Positions 1-64,000 of a DNA stretch of 64,000 nucleotides are shown in pieces. The stretch spans positions 1 to 64,000 of the forward strand of contig CAMAUC010000011.1 in NCBI GenBank assembly GCA_945861265.1, written 5' to 3'. The first letter of the stretch is position 1, and every line of letters begins with the position of its first letter. A program made the translations under genes and the position numbers. The stretch is from Rhizobium sp. Q54. GTDB taxonomy: Bacteria; Pseudomonadota; Alphaproteobacteria; Rhizobiales; Xanthobacteraceae. The notes beneath the pieces were generated by a model that was given only the letters and a program-made list of their open reading frames with translations, was not told where the DNA came from and did not search any database.

Positions 1-143
1 CCCTTGCTGCCAGATATACCGTTGTCGGATATTTCCCGCACAACAGACCAGTTGTTTCTCTTACAGACTGCGCGAAGTTCAAGCGTTTGATTTTCAGTTG
101 ACTGCTTGAGCGTTGAAACCCGCGAATAAATGACTGCGCGCAT
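1..143 (-). CDS. Serine recombinase (resolvase/invertase-type), N-terminal 47 residues, runs off the left edge
   Basis: The gene starts at the ATG at 143-141 and is still open at base 1, so only 47 codons are seen. The start reads MRAVIYSRVSTLKQS, the classic N-terminus of the serine recombinase catalytic domain. Arg8 and Ser10 fall at the same residue numbers as in gamma-delta resolvase, Ser10 being the DNA-attacking nucleophile. An EISDNGISGSKG segment near residues 36-47 also matches the family. No MerR-like helix-turn-helix precedes it, so it is not IS607 TnpA. Whether it is a small resolvase/invertase or a large serine integrase cannot be told. The base composition is clearly more AT-rich than the rest of the window, and the gene lies next to a broken tRNA gene, so it is probably part of a mobile element. 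The upstream GGGAAAAAC is only a weak ribosome binding site. Confidence 0.85.
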   Translation of the reverse strand, partial: MRAVIYSRVSTLKQSTENQTLELRAVCKRNNWSVVREISDNGISGSK

Positions 144-241
144 GATTGATGTTTTTCCCTTGATGATTGACTTTCATCAAAAAGTATACACCAATTCAAT
201 ACACCTTGCTATAAGCTATTGATAATAATACCAGAGCAGAC
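144..241. mobile_element. AT-rich terminal segment of an integrated element between the recombinase start and the tRNA break
   Basis: These 98 bases are markedly AT-rich compared with the neighbouring host DNA and hold no reading frame of note. Homology to tRNA-Met stops at 242, so base 241 is the apparent host/element boundary. The real crossover may lie a few bases inside the tRNA. The far end of the element is outside the window. Inference from composition and the adjacent recombinase gene. Confidence 0.6.
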
Positions 242-282
242 GATTATGATTCCGCCGCTCTAACCAGCTGAGCTACCCCGCC
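242..282 (-). pseudogene. tRNA-Met (CAU), 5' half only
   Basis: Read on the minus strand from 282, the sequence gives an acceptor strand GGCGGGG, then TAGCTC, the AGCTGGTTA D-loop, GAGC, the anticodon-stem strand GCGGA (255-251), the loop ATCATAA with anticodon CAT at 248-246, and TC of the 3' stem strand. Pairing is lost at 241 (G where C is expected). No variable loop, T-arm or 3' acceptor strand follows within the window. The gene is therefore cut in the anticodon stem by the element on its left. Its own promoter is intact upstream. Confidence 0.8.
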
Positions 283-313
283 ACCGATCCCGGCGGTCCA
301 CCGGGATGGCGCG

Positions 314-342
314 ATATAGGGAGGCCGGACCGATGCTGTCAA
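314..342 (-). promoter_or_regulatory. Sigma-70-type promoter of the broken tRNA-Met gene
   Basis: On the minus strand there is a perfect TTGACA (342-337), a 17-bp spacer and CTATAT (319-314), about 30 bp before the tRNA 5' end at 282. Transcription would pass through the half tRNA and on into the recombinase gene, which is on the same strand. Confidence 0.7.
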
Positions 343-372
343 GCAAGCCCCGCCGGCCGCACCGGTTTGCCG

Positions 373-726
373 CTATTTCGGCGTGACGCTCGGGTCGCCG
401 CCCGGCGAACCCGGCGGCGGGATCACCGGCATGGCGCCGCCCGGCGGCGTCGGTGCGCGGATTTCCGGATCGACCTGGCCGGGCGGGCAGATCACGCCGT
501 TCGAGGCGGCGAGCTTGTCGCTTAAGTTTCGGCTGTCCTGTTTGCTGACGTCGATGTCGCCGCCCTGCCCGATCGTTGCTCGCGTACCGGGATGGGCGCA
601 GGAGTTCGGATCGAGCTGTTCGGTTTTCGGCGCGACCGGGGCATTTGGCGTCGGCGGTGGCGATTGTGCCAGTGCGATTGACGGCGTGAGCGCGAGCGCC
701 GCCGCGAACGCGATGAGGTTCCGCAT
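373..726 (-). CDS. Small proline-rich secreted protein of unknown function
   Basis: 117 residues. The start at 726 is chosen because an AAGGAGG ribosome binding site lies 6 bases upstream and the translation then opens with a signal peptide (MRNLIAFAAALALTPSIALAQ-like, cleavage near residue 21). A longer frame reaching 786 lacks these signs. The mature part is rich in Pro, Gly and Ala and ends in repeated PPG/PG turns, with a single Cys pair-like spacing (NSCAH... VICPPGQ). No known domain was recognised. An EcfG-type promoter lies 42 bp upstream, suggesting induction under general stress. Likely periplasmic or envelope-associated by inference only. Confidence 0.7.
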   Translation of the reverse strand: MRNLIAFAAALALTPSIALAQSPPPTPNAPVAPKTEQLDPNSCAHPGTRATIGQGGDIDVSKQDSRNLSDKLAASNGVICPPGQVDPEIRAPTPPGGAMPVIPPPGSPGGDPSVTPK

Positions 727-767
727 ATCCGCCTCCTTCGCACGCGCGCCTGCGCGTGAACGGAGAT

Positions 768-793
768 AACGGCTGGACCGGACCAAGGGTTCC
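768..793 (-). promoter_or_regulatory. EcfG (general stress response) promoter
   Basis: The minus strand reads GGAAC (793-789), 17 bases, then CGTT (771-768). This is an exact match to the alphaproteobacterial EcfG consensus GGAAC-N16/17-CGTT. It points at the secreted protein gene that starts at 726. Confidence 0.65.
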
Positions 794-810
794 GCTTGAA
801 GTTGAATGGA

Positions 811-1485
811 TTATGCGGCCTTTTGACCGGCCGCCAGCCGCGCGAAGCGAATCAAGGTGAAATTGCCGAGCGGCGGCAGCGGCCGGCGCTCGATCACCTC
901 AACGCCGCCATGGCGCGCCGCCCAGTTCGACAGACGGCTAAACGAGAATTCCGGCCGCCAGCCAAGACGGCGGGCGATCGGCGAGAAGCACAATTCAAAC
1001 AGCCGGCGCGGCCCGCTTTCGGCGCCGATGTGATTGACCAGAACAATTTCGCCGCCGGGCTTGAGCACGCGGATGAATTCGTCGAGCGTTTCTTCCGGAT
1101 GCGGCACCGTAGTGATGACGAACTGCGCCACTACGACGTCGAAGCTCTGGTCCGGCAGCGCCATGCGCTCGGCATCCATCACCGACAGGCCATCGACATA
1201 CGCCAGCGCCTGCGTATCGACGCGCTCCTGCGCCTTGCGCAGCATCGGCTCGGACAGGTCGATGCCGACGATGCGGTTGATCGGGTTGTAATCGGGAAGA
1301 GAAATGCCGGTGCCGACGCCGACTTCGAGAATGCGGCCGCCATGCGGGCCACAGTGGCGCTCAGCGGCGACGATCGCTTCGCCGCGGCCGGGCGCGAATA
1401 CCCTGCCGAAGACGAAATCATAAATCGGCGCCCAGAGCGCATAAGCGCGCTCGACGCCATGTTTATCGAGATCGCCCCCCATCAC
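811..1485 (-). CDS. pmtA: Class I SAM-dependent methyltransferase, probable phosphatidylethanolamine N-methyltransferase PmtA
   Basis: 224 residues. The SAM-binding motif I (EVGVGTG) is at about residues 54-60 and the acidic strand-2 motif GIDLSEPML at about 73-81. The N-terminal YALWAPIYDFVFG segment and the overall length match the Rhodobacter-type PmtA family, which methylates phosphatidylethanolamine stepwise towards phosphatidylcholine at the membrane. The C-terminal region after the Rossmann fold (FELCFSPIARRLGWRPEF) is also typical. Start codons at 1485 and 1482 are adjacent and cannot be separated. It lies downstream of mnmA on the same strand with about 67 bases between them. A related methyltransferase with another lipid or quinone substrate is possible. 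Confidence 0.75.
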   Translation of the reverse strand: MMGGDLDKHGVERAYALWAPIYDFVFGRVFAPGRGEAIVAAERHCGPHGGRILEVGVGTGISLPDYNPINRIVGIDLSEPMLRKAQERVDTQALAYVDGLSVMDAERMALPDQSFDVVVAQFVITTVPHPEETLDEFIRVLKPGGEIVLVNHIGAESGPRRLFELCFSPIARRLGWRPEFSFSRLSNWAARHGGVEVIERRPLPPLGNFTLIRFARLAAGQKAA

Positions 1486-1552
1486 TTACTTTACCGTCAC
1501 GCGGATCGTCATTGCGGAAGTGGAACCCGGCAGCCGAAATGGCTGTAAAATC

Positions 1553-2740
1553 TTACCCTTCCGCGCCCACGCCTGCAATCAGTTCCGTGCGCGTCGCCGC
1601 GGCGGCCGCAACCGCGCTCTTGATAAAGCCGCCGCCGAGCACGCGGGCCTGGCCCGCCGGTGCGTCATAAAAGACGCAGGCCTGGCCGGGCGACACGCCG
1701 TGTTCGCCATCGACCAGTTCGATTTCGTAGCCCGAGGCACCGTGCCGAAGCCAGGCCGCCTGCGGCGGGCGCGACGAGCGCACCTTGACGAAGACTTCCA
1801 GTTTGTCGTCGGCCAGCAGCGCATCGAGATCGCCGCCGCCGATCCAATTGACGTCGCGCAGCACGATGCCGGTGGTACGCAAGGCCTCGCGCGGCCCGAC
1901 GACGACGCGGCGATGTTCGGCATCGAGCTTGACGACATAAAGCGGGCTGGCGCCGGAAACCTTGAGGCCGCGCCGTTGCCCGATCGTGAAATGGATGATC
2001 CCGGAATGCTCGCCGAGCACCTTGCCGTCGAGATCGACGATTGTGCCGGGCTCGGCCGAGCCCGGCTTCAGGCGCTCGATAATGTCGGCGTAATGCCCGG
2101 TCGGCACGAAACATATGTCCTGACTGTCATGCTTGTCGGCTATGGCAAGGCCGTATTGGCGCGCCAATTCGCGCGTTTCCGCCTTGGTGCGGTCGCCCAG
2201 CGGAAAGCGCAAGGTTTCGAGTTGCTCGGCCGTGGTGCCGAACAGGAAATAGCTCTGGTCGCGTTCTTCCTCGCGGGCGCGATAAAGACCGCGGCCGCCG
2301 CCGGGCAGCGGACGCGAGGCGACATAATGGCCGGTGGCCAGGACGTCGGCGCCGAGTTCGCGCGCGGTGACCAGCAGATCCTTGAACTTGATCGACATGT
2401 TGCAGGCGACGCAGGGCACCGGCGTCTCGCCGGCGATGTAGCTCTCGGCGAAGCGGTCGATCACCGCTTCCTTGAAGCGGCTTTCATAATCGAGAACGTA
2501 ATGCGGTATTCCGATACGCTCGGCGACGCTGCGCGCATCGTAGATGTCCTGGCCGGCGCAGCAGGCGCCTTTGCGGTGGGTGGCGGCGCCATGGTCGTAA
2601 AGCTGCAAGGTGACGCCGACCACGTCATAGCCCTCGGCCTTGAGCAGGGCGGCGGTCACCGAGCTATCGACGCCGCCAGACATGGCGACGACGACACGGG
2701 TGTCCTGCGGACGGGCGGCGAGGTCGAGGGAATTTGACAT
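1553..2740 (-). CDS. mnmA: tRNA-specific 2-thiouridylase MnmA
   Basis: 395 residues. MnmA activates U34 of the Lys, Glu and Gln tRNAs with ATP and inserts sulfur to make s2U34. The PP-loop ATP pyrophosphatase motif SGGVDSS is at residues 21-27. The catalytic cysteine sits in CVACN (about residue 113) and the second cysteine in DICFVP (about residue 210). The family motif ATGHY is near residue 135. The start at 2740 is chosen because the PP-loop then has the usual short lead-in; an in-frame extension to 2836 would add 32 unconserved residues across the intergenic region. It is divergent from fliK, and the shared spacer carries flagellar control sites. Confidence 0.95.
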
Positions 2741-2837
2741 GATGCTTCTTACTATATGTGTCGGCGGAAGGCGCGCAATGAAAGCCCCCCTAAATCGGCT
2801 TTGAGACCGCAATAAGAAGGCCTCCGGTTCCCGCACC

Positions 2838-2854
2838 CCGGCAAAAGCTGCCGG
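2838..2854. promoter_or_regulatory. Candidate FlbD enhancer (ftr-like) upstream of fliK
   Basis: CCGGCAAAAGCTGCCGG, arms CCGGCA/TGCCGG around AAAGC. It lies about 85 bp upstream of the sigma-54 promoter of fliK-flgD, the position expected for an FlbD enhancer. Related 17-mers occur at 5848-5864, 17070-17086 and 5285-5301. Confidence 0.6.
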
Positions 2855-2939
2855 AATACCTGCATCGGCTGCCGGGTGCGCGCTGGCGACAGACCGGCAA
2901 AATCATATCAAACTATTGATTTTATTTATCTTTTTATAG

Positions 2940-2955
2940 TGGCCTGACGATTGCA
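2940..2955 (+). promoter_or_regulatory. Sigma-54 (-24/-12) promoter for fliK-flgD
   Basis: TGGCCTGACGATTGCA fits TGGC-N7-TTGCA with exact GG-N10-GC spacing. It ends 30 bases before the fliK start. FlbD, a sigma-54 activator, is encoded at 9878-11239. Confidence 0.75.
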
Positions 2956-2985
2956 GATCATCGGGGAGAAATCCGGAGGTCTGCC

Positions 2986-4422
2986 TTGCCCCACGTTGCG
3001 TCCGATTTGAAGTCCCAATTGCTCAACCGCATCCTGCCGCAAGCCGCAAAGCCCGCCTTTGCGTCGGCTTCCCCGGCGGCGACCCCTTTCGACAGCATTC
3101 TGGACGAAACCGCGCGCCCGGCTCCCGAGCCGCGCCGCCAGCGGGCGTCCGATGACAATTCCCCGCGCGCCGACCGGCCGAAGCCGGCCGCTCGTCCCGA
3201 CCGCGTCGCCAAAACCGACGACAGCGCCCGGCCGGCCGACGCCAAAGCCGATCCCAAGGCCGACGCGGCCACGGATGCCGATACCAGCAAGGCAACCGAT
3301 GACACACCGTCGGACAGCGGCACCACCGGTCAGGCGACGGCCGGCGACGACGTGAAGGCCGCCACCGAGCAGACCGGCGAGGCCAAACCGGCCGACGCCG
3401 CGGCCAACGCCGCCGTCGCCGTGGTCATCGATCCGACGATCGCCGCCGTCAGCGCGCAGGCCGATGCCAACAGCGCGATCCCGGCCGAGGTGAAGACCAA
3501 TACCAGCGCGATCGCTGCGACCGGTGCCGGGACCGCGGTCGCAACGACCGACCCGACGGCACAGCCCGAGGCGGTCCCCGTCGGGGCCGAAATGGCCAAG
3601 GCGGCGCCCGATGCGCTCGCGGCGCTCGCCACCAAGACCGACAAGGCCGAGACGAAAACCGATAAGAAGGCGTCGACCGACAAGCCGGCGACCGCCACCA
3701 AGGCCGCTGCCGGCAACGCCGCAACTCCCCTGCACACGGAAGCGACGGCGCGGCCCGCCGACAGCGAGCCGCATAAAGACAGCGTCGCGCATGTGCGCGC
3801 CGAAGAAACGGCAAATACCCATCGCGGCGCGGCTCCGGACGCGATCGCAACGGCCACTGCGGACAGTACCGCGACGGTCGCGCCGAAACCCGCCGACCTG
3901 ACGCTGCCGCCGGCGATGACGGTGCAAACGTCAACGCAGAATGCGCCGGCGACCGCTGCCGCCGCGACGACTTCCGCCGCGCCGCTGTCGGCAACCGATC
4001 GCGCCGTGCCGATCTCCGGCGTCGCCTTTGAAATCACCAGCAAGGCGCTGGCCGGCAAGGGCCAGTTCGACATTCGTCTCGATCCGCCCGATCTCGGCCG
4101 CATCCATGTCCGCCTCGATGTCGATCGCGACGGCAACGTCATTACCCACACGGTCGCCGACCGCACCGATACGCTCGATATGCTGCGCAAGGACACCGCC
4201 GGCCTTGAACGCGCGCTACAGGATGCCGGCCTCAAGACCTCCGACAACAGCCTGCAGTTCTCGCTGCGCGATCAATCGGCCAACCAGCAGCAGAACCAGG
4301 GCGGCAACGCCAATACCGCGCACATCGTCGTCGATGACGAACAGCTTGCGGCGAACGAGCCGGCGCAACGCAATTACGCGCGCACCAACGCACCGGCCGG
4401 CGGCCTCGACATCCGCGTCTAG
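2986..4422 (+). CDS. fliK: Flagellar hook-length control protein FliK
   Basis: 478 residues. FliK is exported through the flagellar type III system, measures hook length and switches the export gate (FlhB) from hook to filament substrates. The first about 330 residues are low-complexity, rich in Ala, Lys, Asp, Thr and Pro, as is usual for this family. The conserved C-terminal hook-length domain runs from about residue 340 to 430, with FDIRLDPPDLGRIHVRLDV as its core. A Gln/Asn-rich tail follows. The start is TTG at 2986, supported by CGGAGG about 9 bases upstream; no better ATG exists. flgD follows after 27 bases, so the two form an operon under the sigma-54 promoter at 2940-2955. Confidence 0.85.
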   Translation: MPHVASDLKSQLLNRILPQAAKPAFASASPAATPFDSILDETARPAPEPRRQRASDDNSPRADRPKPAARPDRVAKTDDSARPADAKADPKADAATDADTSKATDDTPSDSGTTGQATAGDDVKAATEQTGEAKPADAAANAAVAVVIDPTIAAVSAQADANSAIPAEVKTNTSAIAATGAGTAVATTDPTAQPEAVPVGAEMAKAAPDALAALATKTDKAETKTDKKASTDKPATATKAAAGNAATPLHTEATARPADSEPHKDSVAHVRAEETANTHRGAAPDAIATATADSTATVAPKPADLTLPPAMTVQTSTQNAPATAAAATTSAAPLSATDRAVPISGVAFEITSKALAGKGQFDIRLDPPDLGRIHVRLDVDRDGNVITHTVADRTDTLDMLRKDTAGLERALQDAGLKTSDNSLQFSLRDQSANQQQNQGGNANTAHIVVDDEQLAANEPAQRNYARTNAPAGGLDIRV

Positions 4423-4449
4423 GGCGACCGGCTAAAGGATTCATGACCG

Positions 4450-5145
4450 ATGAGTGTTATTCCAGTTACCAACTCGTCAACGCCGTCGGCAGCCAGCACG
4501 ACCAGCACGACGACGGCGGCGGGCGCCGACAGCACGATGATCGCCAGCAATTTCACGACCTTCCTGCAATTGCTCACCGCCCAGCTCAAGAACCAGAACC
4601 CGCTCGATCCGCTCGACACCAACCAGTTCACCCAGCAGCTGGTGCAGTTCGCGCAGGTCGAACAGCAGATGAAGTCGAATGACCAGTTGACCAGCCTGGT
4701 GAATCTGGAGAAGAGCGCGCAATCGACAACCGCGCTCGCTTATGTCGGCGCCACCGTCGTCGTCGACGGCGCGACCACGCCTTTGACCTCGACCGGCGCG
4801 ACCTGGAATTTCAATGTCGCCAAGCCGTCGACCGCCACGATCACGATCAAGGATGCGACCGGACAGACCGCCTATTCCGGCACTTTTGCCGGCACGCCGG
4901 GCACGATGAATTTCACCTGGGACGGCCGCGGCAATGACGGCAAGACCTGGCCAGCGGGCAACTATACGATGTCGGCGACCGCGGTTGACGCCAACAACCA
5001 GTCGGTCGCCATCTCCACGGAAGTGCAGGCGGTGGTGGATTCCGTCGACCTGACGCAGACGCCGCCGACCTTGTCGATCAGCGGGCAGAACTACACGATG
5101 GACAAGATCAAACGCATCGTGCGTCCGACCGCCACGGCGAACTGA
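4450..5145 (+). CDS. flgD: Flagellar hook assembly (capping) protein FlgD
   Basis: 231 residues. FlgD caps the growing hook so that FlgE subunits can add, then is replaced by FlgK. The N-terminal half carries the conserved FlgD core, including NFTTFLQLLTAQLKNQNPLDP (first residues of it near 33) and the TNQFTQQLVQFAQVEQQ motif near residues 58-75. The C-terminal half has the fibronectin-like and Tudor-like segments, with FTWDGRGNDG at about residues 155-164 and the closing VRPTA. It lacks a cleaved signal peptide, as expected for a type III substrate. It follows fliK closely and shares its sigma-54 promoter. Confidence 0.95.
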   Translation: MSVIPVTNSSTPSAASTTSTTTAAGADSTMIASNFTTFLQLLTAQLKNQNPLDPLDTNQFTQQLVQFAQVEQQMKSNDQLTSLVNLEKSAQSTTALAYVGATVVVDGATTPLTSTGATWNFNVAKPSTATITIKDATGQTAYSGTFAGTPGTMNFTWDGRGNDGKTWPAGNYTMSATAVDANNQSVAISTEVQAVVDSVDLTQTPPTLSISGQNYTMDKIKRIVRPTATAN

Positions 5146-5262
5146 CCCCCGGCCGCCTTATTGTTCCACGCCCGAGCCCTCGTATGGTCCGGTTTTTCTC
5201 GATAATTGACGCGCACGCTGGCGCCGTGACGCGCTCCGCCACCACGGAGCTCGCCTCAGGCG

Positions 5263-5301
5263 TAACCAAAAGGTTAGCGAAAACCGGGCAAAGTTTTCCT
5301 G
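5263..5301. promoter_or_regulatory. Control region of sciP: TAACC-AAAA-GGTTA palindrome plus FlbD-like site
   Basis: The perfect palindrome TAACCAAAAGGTTA (5263-5276) is made of two CtrA-like half sites facing each other. Eight bases later CGGGCAAAGTTTTCCTG (5285-5301) matches the fliF and flhA palindromes at most positions, with TTTCC in place of TTGCC in the right arm. It lies about 92 bp before the sciP start. Confidence 0.45.
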
Positions 5302-5392
5302 TTCCGCGCTGTAAGCTTAGGCAAATTTTAAGTCGGGCCTTGTAGTTATGAGGGCAGTAGCAGTCATCAGTAGAGTCTTTGTGAGTATTCCA

Positions 5393-5668
5393 ATGACCGA
5401 ACCCCACCGCCCGAGGGTAAAATATGTCATCGGGCCCGATGGCAGTCCGCTGACGATCGCGGATCTGCCGCCGCCGACAACGAAACGTTGGGTCATCCGC
5501 CGCAAGGCCGAGGTGGTCGCCGCCGTCCGCGGCGGATTGCTGTCCCTCGAGGAAGCCTGCGCGCGTTACACCCTCACCGTCGAAGAATTCCTGTCCTGGC
5601 AGTATTCGATCGACCAGCACGGCCTCGCCGGCCTGCGCACCACGCGCATCCAGCAATACCGCCAGTAG
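5393..5668 (+). CDS. sciP: SciP-type (DUF1153) small CtrA inhibitor
   Basis: 91 residues. In Caulobacter SciP binds CtrA and blocks its activation of target promoters in G1 cells. The protein shows the DUF1153 signature almost end to end: RVKYVIGPDG, LADLPPP-like TIADLPPP, TKRWVIRRKAEVVAAVRGG and EEACARYTLTVEEFLSWQ. The helix-turn-helix lies at about residues 30-75. The start at 5393 gives the conserved MTEPHRPRVKYV beginning; a frame opening at 5348 would add 15 unconserved residues. It sits alone between flgD and fliF. A strong hairpin follows at 5701. Confidence 0.9.
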   Translation: MTEPHRPRVKYVIGPDGSPLTIADLPPPTTKRWVIRRKAEVVAAVRGGLLSLEEACARYTLTVEEFLSWQYSIDQHGLAGLRTTRIQQYRQ

Positions 5669-5700
5669 CCCCGCTACTTTAAATTCGAATTTTTTATAAT

Positions 5701-5740
5701 CGCCGGCCCACAAGTCTCATCTTGTGGCCGGCGTTTTCAC
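5701..5740 (+). terminator. Rho-independent terminator after sciP
   Basis: CGCCGGCCCACAAG (5701-5714) pairs with CTTGTGGCCGGCG (5721-5733) with one bulged C, loop TCTCAT, followed by TTTT. Confidence 0.75.
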
Positions 5741-5824
5741 GTCCGGAAACCACAGCGCGCCGCCGTGATCCAAAGGCGCATAAACGCCCGCGCCAGCTGA
5801 ATAATGGCGGCCGCGCCCCACTCG

Positions 5825-5839
5825 TTAACCAGACGCTAA
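5825..5839. promoter_or_regulatory. CtrA-type binding site upstream of fliF
   Basis: TTAA-CCAGACG-CTAA: the CtrA consensus TTAA-N7-TTAA with one mismatch. It is 65 bp upstream of the fliF start and 8 bp before the 17-bp palindrome at 5848. Confidence 0.65.
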
Positions 5840-5847
5840 CCATATAC

Positions 5848-5864
5848 TGGGCAAAACTTGCCGG
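5848..5864. promoter_or_regulatory. Candidate FlbD operator in the fliF promoter
   Basis: TGGGCAAAACTTGCCGG, with the inverted repeat GGCAA-AAC-TTGCC. The flhA promoter has the same element at the same distance from its CtrA site. Its place close to the likely start of transcription suits repression. Confidence 0.55.
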
Positions 5865-5903
5865 GTACCGCGCGAACGGGCGCCACTCGGCTAGGACAGA
5901 CCT

Positions 5904-7652
5904 GTGCAAGGCTTTTTCGATTTTGTGAAATCGCTGGGTGCGGCGCGAATGGCGGCGATGGCGGCGGTGACGCTGGCGCTCATCGGCTTCTTCGCCTTCC
6001 TGATGATCCAGATGACGTCACCGACCATGGTGCCGTTGTTCACCGATCTGTCGGTCGAGGACTCCAGCGCCATCGTCAAGGATCTGGAGCGCCAGGCGAT
6101 CGACTATACCATCAAGAACGACGGCGCGATCGTGATGGTGCCAAAGGACAAGGTCGCCCGTCTGCGCATGAAGCTCGCCGAAGGCGGCCTGCCCAAAGGC
6201 GGCGGCGTCGGCTACGAAATCTTCGACAAATCCGACGCGCTCGGCGCCACCTCCTTCATCCAGAACATCAATCATTTGCGCGCGCTGGAAGGCGAACTGG
6301 CCCGCACCATCCGCGGCCTCGACCGCGTCCAGGCCGCGCGCGTCCATCTGGTGCTGCCGGAACGGCCTCTGTTCTCGCGCGACAAGGTCGAAACCACCGC
6401 CTCGGTCGTGTTGAAGGTGCGCGGCTCGCTCGAGCCCCAGCAAGTCCGCGCCATCCGCCATCTGGTGGCGACCGCAGTCAACGGCATGAAGCCCGAGCGC
6501 GTCTCGGTTATCGACGAGACCGGCCGGCTGCTCGCCGATGGCGCGGCGCAGGAAAACGCGATGGGCGGCGGCAGCGCCGACGAGCGCAAGACCGCTTACG
6601 AAAACCGCCTGCGTGCCCAGGTCGAAGAGATCGTCTCCTCGGTGGTCGGCCCCGGCAAGGCGCGCGTCCAGCTCAATGCCGACTTCGACCTCAACCGCGT
6701 GACGCAAACCTCCGACAAGTTCGATCCGGACGGCCGCGTCGTGCGTTCGAGCCAGACCCGCGAAGAGCAATCGGCCTCCAATGACGGCAAGGAAGGCGGC
6801 CCGGTCTCGGTCGCCGGCGAACTGCCGGGCACCAACAAGGATGGCAGCAGCAGCAGCGCCGCCGCCGGCCAGCGCGACCAGAGCAAGAAGACCGAAGAAA
6901 TCGTCAATTATGAAATCTCGCGCACCACCAAGACCGAAGTAATCGAAGCCGGCCGCGTCAACCGCATCTCGGCCGCCGTGCTGGTCGACGGCCGCTATGT
7001 GAAAGACCCCAAAGGCGAGATGGTCTATCAGCCGCGCGCCAAGGAAGAGATCGACCGCATCGCCGCGCTGGTGCGCACCGCTATCGGCTTCGACGCCAAG
7101 CGCGGCGACCAGATCGAAGTGGTCAATCTGCGCTTCGCCGATACGGCGCCGATCCCGGTCGGCGAACAGCTCGGCTGGATGAAATATCTGCAGTTTACCA
7201 AGGACGACATCATGGGCGCCGCCGAAAAAGGCGTCATGGTGCTGCTCGGCCTGATCGTGCTGCTGATGGTGGTGCGGCCGCTGGTGCGCCGCATCGTCAC
7301 GCCGGACAACCCGGCGCTGGGCAAGGCCGGCGCGGCCGGCATCGCCGGTGTCTCCGGCGCGCTGGGCGGCGGCGGCGTCATTTTCGGTCCCGATGGCCAG
7401 CCGCTACCCGGCGGGGGTGGCGGTCCCGGCGGCGGCGACAGCCTGACCAACACCAGCGGCACAAATATCTCCATCGTCGGTGGCGAAGACACCGTCGCCA
7501 TTTCCAACCGCACGTCCGCGATGATCGACGTCGCCCGGGTCCAGGGCCAAGTCCACGCCCAGTCGGTGCAGAAGGTCGGCGAACTCGCCGAAAAGAATCC
7601 GCACGAGGCGGTCTCGGTCATTCGTAGCTGGTTACATGAGGACGCCGCCTGA
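5904..7652 (+). CDS. fliF: Flagellar MS-ring protein FliF
   Basis: 582 residues. FliF forms the MS ring in the inner membrane, the base on which the rotor and export gate are built. The first membrane helix is at about residues 18-38 and the second at about 437-457, flanking a periplasmic YscJ/FliF region and an RBM3-like region. The end of the protein, cytoplasmic, should bind FliG. Between helix 2 and the tail is a Gly-rich stretch (about residues 470-525). The start is GTG at 5904, giving the usual [12 protein letters not shown] opening. It is first in the fliF-G-H-N-flbD operon; its TGA overlaps the fliG ATG by one base. Confidence 0.96.
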
Positions 7653-8761
7653 TGCCTTCAGCTTACGACAGGGAACAAAAAGCCGGCGACATCGACGAAG
7701 TCCGCGAGGACATTGGCGGCCTGATGGCCGAACTCGCCAGCCGTCCGCAGGTGTCCAAGACACGGCGCAAGCTCACCGGCCCGGAACGCGCGGCGGTGCT
7801 GATGCTGGCGCTCGGCGAGAATTACGGCGGCAAGATCTTCAGCATGCTCGACGACGACGAGTTGCGCGAGATTTCCATCGTCATGTCGCAGCTCGGCAGC
7901 ATCGAGGCCGAGGAAGTCGAACAGCTGCTGCTTGAATTCGTCGGCCGCCTGTCGGCCTCCGGCGCGCTGCTCGGCAACTACGACGCCACCGAACGCCTGT
8001 TGCAGCAATATCTGCCGAAGGATCGCGTCGGCGGCATCATGGACGAAATCCGCGGCCCCGCCGGCCGCAACATGTGGGAAAAGCTCGCCAACGTTCAGGA
8101 AGAAGTCCTGGCGAACTATCTCAAGAACGAATATCCGCAGACCGTCGCGGTGGTTTTATCCAAGCTGCGGCCCGAGCACGCCGCCCGCGTTTTGTCGATC
8201 CTGCCCGAGGACATGTCGCTCGACTGCGTCGGCCGCATGCTGAAGATGGAAGCGGTGCAGAAGGACGTGATCGAGCGCGTCGAGCAGACCTTGCGCACCG
8301 AATTCATGTCCAATCTGTCGCAGAAGCGGCGGCGCGACGCGCATGAGGTGATGGCCGAGATTTTCAACAATTTCGACCGCCAGACCGAAACCCGTTTCCT
8401 GACCGCGCTGGAAGAAGAAAACCGCGACGCGGCCGAGCGCATCAAAGCGCTGATGTTCACCTTCGACGATCTGATCAAGCTCGACGCCGGCTCGGCGCAG
8501 ACCTTGATGCGCAATATCGACAAGGACAAGCTCGCCATCGCGCTCAAGGGCGCCAACGAGAAGGTCCGCGAATTCTTCTTCAAAAACATGTCGTCGCGCG
8601 CCGCCAAGATGCTGGTCGATGACATGGGCGCGCTCGGCGCGGTGCGGCTACGCGACGTCGACGAAGCGCAGACGCTGCTGGTCAATATCGCCAAGGATCT
8701 GGCGGCGAAGGGTGAAATCCTGATCGCCAAGAGCCAGGGCGACGACGAGTTGATTTATTAG
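7652..8761 (+). CDS. fliG: Flagellar motor switch protein FliG
   Basis: 369 residues. FliG is the rotor protein that meets the stator and, with FliM and FliN, sets rotation direction. The N-terminal domain ([16 protein letters not shown], about residue 40) binds FliF. The middle domain follows, with the [19 protein letters not shown] motif near residue 160. The C-terminal domain carries the charged helix that touches MotA ([10 protein letters not shown] near residue 268) and [10 protein letters not shown]. The first about 35 residues are a short extension. Start overlaps the fliF stop, so translation is probably coupled. A palindromic repeat directly follows the stop. Confidence 0.96.
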
Positions 8762-8766
8762 GACGT

Positions 8767-8815
8767 GCGCATGATCCCGAAAAGTGGGTACCGGTTTTCG
8801 GACAAGATCATGCGC
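8767..8815. repeat. Rhizobiales palindromic repeat inside the flagellar operon
   Basis: Ends GCGCATGATC and GATCATGCGC are perfect inverted repeats, and the inner part CCGAAAAG...TTTTCGG around GGTACC continues the hairpin. This is the interspersed palindromic element common in Bradyrhizobium-like genomes. It fills the fliG-fliH gap almost completely and ends 2 bases before the first possible fliH ATG. No second copy was seen in the window. Confidence 0.8.
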
Positions 8816-8832
8816 AAATGGAAAAGCTAACG

Positions 8833-9453
8833 ATGAAGCCCAGCGCCAAATACATGTTCGATGAGGACTTCGCCGGCGGCGGCGAAAAGCCGACCATTAC
8901 CATGGTCGAGCACGAGCGCCGCAGCGCGGATGCCGAGTCTATCGCGCATCGCAAGGGTTTCGAGGCCGGCCAGGCGCAGGCGCGCACCGAGGCCGCCGAC
9001 AGCATCGCGCGCGCGCTCAACCAGATCGCCGACAGCATGGCGCGGATCAACGCTGCGCTTGCCGGTATCGAGACCCGGCTGGAAATCGAAGCGGTGCAGG
9101 TCGCGGTCGCGGTCGCCGGCAAGCTAGCGCCGGAACTGGTCGCGCGCGAGCCGCTCACCGAACTTTCCGCGCTGGCCGGCGACGCATTCCGCCAGTTGGT
9201 GACGACGCCGCAGATATCGATCCATATCGGCACCGACATATTCGATGCCGCCAAAGAGAAGCTCGAAGAGATCGCGCGGCAGCGCGGCTTCGAAGGCCGG
9301 CTGAGCGTACAGCCGGACGCCTCGGTCGCACGCGGCGACTGCCGGATCGAATGGGCCGACGGCGGCGTCAACCGCGACACCGCCACGACCCTCGCCGCGA
9401 TCGAAGACGTGGTCGGCCGCTATATCGCGGCCCGCGCCACGGCGCTGAATTGA
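8833..9453 (+). CDS. fliH: Flagellar assembly protein FliH
   Basis: 206 residues from the chosen start. FliH binds the export ATPase FliI, holds it at the C ring and regulates its activity. The N-terminus MKPSAKYMFDEDF resembles rhizobial FliH starts. A long Ala/Gln/Arg-rich helix (about residues 30-85, GFEAGQAQARTEA) matches the dimeric coiled region, and the C-terminal domain runs to residue 206. An ATG at 8818 is in frame but lies only 2 bases after the palindromic repeat; the ATG at 8833 has GGAAAAG upstream and is preferred. The family is weakly conserved, so the call rests on position between fliG and fliN as well as on sequence. Confidence 0.85.
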   Translation: MKPSAKYMFDEDFAGGGEKPTITMVEHERRSADAESIAHRKGFEAGQAQARTEAADSIARALNQIADSMARINAALAGIETRLEIEAVQVAVAVAGKLAPELVAREPLTELSALAGDAFRQLVTTPQISIHIGTDIFDAAKEKLEEIARQRGFEGRLSVQPDASVARGDCRIEWADGGVNRDTATTLAAIEDVVGRYIAARATALN

Positions 9454-9475
9454 ACAGGCTTTTGGAGACGATGCG

Positions 9476-9832
9476 ATGAGTGACGATGACACCAAGGTAC
9501 CGCTCCCCGACCTCGAAAACGCCGAGGTTCAGGTGCAGGACGCCGGCTCGATCGCGCCTGTCGACCACGAGTCGGTGCATCGCGGCGCCGCCGATCTGGA
9601 AGCCCTGTTCGACGTACCTGTGCAGGTCTCGGCCGTGCTCGGCCGGGCGCGCATGGATGTCGGCGAACTGTTGAAGCTCGGACCCGGCGCCGTACTCGAA
9701 CTCGACCGCAAGGTCGGCGAAGCCATCGATATCTACGTCAATAATCGTCTGGTCGCGCGTGGCGAAGTGGTGCTGGTCGAGGACAAGCTCGGCGTCACCA
9801 TGACGGAAATCATCAAGTCGGAAAAGAACTGA
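9476..9832 (+). CDS. fliN: Flagellar motor switch protein FliN
   Basis: 118 residues. FliN forms the lower C ring with FliM and binds FliH. The SpoA/FliN domain covers about residues 42-115: LFDVPVQVSAVLGRARM, then ELLKLGPGAVLELDR, VGEAIDIYVNNRLVARGEVV and the closing GVTMTEII. The N-terminal 40 residues are acidic and variable, as usual. The start at 9476 has GGAG about 10 bases upstream; the ATG at 9471 is out of frame and meets a stop at once. It is the fourth gene in the fliF operon. Confidence 0.95.
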   Translation: MSDDDTKVPLPDLENAEVQVQDAGSIAPVDHESVHRGAADLEALFDVPVQVSAVLGRARMDVGELLKLGPGAVLELDRKVGEAIDIYVNNRLVARGEVVLVEDKLGVTMTEIIKSEKN

Positions 9833-9877
9833 CGCCCGAGAAACGGGCGGCCATAACCTGGACTGCGGAGCAAGATC

Positions 9878-11239
9878 ATGCGCCTTTTAATCGTTGGCAC
9901 TTTGGGCGGACAGCTCACCATCGCGAGCAAGATCGCCATGGACAAGGGCGCCTCGGTCACCCACGCCGATTCAAACGATCAGGCGCTCGCCGTGCTGCGC
10001 TCGGGACGCGGCGCCGATCTCTTGATGGTCGATGTCGCGCTCGACATTCGCGACCGGCTCGACGCCGAACGCATCCATGTGCCGATCGTCGCCTGCGGCG
10101 TCACCAACGACGCGCGCGCCGCGGTCAAGGCGATCCACGCCGGCGCCAAAGAATACATCCCGCTGCCGCCCGATCCCGAACTGATCGCCGCAGTGCTGGC
10201 CGCCGTCACCGACGACAACCGCGAGATGATCTATCGCGACGACGCCATGGCCTCGGTGGTGAAACTCGCCCAGCAGATCGCCGGTTCGGACGCCTCGGTG
10301 CTGATCACCGGCGAAAGCGGCACCGGCAAGGAAGTGCTGGCGCGCTATGTCCACTCGCGCTCGCAGCGGGCCAAGAAGCCGTTCATCACCGTCAATTGCG
10401 CGGCGATCCCGGAGAACCTGCTGGAGTCCGAACTGTTCGGCCATGAGAAAGGCGCCTTCACCGGCGCGCTCGGCCGCCGTATCGGCAAGTTCGAGGAAGC
10501 CAATGGCGGCACGCTGCTGCTCGACGAAATCTCCGAAATGGACGTGCGCCTGCAGGCGAAACTCCTGCGCGCCATTCAGGAGCGAGTCATCGACCGCGTC
10601 GGCGGCGCCAAGCCCGTGCCGGTCGATATCCGCATCATCGCCACCTCCAACCGCGTCTTGACCGACGCGGTGCGCGCCGGCACGTTTCGCGAAGATCTGA
10701 TGTTCCGGCTCAATGTCGTGAACCTGAAGATCCCGCCGTTGCGCGAGCGCCCTGCCGATATCGGCGAACTGGCCACGCACTTCATCAAGAAATATTCCGA
10801 GGCCAATGGCCTGGCCGTGCGGCCGCTGTCGGTCGACGCGCGCCGCGCGCTCAACACCGCGCGCTGGCCGGGCAATGTCCGCGAACTGGAAAACACGCTG
10901 CACCGCGCCGTGCTGCTGTCGAGCGGCGCCGAGATCGGCGTCGATGGCATCCTGTCGCCGGACGGTGCACGGCTCGATGCCGCGCGCGGCACCGGCATCG
11001 CCGAACAGGCGGCGATGGCCGCCGAACAGGTCACCCGCAGCCTCGTCGGCCGCACGGTCGCCGAGGTCGAGCGCGATCTCATTCTCGAGACGCTCAAGCA
11101 TTGCCTCGGCAACCGCACGCACGCCGCCAATATTCTCGGCATTTCGATCCGCACGCTGCGCAACAAATTGAACGAATATTCGGCCGACGGCGCGCCGATA
11201 CCGCCGCCGCATGGCGGCGAGATGCGCGGCGCGGCGTAA
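9878..11239 (+). CDS. flbD: Sigma-54-dependent flagellar regulator FlbD
   Basis: 453 residues. FlbD activates sigma-54 promoters of later flagellar genes and in Caulobacter represses the early fliF promoter. Residues 1-110 form a receiver-like domain. The strand-3 Asp is present (LLMVDV, D52), but the acidic pocket near residue 8 is missing (LLIVGTLGG), as in other FlbD proteins that do not rely on a normal kinase. The AAA+ domain has Walker A GESGTGKE (145-152), the sigma-54 contact loop GAFTGA (192-197) and Walker B GGTLLLDE (210-217). A Fis-type helix-turn-helix lies near residues 405-440. It is the last gene of the operon, followed by a terminator. Confidence 0.93.
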   Translation: MRLLIVGTLGGQLTIASKIAMDKGASVTHADSNDQALAVLRSGRGADLLMVDVALDIRDRLDAERIHVPIVACGVTNDARAAVKAIHAGAKEYIPLPPDPELIAAVLAAVTDDNREMIYRDDAMASVVKLAQQIAGSDASVLITGESGTGKEVLARYVHSRSQRAKKPFITVNCAAIPENLLESELFGHEKGAFTGALGRRIGKFEEANGGTLLLDEISEMDVRLQAKLLRAIQERVIDRVGGAKPVPVDIRIIATSNRVLTDAVRAGTFREDLMFRLNVVNLKIPPLRERPADIGELATHFIKKYSEANGLAVRPLSVDARRALNTARWPGNVRELENTLHRAVLLSSGAEIGVDGILSPDGARLDAARGTGIAEQAAMAAEQVTRSLVGRTVAEVERDLILETLKHCLGNRTHAANILGISIRTLRNKLNEYSADGAPIPPPHGGEMRGAA

Positions 11240-11261
11240 GTTTCGGATATTCAACTGATGG

Positions 11262-11297
11262 CAGCCGGCGGGACCCCTCGCCGGCTGTTTGCTTTTT
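11262..11297 (+). terminator. Rho-independent terminator after flbD
   Basis: CAGCCGGCG (11262-11270) pairs with CGCCGGCTG (11279-11287), followed by TTTGCTTTTTG. Confidence 0.8.
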
Positions 11298-11337
11298 GTG
11301 CAATGGAACCAGCCGCCCATCCCCGCCGTTAAGGGGC

Positions 11338-12255
11338 ATGGTAAGGGCGCTCCTCTGTCACAACCCAAGTGCCGGCACGGACGGCAAGGACAAGGACAGC
11401 ATCCTGGCTGCCCTGAAGCTGGCCGGCTATGAGGCATCCTATGTCTCGGTCAAGGATGACGATTTCAAGAAAACATTGGCCGACAGTGCCGACCTGATCG
11501 TCGCCGCCGGCGGCGACGGCACCATCGCCACCGTTCTGGTCAGTCTGCAGGACCGCACGCGCCCGGTAGCCATCCTGCCGCTCGGCACCGCCAACAATTT
11601 CGCCCGCTCTCTGGGCATTGCCGGCACGCCGCAGGAACTGGTCGAGACCTGGACCCTTGACCGGTATGTCGAGGTCAATATCGGCGCGGTGACCGGTTAC
11701 TGGGGCACGACCTTGTTTCTCGAAAGCTATGGCGTCGGCGCGTTCCCCGCCTTCCTCGAGGACGTTTCCAAACGCAAGAAGCCAAAGGGCGCCGACAATC
11801 TGGCCAAAGGCCGCGAAGCGTTCCAGGAAGCGCTCAGGGATGCCAAGCCGTTTGACGTGATCGTCAAGATCGACGGAAAGACTTTCGAGAAAACGCTGCT
11901 CGGCGTCGAGGTCGCCAATATTGCGTTCACCGGTCCGGGCCTGCCGATCGCCGCCAAAGCCGACCTCGGCGACGGCAAGCTCGACGTCGTTTATTTCGAG
12001 ACTGCCGATCGCAAGAAGCTGATCAAGTGGATCGACGCACCGCAAATCGACATGCCGCCGGTGACGCTGCGCAAGGCCACCAAAGTGTCGCTGACATGGA
12101 CCGGCCAGCCGGCCCGCGTCGATGACGAATTTTTCCCGGCGACGGACAAAGAACAGACTGTCGACATCGTCTGCGAGGAGGCGCCGGTGCGCGTGCTGAT
12201 GCCGGTAAAACATCCGGTGCAGAAGGCGCATGAGAAGAAGGCGGGGGCGGCATGA
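11338..12255 (+). CDS. Diacylglycerol/sphingosine-kinase-family lipid kinase
   Basis: 305 residues. This family (YegS/DgkB-like) transfers phosphate from ATP to a lipid hydroxyl. The catalytic N-terminal domain shows the nucleotide-binding GGDGT at residues 58-62 and PLGTANNFAR at 81-90. The C-terminal part is the beta-sandwich typical of the family, with DDEFFPA near the end. The lipid substrate cannot be told from sequence. The start at 11338 has AAGGGG just upstream; the frame stays open to 11101 but that part runs through flbD and its terminator. The stop overlaps the next start (ATGA), so the two genes are coupled. Confidence 0.85.
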   Translation: MVRALLCHNPSAGTDGKDKDSILAALKLAGYEASYVSVKDDDFKKTLADSADLIVAAGGDGTIATVLVSLQDRTRPVAILPLGTANNFARSLGIAGTPQELVETWTLDRYVEVNIGAVTGYWGTTLFLESYGVGAFPAFLEDVSKRKKPKGADNLAKGREAFQEALRDAKPFDVIVKIDGKTFEKTLLGVEVANIAFTGPGLPIAAKADLGDGKLDVVYFETADRKKLIKWIDAPQIDMPPVTLRKATKVSLTWTGQPARVDDEFFPATDKEQTVDIVCEEAPVRVLMPVKHPVQKAHEKKAGAA

Positions 12256-13166
12256 GCATCGCGGCCAAAGCCAACAAGTCAAAAGCGCCGTCGAAAATGC
12301 CGCCGCTCAAGGAAGTGGAGAAACAGCCGGCGCCGAATGCCGGCGTCGCCGTGCCGCGCGAGACCTTGCGCGAAATCGAATCCGCGGCGATCGAACTCGC
12401 CGGCATCGCCGGCGCAGAGATCACCAGGGCGGTCGGCGGCCTGCTCGCCGTGCGCTACAAGACCGCCGCCAGGGAAGACCAGTGGAAGGACCCGGTCTCC
12501 GAGATCGACCACAAGGTCGAACGCATCATCCGCGAACGCCTCGCCGAAAGCTTTCCCAAACACGACATTATCGGCGAAGAGAGCACCGAGCGCCCGGCCA
12601 AACACGATTTCATCTGGGCGGTAGATCCGATCGACGGCACGGCGAACTTCGTCAACGGCCTGCCGCTGTTCGCCGCTTCCATCGGCGTGCTGCACAAGGG
12701 CGTGCCGGTTGTCGGCGCGGTCTGGACGTCGGTAAGTCATGCGCTGCGCGCAGGCGTCTATCATTGCACCGCGGGCGGCAAGCTGCGCTTCGACGGCGCC
12801 GACGTGACGCCGAAGGTCAATCCCGACGTCAAGCGCCGCCTCGTCGGCGTGCCGGTGGCGACCGAAAGTGACGGCCAGTGGGACACGCGCAAGACCGGCT
12901 CGGCCGCGCTCGAATGCGCGATGGTCGCCGCCGGCCTGTTGCAAGCCGCGCGGTTTTCCTCGCCGAACATCTGGGACATTGCCGGCGGCCTGGCGCTGGT
13001 CTTCGCCGGTGGCGGTGTCGCGCGCCGCCGTGTCGACAAGGAATGGTTTGAGATGACCGCGTTCGAGCCAGCCAAGGATAATGCCGACCTGCGCTTCTGG
13101 CGCGGCAAGATCATCATCGGCGAACGCTCCGCCGCCGACACGATGTGCGACATTCACCGCGATTGA
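12252..13166 (+). CDS. Inositol monophosphatase family protein
   Basis: 304 residues. A Mg2+-dependent sugar or inositol phosphate phosphatase by family. The metal site shows GEE at residues 108-110 and DPIDGT at 125-130, and the second metal motif WDIAGGLAL occurs in the C-terminal half. The first 35 residues are an extra Lys/Pro-rich extension. It overlaps the lipid kinase by 4 bases and is followed by a strong terminator, so the two form a two-gene operon. That pairing suggests work on a phosphorylated polar lipid or head group, but this is inference. Confidence 0.85.
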   Translation: MSIAAKANKSKAPSKMPPLKEVEKQPAPNAGVAVPRETLREIESAAIELAGIAGAEITRAVGGLLAVRYKTAAREDQWKDPVSEIDHKVERIIRERLAESFPKHDIIGEESTERPAKHDFIWAVDPIDGTANFVNGLPLFAASIGVLHKGVPVVGAVWTSVSHALRAGVYHCTAGGKLRFDGADVTPKVNPDVKRRLVGVPVATESDGQWDTRKTGSAALECAMVAAGLLQAARFSSPNIWDIAGGLALVFAGGGVARRRVDKEWFEMTAFEPAKDNADLRFWRGKIIIGERSAADTMCDIHRD

Positions 13167-13204
13167 CCTTGCAGAGCGAATGATCTTGCAGAGCGATTGA
13201 CCTT
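13161..13204. repeat. Short imperfect tandem repeat
   Basis: CTTGCAGAGCGA occurs at 13168-13179 and 13185-13196 (17-bp step), with ATTGACCTTG before the first and after the second copy. It spans the end of the phosphatase gene and the start of the spacer. Confidence 0.55.
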
Positions 13205-13218
13205 GGCGCCGTCGAATC

Positions 13219-13250
13219 AAAAAGCCCGGACCAAAGTCCGGGCTTTTTGC
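13219..13250 (+). terminator. Strong rho-independent terminator
   Basis: AAAAAGCCCGGAC (13219-13231) pairs perfectly with GTCCGGGCTTTTT (13236-13248), loop CAAA. It serves the kinase-phosphatase operon and, by symmetry, the minus-strand gene at 13281. Confidence 0.9.
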
Positions 13251-13280
13251 GTTGCCAAGGCAAGCGACCAAATCGCGGTG

Positions 13281-13475
13281 CTATTTTCTCGCGGTTTTGA
13301 AAGCGGTATTAGACTGCTTCTCATCGTCACGCTGCTGGGCCGTGTCGAGTTCGACAGCCTTGGCCATGAGTTGATTGCTCATCGCCTCGAGCTGATCGGC
13401 CATTGCACGGCCAGCACGTGCTAATTGCACGCATTGGTCGGCACAGTCGATCAGATAGTGTTCGGTGTTGTTCAT
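13281..13475 (-). CDS. Small hypothetical protein
   Basis: 64 residues from the ATG at 13475, chosen because AGGG precedes it; the frame is open to 13550. The chain looks helical, with Cys at DCADQC near residues 10-14, a Met/Gln-rich middle (MADQLEAMSNQLM) and a charged C-terminus. No family was recognised. The flanking DNA is less GC-rich than its neighbours. The convergent terminator at 13219-13250 could end its transcript. Confidence 0.5.
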   Translation of the reverse strand: MNNTEHYLIDCADQCVQLARAGRAMADQLEAMSNQLMAKAVELDTAQQRDDEKQSNTAFKTARK

Positions 13476-13567
13476 GATGACCCTGTATGATTTGCACCGC
13501 ATATGAGAGTCTTCGCCGTGTATACAACCCGCCGTACAATCAAAATTCATGTCGTTGACGCAACATT

Positions 13568-13927
13568 ATGACTATGCCGACGGCGCCCCGCTTCATTTAT
13601 AAGATTTGCCCGGAAACGATGTGGCGCGCCGCCGAATCCGACCGTGTCTTCCGCGGCTCCGCCGTCGATGCGCAGGACGGCTTCATCCATTTTTCGACCG
13701 CCGAGCAGGCGGCCGAGACCGCGGCCAAACATTTTGCCGGCCAGACCGGACTATTGCTTGTGCAGGTCGAGAGCGCCCGGCTTGGCGACCGTCTGCGCTT
13801 CGAGCCGTCGCGCGGCGGCGCCCTGTTTCCGCATCTCTACGGCGATCTCGAACTCGCGGTGGTGAGCAAAGTCGAGCCGCTGCCGCTCGGGCCGGATGGC
13901 CGGCATCTCTTTCCGCCGCTGGTCTGA
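13568..13927 (+). CDS. DUF952 domain protein
   Basis: 119 residues, nearly all one DUF952 domain: FIYKICPETMWRAAE at the start, DGFIHFSTAEQAAET in the first third, FPHLYGDLELAVV and a final pLGPDGRHLFP-type ending. The family is small, soluble and of unknown biochemical role; it is often described as glutathione S-transferase-like only by annotation transfer. The ATG at 13568 opens the frame; a second ATG is at 13574. It probably heads a short plus-strand unit with the gene at 14022. Confidence 0.8.
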   Translation: MTMPTAPRFIYKICPETMWRAAESDRVFRGSAVDAQDGFIHFSTAEQAAETAAKHFAGQTGLLLVQVESARLGDRLRFEPSRGGALFPHLYGDLELAVVSKVEPLPLGPDGRHLFPPLV

Positions 13928-14021
13928 GTGTATTTGAATACCGGCCTTGCGTTTTGGGCGCGGAACAGGGCTGCCGCTGGCGGATTAGTGCAGTGCAGCA
14001 GAGGCATCGCAAAGGCATTTC

Positions 14022-14267
14022 ATGACCGCCCCGTCAAACTCCTGGTCCCGCATCCACCCTTCGGTCTTCCACAGCGCCGCCGGACCTTTGCGCGTTACCG
14101 AATCGGCGCTGCGTCCGGGCGGCGCGGTGCGTTATCGCTGTCCGCATAATGACAGCCTGGTGCTGGTGACCGACGAGGCGGCCTCGGCCGAACTCGATCG
14201 GCCCACGGCGCGCCTGCGCTGTGCTGCCTGCGGCGAGATGCACTTGCTGACGCAAGAAGGCATGTAA
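14022..14267 (+). CDS. Small hypothetical protein with a possible zinc-binding pair
   Basis: 81 residues. A VRYRCPHNDS motif near residue 40 and RLRCAACGEMHLL near residue 66 place Cys and His residues as in a small treble-clef or ribbon fold, but the first half has only one Cys, so zinc binding is uncertain. No family was recognised. It follows the DUF952 gene on the same strand after 94 bases. Confidence 0.55.
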   Translation: MTAPSNSWSRIHPSVFHSAAGPLRVTESALRPGGAVRYRCPHNDSLVLVTDEAASAELDRPTARLRCAACGEMHLLTQEGM

Positions 14268-14373
14268 AAATCGGACAGCGGCGTCGCCGCCGCGCGGCGT
14301 TGTCGGCTGCATAACCGCACTCTAATCTTCGCCCTTAAGCCGGACCGCAATTTCGCGCCGGCAGGGGGGCTCG

Positions 14374-14727
14374 ATGCGCCGATTATTTGTTGTCTCAGTT
14401 GCCATGCTGTGGAGCGCGGTCGCCGCCTTCGCAGCCGAACCAATCGGCTCGTACAAGGTCGAAGGCGCCAATCCGGGCGGCAAGGGCCAATATACCGGCA
14501 CGGTCTCGGTGACGAAAACAGGCGAGACCTATCAGGTCATCTGGGTCGTTCTCGGCACCCGTTATGTCGGCACCGGCATCGGCAACAAGGATTTCCTCGC
14601 CGTGTCCTACAAGTCTGGCAACGACACCGGGCTTGCGCTTTACAGCGCCGACGGCGGCAACTGGGTTGGCGTCTGGACTTATGCCGGCGGCAAGGAACTC
14701 GGGCCGGAAACCTGGAAACGCAACTAG
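14374..14727 (+). CDS. Small secreted protein of unknown function
   Basis: 117 residues with a clear signal peptide (MRRLFVVSVAMLWSAVAAFA, cleavage near residue 20). The mature part is a compact beta-rich domain with regular Gly, Tyr and Trp residues (GKGQYTGTVSV, YQVIWVVLGTRYVGTGIG, WVGVWTYAGG). Similar proteins are common in Rhizobiales genomes without known role. GGGGGGCTCG precedes the ATG. It stands alone before the fasciclin gene. Confidence 0.75.
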   Translation: MRRLFVVSVAMLWSAVAAFAAEPIGSYKVEGANPGGKGQYTGTVSVTKTGETYQVIWVVLGTRYVGTGIGNKDFLAVSYKSGNDTGLALYSADGGNWVGVWTYAGGKELGPETWKRN

Positions 14728-14880
14728 CCTCGCAAGCCATCGATGACGCCGGCGCGACCGTTGTTCGCGGCGGCGTCACGGTGACGTGACCACGCGCGGC
14801 ACATCCGCCGCGCCGTCCGCTCCGTATCACTTGATGTCTCCGCCAGCCGGAAGGGGACATCAACCAAGGACGGAGCAACA

Positions 14881-15438
14881 ATGAAATTTTTCAGCAAGAC
14901 TGCACTCACCGGGGCCGCGCTCGCGCTCGCCTTCAGTGCCACCGCTTTCGCGCAGACCAAGATGGTCGGCGGCGCCGAAATGTTCCCGACCAAGAACATT
15001 ATCGAGAATGCCGTCAACTCGAAGGATCATACGACACTCGTTGCCGCGGTGAAGGCCGCCGGCCTCGTCGATACGCTTTCCGGCAAAGGCCCGTTCACGG
15101 TGTTCGCGCCGACCAATGAAGCTTTCGCCAAGATGCCGGCCGGCACCGTCGAGACGCTGCTCAAGCCCGAGAACAAGGCCAAGCTCACCAAGATCCTGAC
15201 CTGTCACGTCGTCGCCGCGAATGCGATGTCCGGCGCGATCAACAAGATGATCAAGGACGACGGCGGCGCGCACAAGGTCAACACCGTCGGCGGCTGCGTT
15301 CTCACCGTCAAGATGAACGGCGACAAGCTGCAGATCGTCGATGAGAAGGGCCAGACCGCGACCGTGACCATCGCCGACGTCGCGCAGTCGAACGGCGTCA
15401 TCCACGTCATAGACACCGTGCTGTTGCCGGCCAGCTGA
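14881..15438 (+). CDS. Secreted fasciclin (FAS1) domain protein
   Basis: 185 residues. A signal peptide ends near residue 25 (AFSATAFAQ). One FAS1 domain fills residues 45-185: VNSKDHTTLVAAVKAAGLV, then the H1 box GKGPFTVFAPTNEAFAKMP, and the H2-like box NGVIHVIDTVLLP at the C-terminus. FAS1 proteins act in cell adhesion or surface attachment. RBS: AAGGACGGAGC just upstream of the ATG. A strong bidirectional terminator follows. Confidence 0.9.
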   Translation: MKFFSKTALTGAALALAFSATAFAQTKMVGGAEMFPTKNIIENAVNSKDHTTLVAAVKAAGLVDTLSGKGPFTVFAPTNEAFAKMPAGTVETLLKPENKAKLTKILTCHVVAANAMSGAINKMIKDDGGAHKVNTVGGCVLTVKMNGDKLQIVDEKGQTATVTIADVAQSNGVIHVIDTVLLPAS

Positions 15439-15463
15439 TCCCCGACAGCCCTGGCAACAACAA

Positions 15464-15505
15464 GAGCCCGCCGCGACGTTCGCGGCGGGCTCGATCATTT
15501 TTTTA
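15464..15505 (+). terminator. Rho-independent terminator between fasciclin gene and doxX-like gene
   Basis: GAGCCCGCCGCGA (15464-15476) pairs perfectly with TCGCGGCGGGCTC (15480-15492), loop CGT, followed after a few bases by a run of seven T. It could also act on the converging minus-strand gene. Confidence 0.88.
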
Positions 15506-15525
15506 ATGGCGCGTGCTGCGGGACT

Positions 15526-15957
15526 TTACGAATGTGCCGCCGCCAGCCGCGCGTTGCCGCTAAAGACACGGCCGAGCGCATAGGCGCCGTCGCCGAGCAG
15601 AGCCTGCACGCCCGACGCGACGATCAGGAAGGCGGGATATTCCCAGCCACCGTTCGGATAGGAGAATACAAAGCCGTTCGGAATATGCACCTTGAGCGCG
15701 CCGAGCAGGATCGGCAGCATCAGCAAAGCGATCGCGCGGGTTTGCACACCGAGGATCATCAGCGCGCCGCCGCCGATTTCACCGGCGACGACGAGGTAGG
15801 CGGTCCAGCCGGGGAAGCCTTGCGACTCGAAAAAGCCGGCGGTGGTCGGCAGGCCGAGGGTCAGAAGCTTCCACAGGCCGTGTGATAGAAAAATGGTGCC
15901 GAGCGAAAGGCGCAGCGCGGTGGCGGCGTAGTCGTTGTTCTGGGTCGGGCGGTTCAT
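15526..15957 (-). CDS. DoxX family membrane protein
   Basis: 143 residues with four predicted membrane helices. The DoxX signature is clear: LRLSLGTIFLSHGLWKL near residue 15, FFESQGFPGW, VVAGEIGGGALMILG and an aromatic loop before the last helix. The family is often linked to quinone reduction or redox stress, but the activity here is unknown. It is divergent from a LysR regulator whose putative binding sites lie in the shared spacer, so it is the likely target. Confidence 0.88.
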   Translation of the reverse strand: MNRPTQNNDYAATALRLSLGTIFLSHGLWKLLTLGLPTTAGFFESQGFPGWTAYLVVAGEIGGGALMILGVQTRAIALLMLPILLGALKVHIPNGFVFSYPNGGWEYPAFLIVASGVQALLGDGAYALGRVFSGNARLAAAHS

Positions 15958-16061
15958 GGCAGGTCTCTCTGTGCGGGCGGGTTTCAGCGCCGGGGCGTCG
16001 GCTCGCTTTGGCGGCGGCCCGGATCAATCTCTGTGCCGCCAGATCTAGACGATGCATTTTT

Positions 16062-16110
16062 GCAATGCGATAAGCATTGCTGCTAATCGTATTTGCGTTT
16101 TTGCAATACG
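16062..16110. promoter_or_regulatory. LysR-type operators between the doxX-like gene and its regulator
   Basis: Two inverted repeats: GCAATGC-GATAA-GCATTGC (16062-16080) and CGTATT-N11-AATACG (16088-16110). The second has the T-N11-A layout typical of LysR-type sites. Confidence 0.6.
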
Positions 16111-16128
16111 CCGCCGAAGGAGGCGCCG

Positions 16129-17022
16129 ATGTTCGCCTGGGACGATCTGCGCTTAGTGCTGGCGGTGTCGCGTACCGGCAATCTGCAAAAGGCCGCGGCC
16201 GCGCTCGGCGTCAATCACTCGACCATGTTTCGCCGCCTCAACGCTCTCGAGGCCGACCTCGGCACCAAGCTGTTCGAACGGCTGGCCACCGGCTACCGGC
16301 CGACCGACAGCGGCCAGAGCCTGCTGGAGACGGCCGAGCGAATGGAGACCGAGGCGCTGGCGCTCGACCGCGACCTGTCCGGCCGCGACACCCGCCTCAC
16401 CGGCACGGTGAAGGTGACCGCGTCCGAAACTTTGGCCTTCGGCGTTCTGACCGGCGAGATCGCGCGGCTGCGTCAGGCCCATCCCGGCATCGCGGTCGAA
16501 CTCCTCGTCGATAACCGCGTCCTCGATCTGTCGCGGCGCGAGGCCGACGTCGCCTTGCGCGCGGCGCGCCCGGCGCAGGGCGACCTGTTCGGCCGCAAAC
16601 TCGCCGACATCGGCTGGCGCTTCTACGCCGCCCCCGCCTACCTCACCGACCGCGGCAAGCCGCGCGCCTTGCGCGATCTCGACAAGCATTCGCTGATCGG
16701 CTGGGGCGAAGCGACGCAGCCGACCAAAGCCGCCGCCTGGCTGGCCAGGAACCTGGGCGCGGCGAGCGTCGGCTATCGCACCGGCAGCCTGGTCAACCAG
16801 TTCATGGCCGCCAAGGCTGGCATCGGCCTGGCGTTGCTGCCGACCTATCTCGGCGGCGGCGACGCCGGTCTGGTGGCAATATTGCCGCCGCTCGCCGATC
16901 TGAGGACAGAACTGTGGCTGGTGACCCACCGTTCGCTGAAAGACACCGCGCGCGTTCGCGCCTTCATGGACATCGTCGGCGACGGGGTGAAAAAGCGGCT
17001 GGCGCAGCTCATGCGCGTCTGA
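16129..17022 (+). CDS. LysR family transcriptional regulator
   Basis: 297 residues. The winged helix-turn-helix covers about residues 4-62 (NLQKAAAALGVNHSTMFRRLNALEADLG). The effector-binding domain follows from about residue 88. The start at 16129 is preceded by AAGGAGG, while the frame extends to 16093 without a site. It is transcribed away from the doxX-like gene, the usual arrangement for a LysR regulator and its target. The inducer is unknown. Confidence 0.9.
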   Translation: MFAWDDLRLVLAVSRTGNLQKAAAALGVNHSTMFRRLNALEADLGTKLFERLATGYRPTDSGQSLLETAERMETEALALDRDLSGRDTRLTGTVKVTASETLAFGVLTGEIARLRQAHPGIAVELLVDNRVLDLSRREADVALRAARPAQGDLFGRKLADIGWRFYAAPAYLTDRGKPRALRDLDKHSLIGWGEATQPTKAAAWLARNLGAASVGYRTGSLVNQFMAAKAGIGLALLPTYLGGGDAGLVAILPPLADLRTELWLVTHRSLKDTARVRAFMDIVGDGVKKRLAQLMRV

Positions 17023-17046
17023 GCCGCGGGCACTTCCCGACGTCCG

Positions 17047-17061
17047 TTAACCTCGCGCTAA
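17047..17061. promoter_or_regulatory. CtrA-type binding site upstream of flhA
   Basis: TTAA-CCTCGCG-CTAA, one mismatch from TTAA-N7-TTAA, laid out exactly as in the fliF promoter. It is 89 bp before the flhA start. Confidence 0.65.
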
Positions 17062-17069
17062 CCATAAAC

Positions 17070-17086
17070 TGGGCAAACTTTGCCGG
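17070..17086. promoter_or_regulatory. Candidate FlbD operator in the flhA promoter
   Basis: TGGGCAAACTTTGCCGG holds the perfect inverted repeat GGCAAA-C-TTTGCC. The spacing from the CtrA site (8 bp) equals that in the fliF promoter. Confidence 0.55.
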
Positions 17087-17149
17087 GTTCGGGGCGTCCG
17101 CCCCGCGTCCTGTCGTCCGCGTTTTTGAAGCGGCACACCCGGGTAAGCA

Positions 17150-19273
17150 ATGACCGACATTTCCGCCGCTCCGGCCCCCGCGACCAGCGGCTTCAAGATC
17201 CCCAGCCTGAGCGCCATGGGTGAGGCGATCCGAAAAGGCGATATGGGCCTCGCCGTCGGCGTCCTGCTCATCCTCGTCATCCTGATCCTGCCTTTGCCGC
17301 CAATCCTTCTGGACATGGCGCTGGCGGTTTCGATCATCCTGTCGATCCTGATCCTGATGACGGCATTGTTCATCCAGACGCCGCTCGAATTCTCGGCCTT
17401 CCCGACCGTGCTGCTGATCGCGACCATGCTTCGGCTGTCGCTCAATCTTGCCTCGACCCGTCTCATTCTCTCGCACGGTCATGAAGGCCCGAGCGCCGCC
17501 GGCCACGTCATTGAAGCCTTTGGCAATTTCGTGATGAGCGGCAATTTCGTCATCGGCATCATCGTCTTCACGATCCTGGTGATCGTCAACTTCGTCGTCA
17601 TCACCAAAGGCTCGGGCCGTATCGCCGAAGTCGCCGCGCGCTTCCACCTCGACGCCATGCCGGGCAAGCAGATGGCGATCGACGCCGACATGTCGGCCGG
17701 CCTGATCGACGAAAACGAAGCCCGCGCCCGCCGCAAGACTTTGGAAGCCGAAGGCGGCTTCTTCGGCGCCATGGACGGCGCCTCCAAATTCGTGCGCGGC
17801 GACGCCATTGCCGGCCTGATGGTCGTGTTCATCAACGTCATCGGCGGCATGATCATCGGCATGGCGCAACAGGGTCTGCCCTTCGCCGAGGCCGCGCGCA
17901 CCTACACGCTGTTGACCGTCGGCGACGGCCTGGTGACGCAGGTCCCGGCGCTGATCGTCTCGACCGCCGCCGGCCTGCTTGTGTCGAAGGCCGGCATCGC
18001 CGGCTCGGCCGACAAGGCGATGATGAAGCAACTGTCCGGCTACCCGAAGGCGCTCGGCATGTCCGGCGGCGTCATGCTGATCATGGCGCTATTGCCCGGC
18101 ATACCGTTCCTGCCCTTCGTGTTTCTCGGCGGCGGCGCCTCGGCGCTGGCCTATGTCTTTCACAAGCGCGCCAAGCTCGTCGCCACCACGGAAGCGACCA
18201 AGGCCGAGACCGAAACCAAGACCGCGGCGGCGGCCGAAGAACCGATCGCCACCGCGCTCAAGATCGACGATCTCAAGGTCGAACTCGGCTACGCCCTGCT
18301 GCCGCTGGTCAATTCGCCGGACGGCTCGGACCGCCTGACCGAGCAGATCAAGGCGCTGCGCCGTTCGCTCGCCGGCGAGATGGGCTTCGTGATGCCGGCG
18401 GTGCGCATCCTCGACAACGTCAACCTCGATTCCAATTCCTACGTCATCAAGATCAAGGAAGTCGAAGCCGGCAGCGGAAAGATCTGGGCCAATCAATACA
18501 TGGTCATGGATCCGGCCGGCGGCCAGGTGAACCTGCCGGGCACCCACACCACCGAGCCGACATTCGGATTGCCGGCGACCTGGGTCGACGCCAGCATCAA
18601 GGAAGAAGCGGCGATGCGCGGCTACACCGTGGTCGACGCCGCCACCGTGCTGTCGACGCATCTGACCGAATTGCTCAAAGGCAACATGTCGGACCTGCTC
18701 TCCTATGGCGAGGTGCAGAAGTTGCTCAAGGACCTGCCGAAAGAACAGAGCGAATTGCTCAAGGACCTGGTGCCGACGCTCATCACCACCTCCGGCATCC
18801 AGCGCGTGCTGCAAATACTGCTCGGCGAGCGCGTCTCGATCCGCGATCTCTCCACCATCCTCGAAGGCATCGCCGAAGGCGCCGGCTCGACGCGCAACCC
18901 GGCCACCTTGGCCGAACACGTCCGCGCCCGAATCTCGCGCCAGATCTGCGCGCAATACACCAGCCACAACGGCTATCTGCCGCTTATCGCCATGTCGGCG
19001 AAGTGGGAGCAGGCCTTCGCCGAGTCGATCGTCGGCCAGGGCGACGACCGCCATCTGGCGATGCAGCCGTCGCGCCTGTCGGAGTTCATCACCGCGGTGC
19101 GCGAACGGTTCGAGGCGGCGGCGCGCGAAGGCGAAGCGCCGGTGCTGGTCACCTCGGCCAGCATCCGCCCTTTCGTGCGCGGCATCGTCGAGCGCTTCCG
19201 CGCCCAGACGCCGGTGATCTCGCAGTCCGAAATCCACCCGCGCGCGCGGTTGAAGACGGTCGGAAGTATTTAA
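17150..19273 (+). CDS. flhA: Flagellar export gate protein FlhA
   Basis: 707 residues. FlhA is the large gate component of the flagellar type III export apparatus; its cytoplasmic ring receives chaperone-substrate complexes. Eight membrane helices lie in the first about 330 residues, with the family motif FPTVLLIATMLRLSLNLAST near residue 83 and a charged FHIPEP-like loop between helices 4 and 5 (RFHLDAMPGKQMAIDAD near 164). The C-terminal 360 residues form the cytoplasmic domain, ending AQTPVISQSEIHPRARLK. A diverged copy of this last segment lies near 22165-22215. Confidence 0.96.
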   Translation: MTDISAAPAPATSGFKIPSLSAMGEAIRKGDMGLAVGVLLILVILILPLPPILLDMALAVSIILSILILMTALFIQTPLEFSAFPTVLLIATMLRLSLNLASTRLILSHGHEGPSAAGHVIEAFGNFVMSGNFVIGIIVFTILVIVNFVVITKGSGRIAEVAARFHLDAMPGKQMAIDADMSAGLIDENEARARRKTLEAEGGFFGAMDGASKFVRGDAIAGLMVVFINVIGGMIIGMAQQGLPFAEAARTYTLLTVGDGLVTQVPALIVSTAAGLLVSKAGIAGSADKAMMKQLSGYPKALGMSGGVMLIMALLPGIPFLPFVFLGGGASALAYVFHKRAKLVATTEATKAETETKTAAAAEEPIATALKIDDLKVELGYALLPLVNSPDGSDRLTEQIKALRRSLAGEMGFVMPAVRILDNVNLDSNSYVIKIKEVEAGSGKIWANQYMVMDPAGGQVNLPGTHTTEPTFGLPATWVDASIKEEAAMRGYTVVDAATVLSTHLTELLKGNMSDLLSYGEVQKLLKDLPKEQSELLKDLVPTLITTSGIQRVLQILLGERVSIRDLSTILEGIAEGAGSTRNPATLAEHVRARISRQICAQYTSHNGYLPLIAMSAKWEQAFAESIVGQGDDRHLAMQPSRLSEFITAVRERFEAAAREGEAPVLVTSASIRPFVRGIVERFRAQTPVISQSEIHPRARLKTVGSI

Positions 19274-19308
19274 CGCGACGGCACTCACGCGGCGCAATAC
19301 CTGCCTTG

Positions 19309-19322
19309 TTGACCCATCTCAA
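19309..19322. promoter_or_regulatory. Weak FNR/FixK-like box upstream of the OsmC gene
   Basis: TTGAC-CCAT-CTCAA matches TTGAT-N4-ATCAA at 8 of 10 positions. It lies about 82 bp upstream of the start at 19404. A better box occurs at 22681. Confidence 0.3.
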
Positions 19323-19403
19323 TAGAGACCGGGCAGCCGTCGGCTACCTAAACCTATACAATCGCAGTTACACCGCGCGCTGGTCGGTCCAGGGAGGTAT
19401 CCC

Positions 19404-19811
19404 ATGCTTGAATACGATGTGATTGCGCGGCGCGTCGATTCACATGGCAGCGTAGCCCAGTGCAAAGAGGCTGAGATCGTCCTCGACACCGACATGAACG
19501 GCCGCGCCGACGCCTTCAATCCGGCGGAACTGCTTCTGGCCGCGATTGCCGCCTGCATGATCAAGGGAATCGAACGGGTCGCACCGATGCTCCAGTTCAA
19601 TTTCCGTGGCGTCGAAGTCCGCCTTCATGGCGCTCGTCAGGACAGTCCGCCATTCATGGCGGCGATCACCTATGATCTCATCGTCGATACCGACGAAGAT
19701 GACCGGCGTCTCGAATTGCTGCACCAGAATGTTCGAAAATACGGGACGATCTCGAACACGGTCGCCGCCGCAACGAAGCTCGAGGGGCGGATCATACGGC
19801 GTCCTTCATGA
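19404..19811 (+). CDS. OsmC family protein
   Basis: 135 residues. OsmC/Ohr-type proteins are small dimeric thiol peroxidases. The family pattern is visible: NPAELLLAAIAACMIKGIERVA near residues 42-62, FNFRGVEVRLHGAR and the C-terminal NVRKYGTISNTVAAATKLEG. Only one of the two usual catalytic Cys is evident (AACMIKG), and the second (in the VCPV motif of true OsmC) is replaced by YGTIS, so peroxidase activity is doubtful. RBS AGGGAGG precedes the ATG. It is followed after 20 bases by the metal ATPase gene. Confidence 0.82.
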   Translation: MLEYDVIARRVDSHGSVAQCKEAEIVLDTDMNGRADAFNPAELLLAAIAACMIKGIERVAPMLQFNFRGVEVRLHGARQDSPPFMAAITYDLIVDTDEDDRRLELLHQNVRKYGTISNTVAAATKLEGRIIRRPS

Positions 19812-19831
19812 AACCATGATTGAGTGTGACG

Positions 19832-22186
19832 ATGGCCGCTGACAAACTGGCGCTCGATCTGACGCTCGTGCTGCCGCACATCCCCGACGAGCGGGATTCC
19901 TGCGTCGAGAGGCTGGTTTCTCTGCTCAAGGGCGAGAACATCGATCGGGCACACGTCATTCACGAGGACGGCAAAGCGCGGCTATGCCTGCACTACGATT
20001 CCGACCGGATCGGATTGGCGGAAGTACGACAATTGGTCGCCGCGGCCGGCGCCGCGATCGACAAGCGCTATGTGCATGATAGCCTTCGCATCGAAGGCAT
20101 GGACTGCCCGACCTGCGCCAACGTCATCGAGCACGCCCTCGGCCGTCTCGACGGCGTGCTTGAAGCCAAGGTGAGCTACGCGGCCGAGCGGCTGCGCCTG
20201 GAATATGACAGCGAACAAACGTCGCACCGGGCGGTGAAGCGCCGCATCGAAGCACTGGGCTATCACGTCTTCGCATTGGAAGCCGACGCCGGATGGTGGG
20301 TAGAGCATCGCGAGTTGGTTTTCAGTTTCACCGCTGGCGTGCTGCTGCTTGGCGGCTGGCTCGGCGGGCTCGCGGGCGCGCCATTCGCTGTATCTCTTGG
20401 ATTCTATCTCGCCGCCTATGCATTCGGCGGCTTCTTTACTGTACGCGACGCAGTGCAAAGCCTGTGGACGCGGCGCTTCGATATCGACACGCTCATGCTG
20501 GTCGCGGCGGTGGGGGCGGCGATCCTGGGCGAATGGGCGGAAGGCGCCCTTTTGCTGTTTCTATTCAGCCTCGGCCACGCCCTTGAGCATTTAGCCATGG
20601 ACCGCGCGCGCCACGCGATCGAAGCGCTGGCCGATCTGGCGCCGAAGACGGCGCTGGTGCGCCGCGATGGGGCGGAACTCGAAGTCCCGGTCGCGGAATT
20701 GCTGCGCGGCGACATCGTCATCGTCAAGCCTGGCCAGCGCCTGCCGGCCGACGGCAAAGTCACCGAGGGCAATTCCTCGGTCGATCAGTCGCCGGTCACC
20801 GGCGAGTCGGTTCCGGTGGACAAAAGCCCCGATGACGTCGTCTTCGCCGGCACCGTCAATGGCGACGGCGTTCTGCTGGTCGAAGTCACCAAGCTCGCCA
20901 CGGAAAGTACGCTGGCGCGCATGGTGCGGCTGGTCTCCGACGCGCAGACGCAGAAATCGCCAACCCAGAATTTGACCGACCGTATCGAGCGCATCTTTGT
21001 GCCGGTCGTGCTGATCGGCGCCGCTCTCCTGATCGCCGTGCCGCCGCTGTTCGGCTTTCCCTTTGCCGAGTCCTTTTATCGCGCGATGGCGGTGCTGGTG
21101 GCGGCTTCGCCCTGCGCGCTTGCTATCGGCACGCCGGCGGCGGTGCTTTCGGCCGTAGCCCGCGCCGCGCAGCTAGGCGTACTGATCAAAGGCGGCGCGC
21201 ATCTGGAAAATCTTGGCCGATTGACGGCGATTGCCTTCGACAAGACCGGTACGATTACCGAAGGCAAGCCGCGTCTCACGGACATCGTCGGCTTCGACGC
21301 GACGGAGAATGACGTTCTTGCGCTGGCAGCCGCACTGGAGAGCCGCAGTGGCCATCCATTGGCGCAGGCCATCGTCGCGGCGGCCCGCGAGCGTGGGCTG
21401 CGCTGGAACGAGCCCGCGGACTTTGAGGCGGTGAATGGCAAGGGCATACGCGCAACTCTTGGCGCGCGACGCATCGAGATCGGAAATCTGAAGCTTTTTG
21501 CAGACGAGGCGATGAGCGCGGACGTGTCGGCGCAAGTCGAACGACTGGAAGCCGCCGGTCGCACGACGATGCTGGTGCGCGCGGATGGTCGCTTCATCGG
21601 TATCGTCGGGCTGATGGATACCCCACGCGCCGGCGTGGCGTCCGTATTGGCGGACCTGCGAGCATTGGGCGTTACCAAGACAGTGATGCTGACAGGGGAC
21701 AACGAGCGCGTCGCTCGTGCGGTGGCGCAGACGGTAGGTCTGGAAGACATTCGCGCCAGCCTGTTGCCCGAAGACAAGATCGCCGCCGTAGCCGATCTCG
21801 TAAAAGAGTATGGCCAGGCGGCCATGGTCGGCGACGGCGCCAATGACGGGCCGGCGCTCGCCCGCGCCACGGTGGGCATCGCCATGGGCGGCGCCGGCAC
21901 CGACGTGGCGCTGGAAGCCGCCGATGTTGTGTTGATGGGAGACGACCTCGGCAGACTGCCATTCGCTGTCGGCTTAGGCCGCGCGGCGCGAGCGATCATC
22001 CGCCAGAATCTGTTCATCGCACTCGGTGCCGTTGCGCTGCTGATACCGGCGACTCTGTTTGGCTGGGCCGGCCTCGGCATCGCCGTGCTGATTCACGAAG
22101 GCTCGACGATTGTCGTCGTCGTCAATGCGCTGCGATTGCTGACTTACGCTGCTTCACCGGCACCGTCCGCGCCGGGATTCCGGTGA
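19832..22186 (+). CDS. P1B-type metal-transporting ATPase, P1B-4-like
   Basis: 784 residues. A heavy-metal export ATPase of the inner membrane. An N-terminal metal-binding domain has GMDCPTCA at residues 89-96, preceded by another about 80-residue ferredoxin-like segment without Cys pair. The membrane motif is SPC (426-428) and the last helix has HEGST (from H755), the P1B-4 pattern linked to Co, Fe, Zn or Cd rather than Cu. The phosphorylated Asp is D470 in DKTGT, and GDGAND is in the hinge. An ATG at 19832 is preferred; TTG 19820 and GTG 19826 are in frame. The last about 8 codons run out of frame through a fragment of flhA-like DNA, so the C-terminus looks replaced. Confidence 0.9.
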   Translation: MAADKLALDLTLVLPHIPDERDSCVERLVSLLKGENIDRAHVIHEDGKARLCLHYDSDRIGLAEVRQLVAAAGAAIDKRYVHDSLRIEGMDCPTCANVIEHALGRLDGVLEAKVSYAAERLRLEYDSEQTSHRAVKRRIEALGYHVFALEADAGWWVEHRELVFSFTAGVLLLGGWLGGLAGAPFAVSLGFYLAAYAFGGFFTVRDAVQSLWTRRFDIDTLMLVAAVGAAILGEWAEGALLLFLFSLGHALEHLAMDRARHAIEALADLAPKTALVRRDGAELEVPVAELLRGDIVIVKPGQRLPADGKVTEGNSSVDQSPVTGESVPVDKSPDDVVFAGTVNGDGVLLVEVTKLATESTLARMVRLVSDAQTQKSPTQNLTDRIERIFVPVVLIGAALLIAVPPLFGFPFAESFYRAMAVLVAASPCALAIGTPAAVLSAVARAAQLGVLIKGGAHLENLGRLTAIAFDKTGTITEGKPRLTDIVGFDATENDVLALAAALESRSGHPLAQAIVAAARERGLRWNEPADFEAVNGKGIRATLGARRIEIGNLKLFADEAMSADVSAQVERLEAAGRTTMLVRADGRFIGIVGLMDTPRAGVASVLADLRALGVTKTVMLTGDNERVARAVAQTVGLEDIRASLLPEDKIAAVADLVKEYGQAAMVGDGANDGPALARATVGIAMGGAGTDVALEAADVVLMGDDLGRLPFAVGLGRAARAIIRQNLFIALGAVALLIPATLFGWAGLGIAVLIHEGSTIVVVVNALRLLTYAASPAPSAPGFR

Positions 22187-22216
22187 TCGCGCAGAGCGAA
22201 ATTCACCCACGCGCCA
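22165..22216 (+). pseudogene. Diverged fragment of an flhA 3' end
   Basis: About 51 bases match the end of the intact flhA (19194-19244) at 41 positions. Read in the matching frame it gives VRAGIPVIAQSEIHPRARS, against FRAQTPVISQSEIHPRAR in FlhA. The differences are mostly silent, so this is a real remnant and not chance. The metal ATPase stop codon falls inside it in another frame. Confidence 0.75.
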
Positions 22217-22225
22217 GAAGCCACA

Positions 22226-22594
22226 TCACGCCGGAGGCGTGGCGCTCGCTGCTTTCCGCGCTTCAAATTGTGAATACGCCTCGAACGCATGACTCGCATA
22301 CATGGCCGACGGCCCGGCACCCATATAGATGGCCATGCCGAGAACCTCGGCCACTTCGTCCCGCGAGGCACCTTGCTCGAAGGCAGCCTTGACGTGAAAC
22401 GCAATGCAGTCATCGCATCTCACGGCGACAGAAATAGCGAGTGCAATGAGTTCCTTCGTCTTGCTGTCGAGGGCCTTGCCTGACAGCGCGGCCTGAGCCA
22501 TATCGGCAAAGGCCTTCATAACCTCCGGAGCGCCACCGCGAAGATTACGCAGCGGCCCCGTCAGGTCCTTCACGAAATCGGGCCATTCTTTCAT
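22226..22594 (-). CDS. Carboxymuconolactone decarboxylase (CMD/AhpD-like) family protein
   Basis: 122 residues. The CMD helical core is clear: KTKELIALAISVAVRCDDCIAFH, with the redox CxxC pair (CDDC) followed by His three residues on, as in AhpD-like peroxidase proteins. EQGASRDEVAEVLGMAIYMGAGP follows. This makes a thiol-peroxidase or disulfide reductase role more likely than ring-cleavage chemistry. The start MKEWPDFV at 22594 is preferred over the longer frame to 22639. It faces the ATPase gene end to end. An FNR/FixK-like box lies 87 bp upstream. Confidence 0.85.
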   Translation of the reverse strand: MKEWPDFVKDLTGPLRNLRGGAPEVMKAFADMAQAALSGKALDSKTKELIALAISVAVRCDDCIAFHVKAAFEQGASRDEVAEVLGMAIYMGAGPSAMYASHAFEAYSQFEARKAASATPPA

Positions 22595-22993
22595 CGGACA
22601 AATTCCAATTTTGCCAATTGCGTTTTGGCTGTGCTGCAAACCTGAGGATACTTGGCTAATTCCAAATCAGCCTCAAGCTTTTGACATGTATCAACCCGCA
22701 AGCTCGAAGCGAGGCGCTACTCGAGGCGTCGGGAACCCGCAGGATGCTCAAGCGCGCGAAACCGCGGCGCGCAAAGGCGAAGCGCCAGCCCTGATCGGGC
22801 AACGTCCGCCCGGTCGGCCAAAGCAACTCGGTCACAGTTGATTCGTTTCGAACTTGCCTCCAGCCATGCCGTCGGCTTCATTGGCATAGACGCGCAATGT
22901 CGGATATCATACAATGTACCATCATCGGCGGCGCAAAGGCCGGCGCGGTGACTGAGAGACGCATTGTGCTCCCATCCGTAAGGATCCGGAAAC
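22595..22993. other. 399-base spacer between the divergent CMD and Crp/Fnr-family genes
   Basis: The spacer holds the FNR/FixK-like box at 22681-22694 and ordinary GC-rich sequence otherwise. No convincing reading frame, tRNA or terminator was seen. A short frame at 22611-22841 has no start signal or family resemblance. Confidence 0.5.
22681..22694. promoter_or_regulatory. FNR/FixK-like box
   Basis: TTGAC-ATGT-ATCAA, one mismatch from TTGAT-N4-ATCAA. Its centre is about 93 bp upstream of the CMD start on the minus strand and about 306 bp from the Crp/Fnr-family gene on the plus strand. Confidence 0.5.
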
Positions 22994-23722
22994 GTGGCAT
23001 CTCGCTTCCCGAACTCGAAGTCCCGCACGCCGGGCAAACGCGGCAAGTCAGGCGGCGCGGCGCCGTTCGATCCGGCCAATTATCTTGAGACCGTGGCCAA
23101 GGGCCGCACGATCTCCCTGCACAAGAAGAAGGGCATCATCTTCAAGCAGGGCGACGATGCCGATTCCGTCATCTATATCCGTTCCGGCCAGGTCAAGGTC
23201 ACGGTCGTCTCCGCGGAAGGCAACGAAGCCATCGTCGCCATTCTTGGCGCCGATGAATTTCTCGGCGAGGGCTGCCTGATCGGCCAATTGAAGCGGCTGG
23301 CGACGGCCTCGGCGATGACCGATTGCACCGTCATGCAGGTCGGCAAGGCTGAACTTCAAAGGGTGCTGAAAGACGAAGCTACCTTTTCGCAAATGTTCGT
23401 CACACATATTCTGGCGCGCAACGAACGCATTCAGGAAGACCTTGTCGATCAGCTCTTCAACTCGACGGAAAAGCGGCTTGCACGCGTGCTCCTGCTCCTG
23501 GCGAATTTCGGCAAGACCGGCCGGCCCGAACCGATTATCGGCAAGATCAGCCAGGAGACGCTGGCGGAAATGATCGGCACGACGCGCTCGCGCGTCAGCC
23601 ATTTCATGAACAAGTTTCGCAAACTCGGCTTCATCGCCTACAACGGGCACATCGACGTGCACAGCTCGTTGCTGACCGTGGTGCTGGCCGACAAGGGACG
23701 ATCGGTCGAGCAGGCATTGTAG
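22994..23722 (+). CDS. Crp/Fnr family transcriptional regulator
   Basis: 242 residues. The cyclic-nucleotide-binding-type beta barrel covers about residues 35-150 (GIIFKQGDDADSVIYIRSGQVKVTV, GADEFLGEGCLIG), and the winged helix about 165-225. The recognition helix reads TTRSRVSHFMNKFRKLG, without the E-x-x-S-R of FNR/FixK, so it may not bind the TTGAT box nearby. The Cys clusters of oxygen-sensing FNR are absent. The start is GTG at 22994 with AAGGATCCGG upstream. The first about 25 residues are basic and extra. The ligand is unknown. Confidence 0.88.
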   Translation: MASRFPNSKSRTPGKRGKSGGAAPFDPANYLETVAKGRTISLHKKKGIIFKQGDDADSVIYIRSGQVKVTVVSAEGNEAIVAILGADEFLGEGCLIGQLKRLATASAMTDCTVMQVGKAELQRVLKDEATFSQMFVTHILARNERIQEDLVDQLFNSTEKRLARVLLLLANFGKTGRPEPIIGKISQETLAEMIGTTRSRVSHFMNKFRKLGFIAYNGHIDVHSSLLTVVLADKGRSVEQAL

Positions 23723-23844
23723 CGCGACGCCGGCGGCAGCCGCGCCAACAATATGCAGCGACAAGTGAGCGAATTCGCACAGTATTGATCCAGCCCTTCC
23801 CTTAGCCTCGACACCTCTAGAGTGTGAGTCAATTGGAGGAAATC

Positions 23845-24075
23845 ATGAGAAAGACATTCTTGGCTTTGTCCGCCGCGGCGGTCATCGCGCTCGGCACCAT
23901 CGCGGCGCCGACGCCGAGCCGCGCCAACGGCCTGGTCGTCGCGGCCATTGTCGTTGGCGCCGTTATCGCCACCTGCTTAGTGGTCCAAGCGGTCGCGCAC
24001 CCGGCCTATGCCACCGACGACAGACGGGGGCATCGCCGACATCACCGCCGGCATCACCGGTATCGCGCGAACTAA
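23845..24075 (+). CDS. Small secreted or membrane protein with a His/Arg-rich tail
   Basis: 76 residues from the ATG at 23845, which has TTGGAGGAA just upstream. The N-terminus is a signal peptide (MRKTFLALSAAAVIALGTIA), a second hydrophobic stretch runs through about residues 28-50 (LVVAAIVVGAVIATCLVVQAV), and the last 15 residues are almost all His and Arg (DDRRGHRRHHRRHHRYR). The tail could bind metal or polyanions; this is inference. It follows the Crp/Fnr-family gene and ends at a terminator, closing the accessory block that includes the metal ATPase. Confidence 0.7.
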   Translation: MRKTFLALSAAAVIALGTIAAPTPSRANGLVVAAIVVGAVIATCLVVQAVAHPAYATDDRRGHRRHHRRHHRYRAN

Positions 24076-24105
24076 ATCGCCGCCGGACCGGCATCAACCG
24101 ACAAC

Positions 24106-24133
24106 AAAGGCCGCCGCACAGGCGGCCTTTGTT
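24106..24133 (+). terminator. Terminator hairpin after the His/Arg-rich protein gene
   Basis: AAAGGCCGCC (24106-24115) pairs with GGCGGCCTTT (24121-24130), loop GCACA. The U-run is short. Confidence 0.65.
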
Positions 24134-24271
24134 CAATCCGTGACCGACGACAACGGCACATTGACGACGAGTCACTTCGACGCAGCTATTTCAATGTGTC
24201 CTGTTTAGACCAGATTCGACGTTTGTTGCTTGCTAGCCTTTCCGGCAGGGGACGCAACTGCGTCGGAGGAC

Positions 24272-25090
24272 ATGATGCGCGCTTTATCGCTCAGCTATCG
24301 CGTGAATCAACTAGCATTCGCAATGTCGGGGACAATGTTTCAACAGCCAGCGGGTTGCCCTCTCGAATCATGCGCCGCGCTCCGGAACGGCACGGTGGAA
24401 CTGGAGCGGCTCAGGCAAGCCGAAACCGATCTATCGGAGTCGCTGGCACGCGAGCGATTGCTGGTGGAGCAAAAAGACGAACTGATCCGTCATAAGGACC
24501 TCCTGAACCGCGAGTCCGATCACCGGCTGATGAACGGCCTTCAAATGGTCACCAGCCTGTTGTCGATGCAAAGCCGGGTAACGCAGGACAAAGAGGCGGC
24601 GGCTCAACTGCGGATCGCGTCCAACCGGGTCGCCACCATCGGCAGCGTCCACCGCAGCCTGCACGCTTTGGACCACATCGACAGCGTGAATTTAACCGCC
24701 TATCTTGAAGACTTGTGCAGGGACATTGCCGGCATGCTGGGCGGCGGCGAAGGCGGGGGGAACAGTCTCTCGGTCGAAGGCGCGCCGCTGAAAGTGCGAA
24801 GCATCACCGGCATTCCACTCGGCTTTATTGTCAGCGAAATGGTGACAAATTCGGCTAAATACGGGGCCGGCAAGATCGTCGTTCGCGTGGCGGCGGACGC
24901 CGGCGACGGCAACACCGTCTCGGTCTCGGATTGCGGCGCCGGATTGCCGAAAGGCTTCGATCCAACCCAATCGAAAGGTCTCGGGATGCGAATCATCCTG
25001 TCGCTGGTGAATCAGATCGGCGGCCAGTTGCGTTTCTCGGCCGGCGATGACGATCGCGGCACCCGGTTTACCGTCGGGTTCCGCGGATAA
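24272..25090 (+). CDS. HWE/HisKA_2-type sensor histidine kinase, soluble
   Basis: 272 residues. The phospho-acceptor His is H84 in ESDHRLMNGLQMVTSLL, the HisKA_2 dimerisation motif. The HATPase domain follows from about residue 165, with the N-box FIVSEMVTNSAKYG and G-boxes CGAGLPKGFD and GLGMRI. There is no membrane helix; the first about 70 residues hold a short helical segment (QAETDLSESLARERLLVEQKDE), probably a coiled coil. The start has GGAGG immediately upstream, with ATG at 24272 and 24275 both possible. Kinases of this class often feed the PhyR/EcfG stress response in alphaproteobacteria; no partner response regulator is nearby. Confidence 0.88.
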   Translation: MMRALSLSYRVNQLAFAMSGTMFQQPAGCPLESCAALRNGTVELERLRQAETDLSESLARERLLVEQKDELIRHKDLLNRESDHRLMNGLQMVTSLLSMQSRVTQDKEAAAQLRIASNRVATIGSVHRSLHALDHIDSVNLTAYLEDLCRDIAGMLGGGEGGGNSLSVEGAPLKVRSITGIPLGFIVSEMVTNSAKYGAGKIVVRVAADAGDGNTVSVSDCGAGLPKGFDPTQSKGLGMRIILSLVNQIGGQLRFSAGDDDRGTRFTVGFRG

Positions 25091-25294
25091 TGATACCGTT
25101 CGGCCGCGGCCATTTCCATAAACTAAATTGCCAAACTTTCCGGCGGGTTTATCGCTGTCTTTCGTAACCACGTTCCTACAGCCGCTCTTTAATGTTTAAC
25201 AGTTTCAATGCCGGCGGGGAACGGGCGCCAACAACGGCTCTCGAAACCGGCATGCGATGTCCGCGCTGCCGGCATACGGACAGTCCGCGGTTAG

Positions 25295-28126
25295 ATGAGT
25301 TTACGCGCCCGCCTATTGCTGCTCGTCACTTTGGCAACTTTGGTGCCGGCGATCCTGTTGGGCATTCGCTTCTTCCAGAATCGCGCGGCGGAAATTGACG
25401 CTGCGCTGGCGAGACTGGCCACGATCGCCAACAACGTTACCTACGATCTCGACGAGAAAATTCAGGGCACCGCGCAACTGCATTTCGGCTTGGCGCGCGC
25501 CGTCAACCTCGACAACTCCAGCCGGGCGGAATGCTCGGCATTCCTTTCGGCGGTGCGTGAAGAGTACGCGCAATATACAGGCATATTGACGATTGCCCCG
25601 AACGGTAAGTTGTTTTGCGATTCGTTGCGGACCGACCGCGACCTCGATCTCACCGACCGCGACTATTTCAAACGGGCGCTGGTGACGAAGGACGCGGTGA
25701 CGATTCAGCCGGCTTTCGGCAGACTCACCGGCATATCGGTATTGCAGGTCGCTTACCCCGCCCGCACCCCCGAAGGCGAACTGAAATTCGTTTTGCTGGC
25801 TTCGTACAACCTGCAGAAGTTCATCGACTTCCATATCCTGCGCCTTTCCGGCGCCGTGGATATCTTGCTGGTCGACAAGGCAGGCACCGTTCTGGTGTCG
25901 CCGCACAGTGAAACCTGGACCAAGCCGAACGGCACGTCGATCGAGAATACGGATCTATTCCGGCTCGCGGCCGGGAAAACCGACGGTCGCGCGCGCGAAG
26001 TGACGGGTATCGACGGCAGTACGCAGTTCTGGGCCGTGGTCGAGACCCCCGCGATCCGAGATGCCGGCCTCTATGTCATGGTCGGCATGCCGAGGGACGG
26101 TCTGGTCGCCGCCGCGAACAAGCGGCTGTACGAAGACCTCGTGATCGTCGGCATTATCGCCTTGCTGCTTTTTGCCGGCGTCTGGACGCTGGCGGAAATC
26201 AGCGTCCGCCGTCAGGTCGGCCGTATCGCGGCGATGGCCAAGACGCTCGGCGCCGGCGACCTCGGCGTGCGCATACCCGCGCCGTATCCGACCGGCGAAC
26301 TGGGCCTGCTGATGCAGGAATTGAACGCTACCGCGCAATCGCTGCAAGGCCAGCATGCCGCGATCGACGAGTTGAACCGGAAGCTCCTGCAATCGCAGGC
26401 GACAGAGGCAAACACCAAGATATTTCTCGATAGCGTCATCGAGCATATTCCCCTTTCCATATCGGTAAAGGTGGCGTCCGAAAATTCGCCGAATGCGCGC
26501 GACTGGCAGGTCACTCTTGTCAACAAGGCTTATGAAAATCTCACGGGCGTTTCTCGCAATACGCTGATCGGAAGATCGGTGCGCGAAACATGTCCACCGG
26601 ACGTCGGCGAGAGGATAGCCGATTTTGACGAAGAAGTTTTGGCATCCACTACGGTCATGGTCGCCCGCGAATTTCCTGTCTTCACACCCGCGAATGGCGC
26701 GCGAGTTGTCACGTCGAAAAAGGTCGCCATTCGCGACAGCGGCGGCGAAGCGCGCTACCTGCTGACGGTGATGGAAGATGTCACCGAAAAGCGACGCTCC
26801 GAAGAGAAGATTGCGTATCTGGCGCATCACGACACGTTGACGGATTTGCCGAACCGGGCGGCCTTCAATGCCCGTTTCGCCGAAACGCTTGAACAGGCGG
26901 CAGCGGCGGGCAAGCGCTTCACCATCCTGAGCATCGACCTCGACCGCTTCAAGGAAACCAACGACGTCTACGGTCATGCCGCCGGCGATGCGCTGTTGCA
27001 AAAAGTCGCCCAGCGCATGCTGGTGGCCGCGCAAGGCACATTCGTCGCCCGCATCGGCGGCGACGAATTCACTCTCATCCTCGCCGAGGGCGAACAGCCT
27101 GCGGCGGCCGAGGCCGTCGCAGGGCGGCTGCTCGCCGCCTTCGCCGACGAGTTCCTGATCGACGGCAAGCCCATCCAGATCGGGCTGAGCATCGGCGGCG
27201 CCGTCTATCCGGCCGACGGCACGGACGCCAAGACGTTGATGGCCCATGCCGACGCCGCGCTCTATCAGGCGAAAGCGGCGCCGCATATGTCGCTGTTGTT
27301 CTTCCAGCCGGAAATGGGCGCTCAGTTGCAGGAGCGGCACAATCTGCAACTCGAGCTGCGGCAGGCGATCGCGCAAGGTGAGCTTGAGTTGCACTATCAG
27401 CCGCAATTCCACATCACCGGCGAAGTCATCGGCTTCGAGGCGCTGGCCCGCTGGCAAAGTCCGACGCGCGGCATGGTGCCGCCCTCGACCTTTATCCCGG
27501 TCGCCGAGGAATGCAGCCTCATTATTCCCCTTGGCGAATGGGCCTTGCGCGAGGCGTGCCGCGAGGCGGCGAGTTGGGCCGAGCCGCTGGTCATCGCGGT
27601 CAATGTCTCGCCGATCCAGTTCCATCACGGCGATCTGCCGGGCCTGGTTCACGCCATCCTGCTGGAGACCGGGCTGGCGCCGGCGCGGCTCGAGCTTGAA
27701 ATTACCGAGGGCGTGCTGATCAACGACTTCTCCCGCGCGGTGTCGATCCTGCGCCGGCTCAAGGCGCTCGGCGTGCAGATCGCGCTGGACGACTTCGGCA
27801 CCGGCTATTCGTCGCTGTCCTATCTGCACGCCTTCGCCTTCGACAAGATCAAGATCGATCGCGCCTTCATTTCCGATCTGGAACACAATCATCACTCGAT
27901 GGCGATCGTTCGCGCCGTCATCGGGCTCGGTCACAGCCTCGAGATTCCGATCCTCGCCGAAGGCGTCGAGACCGAATACCAGCATGGCTTCCTGGTGACG
28001 GCGGGCTGCGACCAGATCCAGGGCTATCTGGCCGGCCGCCCGTTCCCGATCGAGCGTTACTCCGAGTTGACCGGCGGCCAGCCACCCATCGCGCAGACCG
28101 GCCGGTCGATGGCCGCGCACGGATAA
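25295..28126 (+). CDS. Membrane GGDEF-EAL cyclic-di-GMP protein with periplasmic sensor, HAMP and PAS domains
   Basis: 943 residues. It should make and break cyclic-di-GMP. Domains in order: membrane helix (5-25), periplasmic Cache-like sensor (about 26-280), membrane helix (about 281-303), HAMP (about 305-360), PAS (about 380-500), GGDEF (about 510-670) and EAL (about 690-925). The cyclase motif GGDEF is intact at about 588-592, and no RxxD inhibitory site precedes it. The EAL side is also intact: EALAR (715-719), NVSPIQF, EITEGVL, DDFGTGYSS and DKIKID. Both activities are therefore possible. The upstream spacer holds a sequence related to the flhA promoter (about 25128-25155). Confidence 0.94.
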   Translation: MSLRARLLLLVTLATLVPAILLGIRFFQNRAAEIDAALARLATIANNVTYDLDEKIQGTAQLHFGLARAVNLDNSSRAECSAFLSAVREEYAQYTGILTIAPNGKLFCDSLRTDRDLDLTDRDYFKRALVTKDAVTIQPAFGRLTGISVLQVAYPARTPEGELKFVLLASYNLQKFIDFHILRLSGAVDILLVDKAGTVLVSPHSETWTKPNGTSIENTDLFRLAAGKTDGRAREVTGIDGSTQFWAVVETPAIRDAGLYVMVGMPRDGLVAAANKRLYEDLVIVGIIALLLFAGVWTLAEISVRRQVGRIAAMAKTLGAGDLGVRIPAPYPTGELGLLMQELNATAQSLQGQHAAIDELNRKLLQSQATEANTKIFLDSVIEHIPLSISVKVASENSPNARDWQVTLVNKAYENLTGVSRNTLIGRSVRETCPPDVGERIADFDEEVLASTTVMVAREFPVFTPANGARVVTSKKVAIRDSGGEARYLLTVMEDVTEKRRSEEKIAYLAHHDTLTDLPNRAAFNARFAETLEQAAAAGKRFTILSIDLDRFKETNDVYGHAAGDALLQKVAQRMLVAAQGTFVARIGGDEFTLILAEGEQPAAAEAVAGRLLAAFADEFLIDGKPIQIGLSIGGAVYPADGTDAKTLMAHADAALYQAKAAPHMSLLFFQPEMGAQLQERHNLQLELRQAIAQGELELHYQPQFHITGEVIGFEALARWQSPTRGMVPPSTFIPVAEECSLIIPLGEWALREACREAASWAEPLVIAVNVSPIQFHHGDLPGLVHAILLETGLAPARLELEITEGVLINDFSRAVSILRRLKALGVQIALDDFGTGYSSLSYLHAFAFDKIKIDRAFISDLEHNHHSMAIVRAVIGLGHSLEIPILAEGVETEYQHGFLVTAGCDQIQGYLAGRPFPIERYSELTGGQPPIAQTGRSMAAHG

Positions 28127-28239
28127 GGATAGCCGCGCGCGATCGAATGGCGCGGTTTGATAAAGTCGCAGCCACGCCCTACGCTGCCATCCCTTCACTC
28201 CGCCGCGCCGTTCGGCGCCTGGCACGGGCAGTCACCGCG

Positions 28240-29853
28240 ATGGCGAACGATCCCGAGGCTTACGATTACATTGTCGTTGGCGCCGGCAGTGCCGGCTGCG
28301 TGCTGGCGAACCGATTGACCGCGTCGGGACGCTATCGCGTCCTGCTCTTGGAAGCGGGTCCGCGCGATCTGCATCCCTGGCTGCACATTCCGCTCGGCTA
28401 CGGCAAGCTGTTCACCGACCGGCGCTATAACTGGTGCTACCAAACCGAGCCGCAGGCTGAATGCCATGGTCGCAACGTCATCGCGCCGCGCGGCAAGGTG
28501 CTGGGCGGTTCAAGCTCGATCAACGGTCTGATCTATATCCGCGGCCAGGCCGGCGACTTCGACCACTGGCGCCAGCTCGGCAATGCCGGCTGGAGTTATG
28601 ACGATGTCCTGCCCTACTTCCGCAAGGCCGAGGATAATGAACGGGGCGCCGACGAATTCCACGGCGGCGACGGACCGCTCGGCGTCTCCGATGTGCGCGA
28701 CGAGCATCCGCTCGCCAAGGCCTTCATCGGCGCCGCCGTCGAAGCCGGTCATCGCCGCAACGACGACTTCAACGGCGCGGCGCAGGACGGCGCGGGCTAT
28801 TACCAGACCACCATGCGCGACGGCGTGCGCTCGTCGACCGCGGCGGCCTATCTCAAGCCGGCGCGCGGACGCGCAAAACTGCGCGTCGTGCCGGAGGCGC
28901 TCGCCACCCGCATTCTGTTCGAGGGCCAGCGCGCCAGCGGCGTCGAATATCTGCGCGGCGGCGAAACGGTGAAGGCTTTCGCCGGCGGCGAAGTTATCGT
29001 CGCATCGGGCTCGTTCAATTCGCCGCAGCTCCTGCAATTGTCCGGCATCGGTCCGGCCGAACGCCTGCACGCACTCGGCATTCCGGTCATCGCCAACCTG
29101 CCCGGCGTCGGCGAAAACCTGAGCGATCATTATTTCGGCCGGCTGATCTATCGCTGCCATGAACCGCTCACGCTCAACGACGCGGTGCGCGACTGGCGCC
29201 TCGGCGCCGCCGCGGTGCTGCGCTACGCGCTGTTCCGGCGCGGCTATTTCGCAATTCCGGCGCTGTCGGCCGGCTGCTTCGCCCGCGTTCTGCCGTCGGC
29301 GGAGACGCCCGACATCCAGCTGTCGATCGCGCTCTATTCCATGCGCAATCTTGGCGACAGCCTCGATGCCTTTTCCGGCGTCAGCGGCATCTTCACCCTG
29401 CTGCGTCCGGAAAGCCGCGGTTCGGTGCGGATCAAGTCGAGCGATCCGCGCCAGGCGCCGGCGATCGATCCGAACTACCTCGCCACGCCCAAGGACCGCG
29501 AGACGTTGGTGGCGGGCGCCCGGGCGCTGCGGCGGATTTTCCAGGCGCCGGCGCTGGCCGGCCGCATGGCCGAGGAGGTCGAGCCTGGACCGGATTGCGA
29601 TACCGATGCGGCCTTGCTCGACTTCATCCGGCGGCGCGGCTCGACCGTCTATCATCCAGTCAGCACCTGCCGCATGGGGCCGGACCCGTTGTCGGTGGTC
29701 GATGAAAGGCTGCGCGTGCGCGGCTTTGCCGGGCTGCGGGTCATCGATGCGTCGATCATGCCGGCCATCGTCTCCGGCAACACCAACGCCGCCACCATCA
29801 TGATCGCCGAGAAGGGCGCCGATATGCTGCTCGCCGACGCTCGGAGTGCCTGA
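28240..29853 (+). CDS. GMC family FAD-dependent oxidoreductase (choline dehydrogenase-like)
   Basis: 537 residues from the chosen start. The FAD Rossmann motif VGAGSAGCVLANRL is near residues 13-26, GKVLGGSSSINGLIYIRG is GMC signature 1 and ASGSFNSPQLLQLSGIGP is signature 2. The C-terminal catalytic His sits in VYHPVSTCRMG, and the Asn-containing IVSGNTNAATIMIAE closes the active site. The substrate is a primary or secondary alcohol, not predictable. The start at 28240 gives the normal short lead-in; the frame is open to 28147. It follows the GGDEF-EAL gene but is probably independent. Confidence 0.9.
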   Translation: MANDPEAYDYIVVGAGSAGCVLANRLTASGRYRVLLLEAGPRDLHPWLHIPLGYGKLFTDRRYNWCYQTEPQAECHGRNVIAPRGKVLGGSSSINGLIYIRGQAGDFDHWRQLGNAGWSYDDVLPYFRKAEDNERGADEFHGGDGPLGVSDVRDEHPLAKAFIGAAVEAGHRRNDDFNGAAQDGAGYYQTTMRDGVRSSTAAAYLKPARGRAKLRVVPEALATRILFEGQRASGVEYLRGGETVKAFAGGEVIVASGSFNSPQLLQLSGIGPAERLHALGIPVIANLPGVGENLSDHYFGRLIYRCHEPLTLNDAVRDWRLGAAAVLRYALFRRGYFAIPALSAGCFARVLPSAETPDIQLSIALYSMRNLGDSLDAFSGVSGIFTLLRPESRGSVRIKSSDPRQAPAIDPNYLATPKDRETLVAGARALRRIFQAPALAGRMAEEVEPGPDCDTDAALLDFIRRRGSTVYHPVSTCRMGPDPLSVVDERLRVRGFAGLRVIDASIMPAIVSGNTNAATIMIAEKGADMLLADARSA

Positions 29854-30038
29854 TATCGGGGATCAGCCTTGCGCGTGGCCGAGGCGGTCTCAGCGCATGA
29901 AATGTAGCCAAATGGCCATCGAATACGGTAGGCTGCATTTAAGCATATTCGCGCCCGCCCCTGTAAAGCCACGAATTCGCGCCTATATAGAGGCAACCCC
30001 TCATTCTGCCCGGTCGCCGGGTGTTTCGGAGATTCATC

Positions 30039-30314
30039 GTGAAACCATTCGATTTTTCCGCTCCGGCGGAGTTATTTCCGTCGCGTAACCGCAAGATCGC
30101 CAGCAAGGTCCGCTATCGCCGTTTCGATACCGCCGCCGACGCCATTCGCTTCGCGGTCGAGGAACTGCCGGAGCCGCTGCTGCTCGGCGCCTATATCGAA
30201 ATCAACGAGGCCCGGCTCGGCCACAAGGACATCCGCGCGCTGTACGATTGCGACAGCTATCCGCTCCCGAAGGCGGTCGTCGCCGCGCCGGCCGAAGCCG
30301 CTGTCGATGCCTGA
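30039..30314 (+). CDS. Conserved small hypothetical protein
   Basis: 91 residues from GTG at 30039, which has CGGAG 6-10 bases upstream. The protein is acidic in the middle and reads as one short alpha/beta domain: KVRYRRFDTAADAIRFAVEELP, LLLGAYIEINEARLGH, DIRALYDCDSYPLP, then an Ala-rich tail. Similar small proteins are common in Rhizobiales but I know no function. A hairpin follows directly. Confidence 0.7.
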   Translation: MKPFDFSAPAELFPSRNRKIASKVRYRRFDTAADAIRFAVEELPEPLLLGAYIEINEARLGHKDIRALYDCDSYPLPKAVVAAPAEAAVDA

Positions 30315-30326
30315 GTGCTAAATCGG

Positions 30327-30352
30327 AAATCCCGCGCATTTGCGCGGGGTTT
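30327..30352 (+). terminator. Terminator hairpin before the cold-shock gene
   Basis: AAATCCCGCGCA (30327-30338) pairs with TGCGCGGGGTTT (30341-30352), loop TT. It ends the gene at 30039-30314. Confidence 0.65.
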
Positions 30353-30394
30353 GACGGTTTTCGCCATTTCGTATATGAAAAAACCGTTGAAACT

Positions 30395-30409
30395 TTAGTT
30401 TTCGGTTAG
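30395..30409. promoter_or_regulatory. CtrA-like double half-site upstream of the cold-shock gene
   Basis: TTAG-TTTTCGG-TTAG (CTAA-N7-CTAA on the other strand). The identical 15-mer is found upstream of fliJ at 51753-51767. It lies about 124 bp before the cspA start. Confidence 0.45.
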
Positions 30410-30533
30410 GCCTTGCTGCGCTGCCCGTTTGGGCGCTTGTCAACGCACCCCCAAAACCGGTGTTTCGATCGCACAGGCGACCATCGCCTGGGCGCATCAC
30501 AACGCAAGCAGCGCATAACGCAAAGGTGCCACG

Positions 30534-30737
30534 ATGGCGACAGGTACGGTCAAGTTCTTCAATACCCAAAAGGGTTTCGGCTTCATCACTCCGAGCGACG
30601 GCTCCAAGGACGTGTTCGTGCACATCAGCGCCGTCGAGCGCGCCGGCATGAGCACCCTCAACGAAGGCCAGCGCCTGTCGTACGAAATCGTCACCGAGCG
30701 CGGCAAGCAGGCCGCCTCCAACCTGCAAAACGCCTGA
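30534..30737 (+). CDS. cspA: Cold-shock protein (CspA family)
   Basis: 67 residues, one complete cold-shock domain. RNP1 is KGFGFITP and RNP2 is VFVHISAV, the two motifs that bind single-stranded nucleic acid. The protein acts as an RNA chaperone. The leader between the preceding hairpin and the ATG is about 180 bases and can fold a CAGGCGA-CCAT-CGCCTG hairpin near 30474-30490, as expected for a temperature-sensitive 5' UTR. A strong terminator follows. A CtrA-like motif lies at the probable promoter. Confidence 0.95.
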
Positions 30738-30768
30738 CCGACGCCATCTCTCTTCTATAGAGCAGCGG

Positions 30769-30802
30769 AACGCCCGGCCTCTGCGCCGGGCGTTTTCTTT
30801 TC
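30769..30802 (+). terminator. Rho-independent terminator after cspA
   Basis: AACGCCCGGC (30769-30778) pairs with GCCGGGCGTT (30785-30794), loop CTCTGC, followed by TTCTTTTCC. Confidence 0.85.
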
Positions 30803-30847
30803 CGCGCGAGACGACAACGTCTTAAGACCAAGAATGCGAGCATGCTT

Positions 30848-31042
30848 ATGACCCACAAATTCGCCAGCGGCCAGGATGTCTATTACGAGCCGACATTCGG
30901 CAACGCGGCGGCGCGCGGGCAATACAAGGTGGTGCGGCCGCTGCCGGTCGAAAACGACAACCGTTTGTCCTATCGCATCAAGAGCGTGGCCGAGAATTTC
31001 GAGCGCATCGCCGAAGAGCACCAGCTCAGCCAGAGCGAGTAG
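30848..31042 (+). CDS. Small conserved hypothetical protein
   Basis: 64 residues from the ATG at 30848; an ATG at 30842 is two codons upstream and equally placed after GCGAG. The chain (MTHKFASGQDVYYEPTFG, then QYKVVRPLPVEND and SYRIKSVAENFERIAEEHQL) reads as a small beta-barrel followed by a helix. It resembles short Rhizobiales proteins often seen next to cold-shock genes, but no role is known to me. Confidence 0.65.
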   Translation: MTHKFASGQDVYYEPTFGNAAARGQYKVVRPLPVENDNRLSYRIKSVAENFERIAEEHQLSQSE

Positions 31043-31199
31043 CGCCAGCCGGCGCGCCTCGATCAGCTGCCGGCAAAGGCCGCGGCATTTCATCGCCAAA
31101 GGTACCTGAGCGCTTTGCGATGCCGCCGCCATGGTGTTGCCGCGTGCGCGTCTCAGCACGCTCTCCATGACCTTTCACCGTTCCGTGATGTGACCTCAT

Positions 31200-31224
31200 G
31201 GAACTGCGGCAGGCCGCTTACGTT
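31200..31224 (+). promoter_or_regulatory. EcfG (general stress response) promoter
   Basis: GGAAC (31200-31204), 16 bases, CGTT (31221-31224): exact consensus. It is 69 bp before the small membrane protein gene at 31293. Confidence 0.7.
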
Positions 31225-31292
31225 ACCCCCACGAACAAGGATGAATCTTTCTCAAAGGCCGGAGCAAGTGCGTCCGACCCTTGGAGGATGCC

Positions 31293-31505
31293 ATGAACTG
31301 GTCGATGTACACCGCCGATCGTCACACCCACCTGAAGATCGTGGTAGTCGGGCTTTGCGCCGCGCTGCTCATCGCCGTCATCGGCATCTCAGCCCGCGAA
31401 CTCAATCTCGACGTCGATATCATGACGTCGCAGGGGCCCAGTGCTTATAAAGCCGGCGCCCCGGTGGTTTTCACCAGCCGCGATGGCAGCACCGTCATTC
31501 GCTAG
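31293..31505 (+). CDS. Small single-span membrane protein
   Basis: 70 residues from the ATG at 31293, with TTGGAGG 6 bases upstream. One membrane helix lies at about residues 15-36 (LKIVVVGLCAALLIAVIGIS). The C-terminal half (ELNLDVDIMTSQGPSAYKAG, then PVVFTSRDGSTVIR) is probably periplasmic. No family is recognised. Its promoter is a perfect EcfG site, so it is probably a stress-induced envelope protein. A strong terminator follows. Confidence 0.75.
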   Translation: MNWSMYTADRHTHLKIVVVGLCAALLIAVIGISARELNLDVDIMTSQGPSAYKAGAPVVFTSRDGSTVIR

Positions 31506-31530
31506 ATATTTCGAGCCTCCCCCAGACTGG

Positions 31531-31557
31531 CGCGCCGATGTTCGGCGCGTTTTTTTT
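31531..31557 (+). terminator. Strong rho-independent terminator
   Basis: CGCGCCGA (31531-31538) pairs with TCGGCGCG (31542-31549), loop TGT, followed by eight T. Confidence 0.9.
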
Positions 31558-31687
31558 GACGCGTCGCAGCGTCAATCGACCGCCCCGCCGCCGGCGACCA
31601 AGCCCTTGCATCGCCCGGCAAATGCCGCAGGGTGATGCCATCCAGCGAATCGCGACGCTGCCCCAACGGACGGAAGCCAAACCCGCC

Positions 31688-32848
31688 ATGCCGCGCCACC
31701 GCCTGCTCAAAGCCCTGCTGCCGTCGCTCGTCATCGTCCTGGCGGCCGCAACGCCGGCACGGCCGCAGGGCGCGCCGTTCGGGACGACAGCCGCGTCATC
31801 GGATTACCAGGCGCGGCTGGCCGCCTATCTGCGGGTGCGCGAGCCCTATGAGCAGCGGGCCACCGCCTATTGGGACGAGGTCGCCGCCAAGCGCCGCATC
31901 CGCAACGACAAGCGCCGCGCCCGTGAACCGATCCTGCTCGAGGATTATGTGCTCGAGCAGCCGCCGGTCTATTCGGGCCCGCCGCGCCCGGTCGATCCGA
32001 ACGCGCCGCCCGGCCCCGCGCCGGGCGAAGCGCCGCCAATCCCGCTGCTCGCCGATTTTCTGGCCAATGCGAAAGCGCATTTCGACTTCGTGCCGGACCG
32101 GCCGCAAAGCGAACTCGACTTCAAGCGCGCTTATGCGCGGGCGGCCAGCGCGGCCGGGCTGACGCGCGAGCAGATCGTCGGCGTCTATGCTTTTGAAACC
32201 GGCGGCAACGGCACCTATGACATGCAGGCCGGCGTCACGCCGACGCGGCCGCGCGCGATCTCGCCGGCGGTCGGCTACAACCAGTTATTGTCGACCAATA
32301 CCGTATCGATCCTCGCCGAACATGGCGCCGATATCCTCGCCACCTTGCGCGGCAAGGCCAAAAACATGAGCGGCCCGGCCAAGGTGTCGATGGAGCGCAA
32401 GATCGAGGCGCTCAAGCGCATGGTCGCGCACAGCCGTACCGGGCCGCAACGCTGGGTCGACTGGGACAAGATGGCCAAGAATACGCCGGCCGGCATTGGC
32501 ATTCATGCGGCCATTCTCGATCGCGACATCGGACCGATGTTGCAGGTGCAGAAGCTGGCGGCGTCGCTGCATTTCGCGCGCATGAAGGGCTACACGGCGA
32601 CGCTGACCGCACCGGAACTGGAGTTGATGAATCTCACCGGCGACTCGACCGGCCTCGACATGGTGATGATGCCGCATGCGTTTCGCACCCGCGTGCCGAC
32701 CGCCAATTTCTTCCAGCAGCGCGGCTATGACCGCAATCCGGTGGCGCGCCGCACCGGCGTCGTCGCCGGCTTGATCGCCGACATGGAAAGCCAGATGGCG
32801 CGCGGCGCGCAAAATCCCGGCGCCCGCGAACTGGCGGCGGCGTTTTAA
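31688..32848 (+). CDS. Secreted protein with a lysozyme-like domain, function unknown
   Basis: 386 residues. A signal peptide ends near residue 27 (SLVIVLAAATPARPQG). A charged, Pro-rich region follows (about 60-125). The central part, about residues 140-220, looks like a lytic-transglycosylase or lysozyme fold: LTREQIVGVYAFETGGNGTYDMQAG with a candidate catalytic Glu in FETGG, then AISPAVGYNQLL. The rest (KRMVAHSRTGPQRWVDWDKM and on) is not recognised. A role in cell-wall remodelling is inference. The start at 31688 is set by the signal peptide; the frame is open to 31538, across the terminator. It is the last plus gene before the convergent TRAP operon. Confidence 0.65.
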   Translation: MPRHRLLKALLPSLVIVLAAATPARPQGAPFGTTAASSDYQARLAAYLRVREPYEQRATAYWDEVAAKRRIRNDKRRAREPILLEDYVLEQPPVYSGPPRPVDPNAPPGPAPGEAPPIPLLADFLANAKAHFDFVPDRPQSELDFKRAYARAASAAGLTREQIVGVYAFETGGNGTYDMQAGVTPTRPRAISPAVGYNQLLSTNTVSILAEHGADILATLRGKAKNMSGPAKVSMERKIEALKRMVAHSRTGPQRWVDWDKMAKNTPAGIGIHAAILDRDIGPMLQVQKLAASLHFARMKGYTATLTAPELELMNLTGDSTGLDMVMMPHAFRTRVPTANFFQQRGYDRNPVARRTGVVAGLIADMESQMARGAQNPGARELAAAF

Positions 32849-32852
32849 AACG

Positions 32853-34136
32853 CTAATTCAGCAACACCCGCGGCAACCAGAGCGACAGCGCCGGGATATA
32901 GGTGACCAGCACCAGCACGATCAGCATGGGTATGTAGAAGATCATGATGCTCTTCGACACCGCCTCCATCGACACCTTGCCGATGGCGCAGCCAACCACA
33001 AGCGTCGGCCCGACCGGCGGCGTCAGCAGGCCGATGCCGAGGTTGAGGATCATGATAATGCCGAAATGCACCGGATCAATGCCGAACATCTTGACCACCG
33101 GTAGGAAGATCGGTGTGCAGATAAGCAGCATCGGGGCCAGGTCCATGAAGGTGCCCAGCACTAGCAGCAGAATATTGATCAGAAGCAGGAACGTGTACTT
33201 GTCGTTCGAGATGGTCAGGAAGAATTGCGTCACCTTCGCCGGCACCTGCATGATCGCCATCATGTAGCCGAAGGCGATCGAGAAGCCGATCATGATCATC
33301 ACCATGCCGACGGTGCGCACGACGCGCCCGATCAGCAGCGGCAGTTCGTTCCACTTGTAGTCGCGATAGATGAACATCGTGACCAGGAACGAATAGATGC
33401 AGGCGACCGCAGCGGATTCCGTCGGCGTGAAGATGCCGCTGAGAATGCCGCCGATGATGATGACGACCGTCAGCAGGCCCCAGAATGCCTCGCCGGCGAT
33501 CGTGACGGCCCGGCGCAGCGGTATGACCTCGCCCTTGGGGAAATTGTCGCGCCGCGCGATGTAGAAGCACAGGATCATCAGCGACAGGCCGAGCATGACG
33601 CCCGGGATGATGCCGGCGATAAACAAGTGTGCGACCGAGATCGTACCGCCGGCGGCGAGCGAATAGATCACCGCGTTGTGTGACGGCGGGATCAGCAAAG
33701 GCTGCAACGAGCCGGCAATGGTGACATTGACCGCGAAGAGCCGCGGATAGCCGGCCTTGATCATCTGCGGGATCATCACGGAGCCGATCGCCGCCGTGTC
33801 GGCGACCGACGAGCCGGAGATGCAGCCGAAGAAGGTCGAAGCCAGGATGTTGACCAGGGCCAAGCCGCCGCGGATGAAGCCGACAAAGACCTTGGCGAGA
33901 TTGACGATGCGCGTCGCCATGCCGCCTTCGGCCATGATGCCGCCGGCCAGAATAAAGAACGGAATCGCCAGCAGCGCGAAGTCGTCCATGCCGTCGGAGG
34001 TCTTGAGCATGATCGCTTCGAGCGGCATATCGACGTACAGCGCCGCGCCGATCGCCGCGAGGCCGAGCGCATATGCAACCGGCATGCCGAGCAGACACAG
34101 AACCGTGAAGCCGCCAATGAGAATGAAGATGTCCAT
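32853..34136 (-). CDS. dctM: TRAP transporter large permease DctM
   Basis: 427 residues, about 12 membrane helices. DctM forms the Na+-driven transport channel of a TRAP carboxylate importer. The start MDIFILIGGFTVLCLLGMPV at 34136 is standard; the frame stays open to 34523 but that part shadows dctQ. Family motifs include FFILAGGIMAEGG, SSVADTAAIGSVMIPQM and LNLGIGLLTPPVGPTLVVG. It is 5 bases after dctQ and is the last gene of dctP-dctQ-dctM. Confidence 0.95.
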   Translation of the reverse strand: MDIFILIGGFTVLCLLGMPVAYALGLAAIGAALYVDMPLEAIMLKTSDGMDDFALLAIPFFILAGGIMAEGGMATRIVNLAKVFVGFIRGGLALVNILASTFFGCISGSSVADTAAIGSVMIPQMIKAGYPRLFAVNVTIAGSLQPLLIPPSHNAVIYSLAAGGTISVAHLFIAGIIPGVMLGLSLMILCFYIARRDNFPKGEVIPLRRAVTIAGEAFWGLLTVVIIIGGILSGIFTPTESAAVACIYSFLVTMFIYRDYKWNELPLLIGRVVRTVGMVMIMIGFSIAFGYMMAIMQVPAKVTQFFLTISNDKYTFLLLINILLLVLGTFMDLAPMLLICTPIFLPVVKMFGIDPVHFGIIMILNLGIGLLTPPVGPTLVVGCAIGKVSMEAVSKSIMIFYIPMLIVLVLVTYIPALSLWLPRVLLN

Positions 34137-34141
34137 GGCGC

Positions 34142-34684
34142 CTACTCGGTGCTGATCTGGCTGATGGCGTCGTCGGAAGGCTGCTCGAACAGGTTCGAGA
34201 CCCACAACCGTTCGATCACGAACAGCGCCGTGATCAATCCGCCGATCGGGATCGGCAGATAGGAGACACCGACCGAATACCAGGTGAAATCCGAGATGGT
34301 CTGGTGCCATGTGGCCTGCACCAGCTTGATGCCCCACCAGAACATGAACAGGTTGGTACCCATCATGCACAGTTCGATGGCCCAGCCGATCACCAACTTG
34401 GCCTTGCCTTCCAGCATCATCGGGATGACCGCGACGCCGATATGCAGGTTTTCGCGGTAGCAGATGGCTGCCGCGAGAAACGAGAACCAGACCATCAGCA
34501 GCACGGCCATCGGCTCGGGCCATGACGAGGCGCTGTTAAGGACGTAGCGCGTGAACACGCCCCACGGAATCATCAGAGTGATCGCTACCAGACAAAAGCC
34601 GGCGATGATCATGCAGAGGCGATGAAGCGCATCCATCAACCGGATGTATTGCGCCTTGATTGCCCGGACGTCGCGCGCCTTCAT
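34142..34684 (-). CDS. dctQ: TRAP transporter small permease DctQ
   Basis: 180 residues with four membrane helices. DctQ supports DctM in the TRAP complex. The first helix region is LCMIIAGFCLVAITLMIPWGVFTRYV-like, followed by WPEPMAVLLMVWFSFLAAA, REN and HIGV, all DctQ landmarks. It stands between the hairpin after dctP and dctM. Confidence 0.92.
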   Translation of the reverse strand: MKARDVRAIKAQYIRLMDALHRLCMIIAGFCLVAITLMIPWGVFTRYVLNSASSWPEPMAVLLMVWFSFLAAAICYRENLHIGVAVIPMMLEGKAKLVIGWAIELCMMGTNLFMFWWGIKLVQATWHQTISDFTWYSVGVSYLPIPIGGLITALFVIERLWVSNLFEQPSDDAISQISTE

Positions 34685-34713
34685 TCCCCGGTCCTTTTCC
34701 CCCGCACGTACGG

Positions 34714-34744
34714 GCCGGCCTGTCCCCTTGAGGGAAAGGCCGGC
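34714..34744 (-). promoter_or_regulatory. Hairpin between dctP and dctQM
   Basis: GCCGGCCTGTCCC (34714-34726) pairs with GGGAAAGGCCGGC (34732-34744) apart from one G/A mismatch, loop CTTGA. There is no T-run on the minus strand, so it more likely stabilises the dctP message or attenuates dctQM than terminates fully. That would give more binding protein than permease. Confidence 0.55.
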
Positions 34745-34767
34745 ACGCAGTGTCGCAACCGTTTCTG

Positions 34768-35763
34768 TTACTTGACGGCCTGTACGCGCTCGATGAAGGC
34801 CTGCAGCGGCTTGGCGTGCTTCTCGTAGACCGCTTGCTTGACGGCGGCGGCCATCGCGGTGTTATCGACCGGAATGATCTCAACGCCGTTCGCCTTCATG
34901 TCGGCGATCGACTTCTTCTCGAACTCGGCCCACAGGGCCCATTGCTCTGTCTGGGATTCCTTGGCCGTCTTCATGATGAGGTCCTGGTCCTCCTTCGACA
35001 AGGTCTGCCAGGTCCGCTTCGAGAACACGAGAATTTCCGGAATGATGAGATGCTGCGTCATCGAATAATATTTGGCGTAACGATAGTGCTGGCCGGACGC
35101 ATAGCTCGGCTCGTTGTTTTCGGCGCCGTCAACAACGCCGGTCTGCAAGGCGTTGATGAGCTGGTCGTAACCCATCGCGACGCCGTTGCCGCCCATGGCA
35201 TTCATGGTGTCGACGAAGATCGGATTGCCCATCATGCGGATCTTTAAGCCCTTGAAGTCTTCCATCGTCTTGATGGGCTTCTTGCTGTTGTAGACATTGC
35301 GTGTGCCGCCGCTCATCCAGGCCAGCCCGATCAGACCCGCGGTCGGGTGATCGGAGAGCTTCTTGAGCATCTCGTCGCCGATCGGCCCGAGTACGACCTT
35401 CTTCATGTGATCCGGGTCGCGGAACACGAAAGGCAGGTTGAAGGCGTTGAGTTCGGGCACCACCGAGCCCATCGGGCCGAGGCTGATGCGCGCGATCTGC
35501 AAGGCGCCGACCTGCGCCTGCTCGATCATTTCTTTTTCGCCGCCGAGCTGCATCGAAGGAAACATCTGAATGCTGATGCGGCCATTGGTCGCCGTTTCGA
35601 GCTTCTTGCCCATGCGCACCACCGCTTCCACGGTCGGATAGCCGAGCGGATGCACGTCCGTGGCCTTCAGCACGATCTTCTGCTGGGCGATCGCCGGGCT
35701 CGACGCGAATGCGGCCGCCGCGGCCAATACGCCGGCGGCAATGATTGCTCTGCGTGTCGTCAT
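34768..35763 (-). CDS. dctP: TRAP transporter substrate-binding protein DctP
   Basis: 331 residues with a signal peptide (cleavage near residue 26, SSPAIAQ). Periplasmic binding protein of the DctP family: KATDVHPLGYPTVEAVVRMGK, then the family core GLAWMSGGTRNVYNSKKPI, LKIRMMGNPIFVDTMNAMGG and the conserved Arg that binds the substrate carboxylate. TRAP proteins next to uronate dehydrogenase commonly bind uronic acids, so D-glucuronate or D-galacturonate is the likely ligand; this is inference from the neighbours. Confidence 0.93.
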   Translation of the reverse strand: MTTRRAIIAAGVLAAAAAFASSPAIAQQKIVLKATDVHPLGYPTVEAVVRMGKKLETATNGRISIQMFPSMQLGGEKEMIEQAQVGALQIARISLGPMGSVVPELNAFNLPFVFRDPDHMKKVVLGPIGDEMLKKLSDHPTAGLIGLAWMSGGTRNVYNSKKPIKTMEDFKGLKIRMMGNPIFVDTMNAMGGNGVAMGYDQLINALQTGVVDGAENNEPSYASGQHYRYAKYYSMTQHLIIPEILVFSKRTWQTLSKEDQDLIMKTAKESQTEQWALWAEFEKKSIADMKANGVEIIPVDNTAMAAAVKQAVYEKHAKPLQAFIERVQAVK

Positions 35764-35894
35764 TTTATGTAACCCTCCCTCTGGATGTTTTGTGTGTTCT
35801 TATTTTTTTATACTGCGGCGAACAATTTCACATTCAACCGGCGTATTGATCGCTCCGGCGTCGCGTGTTATTCGTCAGATGATATGATGACAAG

Positions 35895-35910
35895 ACTGGT
35901 GGGCACCGGT
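35895..35910. promoter_or_regulatory. Candidate GntR operator between dctP and its regulator
   Basis: Inverted repeat ACTGGTG-GG-CACCGGT, one mismatch between arms, 20 bp before the regulator start. It fits the TGGT-Nn-ACC pattern of FadR-type regulators and could control both directions. Confidence 0.4.
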
Positions 35911-35929
35911 CAATACACGGGATCGACGT

Positions 35930-36667
35930 TTGACGAAAAATCTTTCCTCGCTTCGGCCGATCGAGGCGCCACGCGGCTTGGCCTCCGAAATTGTCACGCG
36001 GCTCACCGCCGACATCATCAGCGGCAAACTTTTGCCGGGCTCGCGGCTGCCGACCGAACAGGAGATGATCGCCGCCACCGGCGTCAGCCGCACCGTCATC
36101 CGCGAGGCGGTCGCGGCCTTGCGCGCCGATAGGCTGGTGGTCAGCCGTCAGGGCATCGGCACTTTCGTCGCCGAGCAGATCCGCCGCCCGTTCCGCGTCG
36201 ACTTCGACGAAAGATCGTCGCTGCGCGACGTGCTCAACGTCATGGAATTGCGCACCGGCGCCGAGGTCGAGGCGGCCGGACTTGCCGCCGAACGCGCCAC
36301 GCCGGCGCAGATCAAAAAAATCGCCGATCGCCTCGCCGCCATCCAGAGTGCCATCGATCGCGGCGAGACCGCGGTCGATCAGGACTTCGCCTTTCATTGC
36401 GAAATCGCCGAAGCCACCGGCAATCCGCAATTCAAGGGCTTTCTCGAATATCTCGGCAGCTTCGTCATTCCGCGCCAGACCGTCTGGGGCCGCTCGGCGC
36501 CGCTGCTCGGCCGCACCAATCTCACTTCGTTCCAGCGCGAGCATGAGCAGATCCTCGCCGCGATCCGCGCCGGCGCCGTGCAGAAGGCGCGCACGGCGAT
36601 GCGCAGCCATCTGGAGAACAGCAGGCTGCGGCACGAAAAGCTCGCCACCGGAATGGCAACCAAGTAG
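35930..36667 (+). CDS. GntR family regulator (FadR/FCD subfamily)
   Basis: 245 residues. The winged helix covers about residues 12-80 (GSRLPTEQEMIAATGVSRTVIREAVAALRADRL). The FCD effector domain runs from about 95 to 235, with metal-site His residues in DFAFHCEIAEATGN, REHEQILAAI and SHLE. The start is TTG at 35930. Placed between the divergent TRAP operon and udh, it is probably the uronate-responsive repressor of both. Related regulators sense sugar acids. Confidence 0.92.
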   Translation: MTKNLSSLRPIEAPRGLASEIVTRLTADIISGKLLPGSRLPTEQEMIAATGVSRTVIREAVAALRADRLVVSRQGIGTFVAEQIRRPFRVDFDERSSLRDVLNVMELRTGAEVEAAGLAAERATPAQIKKIADRLAAIQSAIDRGETAVDQDFAFHCEIAEATGNPQFKGFLEYLGSFVIPRQTVWGRSAPLLGRTNLTSFQREHEQILAAIRAGAVQKARTAMRSHLENSRLRHEKLATGMATK

Positions 36668-36676
36668 GCCACTGTC

Positions 36677-37483
36677 ATGAAAAAAATTCTGATTACCGGC
36701 GCCGCCGGCGGCATCGGCACGCGCATGCGGCAAATGCTGCCGGCGGTCTATCCCGATATCCGCTGGAGCGACATCCGCAAGCCCGACGATCTGAAAGCCG
36801 GCGAGGAATTCGTGCAGGCCGATCTGGCGCAGCTCGATCAGGTCGAGGCTTTGTGCAAAGGCGTCGACGGCATCGTGCATTTCGGCGGCTTCTCGGTCGA
36901 AGGCCCGTGGGAGACGATCTTGTCCGCCAACATTATCGGCTGCCGCAACATTTACGAGGCCGCCTATCGCGCGAACGTCAAGCGCGTGGTCTTCGCCTCC
37001 TCCAACCACGCTGTAGGGTTCTATCCGCGCAGCCAAAAAATCGGCGTCGACGTCACCGTGCGCCCGGATTCGCGCTACGGCGTCAGCAAGGCCTTCGGCG
37101 AGGCGATGGGCGCGCTCTATGCCGACAAGCACGGCCTGCGCGTCACTTGCCTGCGCATCGGCAATTTCGGCGACATACCGCTCGACGTGCGGCGGCTGTC
37201 GATCTGGCTCAAGCCGGACGACTTGGTGCAATTGATTCGCATCGGTCTGGAACATCCCGACATTCATTTTGAAATCTTCTACGGCTGTTCCGACAATGCC
37301 GCCGCCTGGTGGGACAACAGCAACGCCAGGAAGTTCGGCTACAGGCCGACCGGCCGCGCCGAGGAGTTCCGCGCCCACGCCGAAGCCGAGCAAGCCAAGA
37401 TCGCCGCTGATCCGGTCGGCGACAAACTGCAGGGCGGCACCTACCCGTCCGACGAATACGACGCCGACAAAAGAGCGCGCTGA
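36677..37483 (+). CDS. udh: Uronate dehydrogenase
   Basis: 268 residues. It oxidises D-glucuronate or D-galacturonate to the aldarolactone with NAD+, the first step of the oxidative uronate pathway. It is a short SDR: nucleotide motif TGAAGGIG at residues 7-14, catalytic YxxxK with Tyr134 and Lys138 (SRYGVSKAFGE), and the family motif VVFASSNHAVGFY at 104-116. The length and the NHAVGFY segment match bacterial Udh. It starts 10 bases after the GntR gene. Later pathway genes (lactonase, dehydratase) are not in the window. Confidence 0.88.
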   Translation: MKKILITGAAGGIGTRMRQMLPAVYPDIRWSDIRKPDDLKAGEEFVQADLAQLDQVEALCKGVDGIVHFGGFSVEGPWETILSANIIGCRNIYEAAYRANVKRVVFASSNHAVGFYPRSQKIGVDVTVRPDSRYGVSKAFGEAMGALYADKHGLRVTCLRIGNFGDIPLDVRRLSIWLKPDDLVQLIRIGLEHPDIHFEIFYGCSDNAAAWWDNSNARKFGYRPTGRAEEFRAHAEAEQAKIAADPVGDKLQGGTYPSDEYDADKRAR

Positions 37484-37528
37484 CGGAACCCGCCGAAAAG
37501 GGCCCGTTCAATTACCCCATGCGGCGCA

Positions 37529-39298
37529 ATGCCGCTCTGTGCTAGGCTTGCCGTCCATTCAAGCGACGCTGGGGCCATTCATTTGCTGAGCTATACGCGC
37601 GACCAGGACCAGACCTTGACGCTGCCGGCCGAGTTATTCGGCTACCGTTTGCTGACCGACCCGCGGCTCAACAAGGGCACCGCCTTTACCGACGACGAGC
37701 GCACCGCGTTCGGCCTACACGGCCTGTTGCCGCCGACGGTGGTCAGCATCGACGAGCAGGTCACGCGCCGGTTGCAGGCCTTTCGCGAATTCCACACCGA
37801 TCTCGAGCGCTATGCCTTCCTGCGCGACCTGCAGGACACCAACGAAACATTATATTACGCGCTGCTCGGGCAGAACGTCGAAGAGCTTTTGCCGATCGTC
37901 TATACGCCGACCGTCGGCGCCGGCTGCAAATCCTTCAGCCGGCTGTTCCGCAAACCGCGCGGCCTGTTCCTGTCGATCCCGCACCGCGACCAGATCAAGC
38001 AGATCCTGGCCAATCCGCTGTTCGACAAAACCGAGGTCGTCGTCGTCACCGACGGCGAGCGCATTCTCGGCCTCGGCGACCAGGGCGCAGGTGGCATGGG
38101 CATCCCGATCGGCAAGCTCGCGCTCTACACCGCCTGCGGCGGCATCGATCCGGCGACCGCGCTGCCGATCCTGCTCGACGTCGGCACCGACAACGAGGAT
38201 AACCTCAACGACCCGCTCTATATCGGCTGGCGGCACAAGCGCGTGCGCGGCGAGGAATACGACTCATTCGTCGAGGAATTCGTCTCGGCGCTGAGCGCGC
38301 GCTGGCCGCATGTGATGCTGCAGTGGGAAGACTTCGCCAAGGGCAACGCCACCCGCCTGCTCGACCGCTATCGCGACAAAATGTGCAGCTTCAACGACGA
38401 CATTCAGGGCACCGCCGCGGTCGCCACCGGCGCGCTGCTTGCCGCCATCAATGTCACCGGCGTGCCGATGTACGAGCAACGCATCGCCATTCTCGGCGGC
38501 GGCTCGGCCGGCTGTGGCATCGCCAGCCTGCTGATGACCGCGATGGTCGATGCCGGACTCGAAGCCAAAGACGCCGCGCGCCGCTTTTATCTGGTCGACA
38601 AGGACGGCCTTCTGGTCGAGGGCATGAGCGATATCGCGCCGTTCCAGCAGCCGTTTTTGCAGCCGCGCGCGTCGCTGGCGCACTGGAACACCGGCAACCC
38701 GAACCGCATCTCGCTGCTCGACGTCATCTACAATGCCAAGCCGACGGGGCTGATCGGCGTCTCGGCGCAAACCGGCGCCTTCACTGAATCGGTGGTGCGC
38801 GCCATGGCCAAGCACAACAAGCGGCCGATTATTTTCCCGCTGTCGAATCCGAGTTCCTGCGCCGAGGCGAAACCCGCCGATATCGAGCGCTGGAGCGAGG
38901 GCCGCGCCATCATCGGCGCCGGCTCGCCGTTTTCGCCGATCAAGCGCAACGGCAAACCGTTCAGCGTCGATCAATCGAACAATTCCTACATCTTCCCCGG
39001 CGTCGGCCTGGGCGCCATCGCCACCCACGCCAAACGGATCACCGACGGCATGTTCATGGCCGCCGCCAAGGCGCTTGCCGAAATGTCGCCGGCGCGCGCC
39101 AATCCGGACGCCAATCTCTTGCCGCGCGTCACGCAATTGAGCGAGGTCGCCATCGCGGTGGCCATCGCCGTAGGCAAGCAGGCCTTTGCCGAAGGCATCA
39201 CCTCGCAGGTGACCGCCGACGGCATCGAAGACGCGGTGCGCACCAAGATGTGGACGCCGCGTTACGTTCCCTATCGGCGCGCCGGGGCGAACACGTGA
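37529..39298 (+). CDS. NAD-dependent malic enzyme
   Basis: 589 residues. It decarboxylates malate to pyruvate with NAD+. The two-domain malic enzyme fold is complete: LPPTVVSIDEQVTRRL and DTNETLYYALL in the first part, EELLPIVYTPTVGAGC, VVVTDGERILGLGDQGAGGMGIPIGK with the catalytic Lys near residue 193, WEDFAKGNATRLL, the NAD motif ILGGGSAGCGIA near residue 321 and PLSNPSSCAEA. The ATG at 37529 opens the frame, but a TTG at 37583 (LSYTRDQDQ) may be the true start, since the first 18 residues are unlike the family. The stop overlaps the next gene by 4 bases. Confidence 0.92.
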   Translation: MPLCARLAVHSSDAGAIHLLSYTRDQDQTLTLPAELFGYRLLTDPRLNKGTAFTDDERTAFGLHGLLPPTVVSIDEQVTRRLQAFREFHTDLERYAFLRDLQDTNETLYYALLGQNVEELLPIVYTPTVGAGCKSFSRLFRKPRGLFLSIPHRDQIKQILANPLFDKTEVVVVTDGERILGLGDQGAGGMGIPIGKLALYTACGGIDPATALPILLDVGTDNEDNLNDPLYIGWRHKRVRGEEYDSFVEEFVSALSARWPHVMLQWEDFAKGNATRLLDRYRDKMCSFNDDIQGTAAVATGALLAAINVTGVPMYEQRIAILGGGSAGCGIASLLMTAMVDAGLEAKDAARRFYLVDKDGLLVEGMSDIAPFQQPFLQPRASLAHWNTGNPNRISLLDVIYNAKPTGLIGVSAQTGAFTESVVRAMAKHNKRPIIFPLSNPSSCAEAKPADIERWSEGRAIIGAGSPFSPIKRNGKPFSVDQSNNSYIFPGVGLGAIATHAKRITDGMFMAAAKALAEMSPARANPDANLLPRVTQLSEVAIAVAIAVGKQAFAEGITSQVTADGIEDAVRTKMWTPRYVPYRRAGANT

Positions 39299-39585
39299 TA
39301 AAATCGTTCGCCCTGTTGATCTTGCTCGTCTCGCCGGCCTTGGCGCAGGATATTCGCGGCCTGGAAAACTGCACCGCCGAAAAACAGATGGAGCGGCGCA
39401 CCGGCTGTCTTCAGGCCAATGTCGAACTGCTGCAACAGTTGCTCACCAAGCAGACGCGCGCGGCTGACGACAGATTCAAAGCCGACAAGGCTGAGATCGA
39501 GTCGCTCAAGGCGCGGCTGACAAAGCTGGAAGCGGATCTCGCGCAGTTGAAGGCGAAGCCGGTCGAGCCGGCGGCGAAGAAATAA
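39295..39585 (+). CDS. Small secreted coiled-coil protein
   Basis: 96 residues from GTG at 39295, which overlaps the malic enzyme stop by 4 bases. A signal peptide (IKSFALLILLVSPALAQ) is followed by two Cys (LENCTAEKQ and RTGCLQ, 15 residues apart) that could form a disulfide, then a heptad-rich helix (about residues 35-85, ADDRFKADKAEIESLKARL) and a Pro/Ala/Lys end. Function unknown. The overlap indicates translation with the malic enzyme gene. Confidence 0.75.
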   Translation: MIKSFALLILLVSPALAQDIRGLENCTAEKQMERRTGCLQANVELLQQLLTKQTRAADDRFKADKAEIESLKARLTKLEADLAQLKAKPVEPAAKK

Positions 39586-40179
39586 CTAAGTTCTTCGCTT
39601 CGCGCGCGGTCTTTCGTCGCGCACCAATTCCATCGCCGCCTGCCCCGCCGCTTCCGCATAAGATGCGTCGCGGTGCGTCAGCATCGCCGAAAAGGCGCCG
39701 TCGAACAGCAGCATCACCTGACGCGCGCGCATCGCAGGCGCATCGAGCCCGGCCTGCGCGAAGCGGCCGGCGAATTCGGCTTCCAATTTCTTCTTGTGCG
39801 CGGCGCCGGCCTTGAGCGCCGGGTGTCCCGGCGTCGTCACCAGTTCGGCGGCGGTGCGCAGGAAGCCGCAGCCGCGCCATTTCGGATGGCGGCCGAGCCG
39901 CGCCAGTTGCGCGAAAACCGCTTCGATTTTGTCGGCCAGAGTCCCTTTGGCCGCGTCCATCCAGCCCATGACAATGACAATGGTCGGCTCGTCGCGCGCG
40001 GCGAGATAGGCGGCGATCAGATCGTCCTTGCTGCGAAAATGATAATACAATGTGCGCTTGGTGAGCCCGGCGCGCGCCGCGACATCGTCGACGCTGACGG
40101 CGCGAATGCCATGGCCATAAAACAGCTTGCTGGCGGCGGCGACAATGCGGTCGCGGGTGGTGGCGGCGTCCTTCGGCAT
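39586..40179 (-). CDS. TetR family regulator
   Basis: 197 residues. The helix-turn-helix covers about residues 8-52 (RIVAAASKLFYGHGIRAVSVDD, AGLTKRTLYYHFRSKDDL). The ligand domain follows and is Ala-rich. It is divergent from an enoyl-CoA hydratase gene, and a near-palindrome lies between them, so it is probably the repressor of that gene and responds to an acyl-CoA or fatty acid. It ends close to the small secreted gene on the other strand. Confidence 0.9.
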   Translation of the reverse strand: MPKDAATTRDRIVAAASKLFYGHGIRAVSVDDVAARAGLTKRTLYYHFRSKDDLIAAYLAARDEPTIVIVMGWMDAAKGTLADKIEAVFAQLARLGRHPKWRGCGFLRTAAELVTTPGHPALKAGAAHKKKLEAEFAGRFAQAGLDAPAMRARQVMLLFDGAFSAMLTHRDASYAEAAGQAAMELVRDERPRAKRRT

Positions 40180-40189
40180 GGCGACAAAG

Positions 40190-40209
40190 TATACTGACTA
40201 GTGAGTGTA
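40190..40209. promoter_or_regulatory. TetR-type operator
   Basis: TATACTG-ACTAGT-GAGTGTA, centred on the palindrome ACTAGT, arms matching at 5 of 7 positions. It starts 11 bp before the tetR start codon and lies in the leader of the hydratase gene. Confidence 0.6.
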
Positions 40210-40266
40210 CGCAAGACGGCGGCTTTGCGACCTTGGCGCATCAGCTGTAACCGCCGGAGAACCGCC

Positions 40267-41127
40267 ATGTCCGCCAGCAAACAAACCGCCGCCAAATCCA
40301 CGACCAGGCCCGCGATCGGGAGCCCCGTCCGTTCACCGTCCGACACCGTCCTGTGCCAGATCGACAACGGCATCGCGCAGTTGACGCTCAACCGGCCCGG
40401 CAAGCTCAACGCGCTCAATTACGAATTGATCGAACGTTTCGGCGCGCTGCTCGACAGGATCGAGCGCGACGACAGCGTCCGCGCCATCGTGCTCACCGGC
40501 GGCGGCGACAAGGCCTTCTCGTCCGGCGCCGACATTTCCGGCTTTGCGACAAGCGTGCGTCAGGGCGCGCCGGCGGCGTTGCGCGACTTCGTGCAGCCGG
40601 GCCAGCGGCTGACCGCGCGCATCGAGACTTTCCCCAAGCCGATCATCGCCGCCGTCAACGGGTTGGCCTATGGCGGCGGTTCGGAAATCGTCGAGGCCTG
40701 CCCGCTGGCGATTGCCAGCGAGCGCGCGCAATTCAGCAAGGCCGAGATCAATCTCGGCTTCGCCCCGCCCTTCGGCGGCTCGCAGCGCCTGCCGCGCCTC
40801 ATCGGCCGCAAGCGCGCGCTGCGCATGATCCTGACCGGCGAGCCAATCAGCGCCTGGAAGGCGCGCGACTTTGGCCTGGTCAACGAAGTCGTGCCGCATG
40901 AACGGCTGTACGAGGAAGCCTTCGCGCTGGCGCGTATCATCGTCGAGAAATCGCCGCTCGCGGTGTCGGCGTGCCTGGCCAGCGTCACGCGCGGCATCAA
41001 TGTGCCGATCGACGAGGGCCTCGCCATCGAAGCGAATTACTTCGCCCGCATGGTGCCGACCAAAGACATCGAGGAAGGCATCTCGGCCTGGCTCGACAAG
41101 CGCCCGCCGCAATTCACCGGCCGCTGA
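40267..41127 (+). CDS. Enoyl-CoA hydratase/isomerase family protein
   Basis: 286 residues. The crotonase core is complete: LTLNRPGKLNALNYELIE, GGDKAFSSGADISGF, the oxyanion loop NGLAYGGGSEIVEACP and INLGFAPPFGGSQRLPRL. The two Glu of true hydratases are both present (GGGSEIV and SKAEINLG). The start at 40267 has CGGAGAA upstream; the first about 30 residues are a Lys/Thr-rich extension. The divergent TetR gene suggests control by an acyl-CoA. The exact substrate is unknown. Confidence 0.9.
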   Translation: MSASKQTAAKSTTRPAIGSPVRSPSDTVLCQIDNGIAQLTLNRPGKLNALNYELIERFGALLDRIERDDSVRAIVLTGGGDKAFSSGADISGFATSVRQGAPAALRDFVQPGQRLTARIETFPKPIIAAVNGLAYGGGSEIVEACPLAIASERAQFSKAEINLGFAPPFGGSQRLPRLIGRKRALRMILTGEPISAWKARDFGLVNEVVPHERLYEEAFALARIIVEKSPLAVSACLASVTRGINVPIDEGLAIEANYFARMVPTKDIEEGISAWLDKRPPQFTGR

Positions 41128-41128
41128 G

Positions 41129-41839
41129 CTACCAGTGGTAGTTCAAACCGGCGCGCACGATATTGTCGGTGATCGGCACCGACAGAGTCGGCGTGCCGGA
41201 CGCGGCGCCCATGAAGGTCGCGGTGCCGAGATCGATGTGCAGAAATTCGGCCTTGGCGCTCCAGTTGCGGCTGATGCCGTATTCGATGCCGCCGCCCGCG
41301 GTCCAGCCGGTCTGCGTACTCGATGACGTGCCGGTCGGCTGCACGGCCTGCGCATTGCCATAGGCAACGCCGCCGGTGACGTAAGGCAGGAAGCGGTCGA
41401 AGGCGTAACCGAGCCGCGCGCGCGTCGTGCCGAGCCAACTCTGCCGGCTCTCGCATTGGCCGCCGCCATTGGTGGCGCAGACGCCGCCGGCCGCACTGCT
41501 GCCGTTGAAGTTGGCCCAATCGATATCTGACTCGGCGCCGACGACGATCTTGCCGATCTGCCAGTTATAGCCGATCTGGCCGCCGGCCAGCGCGCCGCGC
41601 GTTCTGAAATTGCCGGAGTCGGCGCCCGCCGCCGGATCGCTCCAACTGGTGCGGCCGCGGCCATAGCCGCCATTGGCGCCGAGATAGAATCCCGACCAGT
41701 CGAACGGCGGCAATTCCGGCGCCTTGTAATAAGACGGCGACGGCCGCTTGGCCTGCCCCGGCATATCGGCGGCTTGCGCACTGGCCGCGCCGGCGATCAC
41801 AGTGGCGGCGGCGATTGCATATGAAAGCGAACGCTTCAT
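41129..41839 (-). CDS. Outer-membrane beta-barrel protein (Omp25/31, opacity-like)
   Basis: 236 residues with a signal peptide (cleavage after ASAQA, near residue 22). The mature protein is an eight-strand barrel of the rhizobial Omp25/Omp31 kind: FDWSGFYLGANGGYGRGRTSW at the start, GALAGGQIGYNWQIGKIVVGAE in the first third, FLPYVTGGVAYG and the closing aromatic NYHW. The start at 41839 has GGGAAG upstream. Two Cys in a loop (VCATNGGGQCES) probably form a disulfide. Confidence 0.9.
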   Translation of the reverse strand: MKRSLSYAIAAATVIAGAASAQAADMPGQAKRPSPSYYKAPELPPFDWSGFYLGANGGYGRGRTSWSDPAAGADSGNFRTRGALAGGQIGYNWQIGKIVVGAESDIDWANFNGSSAAGGVCATNGGGQCESRQSWLGTTRARLGYAFDRFLPYVTGGVAYGNAQAVQPTGTSSSTQTGWTAGGGIEYGISRNWSAKAEFLHIDLGTATFMGAASGTPTLSVPITDNIVRAGLNYHW

Positions 41840-42030
41840 GCGTGACTTCCCGGCTACACGTATACGACCGCCCCCGCACCAATAGGCCATGGTTCGTGTG
41901 GCCATTTTGTGAATTAAAAATCGTCCACGAATGAACGAAATTTTACGCGCGAGTTAGCAACGCGAAAAATGCCGGCGAACCGCCAAGCATTTGCCGCATT
42001 CAATGCCGCGTCCGCCTGCCGCGAGCGACG

Positions 42031-43014
42031 CTAGTTGACCTTGATATTGAGATCCTTGATCAGCTGGCGAAATTTTTCATTGTCGCGGCGGATCAAGTCG
42101 GCGAACTCGTTCGGCTTCAGGATCATCGGCTCCAGGCTGCCCGACACATTGACCTTGGCCGCCACGTCGGGCTTGGCCAGCGATGTCTGCACCGCCTCGC
42201 GCAATTTGACGACGATCGCATCCGGCGTGCCGGCCGGCGCGAACAGGCCGAGCCAGATATCGACGGCATAGCCAGGATAGAACTCACCAATGGTCGGCAG
42301 ATCGGGATAGCGCTTCGAGCGCGTCTTGCCGCTCATCGCCAAAGGCCGCAACGTGCCCGCCTCGAACTGACCGGCGCTTTCGCCGCCGGCGAACAGCACC
42401 TGTGTGTCGCCGGCGATGGTTGCCTGCATCGACGGGCTGCCGCCACGATAGGTCACCTCTAACAGGTCGAAGCCGGCGCGCTGGCGCAGCACCGCCATCG
42501 CCAGGCTATGCTGGCTGGCCGGTCCGCCGGAGGCGAAAGCCAATGCGGGCTTGGCCTTCTTCGCGTAGTCGATGAATTCGGGCAATGTCTTCACCGGCAC
42601 CTTCGGATTGACCGCCAGCACGAACTGGTTGGTCGCCACACTGGTGACAGGCACAAGGTCCTTGATCGGGTCGGACTTCATCGAAAAGATATGCGGGTTG
42701 ATGGCGATCGCGCTGTCGGCGCCGAGCAGCAGCGTGTAGCCATCCGCCGGCGCCGCGGCGACCGCCTCGGTCGCGATGTTGCCATTGGCGCCGGTGCGAT
42801 TCTCGATCACCACCGGCTGGCCAAGCGACTCGGACAGGTAATGCCCGACCAGCCGCGCCACCACGTCCGGCGCGCCGCCCGGCGGAATGCCGACCAGAAT
42901 CTTGATCGCGTGGTTGGGATAAGCCTGTTGCGCCGTGGCCGCGCCCGCGCAAAGCGCGACGGCTGCGACAATCGTCAAACCAAAGGCCCTCGAACAAACC
43001 GACAATTTCCGCAT
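42031..43014 (-). CDS. Bug/TctC-type tripartite tricarboxylate transporter binding protein
   Basis: 327 residues with a signal peptide ending near residue 28 (AGAATAQ). Bug proteins are periplasmic binders of carboxylates. Family landmarks: YPNHAIKILVGIPPGGAPDVVAR, NRTGANGNIATEAVA and FASGGPASQHSLAM. No TctA/TctB permease genes adjoin, so it is an orphan binding protein that may use a distant permease or act in signalling. It lies 56 bases after the class II aldolase gene on the same strand. Confidence 0.92.
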   Translation of the reverse strand: MRKLSVCSRAFGLTIVAAVALCAGAATAQQAYPNHAIKILVGIPPGGAPDVVARLVGHYLSESLGQPVVIENRTGANGNIATEAVAAAPADGYTLLLGADSAIAINPHIFSMKSDPIKDLVPVTSVATNQFVLAVNPKVPVKTLPEFIDYAKKAKPALAFASGGPASQHSLAMAVLRQRAGFDLLEVTYRGGSPSMQATIAGDTQVLFAGGESAGQFEAGTLRPLAMSGKTRSKRYPDLPTIGEFYPGYAVDIWLGLFAPAGTPDAIVVKLREAVQTSLAKPDVAAKVNVSGSLEPMILKPNEFADLIRRDNEKFRQLIKDLNIKVN

Positions 43015-43070
43015 GTTTAGTCTCCCGTTTGTCTTTTTTGTCGCCGGTCTATTGGTCGGTAAGCGCCGGT

Positions 43071-43796
43071 CTATCGGCCGGCTTCGCGGCGCTTCACGCG
43101 CCGCACCAGATAATCGAAGTTGATGCCGAACTGTTCCTGCCGGCTGATATCATGCTTGAGTTTCTCGACATCGGCACGCGGAAATTCGGCCGCCGGCTGG
43201 CCGGCCGCCTCCGTGATCATCTGCACCTGCGCGGCGTTTTCCAACATGATCGCGCCGATCACCGTCTCGGCGATGGTCGTACCGGTCACCACCACGCCGT
43301 GATTCTTCAACAGCACCGCGCGGTGGGTCGCAAGCGCCCGCGCCACGCCGGCGCCCATTTCGGCCGAGCGAATGAGATTGATCGTATCGGTATAGACGCC
43401 GAGCGATTCATAAAACAAAGCCGCCGGCTGGCTGTAGACGCGGATCGGCCGGCCGCTCGACGACAGCGCGACGGCATAGGGCGGATGCGTATGCAGCACG
43501 CAATGCACGTCCGGCCGTGCGCGGTAGATTTCCGAATGGATGAAGACCTCGCTGTGCCGCTTGGCGGTGCCGGCGACGACCTTGCCGTCGAGATCGATGG
43601 TCAGGATATTATCGCGTGTGATCTCGTCGAGGCCGACGCTGTGCGGCTTCATCAGAAACTGCGCCGGATTGTCCGGCGTGCGAAATGAAATATGCCCGCG
43701 GGTGAAATCGTCCTGGCCTTCGGCAACCAGCACCTTGCCCGCCAGGATCATGGTCTCTTTGATAGCATCATGTGAGCTGGAAGCATCTTGCGACAT
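43071..43796 (-). CDS. Class II aldolase/adducin family protein
   Basis: 241 residues. A zinc-dependent aldolase-type fold; metal ligands H102 and H104 (LHTHPP) and H166 (KNHGVV), with E83 in RHSEVFIHSEI as the likely catalytic acid/base. The N-terminal TRGHISFR motif matches the phosphate-binding side. The substrate is not predictable; many relatives cleave sugar phosphates or decarboxylate. It is the first gene of a pair with the Bug protein, which hints at use of an imported hydroxy acid (inference). Confidence 0.88.
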   Translation of the reverse strand: MSQDASSSHDAIKETMILAGKVLVAEGQDDFTRGHISFRTPDNPAQFLMKPHSVGLDEITRDNILTIDLDGKVVAGTAKRHSEVFIHSEIYRARPDVHCVLHTHPPYAVALSSSGRPIRVYSQPAALFYESLGVYTDTINLIRSAEMGAGVARALATHRAVLLKNHGVVVTGTTIAETVIGAIMLENAAQVQMITEAAGQPAAEFPRADVEKLKHDISRQEQFGINFDYLVRRVKRREAGR

Positions 43797-43927
43797 GCCG
43801 GCCGTTCTCCGAAAAAGCGTGAGGCGGCCTCAATGCGCGCCGAAGCCGGCAAGATCGCACGAGCTATGAAACCGGCGCAATGGCCGGCCCGGAATTTCGG
43901 CGCGCGAAAATTATGCTCTGGTTACAA

Positions 43928-45877
43928 CTAGCGCCGCAGCCAGCGCCCCAGCATGTTGCCCATGTGCCGCGCCGGCATCAGTTCAATATCGCTGACCATC
44001 TTGGCGCCGCCGCTGCGGCGTTCCAGCACGATCTTTCGGCTGTGAAATTGCTCAAGCTCGGGCCGGTGGCCGACGCTGATGATGGTCAGGCCCTCCATTG
44101 CCTCGGACAACAGCTTCATCAGTTCGTCCTGGCTTTTCGGATCGAGCGCCGAGGTCGCCTCGTCGAGCACGATGATGTCGGGGCGGTGCAGCAGCACGCG
44201 CGCAATGGTCAGGCGCTGCTTCTCGCCGCCGGACAAGGTCTGGTCCCAGGGCGCATCTTCCTCGAGCTTGTCCTTGAGATGGGCTAAGCCCACCTTGTCG
44301 AGGATATCCTTGATTTGCGGCGGCTCCCAATCCTCGGCGGCGCCGGGATAGGCAACGGCGCGGCGCAACGTGCCGGTCGGAATGTAAGGCCGCTGCGGCA
44401 ACAGAAACAGTCGCGAGTCGTGCTGGATCTGGATCTCGCCGCCGCCCCACGGCCAGAGGCCGGAAATGGCGCGCACCAATGTGCTCTTGCCGGTGCCGCT
44501 TTCGCCGGCGACCAGCACACGCTCGCCCTTGTTGATCACGATCTCCGTGTCGCCGACCACCGCGGTGCCGTCATCGAGCGAGACCGAGAAGTTGATCAGC
44601 TTCATCGCCGCGTCGGTGGTTTCGCCGCGCGTGATGCGGTTGAAGCCGTCGCCGGTTTCCGCCTTTTCCAGCGCGTCGAGCGACACCATCAGCGAGGCGA
44701 TACGCCGCGCCGACGCATTCCAGTCGGCCAGCCGCGGATAATTGTCGACCAGCCACGAGAACGCCGCTTGCACGATGGTGAAGGCCGATGCCGCCTGCAT
44801 CACCACGCCCAGCGACATCGTGCCGTCGAGATATTTCGGCGCGCACAGAATGAGCGGGACCACTGGCGCGATCAGCGAGGAGCCCTGCGACACGATGGTC
44901 GTTTTCATGTGCTGGCGGCACAGGTCGCGCCAGCGCAGCAGCACTGTGTGCAGCGAACGGTTGATGCCGGCGCGCTCTTCCTCTTCGCCGCCCAAGAGCG
45001 CGATACTCTCGCCGTTCTCGCGCACGCGCGTGAGTTGATAGCGGTAGTCCGCCTCGGCCTGGTTCCTGTCTTCGGAGACCGCGACGAACCGTTTGCCGAC
45101 CACGGTCATGGCGCCGCTGGCTACCACGGCATAGATCACCGCGGCGATGACCAGAAAGCCGGGAATTCTCAGGTCGAAGCCGCCGACCGCGATTTCCAAG
45201 GCGCCGCCAATGGTCCACAGCACGGCGATGAAAGTCACCGCCGACAGCGCCGCCTGCAGCACACCGACGGCGAAATCGATCGGCGCGTCGGTCGAGACAC
45301 GCAGATCCTCGGTCAGCCGGCCTTCCGGGTTCTGATGGTCGCCGCTAACCAGGTTGAGCTGGTAATATCGCCCGTTCTTCAGCCACCGGCTGATGACGGC
45401 GTCCGACACCCAGGCGCGCCAGCGCCGTTGCGTGGTCATGCGCGCCCAGACATTGGTGACTCCGAACGCAACGCTGACAGCCGCCAGCGGGAAGAACACG
45501 CCGGCGAGGTAAAGCACCGTGGCGGAGTCGCGCTTTTCCAGCGCATCGAAGATCGCCCGATTCCAAAGATTGATGCCATACATCGCGGCCAGATTGGCCA
45601 GGATGAGGACGATCAGGCTGATCGTCAGCACCCAGGCCAGCCGGTCGCCGCGATGCCGGCTCCAGAAGCCCCTGGCCGTGTGCCAGAAGCGCCGCAGCAG
45701 ATATTTCTTGCGCAGCTTTTCCTGGTCGGCGGCGGCAACGACATCGACCGTGGCGGTCGCCTCGGCGATCTTGATGTTTTCCGGCAGGTCGTCGATCGAC
45801 GTCTTCTGGACATCGCTGGTATTGACGTCTCCCTCGGCTTCGAATGAGGGATCGTCGCGCATTTCTGTGGATGTCAT
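43928..45877 (-). CDS. SbmA/BacA-type ABC transporter (fused permease and ATPase)
   Basis: 649 residues. The N-terminal half is the SbmA/BacA-like membrane domain (ABC_membrane_2; six helices over about residues 80-370), and the C-terminal half the ATPase: Walker A AGESGTGKSTLV, signature LSGGEKQRLTIAR and Walker [13 protein letters not shown]. Family members move peptides, peptide antibiotics or vitamin B12-like cargo. The first about 45 residues are an acidic cytoplasmic extension. A perfect EcfG promoter starts 30 bp upstream. It is divergent from a paralogue at 46047. Confidence 0.9.
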   Translation of the reverse strand: MTSTEMRDDPSFEAEGDVNTSDVQKTSIDDLPENIKIAEATATVDVVAAADQEKLRKKYLLRRFWHTARGFWSRHRGDRLAWVLTISLIVLILANLAAMYGINLWNRAIFDALEKRDSATVLYLAGVFFPLAAVSVAFGVTNVWARMTTQRRWRAWVSDAVISRWLKNGRYYQLNLVSGDHQNPEGRLTEDLRVSTDAPIDFAVGVLQAALSAVTFIAVLWTIGGALEIAVGGFDLRIPGFLVIAAVIYAVVASGAMTVVGKRFVAVSEDRNQAEADYRYQLTRVRENGESIALLGGEEEERAGINRSLHTVLLRWRDLCRQHMKTTIVSQGSSLIAPVVPLILCAPKYLDGTMSLGVVMQAASAFTIVQAAFSWLVDNYPRLADWNASARRIASLMVSLDALEKAETGDGFNRITRGETTDAAMKLINFSVSLDDGTAVVGDTEIVINKGERVLVAGESGTGKSTLVRAISGLWPWGGGEIQIQHDSRLFLLPQRPYIPTGTLRRAVAYPGAAEDWEPPQIKDILDKVGLAHLKDKLEEDAPWDQTLSGGEKQRLTIARVLLHRPDIIVLDEATSALDPKSQDELMKLLSEAMEGLTIISVGHRPELEQFHSRKIVLERRSGGAKMVSDIELMPARHMGNMLGRWLRR

Positions 45878-45906
45878 GAATCTCTGCGATCACTTGAGCA
45901 GAATTT

Positions 45907-45931
45907 AACGCACCGGCGTCATTAGGGTTCC
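45907..45931 (-). promoter_or_regulatory. EcfG (general stress response) promoter
   Basis: Minus strand GGAAC (45931-45927), 16 bases, CGTT (45910-45907): exact consensus, 30 bp before the exporter start at 45877. Confidence 0.7.
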
Positions 45932-45983
45932 ATAGGTTGGAAGGCCTGAAGCCGTTGATCTGGGTCAAGCGCGCCCTGGTACG

Positions 45984-46009
45984 AGAACCTAGAATTCAAC
46001 TGTTACGTT
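45984..46009 (+). promoter_or_regulatory. Possible EcfG promoter (one mismatch)
   Basis: AGAAC (45984-45988), 17 bases, CGTT (46006-46009), ending 37 bp before the second exporter gene. The G to A change in the -35 box lowers confidence. Confidence 0.4.
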
Positions 46010-46046
46010 GGCTGACTGACAGCCTGCGCAAGCCTGCTCACCGCAA

Positions 46047-47987
46047 ATGAAACCGGACCTAGCATCATCTGCTGCAATGCCCGCTTCGCCCCCCCCGCCG
46101 AACGAAAGGCCGGGGCCGCCGCAGGCCGTCGCGGCTATTGTGCCGCTCGCCGCAACCAAGCCGGCGTTTACCGACGACGTCACGGCCGCGCCCATACAGG
46201 GCTTCAATCTAGCCCGAGATCTCCGCTTGTTCGCTCGTGTACTGCGGCCGGCGCAAGGCGGGAGAGTCGTGCTGGCGATCTTCATTGGCTCGATCGTCGT
46301 CACGATTGCCAACATGCTGGGACAGGTGCGGCTGAATGAATGGAACGGCCAGTTCTTCGACGCCGTCGGCCGGAAAGACTTGTCGGCCTTCGTCCAGTTT
46401 CTCTGGACCTTCCTCGTCATCATTGCCATGTTGCTGACCCTGACGGTCGCGCAAACCTTTCTTCAAGAGCGCCTTAAGTTTCGGCTGCGGGAGTGGATAT
46501 CCCTGCATCTCCTGGCCGAATGGCTTAAGCCGATGCGCATTTATCAAATGAGCTTCGCCGGCCCTTACGGCCGCAATCCGGACCAGCGCATACAAGAAGA
46601 TACGCGATTGCTTGGCGATGCGAGCGCCGACCTCGGCTGCGGCATGGTCTATGCGCTGCTGCAAATCGTCGCCTTTGTCGGGGTGCTGTGGACCTTGTCG
46701 GCGCAGGTCACGTTCCGGGTGGCGGGCTACGTCATCGCCATTCCAGGTTACATGGTTTGGTGCGCGCTGGCCTATGCTGCGGTCGGCTCTGTCCTCACGT
46801 GGCTGGTCGGACGCCCGCTGATTGTCCTCAATGGCGAGCGATATGCGCGCGAGGCGGAATTCCGCTTCGCCCTGGTACGCGTCAACGAGTCCGGCGAAAG
46901 CATCGCGCTCCATGGCGGCGAGAAGGATGAACAGAAGCATCTCGAAGCCGCGCTCGCCGCGGTCGTGGATACGATGCGACGCATATCGACATCGCTTGCC
47001 CAGCTCACCTGGATAACGTCAGGCACCGGATGGCTATCATTCGTCGTGCCGATCCTGGTGGCCGCGCCGGCCTATTTCGGCGGCGCCCTGACCCTCGGCG
47101 GCCTGATCATGGTGGCAGGCGCCTTCGCCCAAGTGCAGGGAGCGATGCGATGGTTCGTCGACAACTTCTCGCGTCTCGCCGACTGGCGCGCGGCGATCCA
47201 CCGGGTCGCCCGCTTCCGCGAAACGCTCGACAACCTGCCTGCGGTCGACGAAGGCTCCGAGGAAATAAAACGCGCGCTACATCCGGAAGGCTACCTTGCC
47301 TTCGAAGGCGTGCGTATCCTGCTGCCGGATGGACACATCGTCATCGAAGAGGCGAACGTCAGCGTCATGCCGGGCGAGCGCGTTCTGATCGTCGGCGAAA
47401 CCGGCGCTGGAAAATCGACGCTGTTCCGGGCCGTGGCGGGACTTTGGCCGTGGGGTTCGGGTACGATTCTCACGCCGAAGCCCGAGAGCATGGCGTTCCT
47501 ACCGCAGCGCCCGTATCTGCCGCTCGGCACATTACGCAACGCCCTGACCTATCCGGCCGCTGTCGATGCCTTCTCGGACGCGGACGTGCGCCAGGCACTC
47601 GAACGCTGCGGTCTCGGCAATCTTGTCGACAAGCTCGACAAGGACGATCGCTGGGATAAAGAGCTGTCGCTCGGCGAACAGGAGCGCCTCGCCTTCGCGC
47701 GGGTTCTTTTACATAAGCCGGCCTGGGTCTTTCTCGACGAAGCGACGGCCGCGCTCGACGAAGGCAGCCAGGCCAACGTCATGGGCCTGTTCAATGCCGA
47801 ACTTAAAGATACGACCGTCATGAGCATCGGTCATCGCCCCGATCTCGCCGCCTACCACACACGAACGCTTCAGATCATTCATGGACAGAACGGCGATCGG
47901 CTCAGTATCAAACCGCCAGCCGTACTGCCGCCGTTAGCACCGCGGGACTGGTTGCACCGAATTGCCGATTGGCTGACCGGCCCATAA
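46047..47987 (+). CDS. SbmA/BacA-type ABC transporter, paralogue of the divergent neighbour
   Basis: 646 residues with the same layout: SbmA/BacA-like membrane domain (about residues 65-360), then ATPase with Walker A VGETGAGKSTLF, signature LSLGEQERLAFAR and Walker B WVFLDEATAALDE. The signature has LSLGE in place of LSGGE, a change seen in some members. The N-terminal about 50 residues are Pro/Ala-rich. The two divergent proteins could form homodimers or a heterodimer; the sequence does not decide. The start is the ATG at 46047. Confidence 0.9.
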   Translation: MKPDLASSAAMPASPPPPNERPGPPQAVAAIVPLAATKPAFTDDVTAAPIQGFNLARDLRLFARVLRPAQGGRVVLAIFIGSIVVTIANMLGQVRLNEWNGQFFDAVGRKDLSAFVQFLWTFLVIIAMLLTLTVAQTFLQERLKFRLREWISLHLLAEWLKPMRIYQMSFAGPYGRNPDQRIQEDTRLLGDASADLGCGMVYALLQIVAFVGVLWTLSAQVTFRVAGYVIAIPGYMVWCALAYAAVGSVLTWLVGRPLIVLNGERYAREAEFRFALVRVNESGESIALHGGEKDEQKHLEAALAAVVDTMRRISTSLAQLTWITSGTGWLSFVVPILVAAPAYFGGALTLGGLIMVAGAFAQVQGAMRWFVDNFSRLADWRAAIHRVARFRETLDNLPAVDEGSEEIKRALHPEGYLAFEGVRILLPDGHIVIEEANVSVMPGERVLIVGETGAGKSTLFRAVAGLWPWGSGTILTPKPESMAFLPQRPYLPLGTLRNALTYPAAVDAFSDADVRQALERCGLGNLVDKLDKDDRWDKELSLGEQERLAFARVLLHKPAWVFLDEATAALDEGSQANVMGLFNAELKDTTVMSIGHRPDLAAYHTRTLQIIHGQNGDRLSIKPPAVLPPLAPRDWLHRIADWLTGP

Positions 47988-48190
47988 TGTGGCGGCAGCG
48001 CGGTACGCGGCGCACGAAGGACCCCGCAATCCAGGCCGCGACGCCCCGTTGATATTGCTCAAATGCGCCTCACAAACCAACTGATACTCATAATCGAGCT
48101 TGTGCTGGCGGCGCGCATGATCCGTTCAGCTCGTTTTCAGGCCAAATTAGTCGCCTTGAGTGAAGTTCCATTCTTAAACAGGAGATTACA

Positions 48191-48520
48191 ATGCGTGCTA
48201 TGAGTATTCTGACAACTGCCGGATTTCTGCTGGCAGCGAGCGCAGCGGCCGGCGCCGCCCCGATTTCTAACGGCGGGTTCTCCCGCGCCGATAGCTATCC
48301 GGCAATCCAACTGGTGCAGGATAAAAAGGACGAAACCGTAAAGCAAAAGGTCAAGCGGATCTGGCGCAAATTCACTGCTTACAAGTTCGACGTAGCCTGC
48401 CCGTCATTCGCGCTGGCGCTCACCCGCACGACTTGTACCGTCAACGCTAAAAATCGCGACGTCGCGCGCGCTAAATGCCAAGAGGAATACCTTCTGTGCC
48501 AGATTGGCAACGCGAAGTAA
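48191..48520 (+). CDS. Small secreted cysteine-containing protein
   Basis: 109 residues. A signal peptide ends near residue 23 (ASAAAGAAP). The mature part is basic (DKKDETVKQKVKRIWRKF) and has four Cys (VACPS, TTCTV, AKCQE, LLCQI) near the C-terminus, enough for two disulfides. Similar short proteins are seen in Rhizobiales without known role. The start has CAGGAGA upstream. An inverted repeat follows the stop. Confidence 0.75.
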   Translation: MRAMSILTTAGFLLAASAAAGAAPISNGGFSRADSYPAIQLVQDKKDETVKQKVKRIWRKFTAYKFDVACPSFALALTRTTCTVNAKNRDVARAKCQEEYLLCQIGNAK

Positions 48521-48536
48521 CACTCAAGCCGCTTCC

Positions 48537-48577
48537 GAGAGATCGATCTCGAGCCTGGACTTCGAGATCGATCTCTC
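48537..48577. repeat. Perfect 15-bp inverted repeat with 11-base loop
   Basis: GAGAGATCGATCTCG (48537-48551) and CGAGATCGATCTCTC (48563-48577) are exact complements, and each arm holds the inner palindrome AGATCGATCT. No T-run follows, so it is not a typical terminator. It lies 17 bases after the small secreted gene and 40 before ndvA. Confidence 0.8.
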
Positions 48578-48617
48578 ATCGAAACAAAACGCAGCCAGAG
48601 CATAGGCCTCGATTCAA

Positions 48618-50393
<1,776 letters not shown>

Positions 50394-50485
50394 CGGCGCG
50401 GGTCGGATCGCCCTAAATATCTATATTTGGCGCACCCAGGATTCGGTCGTTTTGTTGCGCTTCGCGAGCGGCATACGATCGGAAA

Positions 50486-51121
50486 TTAAAAGGCTAAAAG
50501 TAGGGCAGATGCAAAATCCAACAATGAAGCCCGAGAAAGAAAAAGCGTCATAGCTCCGAATAGCACCGGAACGCCGACCTCTAATGATACCCTTATAGTT
50601 CTGACCTTTTGCGGCAACTTTCTCATTCCGATCCGATTTTCTGCTTTTGTTACAGCTTTCTCTGCGGCCTCTTTGACTTCACTATATGAGTCCCACCATG
50701 GGTCGGGATCGTGATAGCCGTCCTCATCTTGATCTTCCATGATTTGGCTTTCCACAGCTCGCGCAGCCACGAGTGCAGCTTTCACTCGCTCACTTTCAAT
50801 ATATCGCACTACTAAGATTGATACTTCGCGATCACGGAAAACATCCGTTGCAGCACGCATGGCGAAGCTGCAAAACAGCAACAATACCGCAAGCGCCAAA
50901 AGCATTGCGAGTACATCGGCGCGACTACCAAAATCAATGGGCACCAAGCTGGTCGATTGGAGCCGGACTTTGAACAGAACTGCAGCCATGCAAATAGCAG
51001 ATGCAATTATGAGATAGCGGCCAGCCCGTGCGGTTTCCTCGCGGAGCGGATCGCCGTATAGCGCTTCGAGGAATGCCGGAGAGACCTCTGAAGACGTAGC
51101 ACTTTCGTCTGCCATCACCAC
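50486..51121 (-). CDS. Hypothetical membrane protein, AT-richer than neighbours
   Basis: 211 residues. Three or four membrane helices: about residues 32-52 (GRYLIIASAICMAAVLFKV), 68-90 (DVLAMLLALAVLLLFCSFA) and 180-208 (near LEVGVPVLFGAMTLFLSRAS). Between them is a charged cytoplasmic loop with an acidic run (MEDQDEDGYHDPDPWWD) and a Lys/Glu helix. No family is recognised. The base composition and codon use are clearly more AT-rich than the genes on both sides, so it was probably acquired. Start ATG at 51121 or 51115. Confidence 0.6.
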   Translation of the reverse strand: MVMADESATSSEVSPAFLEALYGDPLREETARAGRYLIIASAICMAAVLFKVRLQSTSLVPIDFGSRADVLAMLLALAVLLLFCSFAMRAATDVFRDREVSILVVRYIESERVKAALVAARAVESQIMEDQDEDGYHDPDPWWDSYSEVKEAAEKAVTKAENRIGMRKLPQKVRTIRVSLEVGVPVLFGAMTLFLSRASLLDFASALLLAF

Positions 51122-51221
51122 TCCAAATGGAGGCGCGGCAGCTCAGCGCCCTTTCGCGAGGTCTAGCCGCAAAGTACGGTACACTGCACCGATCACATCA
51201 ATAGCAGTGTAAGATCGGGAC

Positions 51222-51644
51222 CTAAGCGTGCGCGGTGCCAGTGGAGAAGCGCATGGCCGCGATGCGGTCGAGTTCGGTCTGCTCGCGGGCGTTTTCCTCG
51301 GCCTTTTCGCGGGCGTGGTCGCGCTCATCGAGCATCTCGACCTTCTTCAATTCCTCGAAGGCTTCCCCGAGCATCGCCTTGGCGTCGTCGAGCTGCGCCT
51401 TGAGATCGTCGGAGGAGCGCTTGAGGTTTTCGCGCCGCCCCATCGCCGCCTTGGCGTAGGTCGGATAGGCGAAATGGGCCGGGTCATGGATGCCGGCGCG
51501 GTCCTGCTCGAGCTTGATCTCGCGATCGAGCTCCGAGGCGATGCGGTCGAACTCGGCCATCATCGTCTCGATCTGGGCTACCTTGCGCCGCTTCTCGTCG
51601 ACCTGAAACTTTTTCAGGCGGATGAGGGTTTCACGTGACTTCAT
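51222..51644 (-). CDS. fliJ: Flagellar export protein FliJ
   Basis: 140 residues, nearly all alpha-helical coiled coil (LIRLKKFQVDEKRRKVAQIE, then ASELDREIKLEQDRAG and KVEMLDERDHAREKAEENA). FliJ is the stalk of the FliI ATPase hexamer in the flagellar export apparatus. The family has low sequence identity, so the call rests also on its place right after fliI on the same strand. The 155-base fliI-fliJ gap holds its own CtrA-like site, so fliJ may be expressed separately. Confidence 0.88.
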   Translation of the reverse strand: MKSRETLIRLKKFQVDEKRRKVAQIETMMAEFDRIASELDREIKLEQDRAGIHDPAHFAYPTYAKAAMGRRENLKRSSDDLKAQLDDAKAMLGEAFEELKKVEMLDERDHAREKAEENAREQTELDRIAAMRFSTGTAHA

Positions 51645-51752
51645 CGACTAAATACTCCCCCGAAGCCCCGAATATGCGCCCTCAAAACGGCAATGATTCC
51701 GCCGCTCCGGGCGTCCCGGACCGTTCAACCCGGCGACTGTGCGGCAATAACG

Positions 51753-51767
51753 TTAGTTTTCGGTTAG
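51753..51767. promoter_or_regulatory. CtrA-like double half-site between fliI and fliJ
   Basis: TTAG-TTTTCGG-TTAG; on the fliJ strand CTAA-CCGAAAA-CTAA, with N7 spacing. It is 109 bp before the fliJ start and is identical to the 15-mer at 30395-30409. Confidence 0.5.
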
Positions 51768-51799
51768 CGCGATGGGCTCGGATTCGCCCCAATAACCGC

Positions 51800-53128
51800 T
51801 TATTGCGCGGTCCCGGAATCCTTAAGGATGGCGTCCAACATCTGGTAGCCGGAGGCCATGGTGGTCGCCTCGTCCTTGCCCTGGCCGAGAAAGTCCTCGA
51901 GCGGCTTGTGCAGCGCGATCGCCTCGTCGACATCGGCCGAGGAACCGGGCCGGTAGGCGCCAAGCCGGATCAGCTCTTCCATGTCCGAATAGGTCGCCAT
52001 CACCTGCTTGGCCCGGTTGATCTGCGGCAGGAAGGCCGGATCGGCGGAGCGCGGCATGGTGCGCGAGATCGACTTCAACACGTTGATCGCCGGATAGCGG
52101 CCGCGCTCGGCGATCGCGCGCTCCATGACGATGTGGCCGTCGAGAATGCCGCGCACCGCGTCGGCCACTGGCTCATTGTGGTCGTCGCCATCGACCAGCA
52201 CCGTGAAGATGCCGGTGATGGTGCCCTGATCGGAAGTGCCCGGCCCGGCGCGTTCGAGGAGGCGCGGCAGTTCGGTGAACACGGTCGGCGTATAGCCCTT
52301 GGCAGTCGGCGGCTCGCCGGCCGACAGGCCGATCTCGCGCTGCGCCATGGCAAAGCGTGTCACCGAGTCCATCAGCACCAGAACGTCCTTGCCCTCGTCG
52401 CGGAAGAACTCGCCGATCGCCATGGTCAGGTACGCCGCCTGGCGGCGCATCAGCGCCGGCTCGTCGGAGGTCGACACCACCACCACCGAGCGGGCGAGAC
52501 CGGCGGGCCCGAGATCGTCCTGCAAAAACTCCTGCACCTCACGGCCGCGTTCGCCGACCAGGCCAATGACCGACACGTCGGCGGCGACGTTTCTCGCAAG
52601 CATCGACAGCAGCACCGACTTGCCGACGCCGGAGCCGGCGAAGATGCCCATGCGCTGGCCGCGGCAGACGGTGAGGAAGGTATTGAGCGCGCGCACGCCA
52701 AGATCGAGCGGCTGGCCGACCCGCATGCGGGCATGCGCCGCCGGCGGCGAATTGCGGAAGCTGTAGGGCGCGGGACCCGGCGGCAGCGGGCCTAGGCCGT
52801 CGATCGGCTCGCCCATGGCGTTGAGCACACGGCCGAGCCAGCGATCGGACGGCCGCACCGCGCTGGCGGAACTGTTGACCACCGCGCGGCAGCCGCGCCG
52901 CACACCCTCAAGCGCGCCGTAGGGCATGGCCAGAGCCAGTCTGCCGGAAAAGCCGACCACCTCACACGGAATACCGGGGCCGTTGCCGCTGTCCAGCGTC
53001 AGGCGCGAGCCGACCGACATGGCGTGAATGGGCCCGGCGATCTCGACCATCAGCCCGCGCACGCCGACGACCCGGCCATAAATCTCGACCCCGTCAATAT
53101 CCCCGATTTGCTCAGCCAATGCCTTCAC
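51800..53128 (-). CDS. fliI: Flagellum-specific export ATPase FliI
   Basis: 442 residues. FliI is the F1-beta-like ATPase of the flagellar export apparatus. Walker A is AGSGVGKS at residues 164-171, the family motif [16 protein letters not shown] follows, and Walker B is [20 protein letters not shown]-like ([10 protein letters not shown]). The GTG at 53128 gives the start (M)[19 protein letters not shown] seen in related FliI; the frame is open to 53167 (ATG), which would add 13 residues. It is divergent from ctrA over a spacer rich in control motifs. Confidence 0.95.
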
Positions 53129-53571
53129 GTTCGCGCCTTCATCATTTGGGCAGCCAAATACCGCCAACGGAATACCGCAAAAAAGGCCGTAAACTCGCCC
53201 TTAGGATTACCGACAACCTCTGTTCATTAACTCCGTGTTTACCCGGGTCGTTAATCATTGGGTCATCGTCCGTGGGACTTGAGCGAACCGATTCGGCTGG
53301 CCGCATTCCGCGGCGGGGTTGAGTCGGGCAGGCCGGTTAGACCCGGTCGTTAAACCGGAGCATGAAGCGTCACGTGGCTAAAAAACCACTCAACTGCAAC
53401 ATCTTATGGCGATTCGCCTTGCAATCGCCAGCGAATGCTTGCACTGAAGAATCAGGTTTTGTTAACCATGTCCGCATAGTGTCGAATCGGTTTGTCCCAC
53501 CGCGTTTTTTCACACTCGCCGCCTTTGCGGCGCTGACCTTAAGCCCGGTTGCGGCGAGATAGGGGACTGGC
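53129..53571. promoter_or_regulatory. Divergent fliI/ctrA control region with CtrA half-sites and five GANTC sites
   Basis: This 443-base spacer holds TTAA-CTCCGTG-TTTA (53227-53241, CtrA-like with one mismatch), further TTAA half-sites at 53251-53254, near 53352 and at 53462-53465 (GTTAACCATG), and five GANTC sites at 53290-53294, 53321-53325, 53411-53415, 53449-53453 and 53484-53488. GANTC is the target of the cell-cycle methylase CcrM, which times ctrA transcription in Caulobacter. No reading frame of note is present. Confidence 0.6.
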
Positions 53572-54273
53572 ATGCGCGTTCTATTGATCGAAGACGACAG
53601 CGCGACGGCTCAGTCGATTGAGCTGATGCTGAAAAGCGAGAGTTTCAACGTCTACACCACCGATCTGGGTGAGGAAGGCGTCGATCTCGGCAAGCTCTAC
53701 GACTACGACATCATCCTTTTGGACCTGAACCTGCCCGATATGTCGGGTTTCGAGGTTCTCCGGTCCCTCCGGGTTTCCAAGGTCAAGACCCCGATCCTGA
53801 TCCTGTCCGGCCTCGCCGGCATCGAGGACAAGGTCAAAGGCCTCGGCTTCGGCGCCGACGACTACATGACCAAGCCTTTCCACAAGGACGAGCTGATCGC
53901 CCGCATCCACGCGATCGTCCGCCGCTCCAAGGGCCATGCCCAGTCGGTCATCAACACCGGCGACCTCGTCGTCAACCTCGACACCAAGACGGTCGAAGTC
54001 GGCGGCCAGCGGGTCCACCTCACCGGCAAAGAATACCAGATGCTCGAGCTGCTCTCGCTGCGCAAGGGCACGACGCTCACCAAGGAGATGTTCCTCAATC
54101 ATCTCTACGGCGGCATGGACGAGCCGGAACTCAAGATCATCGACGTCTTCATCTGCAAGCTGCGCAAGAAGCTGGCCAACGCCTCCTCGGGCAAGAACTA
54201 CATCGAGACGGTGTGGGGCCGCGGCTACGTGCTGCGCGAGCCGACCGAAGCCGACGAGCGGATCCCGGCGTAA
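53572..54273 (+). CDS. ctrA: Cell-cycle response regulator CtrA
   Basis: 233 residues. CtrA is the master OmpR-type regulator of cell cycle, motility and chemotaxis genes in alphaproteobacteria. Receiver domain 1-115 with phospho-Asp D51 ([16 protein letters not shown]) and acidic pocket EDD (7-9). The DNA-binding winged helix runs about 125-225, with the hallmark [20 protein letters not shown] and [20 protein letters not shown]. The C-terminus ends in Pro-Ala, whereas Caulobacter CtrA ends in Ala-Ala for ClpXP. GATAGGGGACTGGC precedes the ATG. A terminator follows closely. Confidence 0.97.
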
Positions 54274-54300
54274 GATCGCCGAACGTATCTCCGAACAACA

Positions 54301-54330
54301 AAACCCCGCCGAGAGGCGGGGTTTTTGTTT
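54301..54330 (+). terminator. Rho-independent terminator after ctrA
   Basis: AAACCCCGCC (54301-54310) pairs with GGCGGGGTTT (54315-54324), loop GAGA, followed by TTGTTT. Confidence 0.88.
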
Positions 54331-54395
54331 AGCCGGAGCCGGTCATCGGGGCGCGCTTCGCGCGGACCCGCCTGCGCAGGGAAGACAGGTTAGCC

Positions 54396-54482
54396 TCACC
54401 GCCCCTGCGCACTCGGGCCGGTCATCGCCGCGGCAAAGAACAAAGCGACAAAAACCACGCCGATAATCTCAACCGCCGTCAT
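54396..54482 (-). CDS. Possible 28-residue single-span membrane peptide
   Basis: The minus strand from the ATG at 54482 reads MTAVEIIGVVFVALFFAAAM, then a short Gly/Pro/Ser/Arg tail to a TGA at 54396. GAGG lies 8 bases upstream. The composition suits a tiny inner-membrane protein. It is short enough to occur by chance, and only conservation in relatives would prove it. Confidence 0.4.
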   Translation of the reverse strand: MTAVEIIGVVFVALFFAAAMTGPSAQGR

Positions 54483-54595
54483 GAGAAACCTCGTCCGTTC
54501 GATTGCAGGGCCTTGATTGCATTGTCGCTCGTCAATCCATCACGGCGGTCTTCGTTCCCTCTCGATACCTCGTGCGGCGGCGCCGGGCGCAAAGC

Positions 54596-54620
54596 GGAAC
54601 AATTCCACAGCGAGCGCGTT
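54596..54620 (+). promoter_or_regulatory. EcfG (general stress response) promoter
   Basis: GGAAC (54596-54600), 16 bases, CGTT (54617-54620): exact consensus, 51 bp before the DUF1236 gene. Confidence 0.7.
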
Positions 54621-54670
54621 GATTGAAAGGACCGGCCTCGCAGCCGGCTTACCCAACAATTGGAGCGTCC

Positions 54671-55099
54671 ATGCAGGTTAAATTCACGGCTCGGTTTATT
54701 GGCTCGGCTGTTCTGCTCGCCGCGCTGGCGAGCCCGCTGAGCGCCCAGGCGCAAGGCACGATCCAGGGCGCCGAACGCGGCGCCGCGCAAGGCAGTCGCG
54801 ATGCGGGCCCGGTCGGCGCCGTTGTCGGCGGCACGCTCGGCGCCGTTGCCGGCACGGTCGGCGGCATTCTCGGTGTGCAGGATCGCCCGCGCTTCCGCAC
54901 TTACGTCGTCGAGCAGCGCGTACCGTCTTACACCTATGAGAGCGAAGTCCGCGTCGGCGCGGTGCTGCCGGAAGCTGGCGTCACCTACTACGACATGCCG
55001 GCGGAATATAACGCACCGAACTATCGCTACACCTACGTCAACCAGCGGCCCGTCATCGTCGATCCCCGCACGCGCACCATCGTGCAAGTCGTCGAATAA
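54671..55099 (+). CDS. DUF1236 secreted envelope protein
   Basis: 142 residues from the ATG at 54671, with TGGAG upstream. A signal peptide ends near residue 27 (ASPLSAQAQ). A Gly/Ala-rich stretch follows (about 30-70: AVVGGTLGAVAGTVGGILG), like a glycine-zipper. The C-terminal DUF1236 part ends in RPVIVDPRTRTIVQVV, the hallmark of the family. Function unknown, probably periplasmic or outer-membrane. An EcfG promoter directly upstream points to stress induction. The next gene follows after 21 bases and may be co-transcribed. Confidence 0.85.
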   Translation: MQVKFTARFIGSAVLLAALASPLSAQAQGTIQGAERGAAQGSRDAGPVGAVVGGTLGAVAGTVGGILGVQDRPRFRTYVVEQRVPSYTYESEVRVGAVLPEAGVTYYDMPAEYNAPNYRYTYVNQRPVIVDPRTRTIVQVVE

Positions 55100-55120
55100 T
55101 AACACATCAACCGGAGGAAC

Positions 55121-55393
55121 ATGACCATGATGAAATTCGTCACACTCGCCGCCGTCGCGGCGTTGACCGTCACCGCAGCCTTCGCGCCGAAGCCGGCGCA
55201 GGCCGAGAACGGCCAGATCGCCGCCGGCGTCATCGGCGGCCTCGCCGTCGGCGCCATCGTCGGTTCGCAGGTCAACCGCAACGATGGCTACTATCGCACC
55301 CGCGGCTACGCCCGTGAGTGTTACATTGAGCGCCGCGATTACGAGGATCGCTACGGCCGCCTGCACGTTCGCAACGTGCGGGTCTGTAACTGA
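55121..55393 (+). CDS. Small secreted glycine-zipper protein
   Basis: 90 residues (ATG at 55121, or 55127), with CGGAGG just upstream. A signal peptide ends near residue 28 (KPAQA). The mature part has a short Gly/Ala-rich segment (AAGVIGGLAVGAIVGSQV) and an aromatic, Arg-rich tail with two Cys (RECYIERR and VRVCN) that could form a disulfide. Similar small envelope proteins are frequent in Rhizobiales. It probably shares the EcfG promoter of the DUF1236 gene. Confidence 0.75.
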   Translation: MTMMKFVTLAAVAALTVTAAFAPKPAQAENGQIAAGVIGGLAVGAIVGSQVNRNDGYYRTRGYARECYIERRDYEDRYGRLHVRNVRVCN

Positions 55394-55416
55394 TCCGCGT
55401 CGCTTCTTGAGAAACG

Positions 55417-55448
55417 AAAACCCCGGCCACGATGGCCGGGGTTTTTGC
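55417..55448 (+). terminator. Bidirectional terminator
   Basis: AAAACCCCGGCCA (55417-55429) pairs perfectly with TGGCCGGGGTTTT (55433-55445), loop CGA. It lies between converging gene ends and can serve both the small secreted gene and the che operon. Confidence 0.88.
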
Positions 55449-55469
55449 GTTGAGCGCGGTCGATTTGCC

Positions 55470-56330
55470 TCAGGCCTTGGCGCTCGCGAGCATCGTCGTG
55501 GAGCCGGCGCGGCGCGGCGCCGGGTTCGGCGTATAGAGGCCGCGCCGCTCCACTATCGGCTTGAACGCATCGGTCAGCCCGACCACGGTCTCGGCCGCGC
55601 CCAGCACAAGATAGCCGTCGTCCGGAATCTGCCGGGCCATGCGGTTGAACACGCCGATCTTGGTTTCCTGGTCGAAGTAGATCAGCACGTTGCGGCAGAA
55701 CACGACGTCGAACGTGCCGAGCGGCGAAAAGTCGTTCAGCAGATTGAGCGTGCGGAACTGCACCATGGCGCGGATTTCCGGCGCGATCCGCCAGCTGTCG
55801 CCTTCCTGCGTGAAATATTTTACCAGTTGCTGGATCGGCAGCCCGCGCTGCACTTCAAACTGGCTGTAGAGGCCGGCCTTGGCGCGGTCGAGCACGTCGC
55901 CGGACAGATCGGTGGCGAGAATGTCGACGCGGATGCCGCCGAGCGCCGGGCCCATTTCGTTGAGCATCATCGCCAGCGAATAGGGTTCCTGCCCGGTCGA
56001 CGCGGCGGCGCACCAGATGCGGATGCGCTTCTCGCGCATGCGCGCGGCGACCAGTGCCGGCATGATGTGGTCGCGGAAATTTTCAAACGGCGCCTTGTCG
56101 CGGAAAAAGAAAGTCTCGTTGGTGGTCATCGCCGAGACCGTGTCGGTAGCGAGTTGCGAGGTCGGCGTCAGTCTGATGTTGCCGATCAATTCGGCCAGGG
56201 ACGCCAGCCCGTTGCGGCGCGCCAGCGGCAGCAGCCGGCTTTCGGCGAGATATTGCTTCTCCGCCGACAGAACCAGCCCGGAGCGCTCGCGCAACATCTT
56301 GCGCAGATAGTCGAAGTCGGCCGGGGTCAT
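55470..56330 (-). CDS. cheR: Chemotaxis methyltransferase CheR
   Basis: 286 residues. CheR methylates Glu side chains of chemoreceptors with SAM. The N-terminal helical domain ([19 protein letters not shown]) is followed by the SAM-binding domain with [50 protein letters not shown] and the closing beta-strands. The start at 56330 overlaps the cheB stop by 4 bases; a longer frame in the same direction is a shadow of cheB. It is the last gene of cheA-W-Y-B-R. Confidence 0.95.
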
Positions 56331-57544
56331 AGCCGCTCCCCGGCGAACAGGCGGGTGAGCCGCGGCGCAATCTCGTCGAGCGGCAGCACGGCCGAACACA
56401 GGCCATTCTGCGCGACCTGCCCTGGCATTCCCCAGACAACGCTGGTCGCTTCGTCCTGCGCGATCACCTGGCCGCCGGCCTCGACCACGGCCTGCGCGCC
56501 GAACAATCCGTCCGATCCCATGCCGGTAAGCACCAGCGCCAATGCTTTCGCTCCCCACAGCTCGGCGGCGGAGGAAAACAGCGGATCGACCGCCGGCTTG
56601 CAGAAATTGACCATCGCGCCGTCGCCGATCGCGATCGCGGCGATGCCATTGCGGCGGGTGACGCTCATATGTTTGCCGCCGGGCGCCAGGTAAATGTTGC
56701 CGGCATTGATCTCCTCGCCGTCGACGGCTTCGCGGGTCGGCCGATTGGACGAGCGTGCCAGATGCTCGGCGAGAATGGCGGTGAATGTCGGCGGCATGTG
56801 CTGCGTGATCAGCACCGGAGCGCGATCGATGACGCAGCCGATCTGCGCCATGATGGCATTGAGCGCCTGCGGTCCGCCGGTCGAGGCGCCGATCAGCAGG
56901 ACGCGCGGCAATGTCAGCGGCGGCGCGCGCAGCACGATCGGCGCATGCGCCTCCCCGTGCAGCGTATGGATCGGCTTGACTGCGCTCGTCGGCCGCGGCG
57001 TACGGGACGGGGCCGGTATGCCGACAGGCGTGGCGCTCGGCACCAGCGGTGGCGCTATGGGAGTTTCCGTTGCCTGCGGGTCGCGGCGGCGTCTGGCGCG
57101 CAGTCCGAGCTGGCGGATCTTTTCGATCAGGTCGCGGTGGAATTCCGGCGAACCGCTGACTTCCTGGTTCGTGGTCGGCTTGGGGATGTAGTCGGTGGCG
57201 CCGAGCGCCAACGCGCGCAGGCTGATCTCGGCATTGCGCCGCGTCAGCGTCGACGCCATGATCACAATCAGGTCGGGCTTTTTCCCCAGAAGCAGCGGCA
57301 GCGCGGCGATGCCGTCGAGTTCCGGCATATCGATGTCGAGCACCACGACGTCGGGGTTGGCCCGTTCGAGCTGCGACACGGCCTCGCGGCCGGTGCGGAG
57401 CGAGGCGACCACCTCCATGTCCGGCTCGGCCTCGACCCAGCGCGAAAATAGCCCGCGCACGACGATCGCGTCGTCGACGATCATGACGCGGATGCGCGAG
57501 GCGAGGCTTGCGGCAGTTGAAGCGGCGGGTGCGACGAGGGTCAT
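56327..57544 (-). CDS. cheB: Chemotaxis methylesterase CheB
   Basis: 405 residues. CheB removes methyl groups from chemoreceptors and deamidates Gln. Receiver domain about 18-135 with phospho-Asp D70 ([13 protein letters not shown]). A Pro-rich linker (about 150-205) leads to the catalytic domain with nucleophile S221 ([12 protein letters not shown]), H249 (ITQHMPP) and the Asp in GMGSDG. The linker is longer than usual. Stop and cheR start overlap (ATGA), so the two are coupled. Confidence 0.95.
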
Positions 57545-57590
57545 CGAGCCTGACTGATATTGTTGGCGGGCGGGTCCGGCGGCGGGACGA

Positions 57591-57956
57591 TCAGATCAGG
57601 CCGACTTCCTGGAACTTGGCTTCGACGATCTCCTTGTCGAATGGCTTCATGATGTACTCATTGGCGCCGGCATGCAGCGCCCGCGCAATATGGGCGACGT
57701 CATTTTCGGTGGTGCAGAAGACGACCTTCGGCGCGTCGCCGCCCGGCAGGCGGCGCAGCACTCGCAGAAATTCATAGCCGTCCATCTTCGGCATATTCCA
57801 ATCGAGCAGGATGGCTTCCGGCAGCTTGCGCTGACAGGCGGCAAGCGCCTGTTCGCCGTCCTCGGCTTCCTCGATGGTGAATTCGAGACCTTCGAGGATG
57901 CGGCGCGCGACTTTGCGGATGACGCTGGAGTCGTCAACGATCAAACAGGTTTTCAT
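57591..57956 (-). CDS. cheY: Chemotaxis response regulator CheY
   Basis: 121 residues, a single receiver domain. Acidic pocket DD (8-9), phospho-Asp D52 ([17 protein letters not shown]), conserved Thr in FCTTEND and Lys in IMKPF. It should carry the signal from CheA to the flagellar switch or act as a phosphate sink beside the CheA-fused receiver. It lies between cheW and cheB. Confidence 0.93.
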
Positions 57957-58025
57957 TTCATTGCCTCGTCTTGTTCATTCGTTCTGTGTCACGGCAAGCG
58001 TTCGCTTGCCTTGTTCAATCGAAAC

Positions 58026-58490
58026 TCATGCCGCGGCGGCGTGGGTCGAAATATCGAGTATGCGGTCGACGTCGATCACCATCAGAAGCTGCCCGTCGAG
58101 GCGAAAGATGCCGCTGGATACGCTGGCCAGGCGCGGGTCGAGATTGATCGGGTTGCGTTCGAGCAGGGCGCCATCGAGCTTGAGCACCTCGCCGACGCTG
58201 TCGATCAGCAGACCGTAGGACTCACCGTGCATCTCAACGCCGATCGCCATGACCGGACCGCCATTGTCTTCGCGCACAAGCCCAAGCCGAAAGCCAAGGT
58301 CGATCAGGGTCACGATCCGGCCGCGCAAATTGAGAACGCCGGCGATTTCCGGCGGCGCCAACGGCACCTTGGTCAATCGCTCGGGGATGAATACGTCCTG
58401 CACGCCCCGGATTGGCAGACCGAACAATTGCCCGCCGACCATGGCGGTGACGTATTCATTCAGGTTGCGGTCGGTGTTTTCGCTGCTCAT
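58026..58490 (-). CDS. cheW: Chemotaxis coupling protein CheW
   Basis: 154 residues, one CheW domain. CheW links chemoreceptors to CheA. Landmarks: YVTAMVGGQLFGLPIRGVQDVF, PPEIAGVLNLRGRIVTLIDLG and the closing ILDISTH. It follows cheA after about 10 bases, so they are likely co-translated or at least co-transcribed. Confidence 0.94.
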   Translation of the reverse strand: MSSENTDRNLNEYVTAMVGGQLFGLPIRGVQDVFIPERLTKVPLAPPEIAGVLNLRGRIVTLIDLGFRLGLVREDNGGPVMAIGVEMHGESYGLLIDSVGEVLKLDGALLERNPINLDPRLASVSSGIFRLDGQLLMVIDVDRILDISTHAAAA

Positions 58491-58500
58491 GCTCTGCCCC

Positions 58501-61107
58501 TCACGCCGCGCGACCGACGTCGGTCTGCTCCATGAGCGCCGCGATCAGCCCCTGCCGGTCGAATTTGGCGACATAGTCGTGGAAGCCGGCCTGCCGGCCC
58601 CGCTCGATCGACTCGGCGGAGATTTGCGACGACAGCGCTATCACCGGCAAAGCGGCATGGCGCGCATCGGCGCGGACGGCCTCGGCGAATTCAAAGCCGT
58701 CCATATCCGGCATTTCGATATCGGTGACGGCGACGTCGAATGGGCGTCCGTCCTCCAGCAATGCGAGGGCTTCGCGCGCCGAGCCGACCGCGGTCACGGC
58801 GTAACCGGCGGCCTGCAGCACCGGCGTTAGCATATTACGGAAGAACGGCGAGTCATCGATCAGCAGAACCGCGTATTGACGCGCGCCGGTGGGGTTGTCC
58901 TTGCGGCGAAACCAGTCCTCGAAGGCCAGCGGCAGGAAGTGGCCGACATCGACGATTTCCGTTGCCTGGCCTTTGATCACAGCGGATCCGAGGACACCGG
59001 GAACGTCGCTGGTCACCTGAATGGCAAGGCGGTCTTCGACGATGTCGATGATTTCGTCGACCACCAGCGCCATCGAGCGCGCGCCATCCGAGAATACCAG
59101 CAGCGGCTGCGCCCCTTCGCCCTTGATATTCACGCTTGAATTCATGCTGATCAGCGGCATCAGCTGGCCGCGGTACTGCACCATGTGGCGGCCGTTCGAC
59201 AGTTCGATCTTGCGGGCGTCGATTTCCTCGAGCCGGGTGATCAGCGACAGCGGCACCGCCTTGGGCTGGGTCGAGCCGGCGCGGAACACAAGCAACGACG
59301 TCGCCTCCTCGGCGGCCTCCTCGACTCGATCATGCGCTGCCTCGACGATCATCTGCGAGGTGACGGTCGAGCCGATCGCCTGCGCGACACCGTTCGGATC
59401 GATGATCATGATCACAGCGCCATCGCCGAGGATGGTGTTGCCGGAGAACATCGCGATGTGACGCAACTTGGTCGACATCGGCTTGACGACGATTTCCTCG
59501 GTGTGAAACACGCTGTCGACGACGATGCCGAAAGTCTGGCTGCCGACCTGGGTGACGACGATGAAGCCGCTCTCGACCTCCCGGTCGGCATCGGCATCGG
59601 TCCCCAACAGCCGGCTCAGGCGCGCCAGCGGCAACAGCTTGTCGCGCAATCGCAGCACTGTCGTATCCTTGATGCGTTCGATACGGTGATCGCCGCCCTT
59701 GCGCGCGCGCACCAGTTCAACCACCGACAATTGCGGAATGGCGAAGCGCTCGCCGCTCGATTCGACGATCAAGGCCGCGACGATCGCCAAAGTCAGCGGT
59801 ATCTTGATGGTGAAGCTCAGGCCGACGCCGGCGATCGATTTTACGTCGATAGCGCCGCCGATCTGATCGATATTGGTGCGCACCACGTCCATACCGACGC
59901 CGCGGCCGGAAACATTGGTGACCGTCGTCGCGGTCGAAAAGCCGGCCGCGAAGATGAATTTGTGGATCTGCGCTTCCGACATCTTCTCGATATCGGCTTC
60001 GCTGACCAGCCCCTGCGCCACGGCCTTCGCCTTGATGCGCGCGGTGTCGAGGCCGCGGCCGTCGTCGGCGATGCGGATGACGATGTGGCCGCCTTCATGA
60101 TAGGCCGACAGCCTGATGTGGCCCTGCTCGGACTTGCCGGCGGCACGGCGTTCGGCCGGCGTTTCCAGACCGTGGTCGGCCGAGTTGCGCAGCATATGGG
60201 TGAGCGGGTCCTTGATCAGGTCGAGCACCTGACGGTCCAGCTCGGTCTCGGCGCCCTGCAATTCCAGCTCGATCTTCTTGCCGAGTTCGTTGCAGAGGTC
60301 GCGCACGATGCGCGGGAATTTCTGCCAGGCGTTGCCGATCGGCTGCATGCGCGTCTTCATCACGCCTTCCTGCAGCTCGGCGGTGACATTCGACAGCCTT
60401 TGCAACGGCGTCTTGAATTCCGAATCGTCGTGGCGGCGTACGATTTCGAGCAGCTGGTTGCGGGTCAGCACCAGCTCCGACACCATGGTCATCAACTGTT
60501 CGAGCGTGTCGACAGTGACCCGGATCGACTGGCTGCCGGACTTGACGGCGTCGTCTTCCTTCGCGGCTTCCTCGACGGGCTTTGCCTTGCCGGTCTTGTC
60601 TGCTTTGGCGCCCTTGATCGCCGGCGGATCGACCGGCGTGTCGCGAAACGCGCGCTCGAGTTCGTCGAGCGAGACTTCGCCGGGCCGCAACACGCGCGCC
60701 GGCTCGGCTGCCTGCTTGCGGGCGGCGGCCAATGTGCGTTCGGCGATGCGTTCCAGGTCGGCGATCAGGTCGGCATCGGCGCCTTCCGGCTCGCGCTGGT
60801 CGCGCTCGAGCGATTCGAGAATTTCCTTGATGCGGTCGATGGTGGCGAGAATGACCGTCACGGCGTCGTTGGTGGCGGGCAGTCCGTCGCGGAATTTTCC
60901 CATCACCGTTTCGGCGGCGTGCGCCAGGGCTTCCAGGCGAGGCAGACCGAGAAAGCCGCAGGTGCCTTTGATGGTGTGCACGAGGCGGAAGATATTATCG
61001 AGGATCTTGGCGTTGTTGGGATCCTGCTCGAAGCGAACGAGTTCGACGTCGACGACGTCGAGACTCTCGTTGGTCTCTGTCACGAATTCCCGCAGCAGGT
61101 CGTCCAT
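58501..61107 (-). CDS. cheA: Hybrid chemotaxis histidine kinase CheA with C-terminal receiver
   Basis: 868 residues. Hpt domain with phospho-His H44 (LVHTIKGTCGFLG), a linker to about 190, dimerisation domain (about 195-260, LMTMVSELVLTRNQLLEIV), HATPase domain (N-box LRNSADHG at 306-313, G-box ADDGRGLD at 347-354), then a CheW-like domain, a second CheW-like segment (about 600-735) and a C-terminal receiver from about 745, with D796 (VTDIEMPDMDG) and Lys at about 848. E. coli CheA lacks the receiver and the extra segment. It heads the che operon. The 161-base spacer to chpT holds a GGTTAACG half-site and GGAAA-N8-TTTCC. Confidence 0.94.
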   Translation of the reverse strand: MDDLLREFVTETNESLDVVDVELVRFEQDPNNAKILDNIFRLVHTIKGTCGFLGLPRLEALAHAAETVMGKFRDGLPATNDAVTVILATIDRIKEILESLERDQREPEGADADLIADLERIAERTLAAARKQAAEPARVLRPGEVSLDELERAFRDTPVDPPAIKGAKADKTGKAKPVEEAAKEDDAVKSGSQSIRVTVDTLEQLMTMVSELVLTRNQLLEIVRRHDDSEFKTPLQRLSNVTAELQEGVMKTRMQPIGNAWQKFPRIVRDLCNELGKKIELELQGAETELDRQVLDLIKDPLTHMLRNSADHGLETPAERRAAGKSEQGHIRLSAYHEGGHIVIRIADDGRGLDTARIKAKAVAQGLVSEADIEKMSEAQIHKFIFAAGFSTATTVTNVSGRGVGMDVVRTNIDQIGGAIDVKSIAGVGLSFTIKIPLTLAIVAALIVESSGERFAIPQLSVVELVRARKGGDHRIERIKDTTVLRLRDKLLPLARLSRLLGTDADADREVESGFIVVTQVGSQTFGIVVDSVFHTEEIVVKPMSTKLRHIAMFSGNTILGDGAVIMIIDPNGVAQAIGSTVTSQMIVEAAHDRVEEAAEEATSLLVFRAGSTQPKAVPLSLITRLEEIDARKIELSNGRHMVQYRGQLMPLISMNSSVNIKGEGAQPLLVFSDGARSMALVVDEIIDIVEDRLAIQVTSDVPGVLGSAVIKGQATEIVDVGHFLPLAFEDWFRRKDNPTGARQYAVLLIDDSPFFRNMLTPVLQAAGYAVTAVGSAREALALLEDGRPFDVAVTDIEMPDMDGFEFAEAVRADARHAALPVIALSSQISAESIERGRQAGFHDYVAKFDRQGLIAALMEQTDVGRAA

Positions 61108-61268
61108 GGATCAAACGCCTTCATCGACGGGCGACAGCGCCCGTCCGCCGCTCTCCGTCGAGAGCGCCGCCAGTGTGTCGATGAAGCGTTTAATTTTGGT
61201 TGCGGAAATCTAAATGTTTCCGGGGCATTCAGGATTCGTTAACCACCCATGCCCCGCATAAAACAGGT

Positions 61269-61904
61269 TTATTGGGCGATCACCACGACGGCGTCGCCTT
61301 CCATCGCGATCGACGCTTTGAGCCCGCAGGCCTGCGCCAACAAATAGGTGTAGAACGGCTGAATCCGGTGGGCGTCGAGGCCGTCCGGGCCGCCCTCGCC
61401 GGCCAAGAGCGGCGGCACGGTTGCCAGAATCTTGGCATTGGCGCCCGCGGCCGTGACCTTGAGGCCCATCGTGTCGCCCTCGCCGATCGGATCGACGGTG
61501 AGCTGGCCGCCGCGCGGGATCGTCTGGCCGGCGATCAGCAGCATATTGAGCAGCAGCTTGACCCGGTTCTTGGCCAGCAGGATGCGCGGCAGGTTCCAAG
61601 CGACCTTGGTCTTCTCGTCCTCGAGAAAGCCGCGCGAAATCTTCTCGGCGTCGCCGGTGTCGATCTGCGAACCGGCGGAGCCCGCCGCGCCAAAGGCGAT
61701 GCGGCAGAACTGCAACTTGGCGGAAGCGGTGTTGGCGCTCTTCTTGATCAGTTCGAGCGCGAAGGCCTGGGTTTCCGCGTCCTTGTCCTCGGCCAGCACT
61801 TCCAGCCCGTTGACGATGGCGCCGACCGGGCTGATCAGGTCGTGACAGACCCGCGAGCACAAGAGGGCCGCAAGATCGAGCGCTTCAAGGGGGGCTCCGG
61901 ACAT
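61269..61904 (-). CDS. chpT: Histidine phosphotransferase ChpT
   Basis: 211 residues. ChpT relays phosphate from the hybrid kinase CckA to CtrA and CpdR. The four-helix-bundle phosphorylation helix has H21 in LCSRVCHDLISPVGAIVNGLE, with a degenerate kinase-like C-terminal domain that cannot bind ATP in the normal way. The LLLIAGQTIPRGGQLTV and the PFYTYLLAQACGL motifs match the family. It sits upstream of the che operon on the same strand. The gene neighbourhood puts three CtrA-pathway genes (chpT, ctrA, sciP) in this window; CckA itself is absent. Confidence 0.9.
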   Translation of the reverse strand: MSGAPLEALDLAALLCSRVCHDLISPVGAIVNGLEVLAEDKDAETQAFALELIKKSANTASAKLQFCRIAFGAAGSAGSQIDTGDAEKISRGFLEDEKTKVAWNLPRILLAKNRVKLLLNMLLIAGQTIPRGGQLTVDPIGEGDTMGLKVTAAGANAKILATVPPLLAGEGGPDGLDAHRIQPFYTYLLAQACGLKASIAMEGDAVVVIAQ

Positions 61905-62072
61905 GGACTGTCTCCGCTGACGGGCGAGGAATCAAAAGGCTGCCAAAAAAAGGCTATCAAGGAATGGGCGAATCGCTTGTCGTATCGGCCTGTCGCGCGT
62001 GATACACCGCGCGTCCGCGACCGCCAAGGTTGGATATTTGGATTGAAACCTCCGGGAAGGGCGACAGGGCAC

Positions 62073-62924
62073 GTGCGAGCAGCGACCGACGGACCGGAAA
62101 TCACCCCCCGCCAGGCTGAACAGGTTCTCGACGATTTGAGCGAGATCGTGTCGCGCGCCGCGCTGGCGACTTTGGCCACGCCGTTTTCGTCGGTGGCCCA
62201 CCGGGTCAAGAAGGACCTGTCGCCGGTGACCGCGGCCGACGAGGCCTCCGAGGCCTTGATCCTGGAAGGCCTCGCCCGGCTCTTGCCCGGCGTCGCTGTG
62301 ATCGCCGAGGAAAGTGTCGGCTTGCGGCCTTCGGGTGCGCTGGGGCCGAGCTTTCTGGTGGTCGACCCGCTCGACGGCACCAAGGAGTTTCTCGCCGGCC
62401 GCGACGAATTCACCGTCAACGTCGCGCTGGTTACCAACGGCACCCCGATCGCCGGCATCATTGCCGCGCCGGCGCAGGGCCTGCTCTGGCGCGGCGTCGT
62501 TGGAGCCAAAGCCGAACGGCTACGGCTCAAATTCGGCGCTCCGCCGAGCGAGGCTTACGACCGCAGCTTCATCCGCGCGCGGCCAGCGCCGCCGCGCCTG
62601 ACGGTAGCGACCTCGCGCACGCATCTCGATGAGATGACCGAAGACTTTCTATCGCGGCTGCCGGTCGCCAAACGCTATCTGTGCGGCTCGGCGGTGAAAT
62701 TCTGCCATATCGCCGAAGGAACGGCCGACATCTACCCGCGGCTGTCGCCGACCCGCGAATGGGACGTCGCGGCCGGCTGCGCCATTCTCGCCGCGGCCGG
62801 TGGGGTCGTCACAATGCCCAATGGCGAGCCGCTGACTTTCGGCCATGCGGCGGAGAAATTTCTGGTGCCGGGCTTTATCGCCTGGGGCGATCCGGCCATC
62901 GCGAAAGCGGCCAGACCCGCCTGA
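62073..62924 (+). CDS. cysQ: 3'(2'),5'-bisphosphate nucleotidase, CysQ-type
   Basis: 283 residues from GTG at 62073, which has CAGGGC just upstream. It hydrolyses PAP/PAPS in sulfur assimilation. Mg2+/Li+-sensitive inositol-phosphatase fold: metal motif EES (AVIAEESVG), DPLDGTKEF and the C-terminal WDVAAGCAILAAAGG. The length and KEF after DPLDGT mark it as CysQ rather than IMPase. The frame is open to 61200 but that part crosses chpT in antisense. It is divergent from chpT. Confidence 0.88.
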   Translation: MRAATDGPEITPRQAEQVLDDLSEIVSRAALATLATPFSSVAHRVKKDLSPVTAADEASEALILEGLARLLPGVAVIAEESVGLRPSGALGPSFLVVDPLDGTKEFLAGRDEFTVNVALVTNGTPIAGIIAAPAQGLLWRGVVGAKAERLRLKFGAPPSEAYDRSFIRARPAPPRLTVATSRTHLDEMTEDFLSRLPVAKRYLCGSAVKFCHIAEGTADIYPRLSPTREWDVAAGCAILAAAGGVVTMPNGEPLTFGHAAEKFLVPGFIAWGDPAIAKAARPA

Positions 62925-62926
62925 CG

Positions 62927-63463
62927 TCACTGCCCGATGGTGCGGGCGACGTCGGGCCATTTGCGCGTCGCGCTCTCGATGATGCGGGACGTATCGTGGA
63001 GAAAAGCCTCCCGCGCCTTGGCATTATAGAAGAGATAAAGACGCTCGCCGGCGATCGCCCAGATTTCGGGGTGACCCGGCACCGAAGTCTCCCGTTCGAT
63101 CGCGACCGGGTCATAGCCGCCGAATTGCGGCGTATAGACCTCCGGACGGTCGATAAAGGCCGCCCGGTTGCCCTCGTTGAGAAAGCGCCAAACCGCGCCG
63201 TTCTGGGTCAATTCGAGGTCCGGACGGCCTTGGATTGCCTTGGTTTCGCTGAAATAGGCCACCGGATCGAAACCACTGATGGCCAGCCCGCTGGCCGGAT
63301 TGACCACCAGGCGGTCGGCCGGCGACGCCTTCGGCGCCTGGGTGCCGGCCCAGAGCGCGAGCAGAATGGCGGCGATCAGGGCCAAAGTCGATATTGGCAG
63401 CCGGGGCCGGGGCGGAGGCGGCTTCCGTTGCTGGCGCGGTCTGGTCATAGTTCGGGGTGGCAT
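62927..63463 (-). CDS. Membrane-anchored YHS domain protein
   Basis: 178 residues from ATG 63463 (or 63448). A basic, Pro-rich N-terminus is followed by one membrane helix (LPISTLALIAAILLALWAG, about residues 25-44) and a YHS-type domain: VVNPASGLAISGFDPVAYF, GAVWRFLNEGNRAAFIDRPEVYTPQFGGYDPVA. The YHS family is small and often found with metal or redox proteins, but the Cys pair of the classic domain is absent. No good ribosome binding site was seen at either start. It converges on cysQ. Confidence 0.75.
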   Translation of the reverse strand: MPPRTMTRPRQQRKPPPPRPRLPISTLALIAAILLALWAGTQAPKASPADRLVVNPASGLAISGFDPVAYFSETKAIQGRPDLELTQNGAVWRFLNEGNRAAFIDRPEVYTPQFGGYDPVAIERETSVPGHPEIWAIAGERLYLFYNAKAREAFLHDTSRIIESATRKWPDVARTIGQ

Positions 63464-63567
63464 ATGGTTCGATTCGCACCGATTGAGGGGCCGTCGCCAC
63501 ATTACGGTCGTCGCGGTGAGCATAGAGTTAAGCGGGGACGGGGTTTCGACTTTCAATGGAGCATTCG

Positions 63568-64000
63568 ATGCGCGCACCCTTGCGCTTTGCGGCCAATATT
63601 CTGGCGACCTTGAGCCTTTGCCTGCTTGCCTTCGGCGCGGACATCGCGGCGGCGCAAAGCCCGCCGCCCGGCTCGACGCCGAGCCCGCAGGCACCACAGC
63701 AAATCCAGCCGTCGCGGCCCGGGACCTTCAGCGCCGATGAGATCGTCGGCCAGGGCCACAAATTCTTCGGCTCGGTCTCGCGCGGCCTCGCCCAGGTTAT
63801 CGAAAAGGCTTTCAGCCAGTGGGGACAGCCGAACGGCTACGTCCTCGGCCAGGAAGGCTCAGGCGCGTTCATCGTCGGCCTGCGCTACGGCGACGGCACG
63901 CTCTACACCAAGAACGCCGGCGACCGCCGCGTATTCTGGGAAGGTCCGTCGATCGGTTTCGACACCGGCGGCGAAGGCGCCCGCACCATGATGCTGGTCT
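63568..64000 (+). CDS. EipA (DUF1134) family envelope protein, cut by the right edge
   Basis: 144 codons are visible before base 64000. From the ATG at 63568 (GGAG upstream; an in-frame ATG at 63556 is also possible), a signal peptide ends near residue 28 (GADIAAAQ). After a Pro-rich segment the DUF1134 core begins: FSADEIVGQGHKFFGSVSRGL, then GYVLGQEGSGAFIVGLRYG, TLYTKNAGDRRVFWEGPSIGFD. In Brucella EipA is a periplasmic protein needed for envelope integrity. The gene is otherwise normal in composition. Confidence 0.85.
   Translation, partial: MRAPLRFAANILATLSLCLLAFGADIAAAQSPPPGSTPSPQAPQQIQPSRPGTFSADEIVGQGHKFFGSVSRGLAQVIEKAFSQWGQPNGYVLGQEGSGAFIVGLRYGDGTLYTKNAGDRRVFWEGPSIGFDTGGEGARTMMLV

Follow-up and report, generated by a model that had tools for sequence, protein, structure and literature searches.

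An elongator tRNA-Met gene split at the end of a mobile element, and a candidate case of tRNA-dependent integration in an alphaproteobacterial recombinase family

Positions 1–282 of the window, by which we mean the whole stretch of 64,000 nucleotides analysed here, probably represent an attachment junction of tRNA-dependent integration by a family of tyrosine recombinases, with a replacement tRNA-Met likely carried by the element itself. Comparison with relatives confirms that 282..242 on the minus strand is the 5' half of an elongator tRNA-Met gene broken by a mobile element. In the mechanism that we propose, these positions would form one of the attachment junctions of an integrated element. 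A tyrosine recombinase, encoded after the serine recombinase in a second copy on contig C57 of the same genome and expected beyond the contig end in the window's contig C11, would recombine a short core at the anticodon loop of tRNA-Met. The promoter and the 5' half would stay on the window side, and the 3' half would go to the unassembled far end, leaving tRNA-Met unrebuilt at the window junction. As a replacement, the element would most likely bring a complete tRNA-Met of its own close to the opposite end, in the way that an Afipia relative does for tRNA-Thr(UGU), and paired repeats 37–52 bp from the core would probably bind the integrase.

The junction at tRNA-Met and a second copy at tRNA-Gln(UUG)

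The first base of the window is the true start of its contig (G000:C11, 66,501 bp), and the source genome comprises 133 contigs, amounting to 3.75 Mb at 95.7% completeness. The features at issue are as follows.

1..241, minus strand: end of the mobile element that carries the recombinase, truncated where the contig stops; bases 1–161 are 94% identical to C57
3..143, minus strand: first 47 codons of a serine recombinase (resolvase family), cut by the contig end; read from the frame, with a complete copy on C57
183..211, minus strand: possible recombinase promoter, TAGCAA-N17-TATACT, weak; 8/12 matches, against 10/12 in the homologous site of C57
185..191, minus strand: repeat 2, GTGTATA, 13 bp further in than repeat 1
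198..204, minus strand: repeat 1, GTGTATT, at a distance of 37 bp from the core; perhaps an arm site for the integrase, or an operator
242..282, minus strand: native 5' half of elongator tRNA-Met(CAU), displaced, which stops about 2 bases beyond the anticodon loop
314..342, minus strand: host tRNA promoter, TTGACA-N17-CTATAT, read from the sequence; hexamers and spacing as before the intact tRNA-Met of G416
811..1485, minus strand: host gene, presumably methyltransferase-like (a name that we assume from its sequence); gene order shared with G416 around its intact tRNA-Met
1553..2737, minus strand: host tRNA-modification gene, which we take from its sequence to be mnmA-like; collinear with G416

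An earlier reading made from the sequence only had proposed that a mobile element cut the elongator tRNA-Met gene at the anticodon, that the tRNA promoter is intact and that a 47-residue frame next to the half gene continues into a recombinase, and these points are borne out. Over 282..242 (minus strand) the window matches the intact elongator tRNA-Met of G416, a genome of the same genus in two contigs, at 40 of 41 bases, and divergence then sets in, with all four of the next bases past 242 differing from the G416 gene. The same stretch was the best Met match in the source genome in a direct search with the G416 tRNA-Met. The host genes to the right of the half gene are collinear with the G416 locus, which bears the intact tRNA-Met. 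The attB lies in a host tRNA gene and is unrestored at the window junction, as tRNA-Met breaks after 41 nt and ARAGORN called no whole tRNA in the window. The promoter is present at 342..314 (minus strand), and the G416 orthologue has the same hexamers and spacing; the promoter scan of the window did not list it, as CTATAT fails the scan rule on position 2. An AT-rich leader lies between the tRNA-Met 5' half and the serine recombinase frame on the minus strand, and the 47 residues of this frame are 98% identical to the start of the complete 193-aa serine recombinase on C57.

On C57 a leader, the 193-aa serine recombinase and then a 423-aa protein come after the 5' half of tRNA-Gln(UUG), the 423-aa frame overlapping the end of the serine recombinase by one base. 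On the host side of C57 the genes are collinear with those around the intact tRNA-Gln(UUG) in G416. The serine recombinase matches PF00239 (E 3e-43), with an HTH_7 match under the cut-off. Large serine integrases have a long C-terminal region and are usually over 450 aa; this region is missing from the C57 protein. The 423-aa protein has only a sub-threshold Pfam match (PF00589 Phage_integrase, E 0.006) and no match in PHROGs. Its relatives L096 and L097, respectively 42% and 39% identical to it, match the PHROG integrase family phrog_1 at E 5e-19 and 1e-24, and the 423-aa protein is therefore taken as a tyrosine recombinase. The motifs Y-S-[VL]-R-H-T and N-A-G-T-S are common to L003, L096 and L097 in their alignment, before the last tyrosine, and presumably replace the usual histidines. 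The PDB offered no solved structure for the tyrosine recombinase profile (A4), and the best 60 of 103 matches in a PDB search by sequence were all EGFR kinase, which we judged spurious.

Element ends at tRNA halves, and relatives that replace or rebuild the gene

The C57 tyrosine recombinase retrieved only itself from 297 genomes of the order at E 1e-40, and 25 places in 22 genomes from 296 genomes of the family at E 1e-8; profile A3 retrieved 11 places in 8 genomes from 385 genomes of the class at E 1e-20. In a wider collection of genome contigs, a single-protein search gave none and a later scan gave three loci. Nine distinct places hold close relatives, namely C57, C84, Afipia, L082, L083, G959 C67 and C69, G641 and G878, with G580:C31 falling within the Afipia locus L081 and counted with it as one place. 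The weaker places, five in the class (G808 twice, G684, G590, G680) and 22 in the family (L059–L080), were scanned for whole tRNAs. The operon start adjoins a tRNA half in seven of the nine close-relative places, the exceptions being G959:C69 and G878. The recombinase copy on G959:C69 (L096) has no tRNA half upstream, and the operon start in G878:C1 near 1,042,000 (L094), including the start of the serine recombinase, is lost. The seven tRNA-half places and the window end on C11 make up eight ends from up to six genomes, the isotypes of which were read from sequence except where an intact orthologue was called.

5'-half ends (3/8): Met (C11), Gln(UUG) (C57), Thr(UGU) (Afipia)
3'-half ends (5/8): Arg(CCU) (L083), Gly(CCC) (G959:C67 and G641), Lys(CUU) (C84 and L082)

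All eight ends break at the anticodon loop within about two bases. Tyrosine integrases commonly break tRNA genes at this loop.

The Afipia MAG (G580) has the same operon beside the 5' half of a split tRNA-Thr(UGU) and is the sole 5'-half member showing both junctions. These lie on two separate contigs, and the MAG is 84% complete with 6% contamination. The native 3' half was located on its contig C520 by a search with a tRNA-Thr 3'-end pattern. Joined, the two host halves form a 75-nt tRNA-Thr (ARAGORN), and the junctions have a common core of 9 bp, GTTTTGTAA. At 76 bp inside the element, C520 bears a complete tRNA-Thr(UGU) with a different acceptor stem, identical to the native gene at 67 of 75 bases and lying downstream of a small tyrosine recombinase (L160 1360-1995, 211 aa, PF00589, E 1e-20). 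The target of the Afipia relative is thus left broken, and the element has a complete second copy of the tRNA. This suggests how a cell may survive the loss of the split gene, a point absent from the sequence-only reading. In four of five other genomes of the genus, the joined site matches across the junction over 114–124 bases and tRNA-Thr is uninterrupted, and the joined site had no match in G560. The flank order beyond the uninterrupted gene is common only to G319 (with a gap), while the downstream flank piece is near but inverted in G522 and G491 and absent in G378.

A second type of element occurs in G416, where tRNA-Thr(UGU) on G416:C1 (L177 4125-7921) is split by 3.7 kb within one contig. 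This element runs from the native 5' half through an 8-bp core, TTTTGTAA, a second whole tRNA-Thr (70/75 identical to the native one), a Prim-Pol gene, two HTH_17 proteins and a tyrosine integrase to the native 3' half. The integrase matches PF00589 just over the cut-off and an arm-binding domain just under it, and it also falls in phrog_1. Comparison with profile A4 in hhalign found no similarity (probability 0.2 of 100), so the G416 integrase and the window's family are distant at most. The Afipia and G416 cases together indicate that, within this bacterial family, tRNA replacement is associated with two distinct integrases.

The window's genome also holds an element at tRNA-Lys(CUU), in which 48 bp are common to the displaced 3' half on C84 and a whole tRNA on C62. 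The C84 recombinase is 37% identical to its C57 relative over the part present. The whole tRNA-Lys on C62 was considered as a separate replacement and rejected, because its upstream (5') side is collinear host DNA and it has the 48-bp core in common with C84. Judged from these junction sequences, C84/C62 is a classical rebuilding integration. Since the Lys element rebuilds its target and the Afipia Thr element replaces it, the family has both strategies. Near 501–502 kb of G416:C1, a 477-codon frame (L139 5477-6907) that looks serine recombinase-like by eye ends near tRNA-Lys(CUU), which is the same tRNA as the site of the C84/C62 element.

These relatives bear directly on the strongest alternative, namely that the element attP carries the tRNA 5' half and promoter, so that the far end has a complete, restored tRNA-Met (with the native 3' half) and no separate replacement exists. 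Rebuilding is the classical outcome, and the tRNA-Lys(CUU) relative in the same genome does exactly this over its 48-bp core, though with the 3' half. The Afipia Thr element, as the sole 5'-half relative with both ends, has instead a 9-bp core and a separate full tRNA, and we consider rebuilding at tRNA-Met unlikely.

Tyrosine-recombinase integration with a replacement tRNA-Met, which we prefer, was also set against the tRNA content of the genome. An Rfam tRNA search of the 133 contigs found 35 tRNAs; elongator Met and Gln(UUG) are absent among the 30 that were typed, and the five untyped ones (82–89 nt) are by their length presumably not Met or Gln. Two CAT tRNAs match other G416 tRNAs and not the elongator, at 73/76 and 77/77; we take these G416 genes to be Ile2-like and initiator, respectively. 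The tRNA (CAU) on C107 was accordingly rejected as elongator Met, matching another G416 CAT tRNA at 73/76 and the elongator at 55. With the G416 Met and Gln tRNAs as queries (E up to 10), no whole elongator tRNA-Met or tRNA-Gln(UUG) was found in the genome, and the 15 places returned comprised both 5' halves, further tRNAs and matches of short length. The 133 contigs, in which the far ends of the elements are unassembled, yielded no Met 3' half with an anticodon arm, no replacement tRNA-Met and no Gln counterparts. The sole Met 3' piece, on C3 (35026-35052), was rejected as the missing 3' half because it is only a 27-bp tRNA tail; it stands alone in repeat-rich DNA and may be the scar of another insertion.

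The tRNA-Met split by the element appears to be the only elongator tRNA-Met gene of the genome. The sequence-only reading had called for a check for another intact copy; none was found, which is weak evidence: G416 has 44 tRNAs against 35 here, so others are also missing from the bin. Six contigs (C4, C18, C22, C54, C90 and C116) have a tRNA gene within ~160 bases of their start, so breaks in the assembly of this bin often fall at such genes.

Recombinases, repeats and promoters at the eight ends

The name "serine recombinase element", under which the insertion had been described from the sequence, does not hold across the family. The tyrosine recombinase is present in seven of the seven ends whose contig reaches that far. 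In four ends the serine recombinase separates the tRNA half from the tyrosine recombinase, in C11 it is the first gene of the operon, and in three of the eight (C84, L082 and L098, the last from G641) it is missing from that position. It was set aside as the integrase because of these three ends. The idea that the tRNA promoter drives the recombinase also fails as a general layout: the operons at the five 3'-half ends are transcribed away from the tRNA, and the host tRNA promoter therefore cannot be the general driver. Read-through from the tRNA promoter is possible in the three 5'-half ends, the window included.

It is accordingly improbable that the element was integrated by its serine recombinase and that this gene is driven by a captured host tRNA promoter only once the element is in place. 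In favour of this explanation, five of eight ends have the serine recombinase as the gene next to the tRNA half, the host promoter has the G416 hexamers and spacing, and the element promoter in the window copy does not rise above chance. This explanation is countered, however, by the three ends with no serine recombinase at the junction and by the five on 3' halves whose operon faces away from the tRNA, and the protein itself is of the small, 193-aa resolvase type.

Returning to integration by the tyrosine recombinase, the eight ends aligned at the core carry two GTNTAWN-like repeats, at 37–40 and 50–52 bp, for which binding of the integrase would be a probable function. The pattern [CG]TNTA-N8-GTNTA fits seven of the eight ends, or six if only GT is admitted (C84 begins with CT), and L098, the end outside the 13-bp pattern, has a 12-bp period. 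The pattern occurred in 0.25–0.9% of single-base shuffles and in 0–10 of 500 dinucleotide shuffles; as it was picked after inspecting the ends, and the ends are homologous, the shuffles show only that its origin is non-compositional.

Promoter-like sites overlap these repeats. A −10-like hexamer overlapping repeat 2, 51–55 bp from the core, is the best or joint best in six of eight ends, and the best hexamer in the other two overlaps repeat 1, 41–42 bp from the core. The best promoter-like scores across the eight ends are 8–10 of 12, and the scan for promoters in the window did not list TAGCAA-N17-TATACT at 183..211. The numbers of dinucleotide shuffles (of 500) that reached the best promoter score are given below.

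Met 341, Gln 14, Thr 335, Arg 34
Gly L097 316, Gly L098 75
Lys L082 169, Lys C84 101

Only the Gln and Arg ends, each at 10/12, stand out over the shuffles, and the window copy (8/12) does not. The proposal of an own promoter at each of the eight ends was dropped, as the shuffle control leaves only these two. A promoter of the element's own within the attachment region nevertheless seems plausible from the sites predicted at its ends, where transcription of the operon may start.

It is very improbable that the junction is an assembly error, whether a chimera or an artefact of the contig end, in which part of a tRNA gene was fused to mobile DNA from elsewhere. The contig does end 241 bases from the junction, the assembly is MAG-like, and the 94% sequence shared with C57 could mislead an assembler; against this, eight ends in up to six genomes all break at the anticodon loop and have the repeats at a fixed distance. 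The sequence-only reading had already held an intron-like arrangement to be less likely, and a split or intron-bearing tRNA gene with halves joined after transcription is now scarcely credible, even though the bin yielded neither elongator tRNA-Met nor tRNA-Gln(UUG) in intact form, given that the C57 insert encodes recombinases, that window positions 1–1500 gave no group I intron covariance-model match (two Rfam matches up to E 1, neither to an intron family), that Afipia and G416 carry whole second tRNAs and that relatives have uninterrupted genes.

Known systems and significance

Relatives of the tyrosine recombinase were absent from phage records, and none was confirmed in viral contigs in four pattern-limited scans. 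The exact element-end pattern had 0 matches in viral contigs, and the plasmid collection gave one partial match to the tyrosine recombinase (31% identity over 39% of the query). Judged by these sequence searches, the recombinase family is without a close relative in the phage, viral and plasmid collections covered, the viral part at the limits of the patterns used. The literature searched, which excludes most subscription journals, yielded no title or abstract on this recombinase family or on a serine-tyrosine pair at split tRNA genes.

Tyrosine-recombinase integration with replacement of the tRNA resembles the tRNA-dependent lysogeny of actinobacteriophages, in which, according to PMC10865867, a tyrosine integrase uses an attB in a tRNA gene, cores are 8–17 bp, the gene is not rebuilt and the element tRNA is of the same isotype. 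Table 2 of that paper lists related integrases that include rebuilding and replacing members. The window's family is alike in its tyrosine recombinase, in having rebuilding and replacing members, and in the 9-bp core and own Thr tRNA of the Afipia element. In contrast, those elements are phages, whereas the family described here is without a relative in phage records; its targets include elongator Met, Gln(UUG) and Thr(UGU), its recombinase end can point towards the 5' or the 3' half of the tRNA, and its operon often includes a serine recombinase. Guerrero-Bustamante and Hatfull 2024 asked (PMC10865867) how prevalent tRNA-dependent integration is elsewhere.

Lo5R7ANS-like prophages occupy tRNA-Leu(UAG) in Sinorhizobium meliloti, as described in PMC11476347 and PMC12429752. 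They are similar in belonging to Alphaproteobacteria, in cutting the tRNA in its central part and in carrying a functionally similar tRNA; they differ as phage elements at another tRNA. Classical tRNA-integrating islands rebuild the gene, according to the Islander paper (PMC4383910). The C84/C62 relative at tRNA-Lys(CUU), with its 48-bp core and rebuilt tRNA, resembles these islands, whereas tRNA-Met is not rebuilt at the window junction. The integrase IntS of KplE1 has an autoregulated promoter overlapping attL, as stated in PMC2951348. A promoter-like site overlapping repeats in the attachment region of the Gln and Arg ends (2/8) is similar to this; the sites here are predicted from sequence, and the window copy is not above chance.

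On balance, we lean towards an alphaproteobacterial family of probably non-phage integrative elements. Its unusual tyrosine recombinase, frequently accompanied by a small enzyme of the serine type, would break tRNA genes present in one copy (Met, Gln, Thr, Lys, Arg, Gly) at the anticodon loop, whichever way the element faces, and some members would replace the tRNA instead of rebuilding it. For their assignment to phage, ICE or other, little beyond the recombinases is assembled for any of the elements. If this reading is true, two elements make the window's cell depend on mobile DNA for its elongator tRNA-Met and tRNA-Gln(UUG), and tRNA replacement is used within one alphaproteobacterial family both by a new family of recombinases and by another element of a different kind. 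The presence of rebuilding and replacing members in one family offers material on how one strategy turns into the other. For annotators, a MAG that seems to be without essential tRNA genes may have them on an unbinned element.
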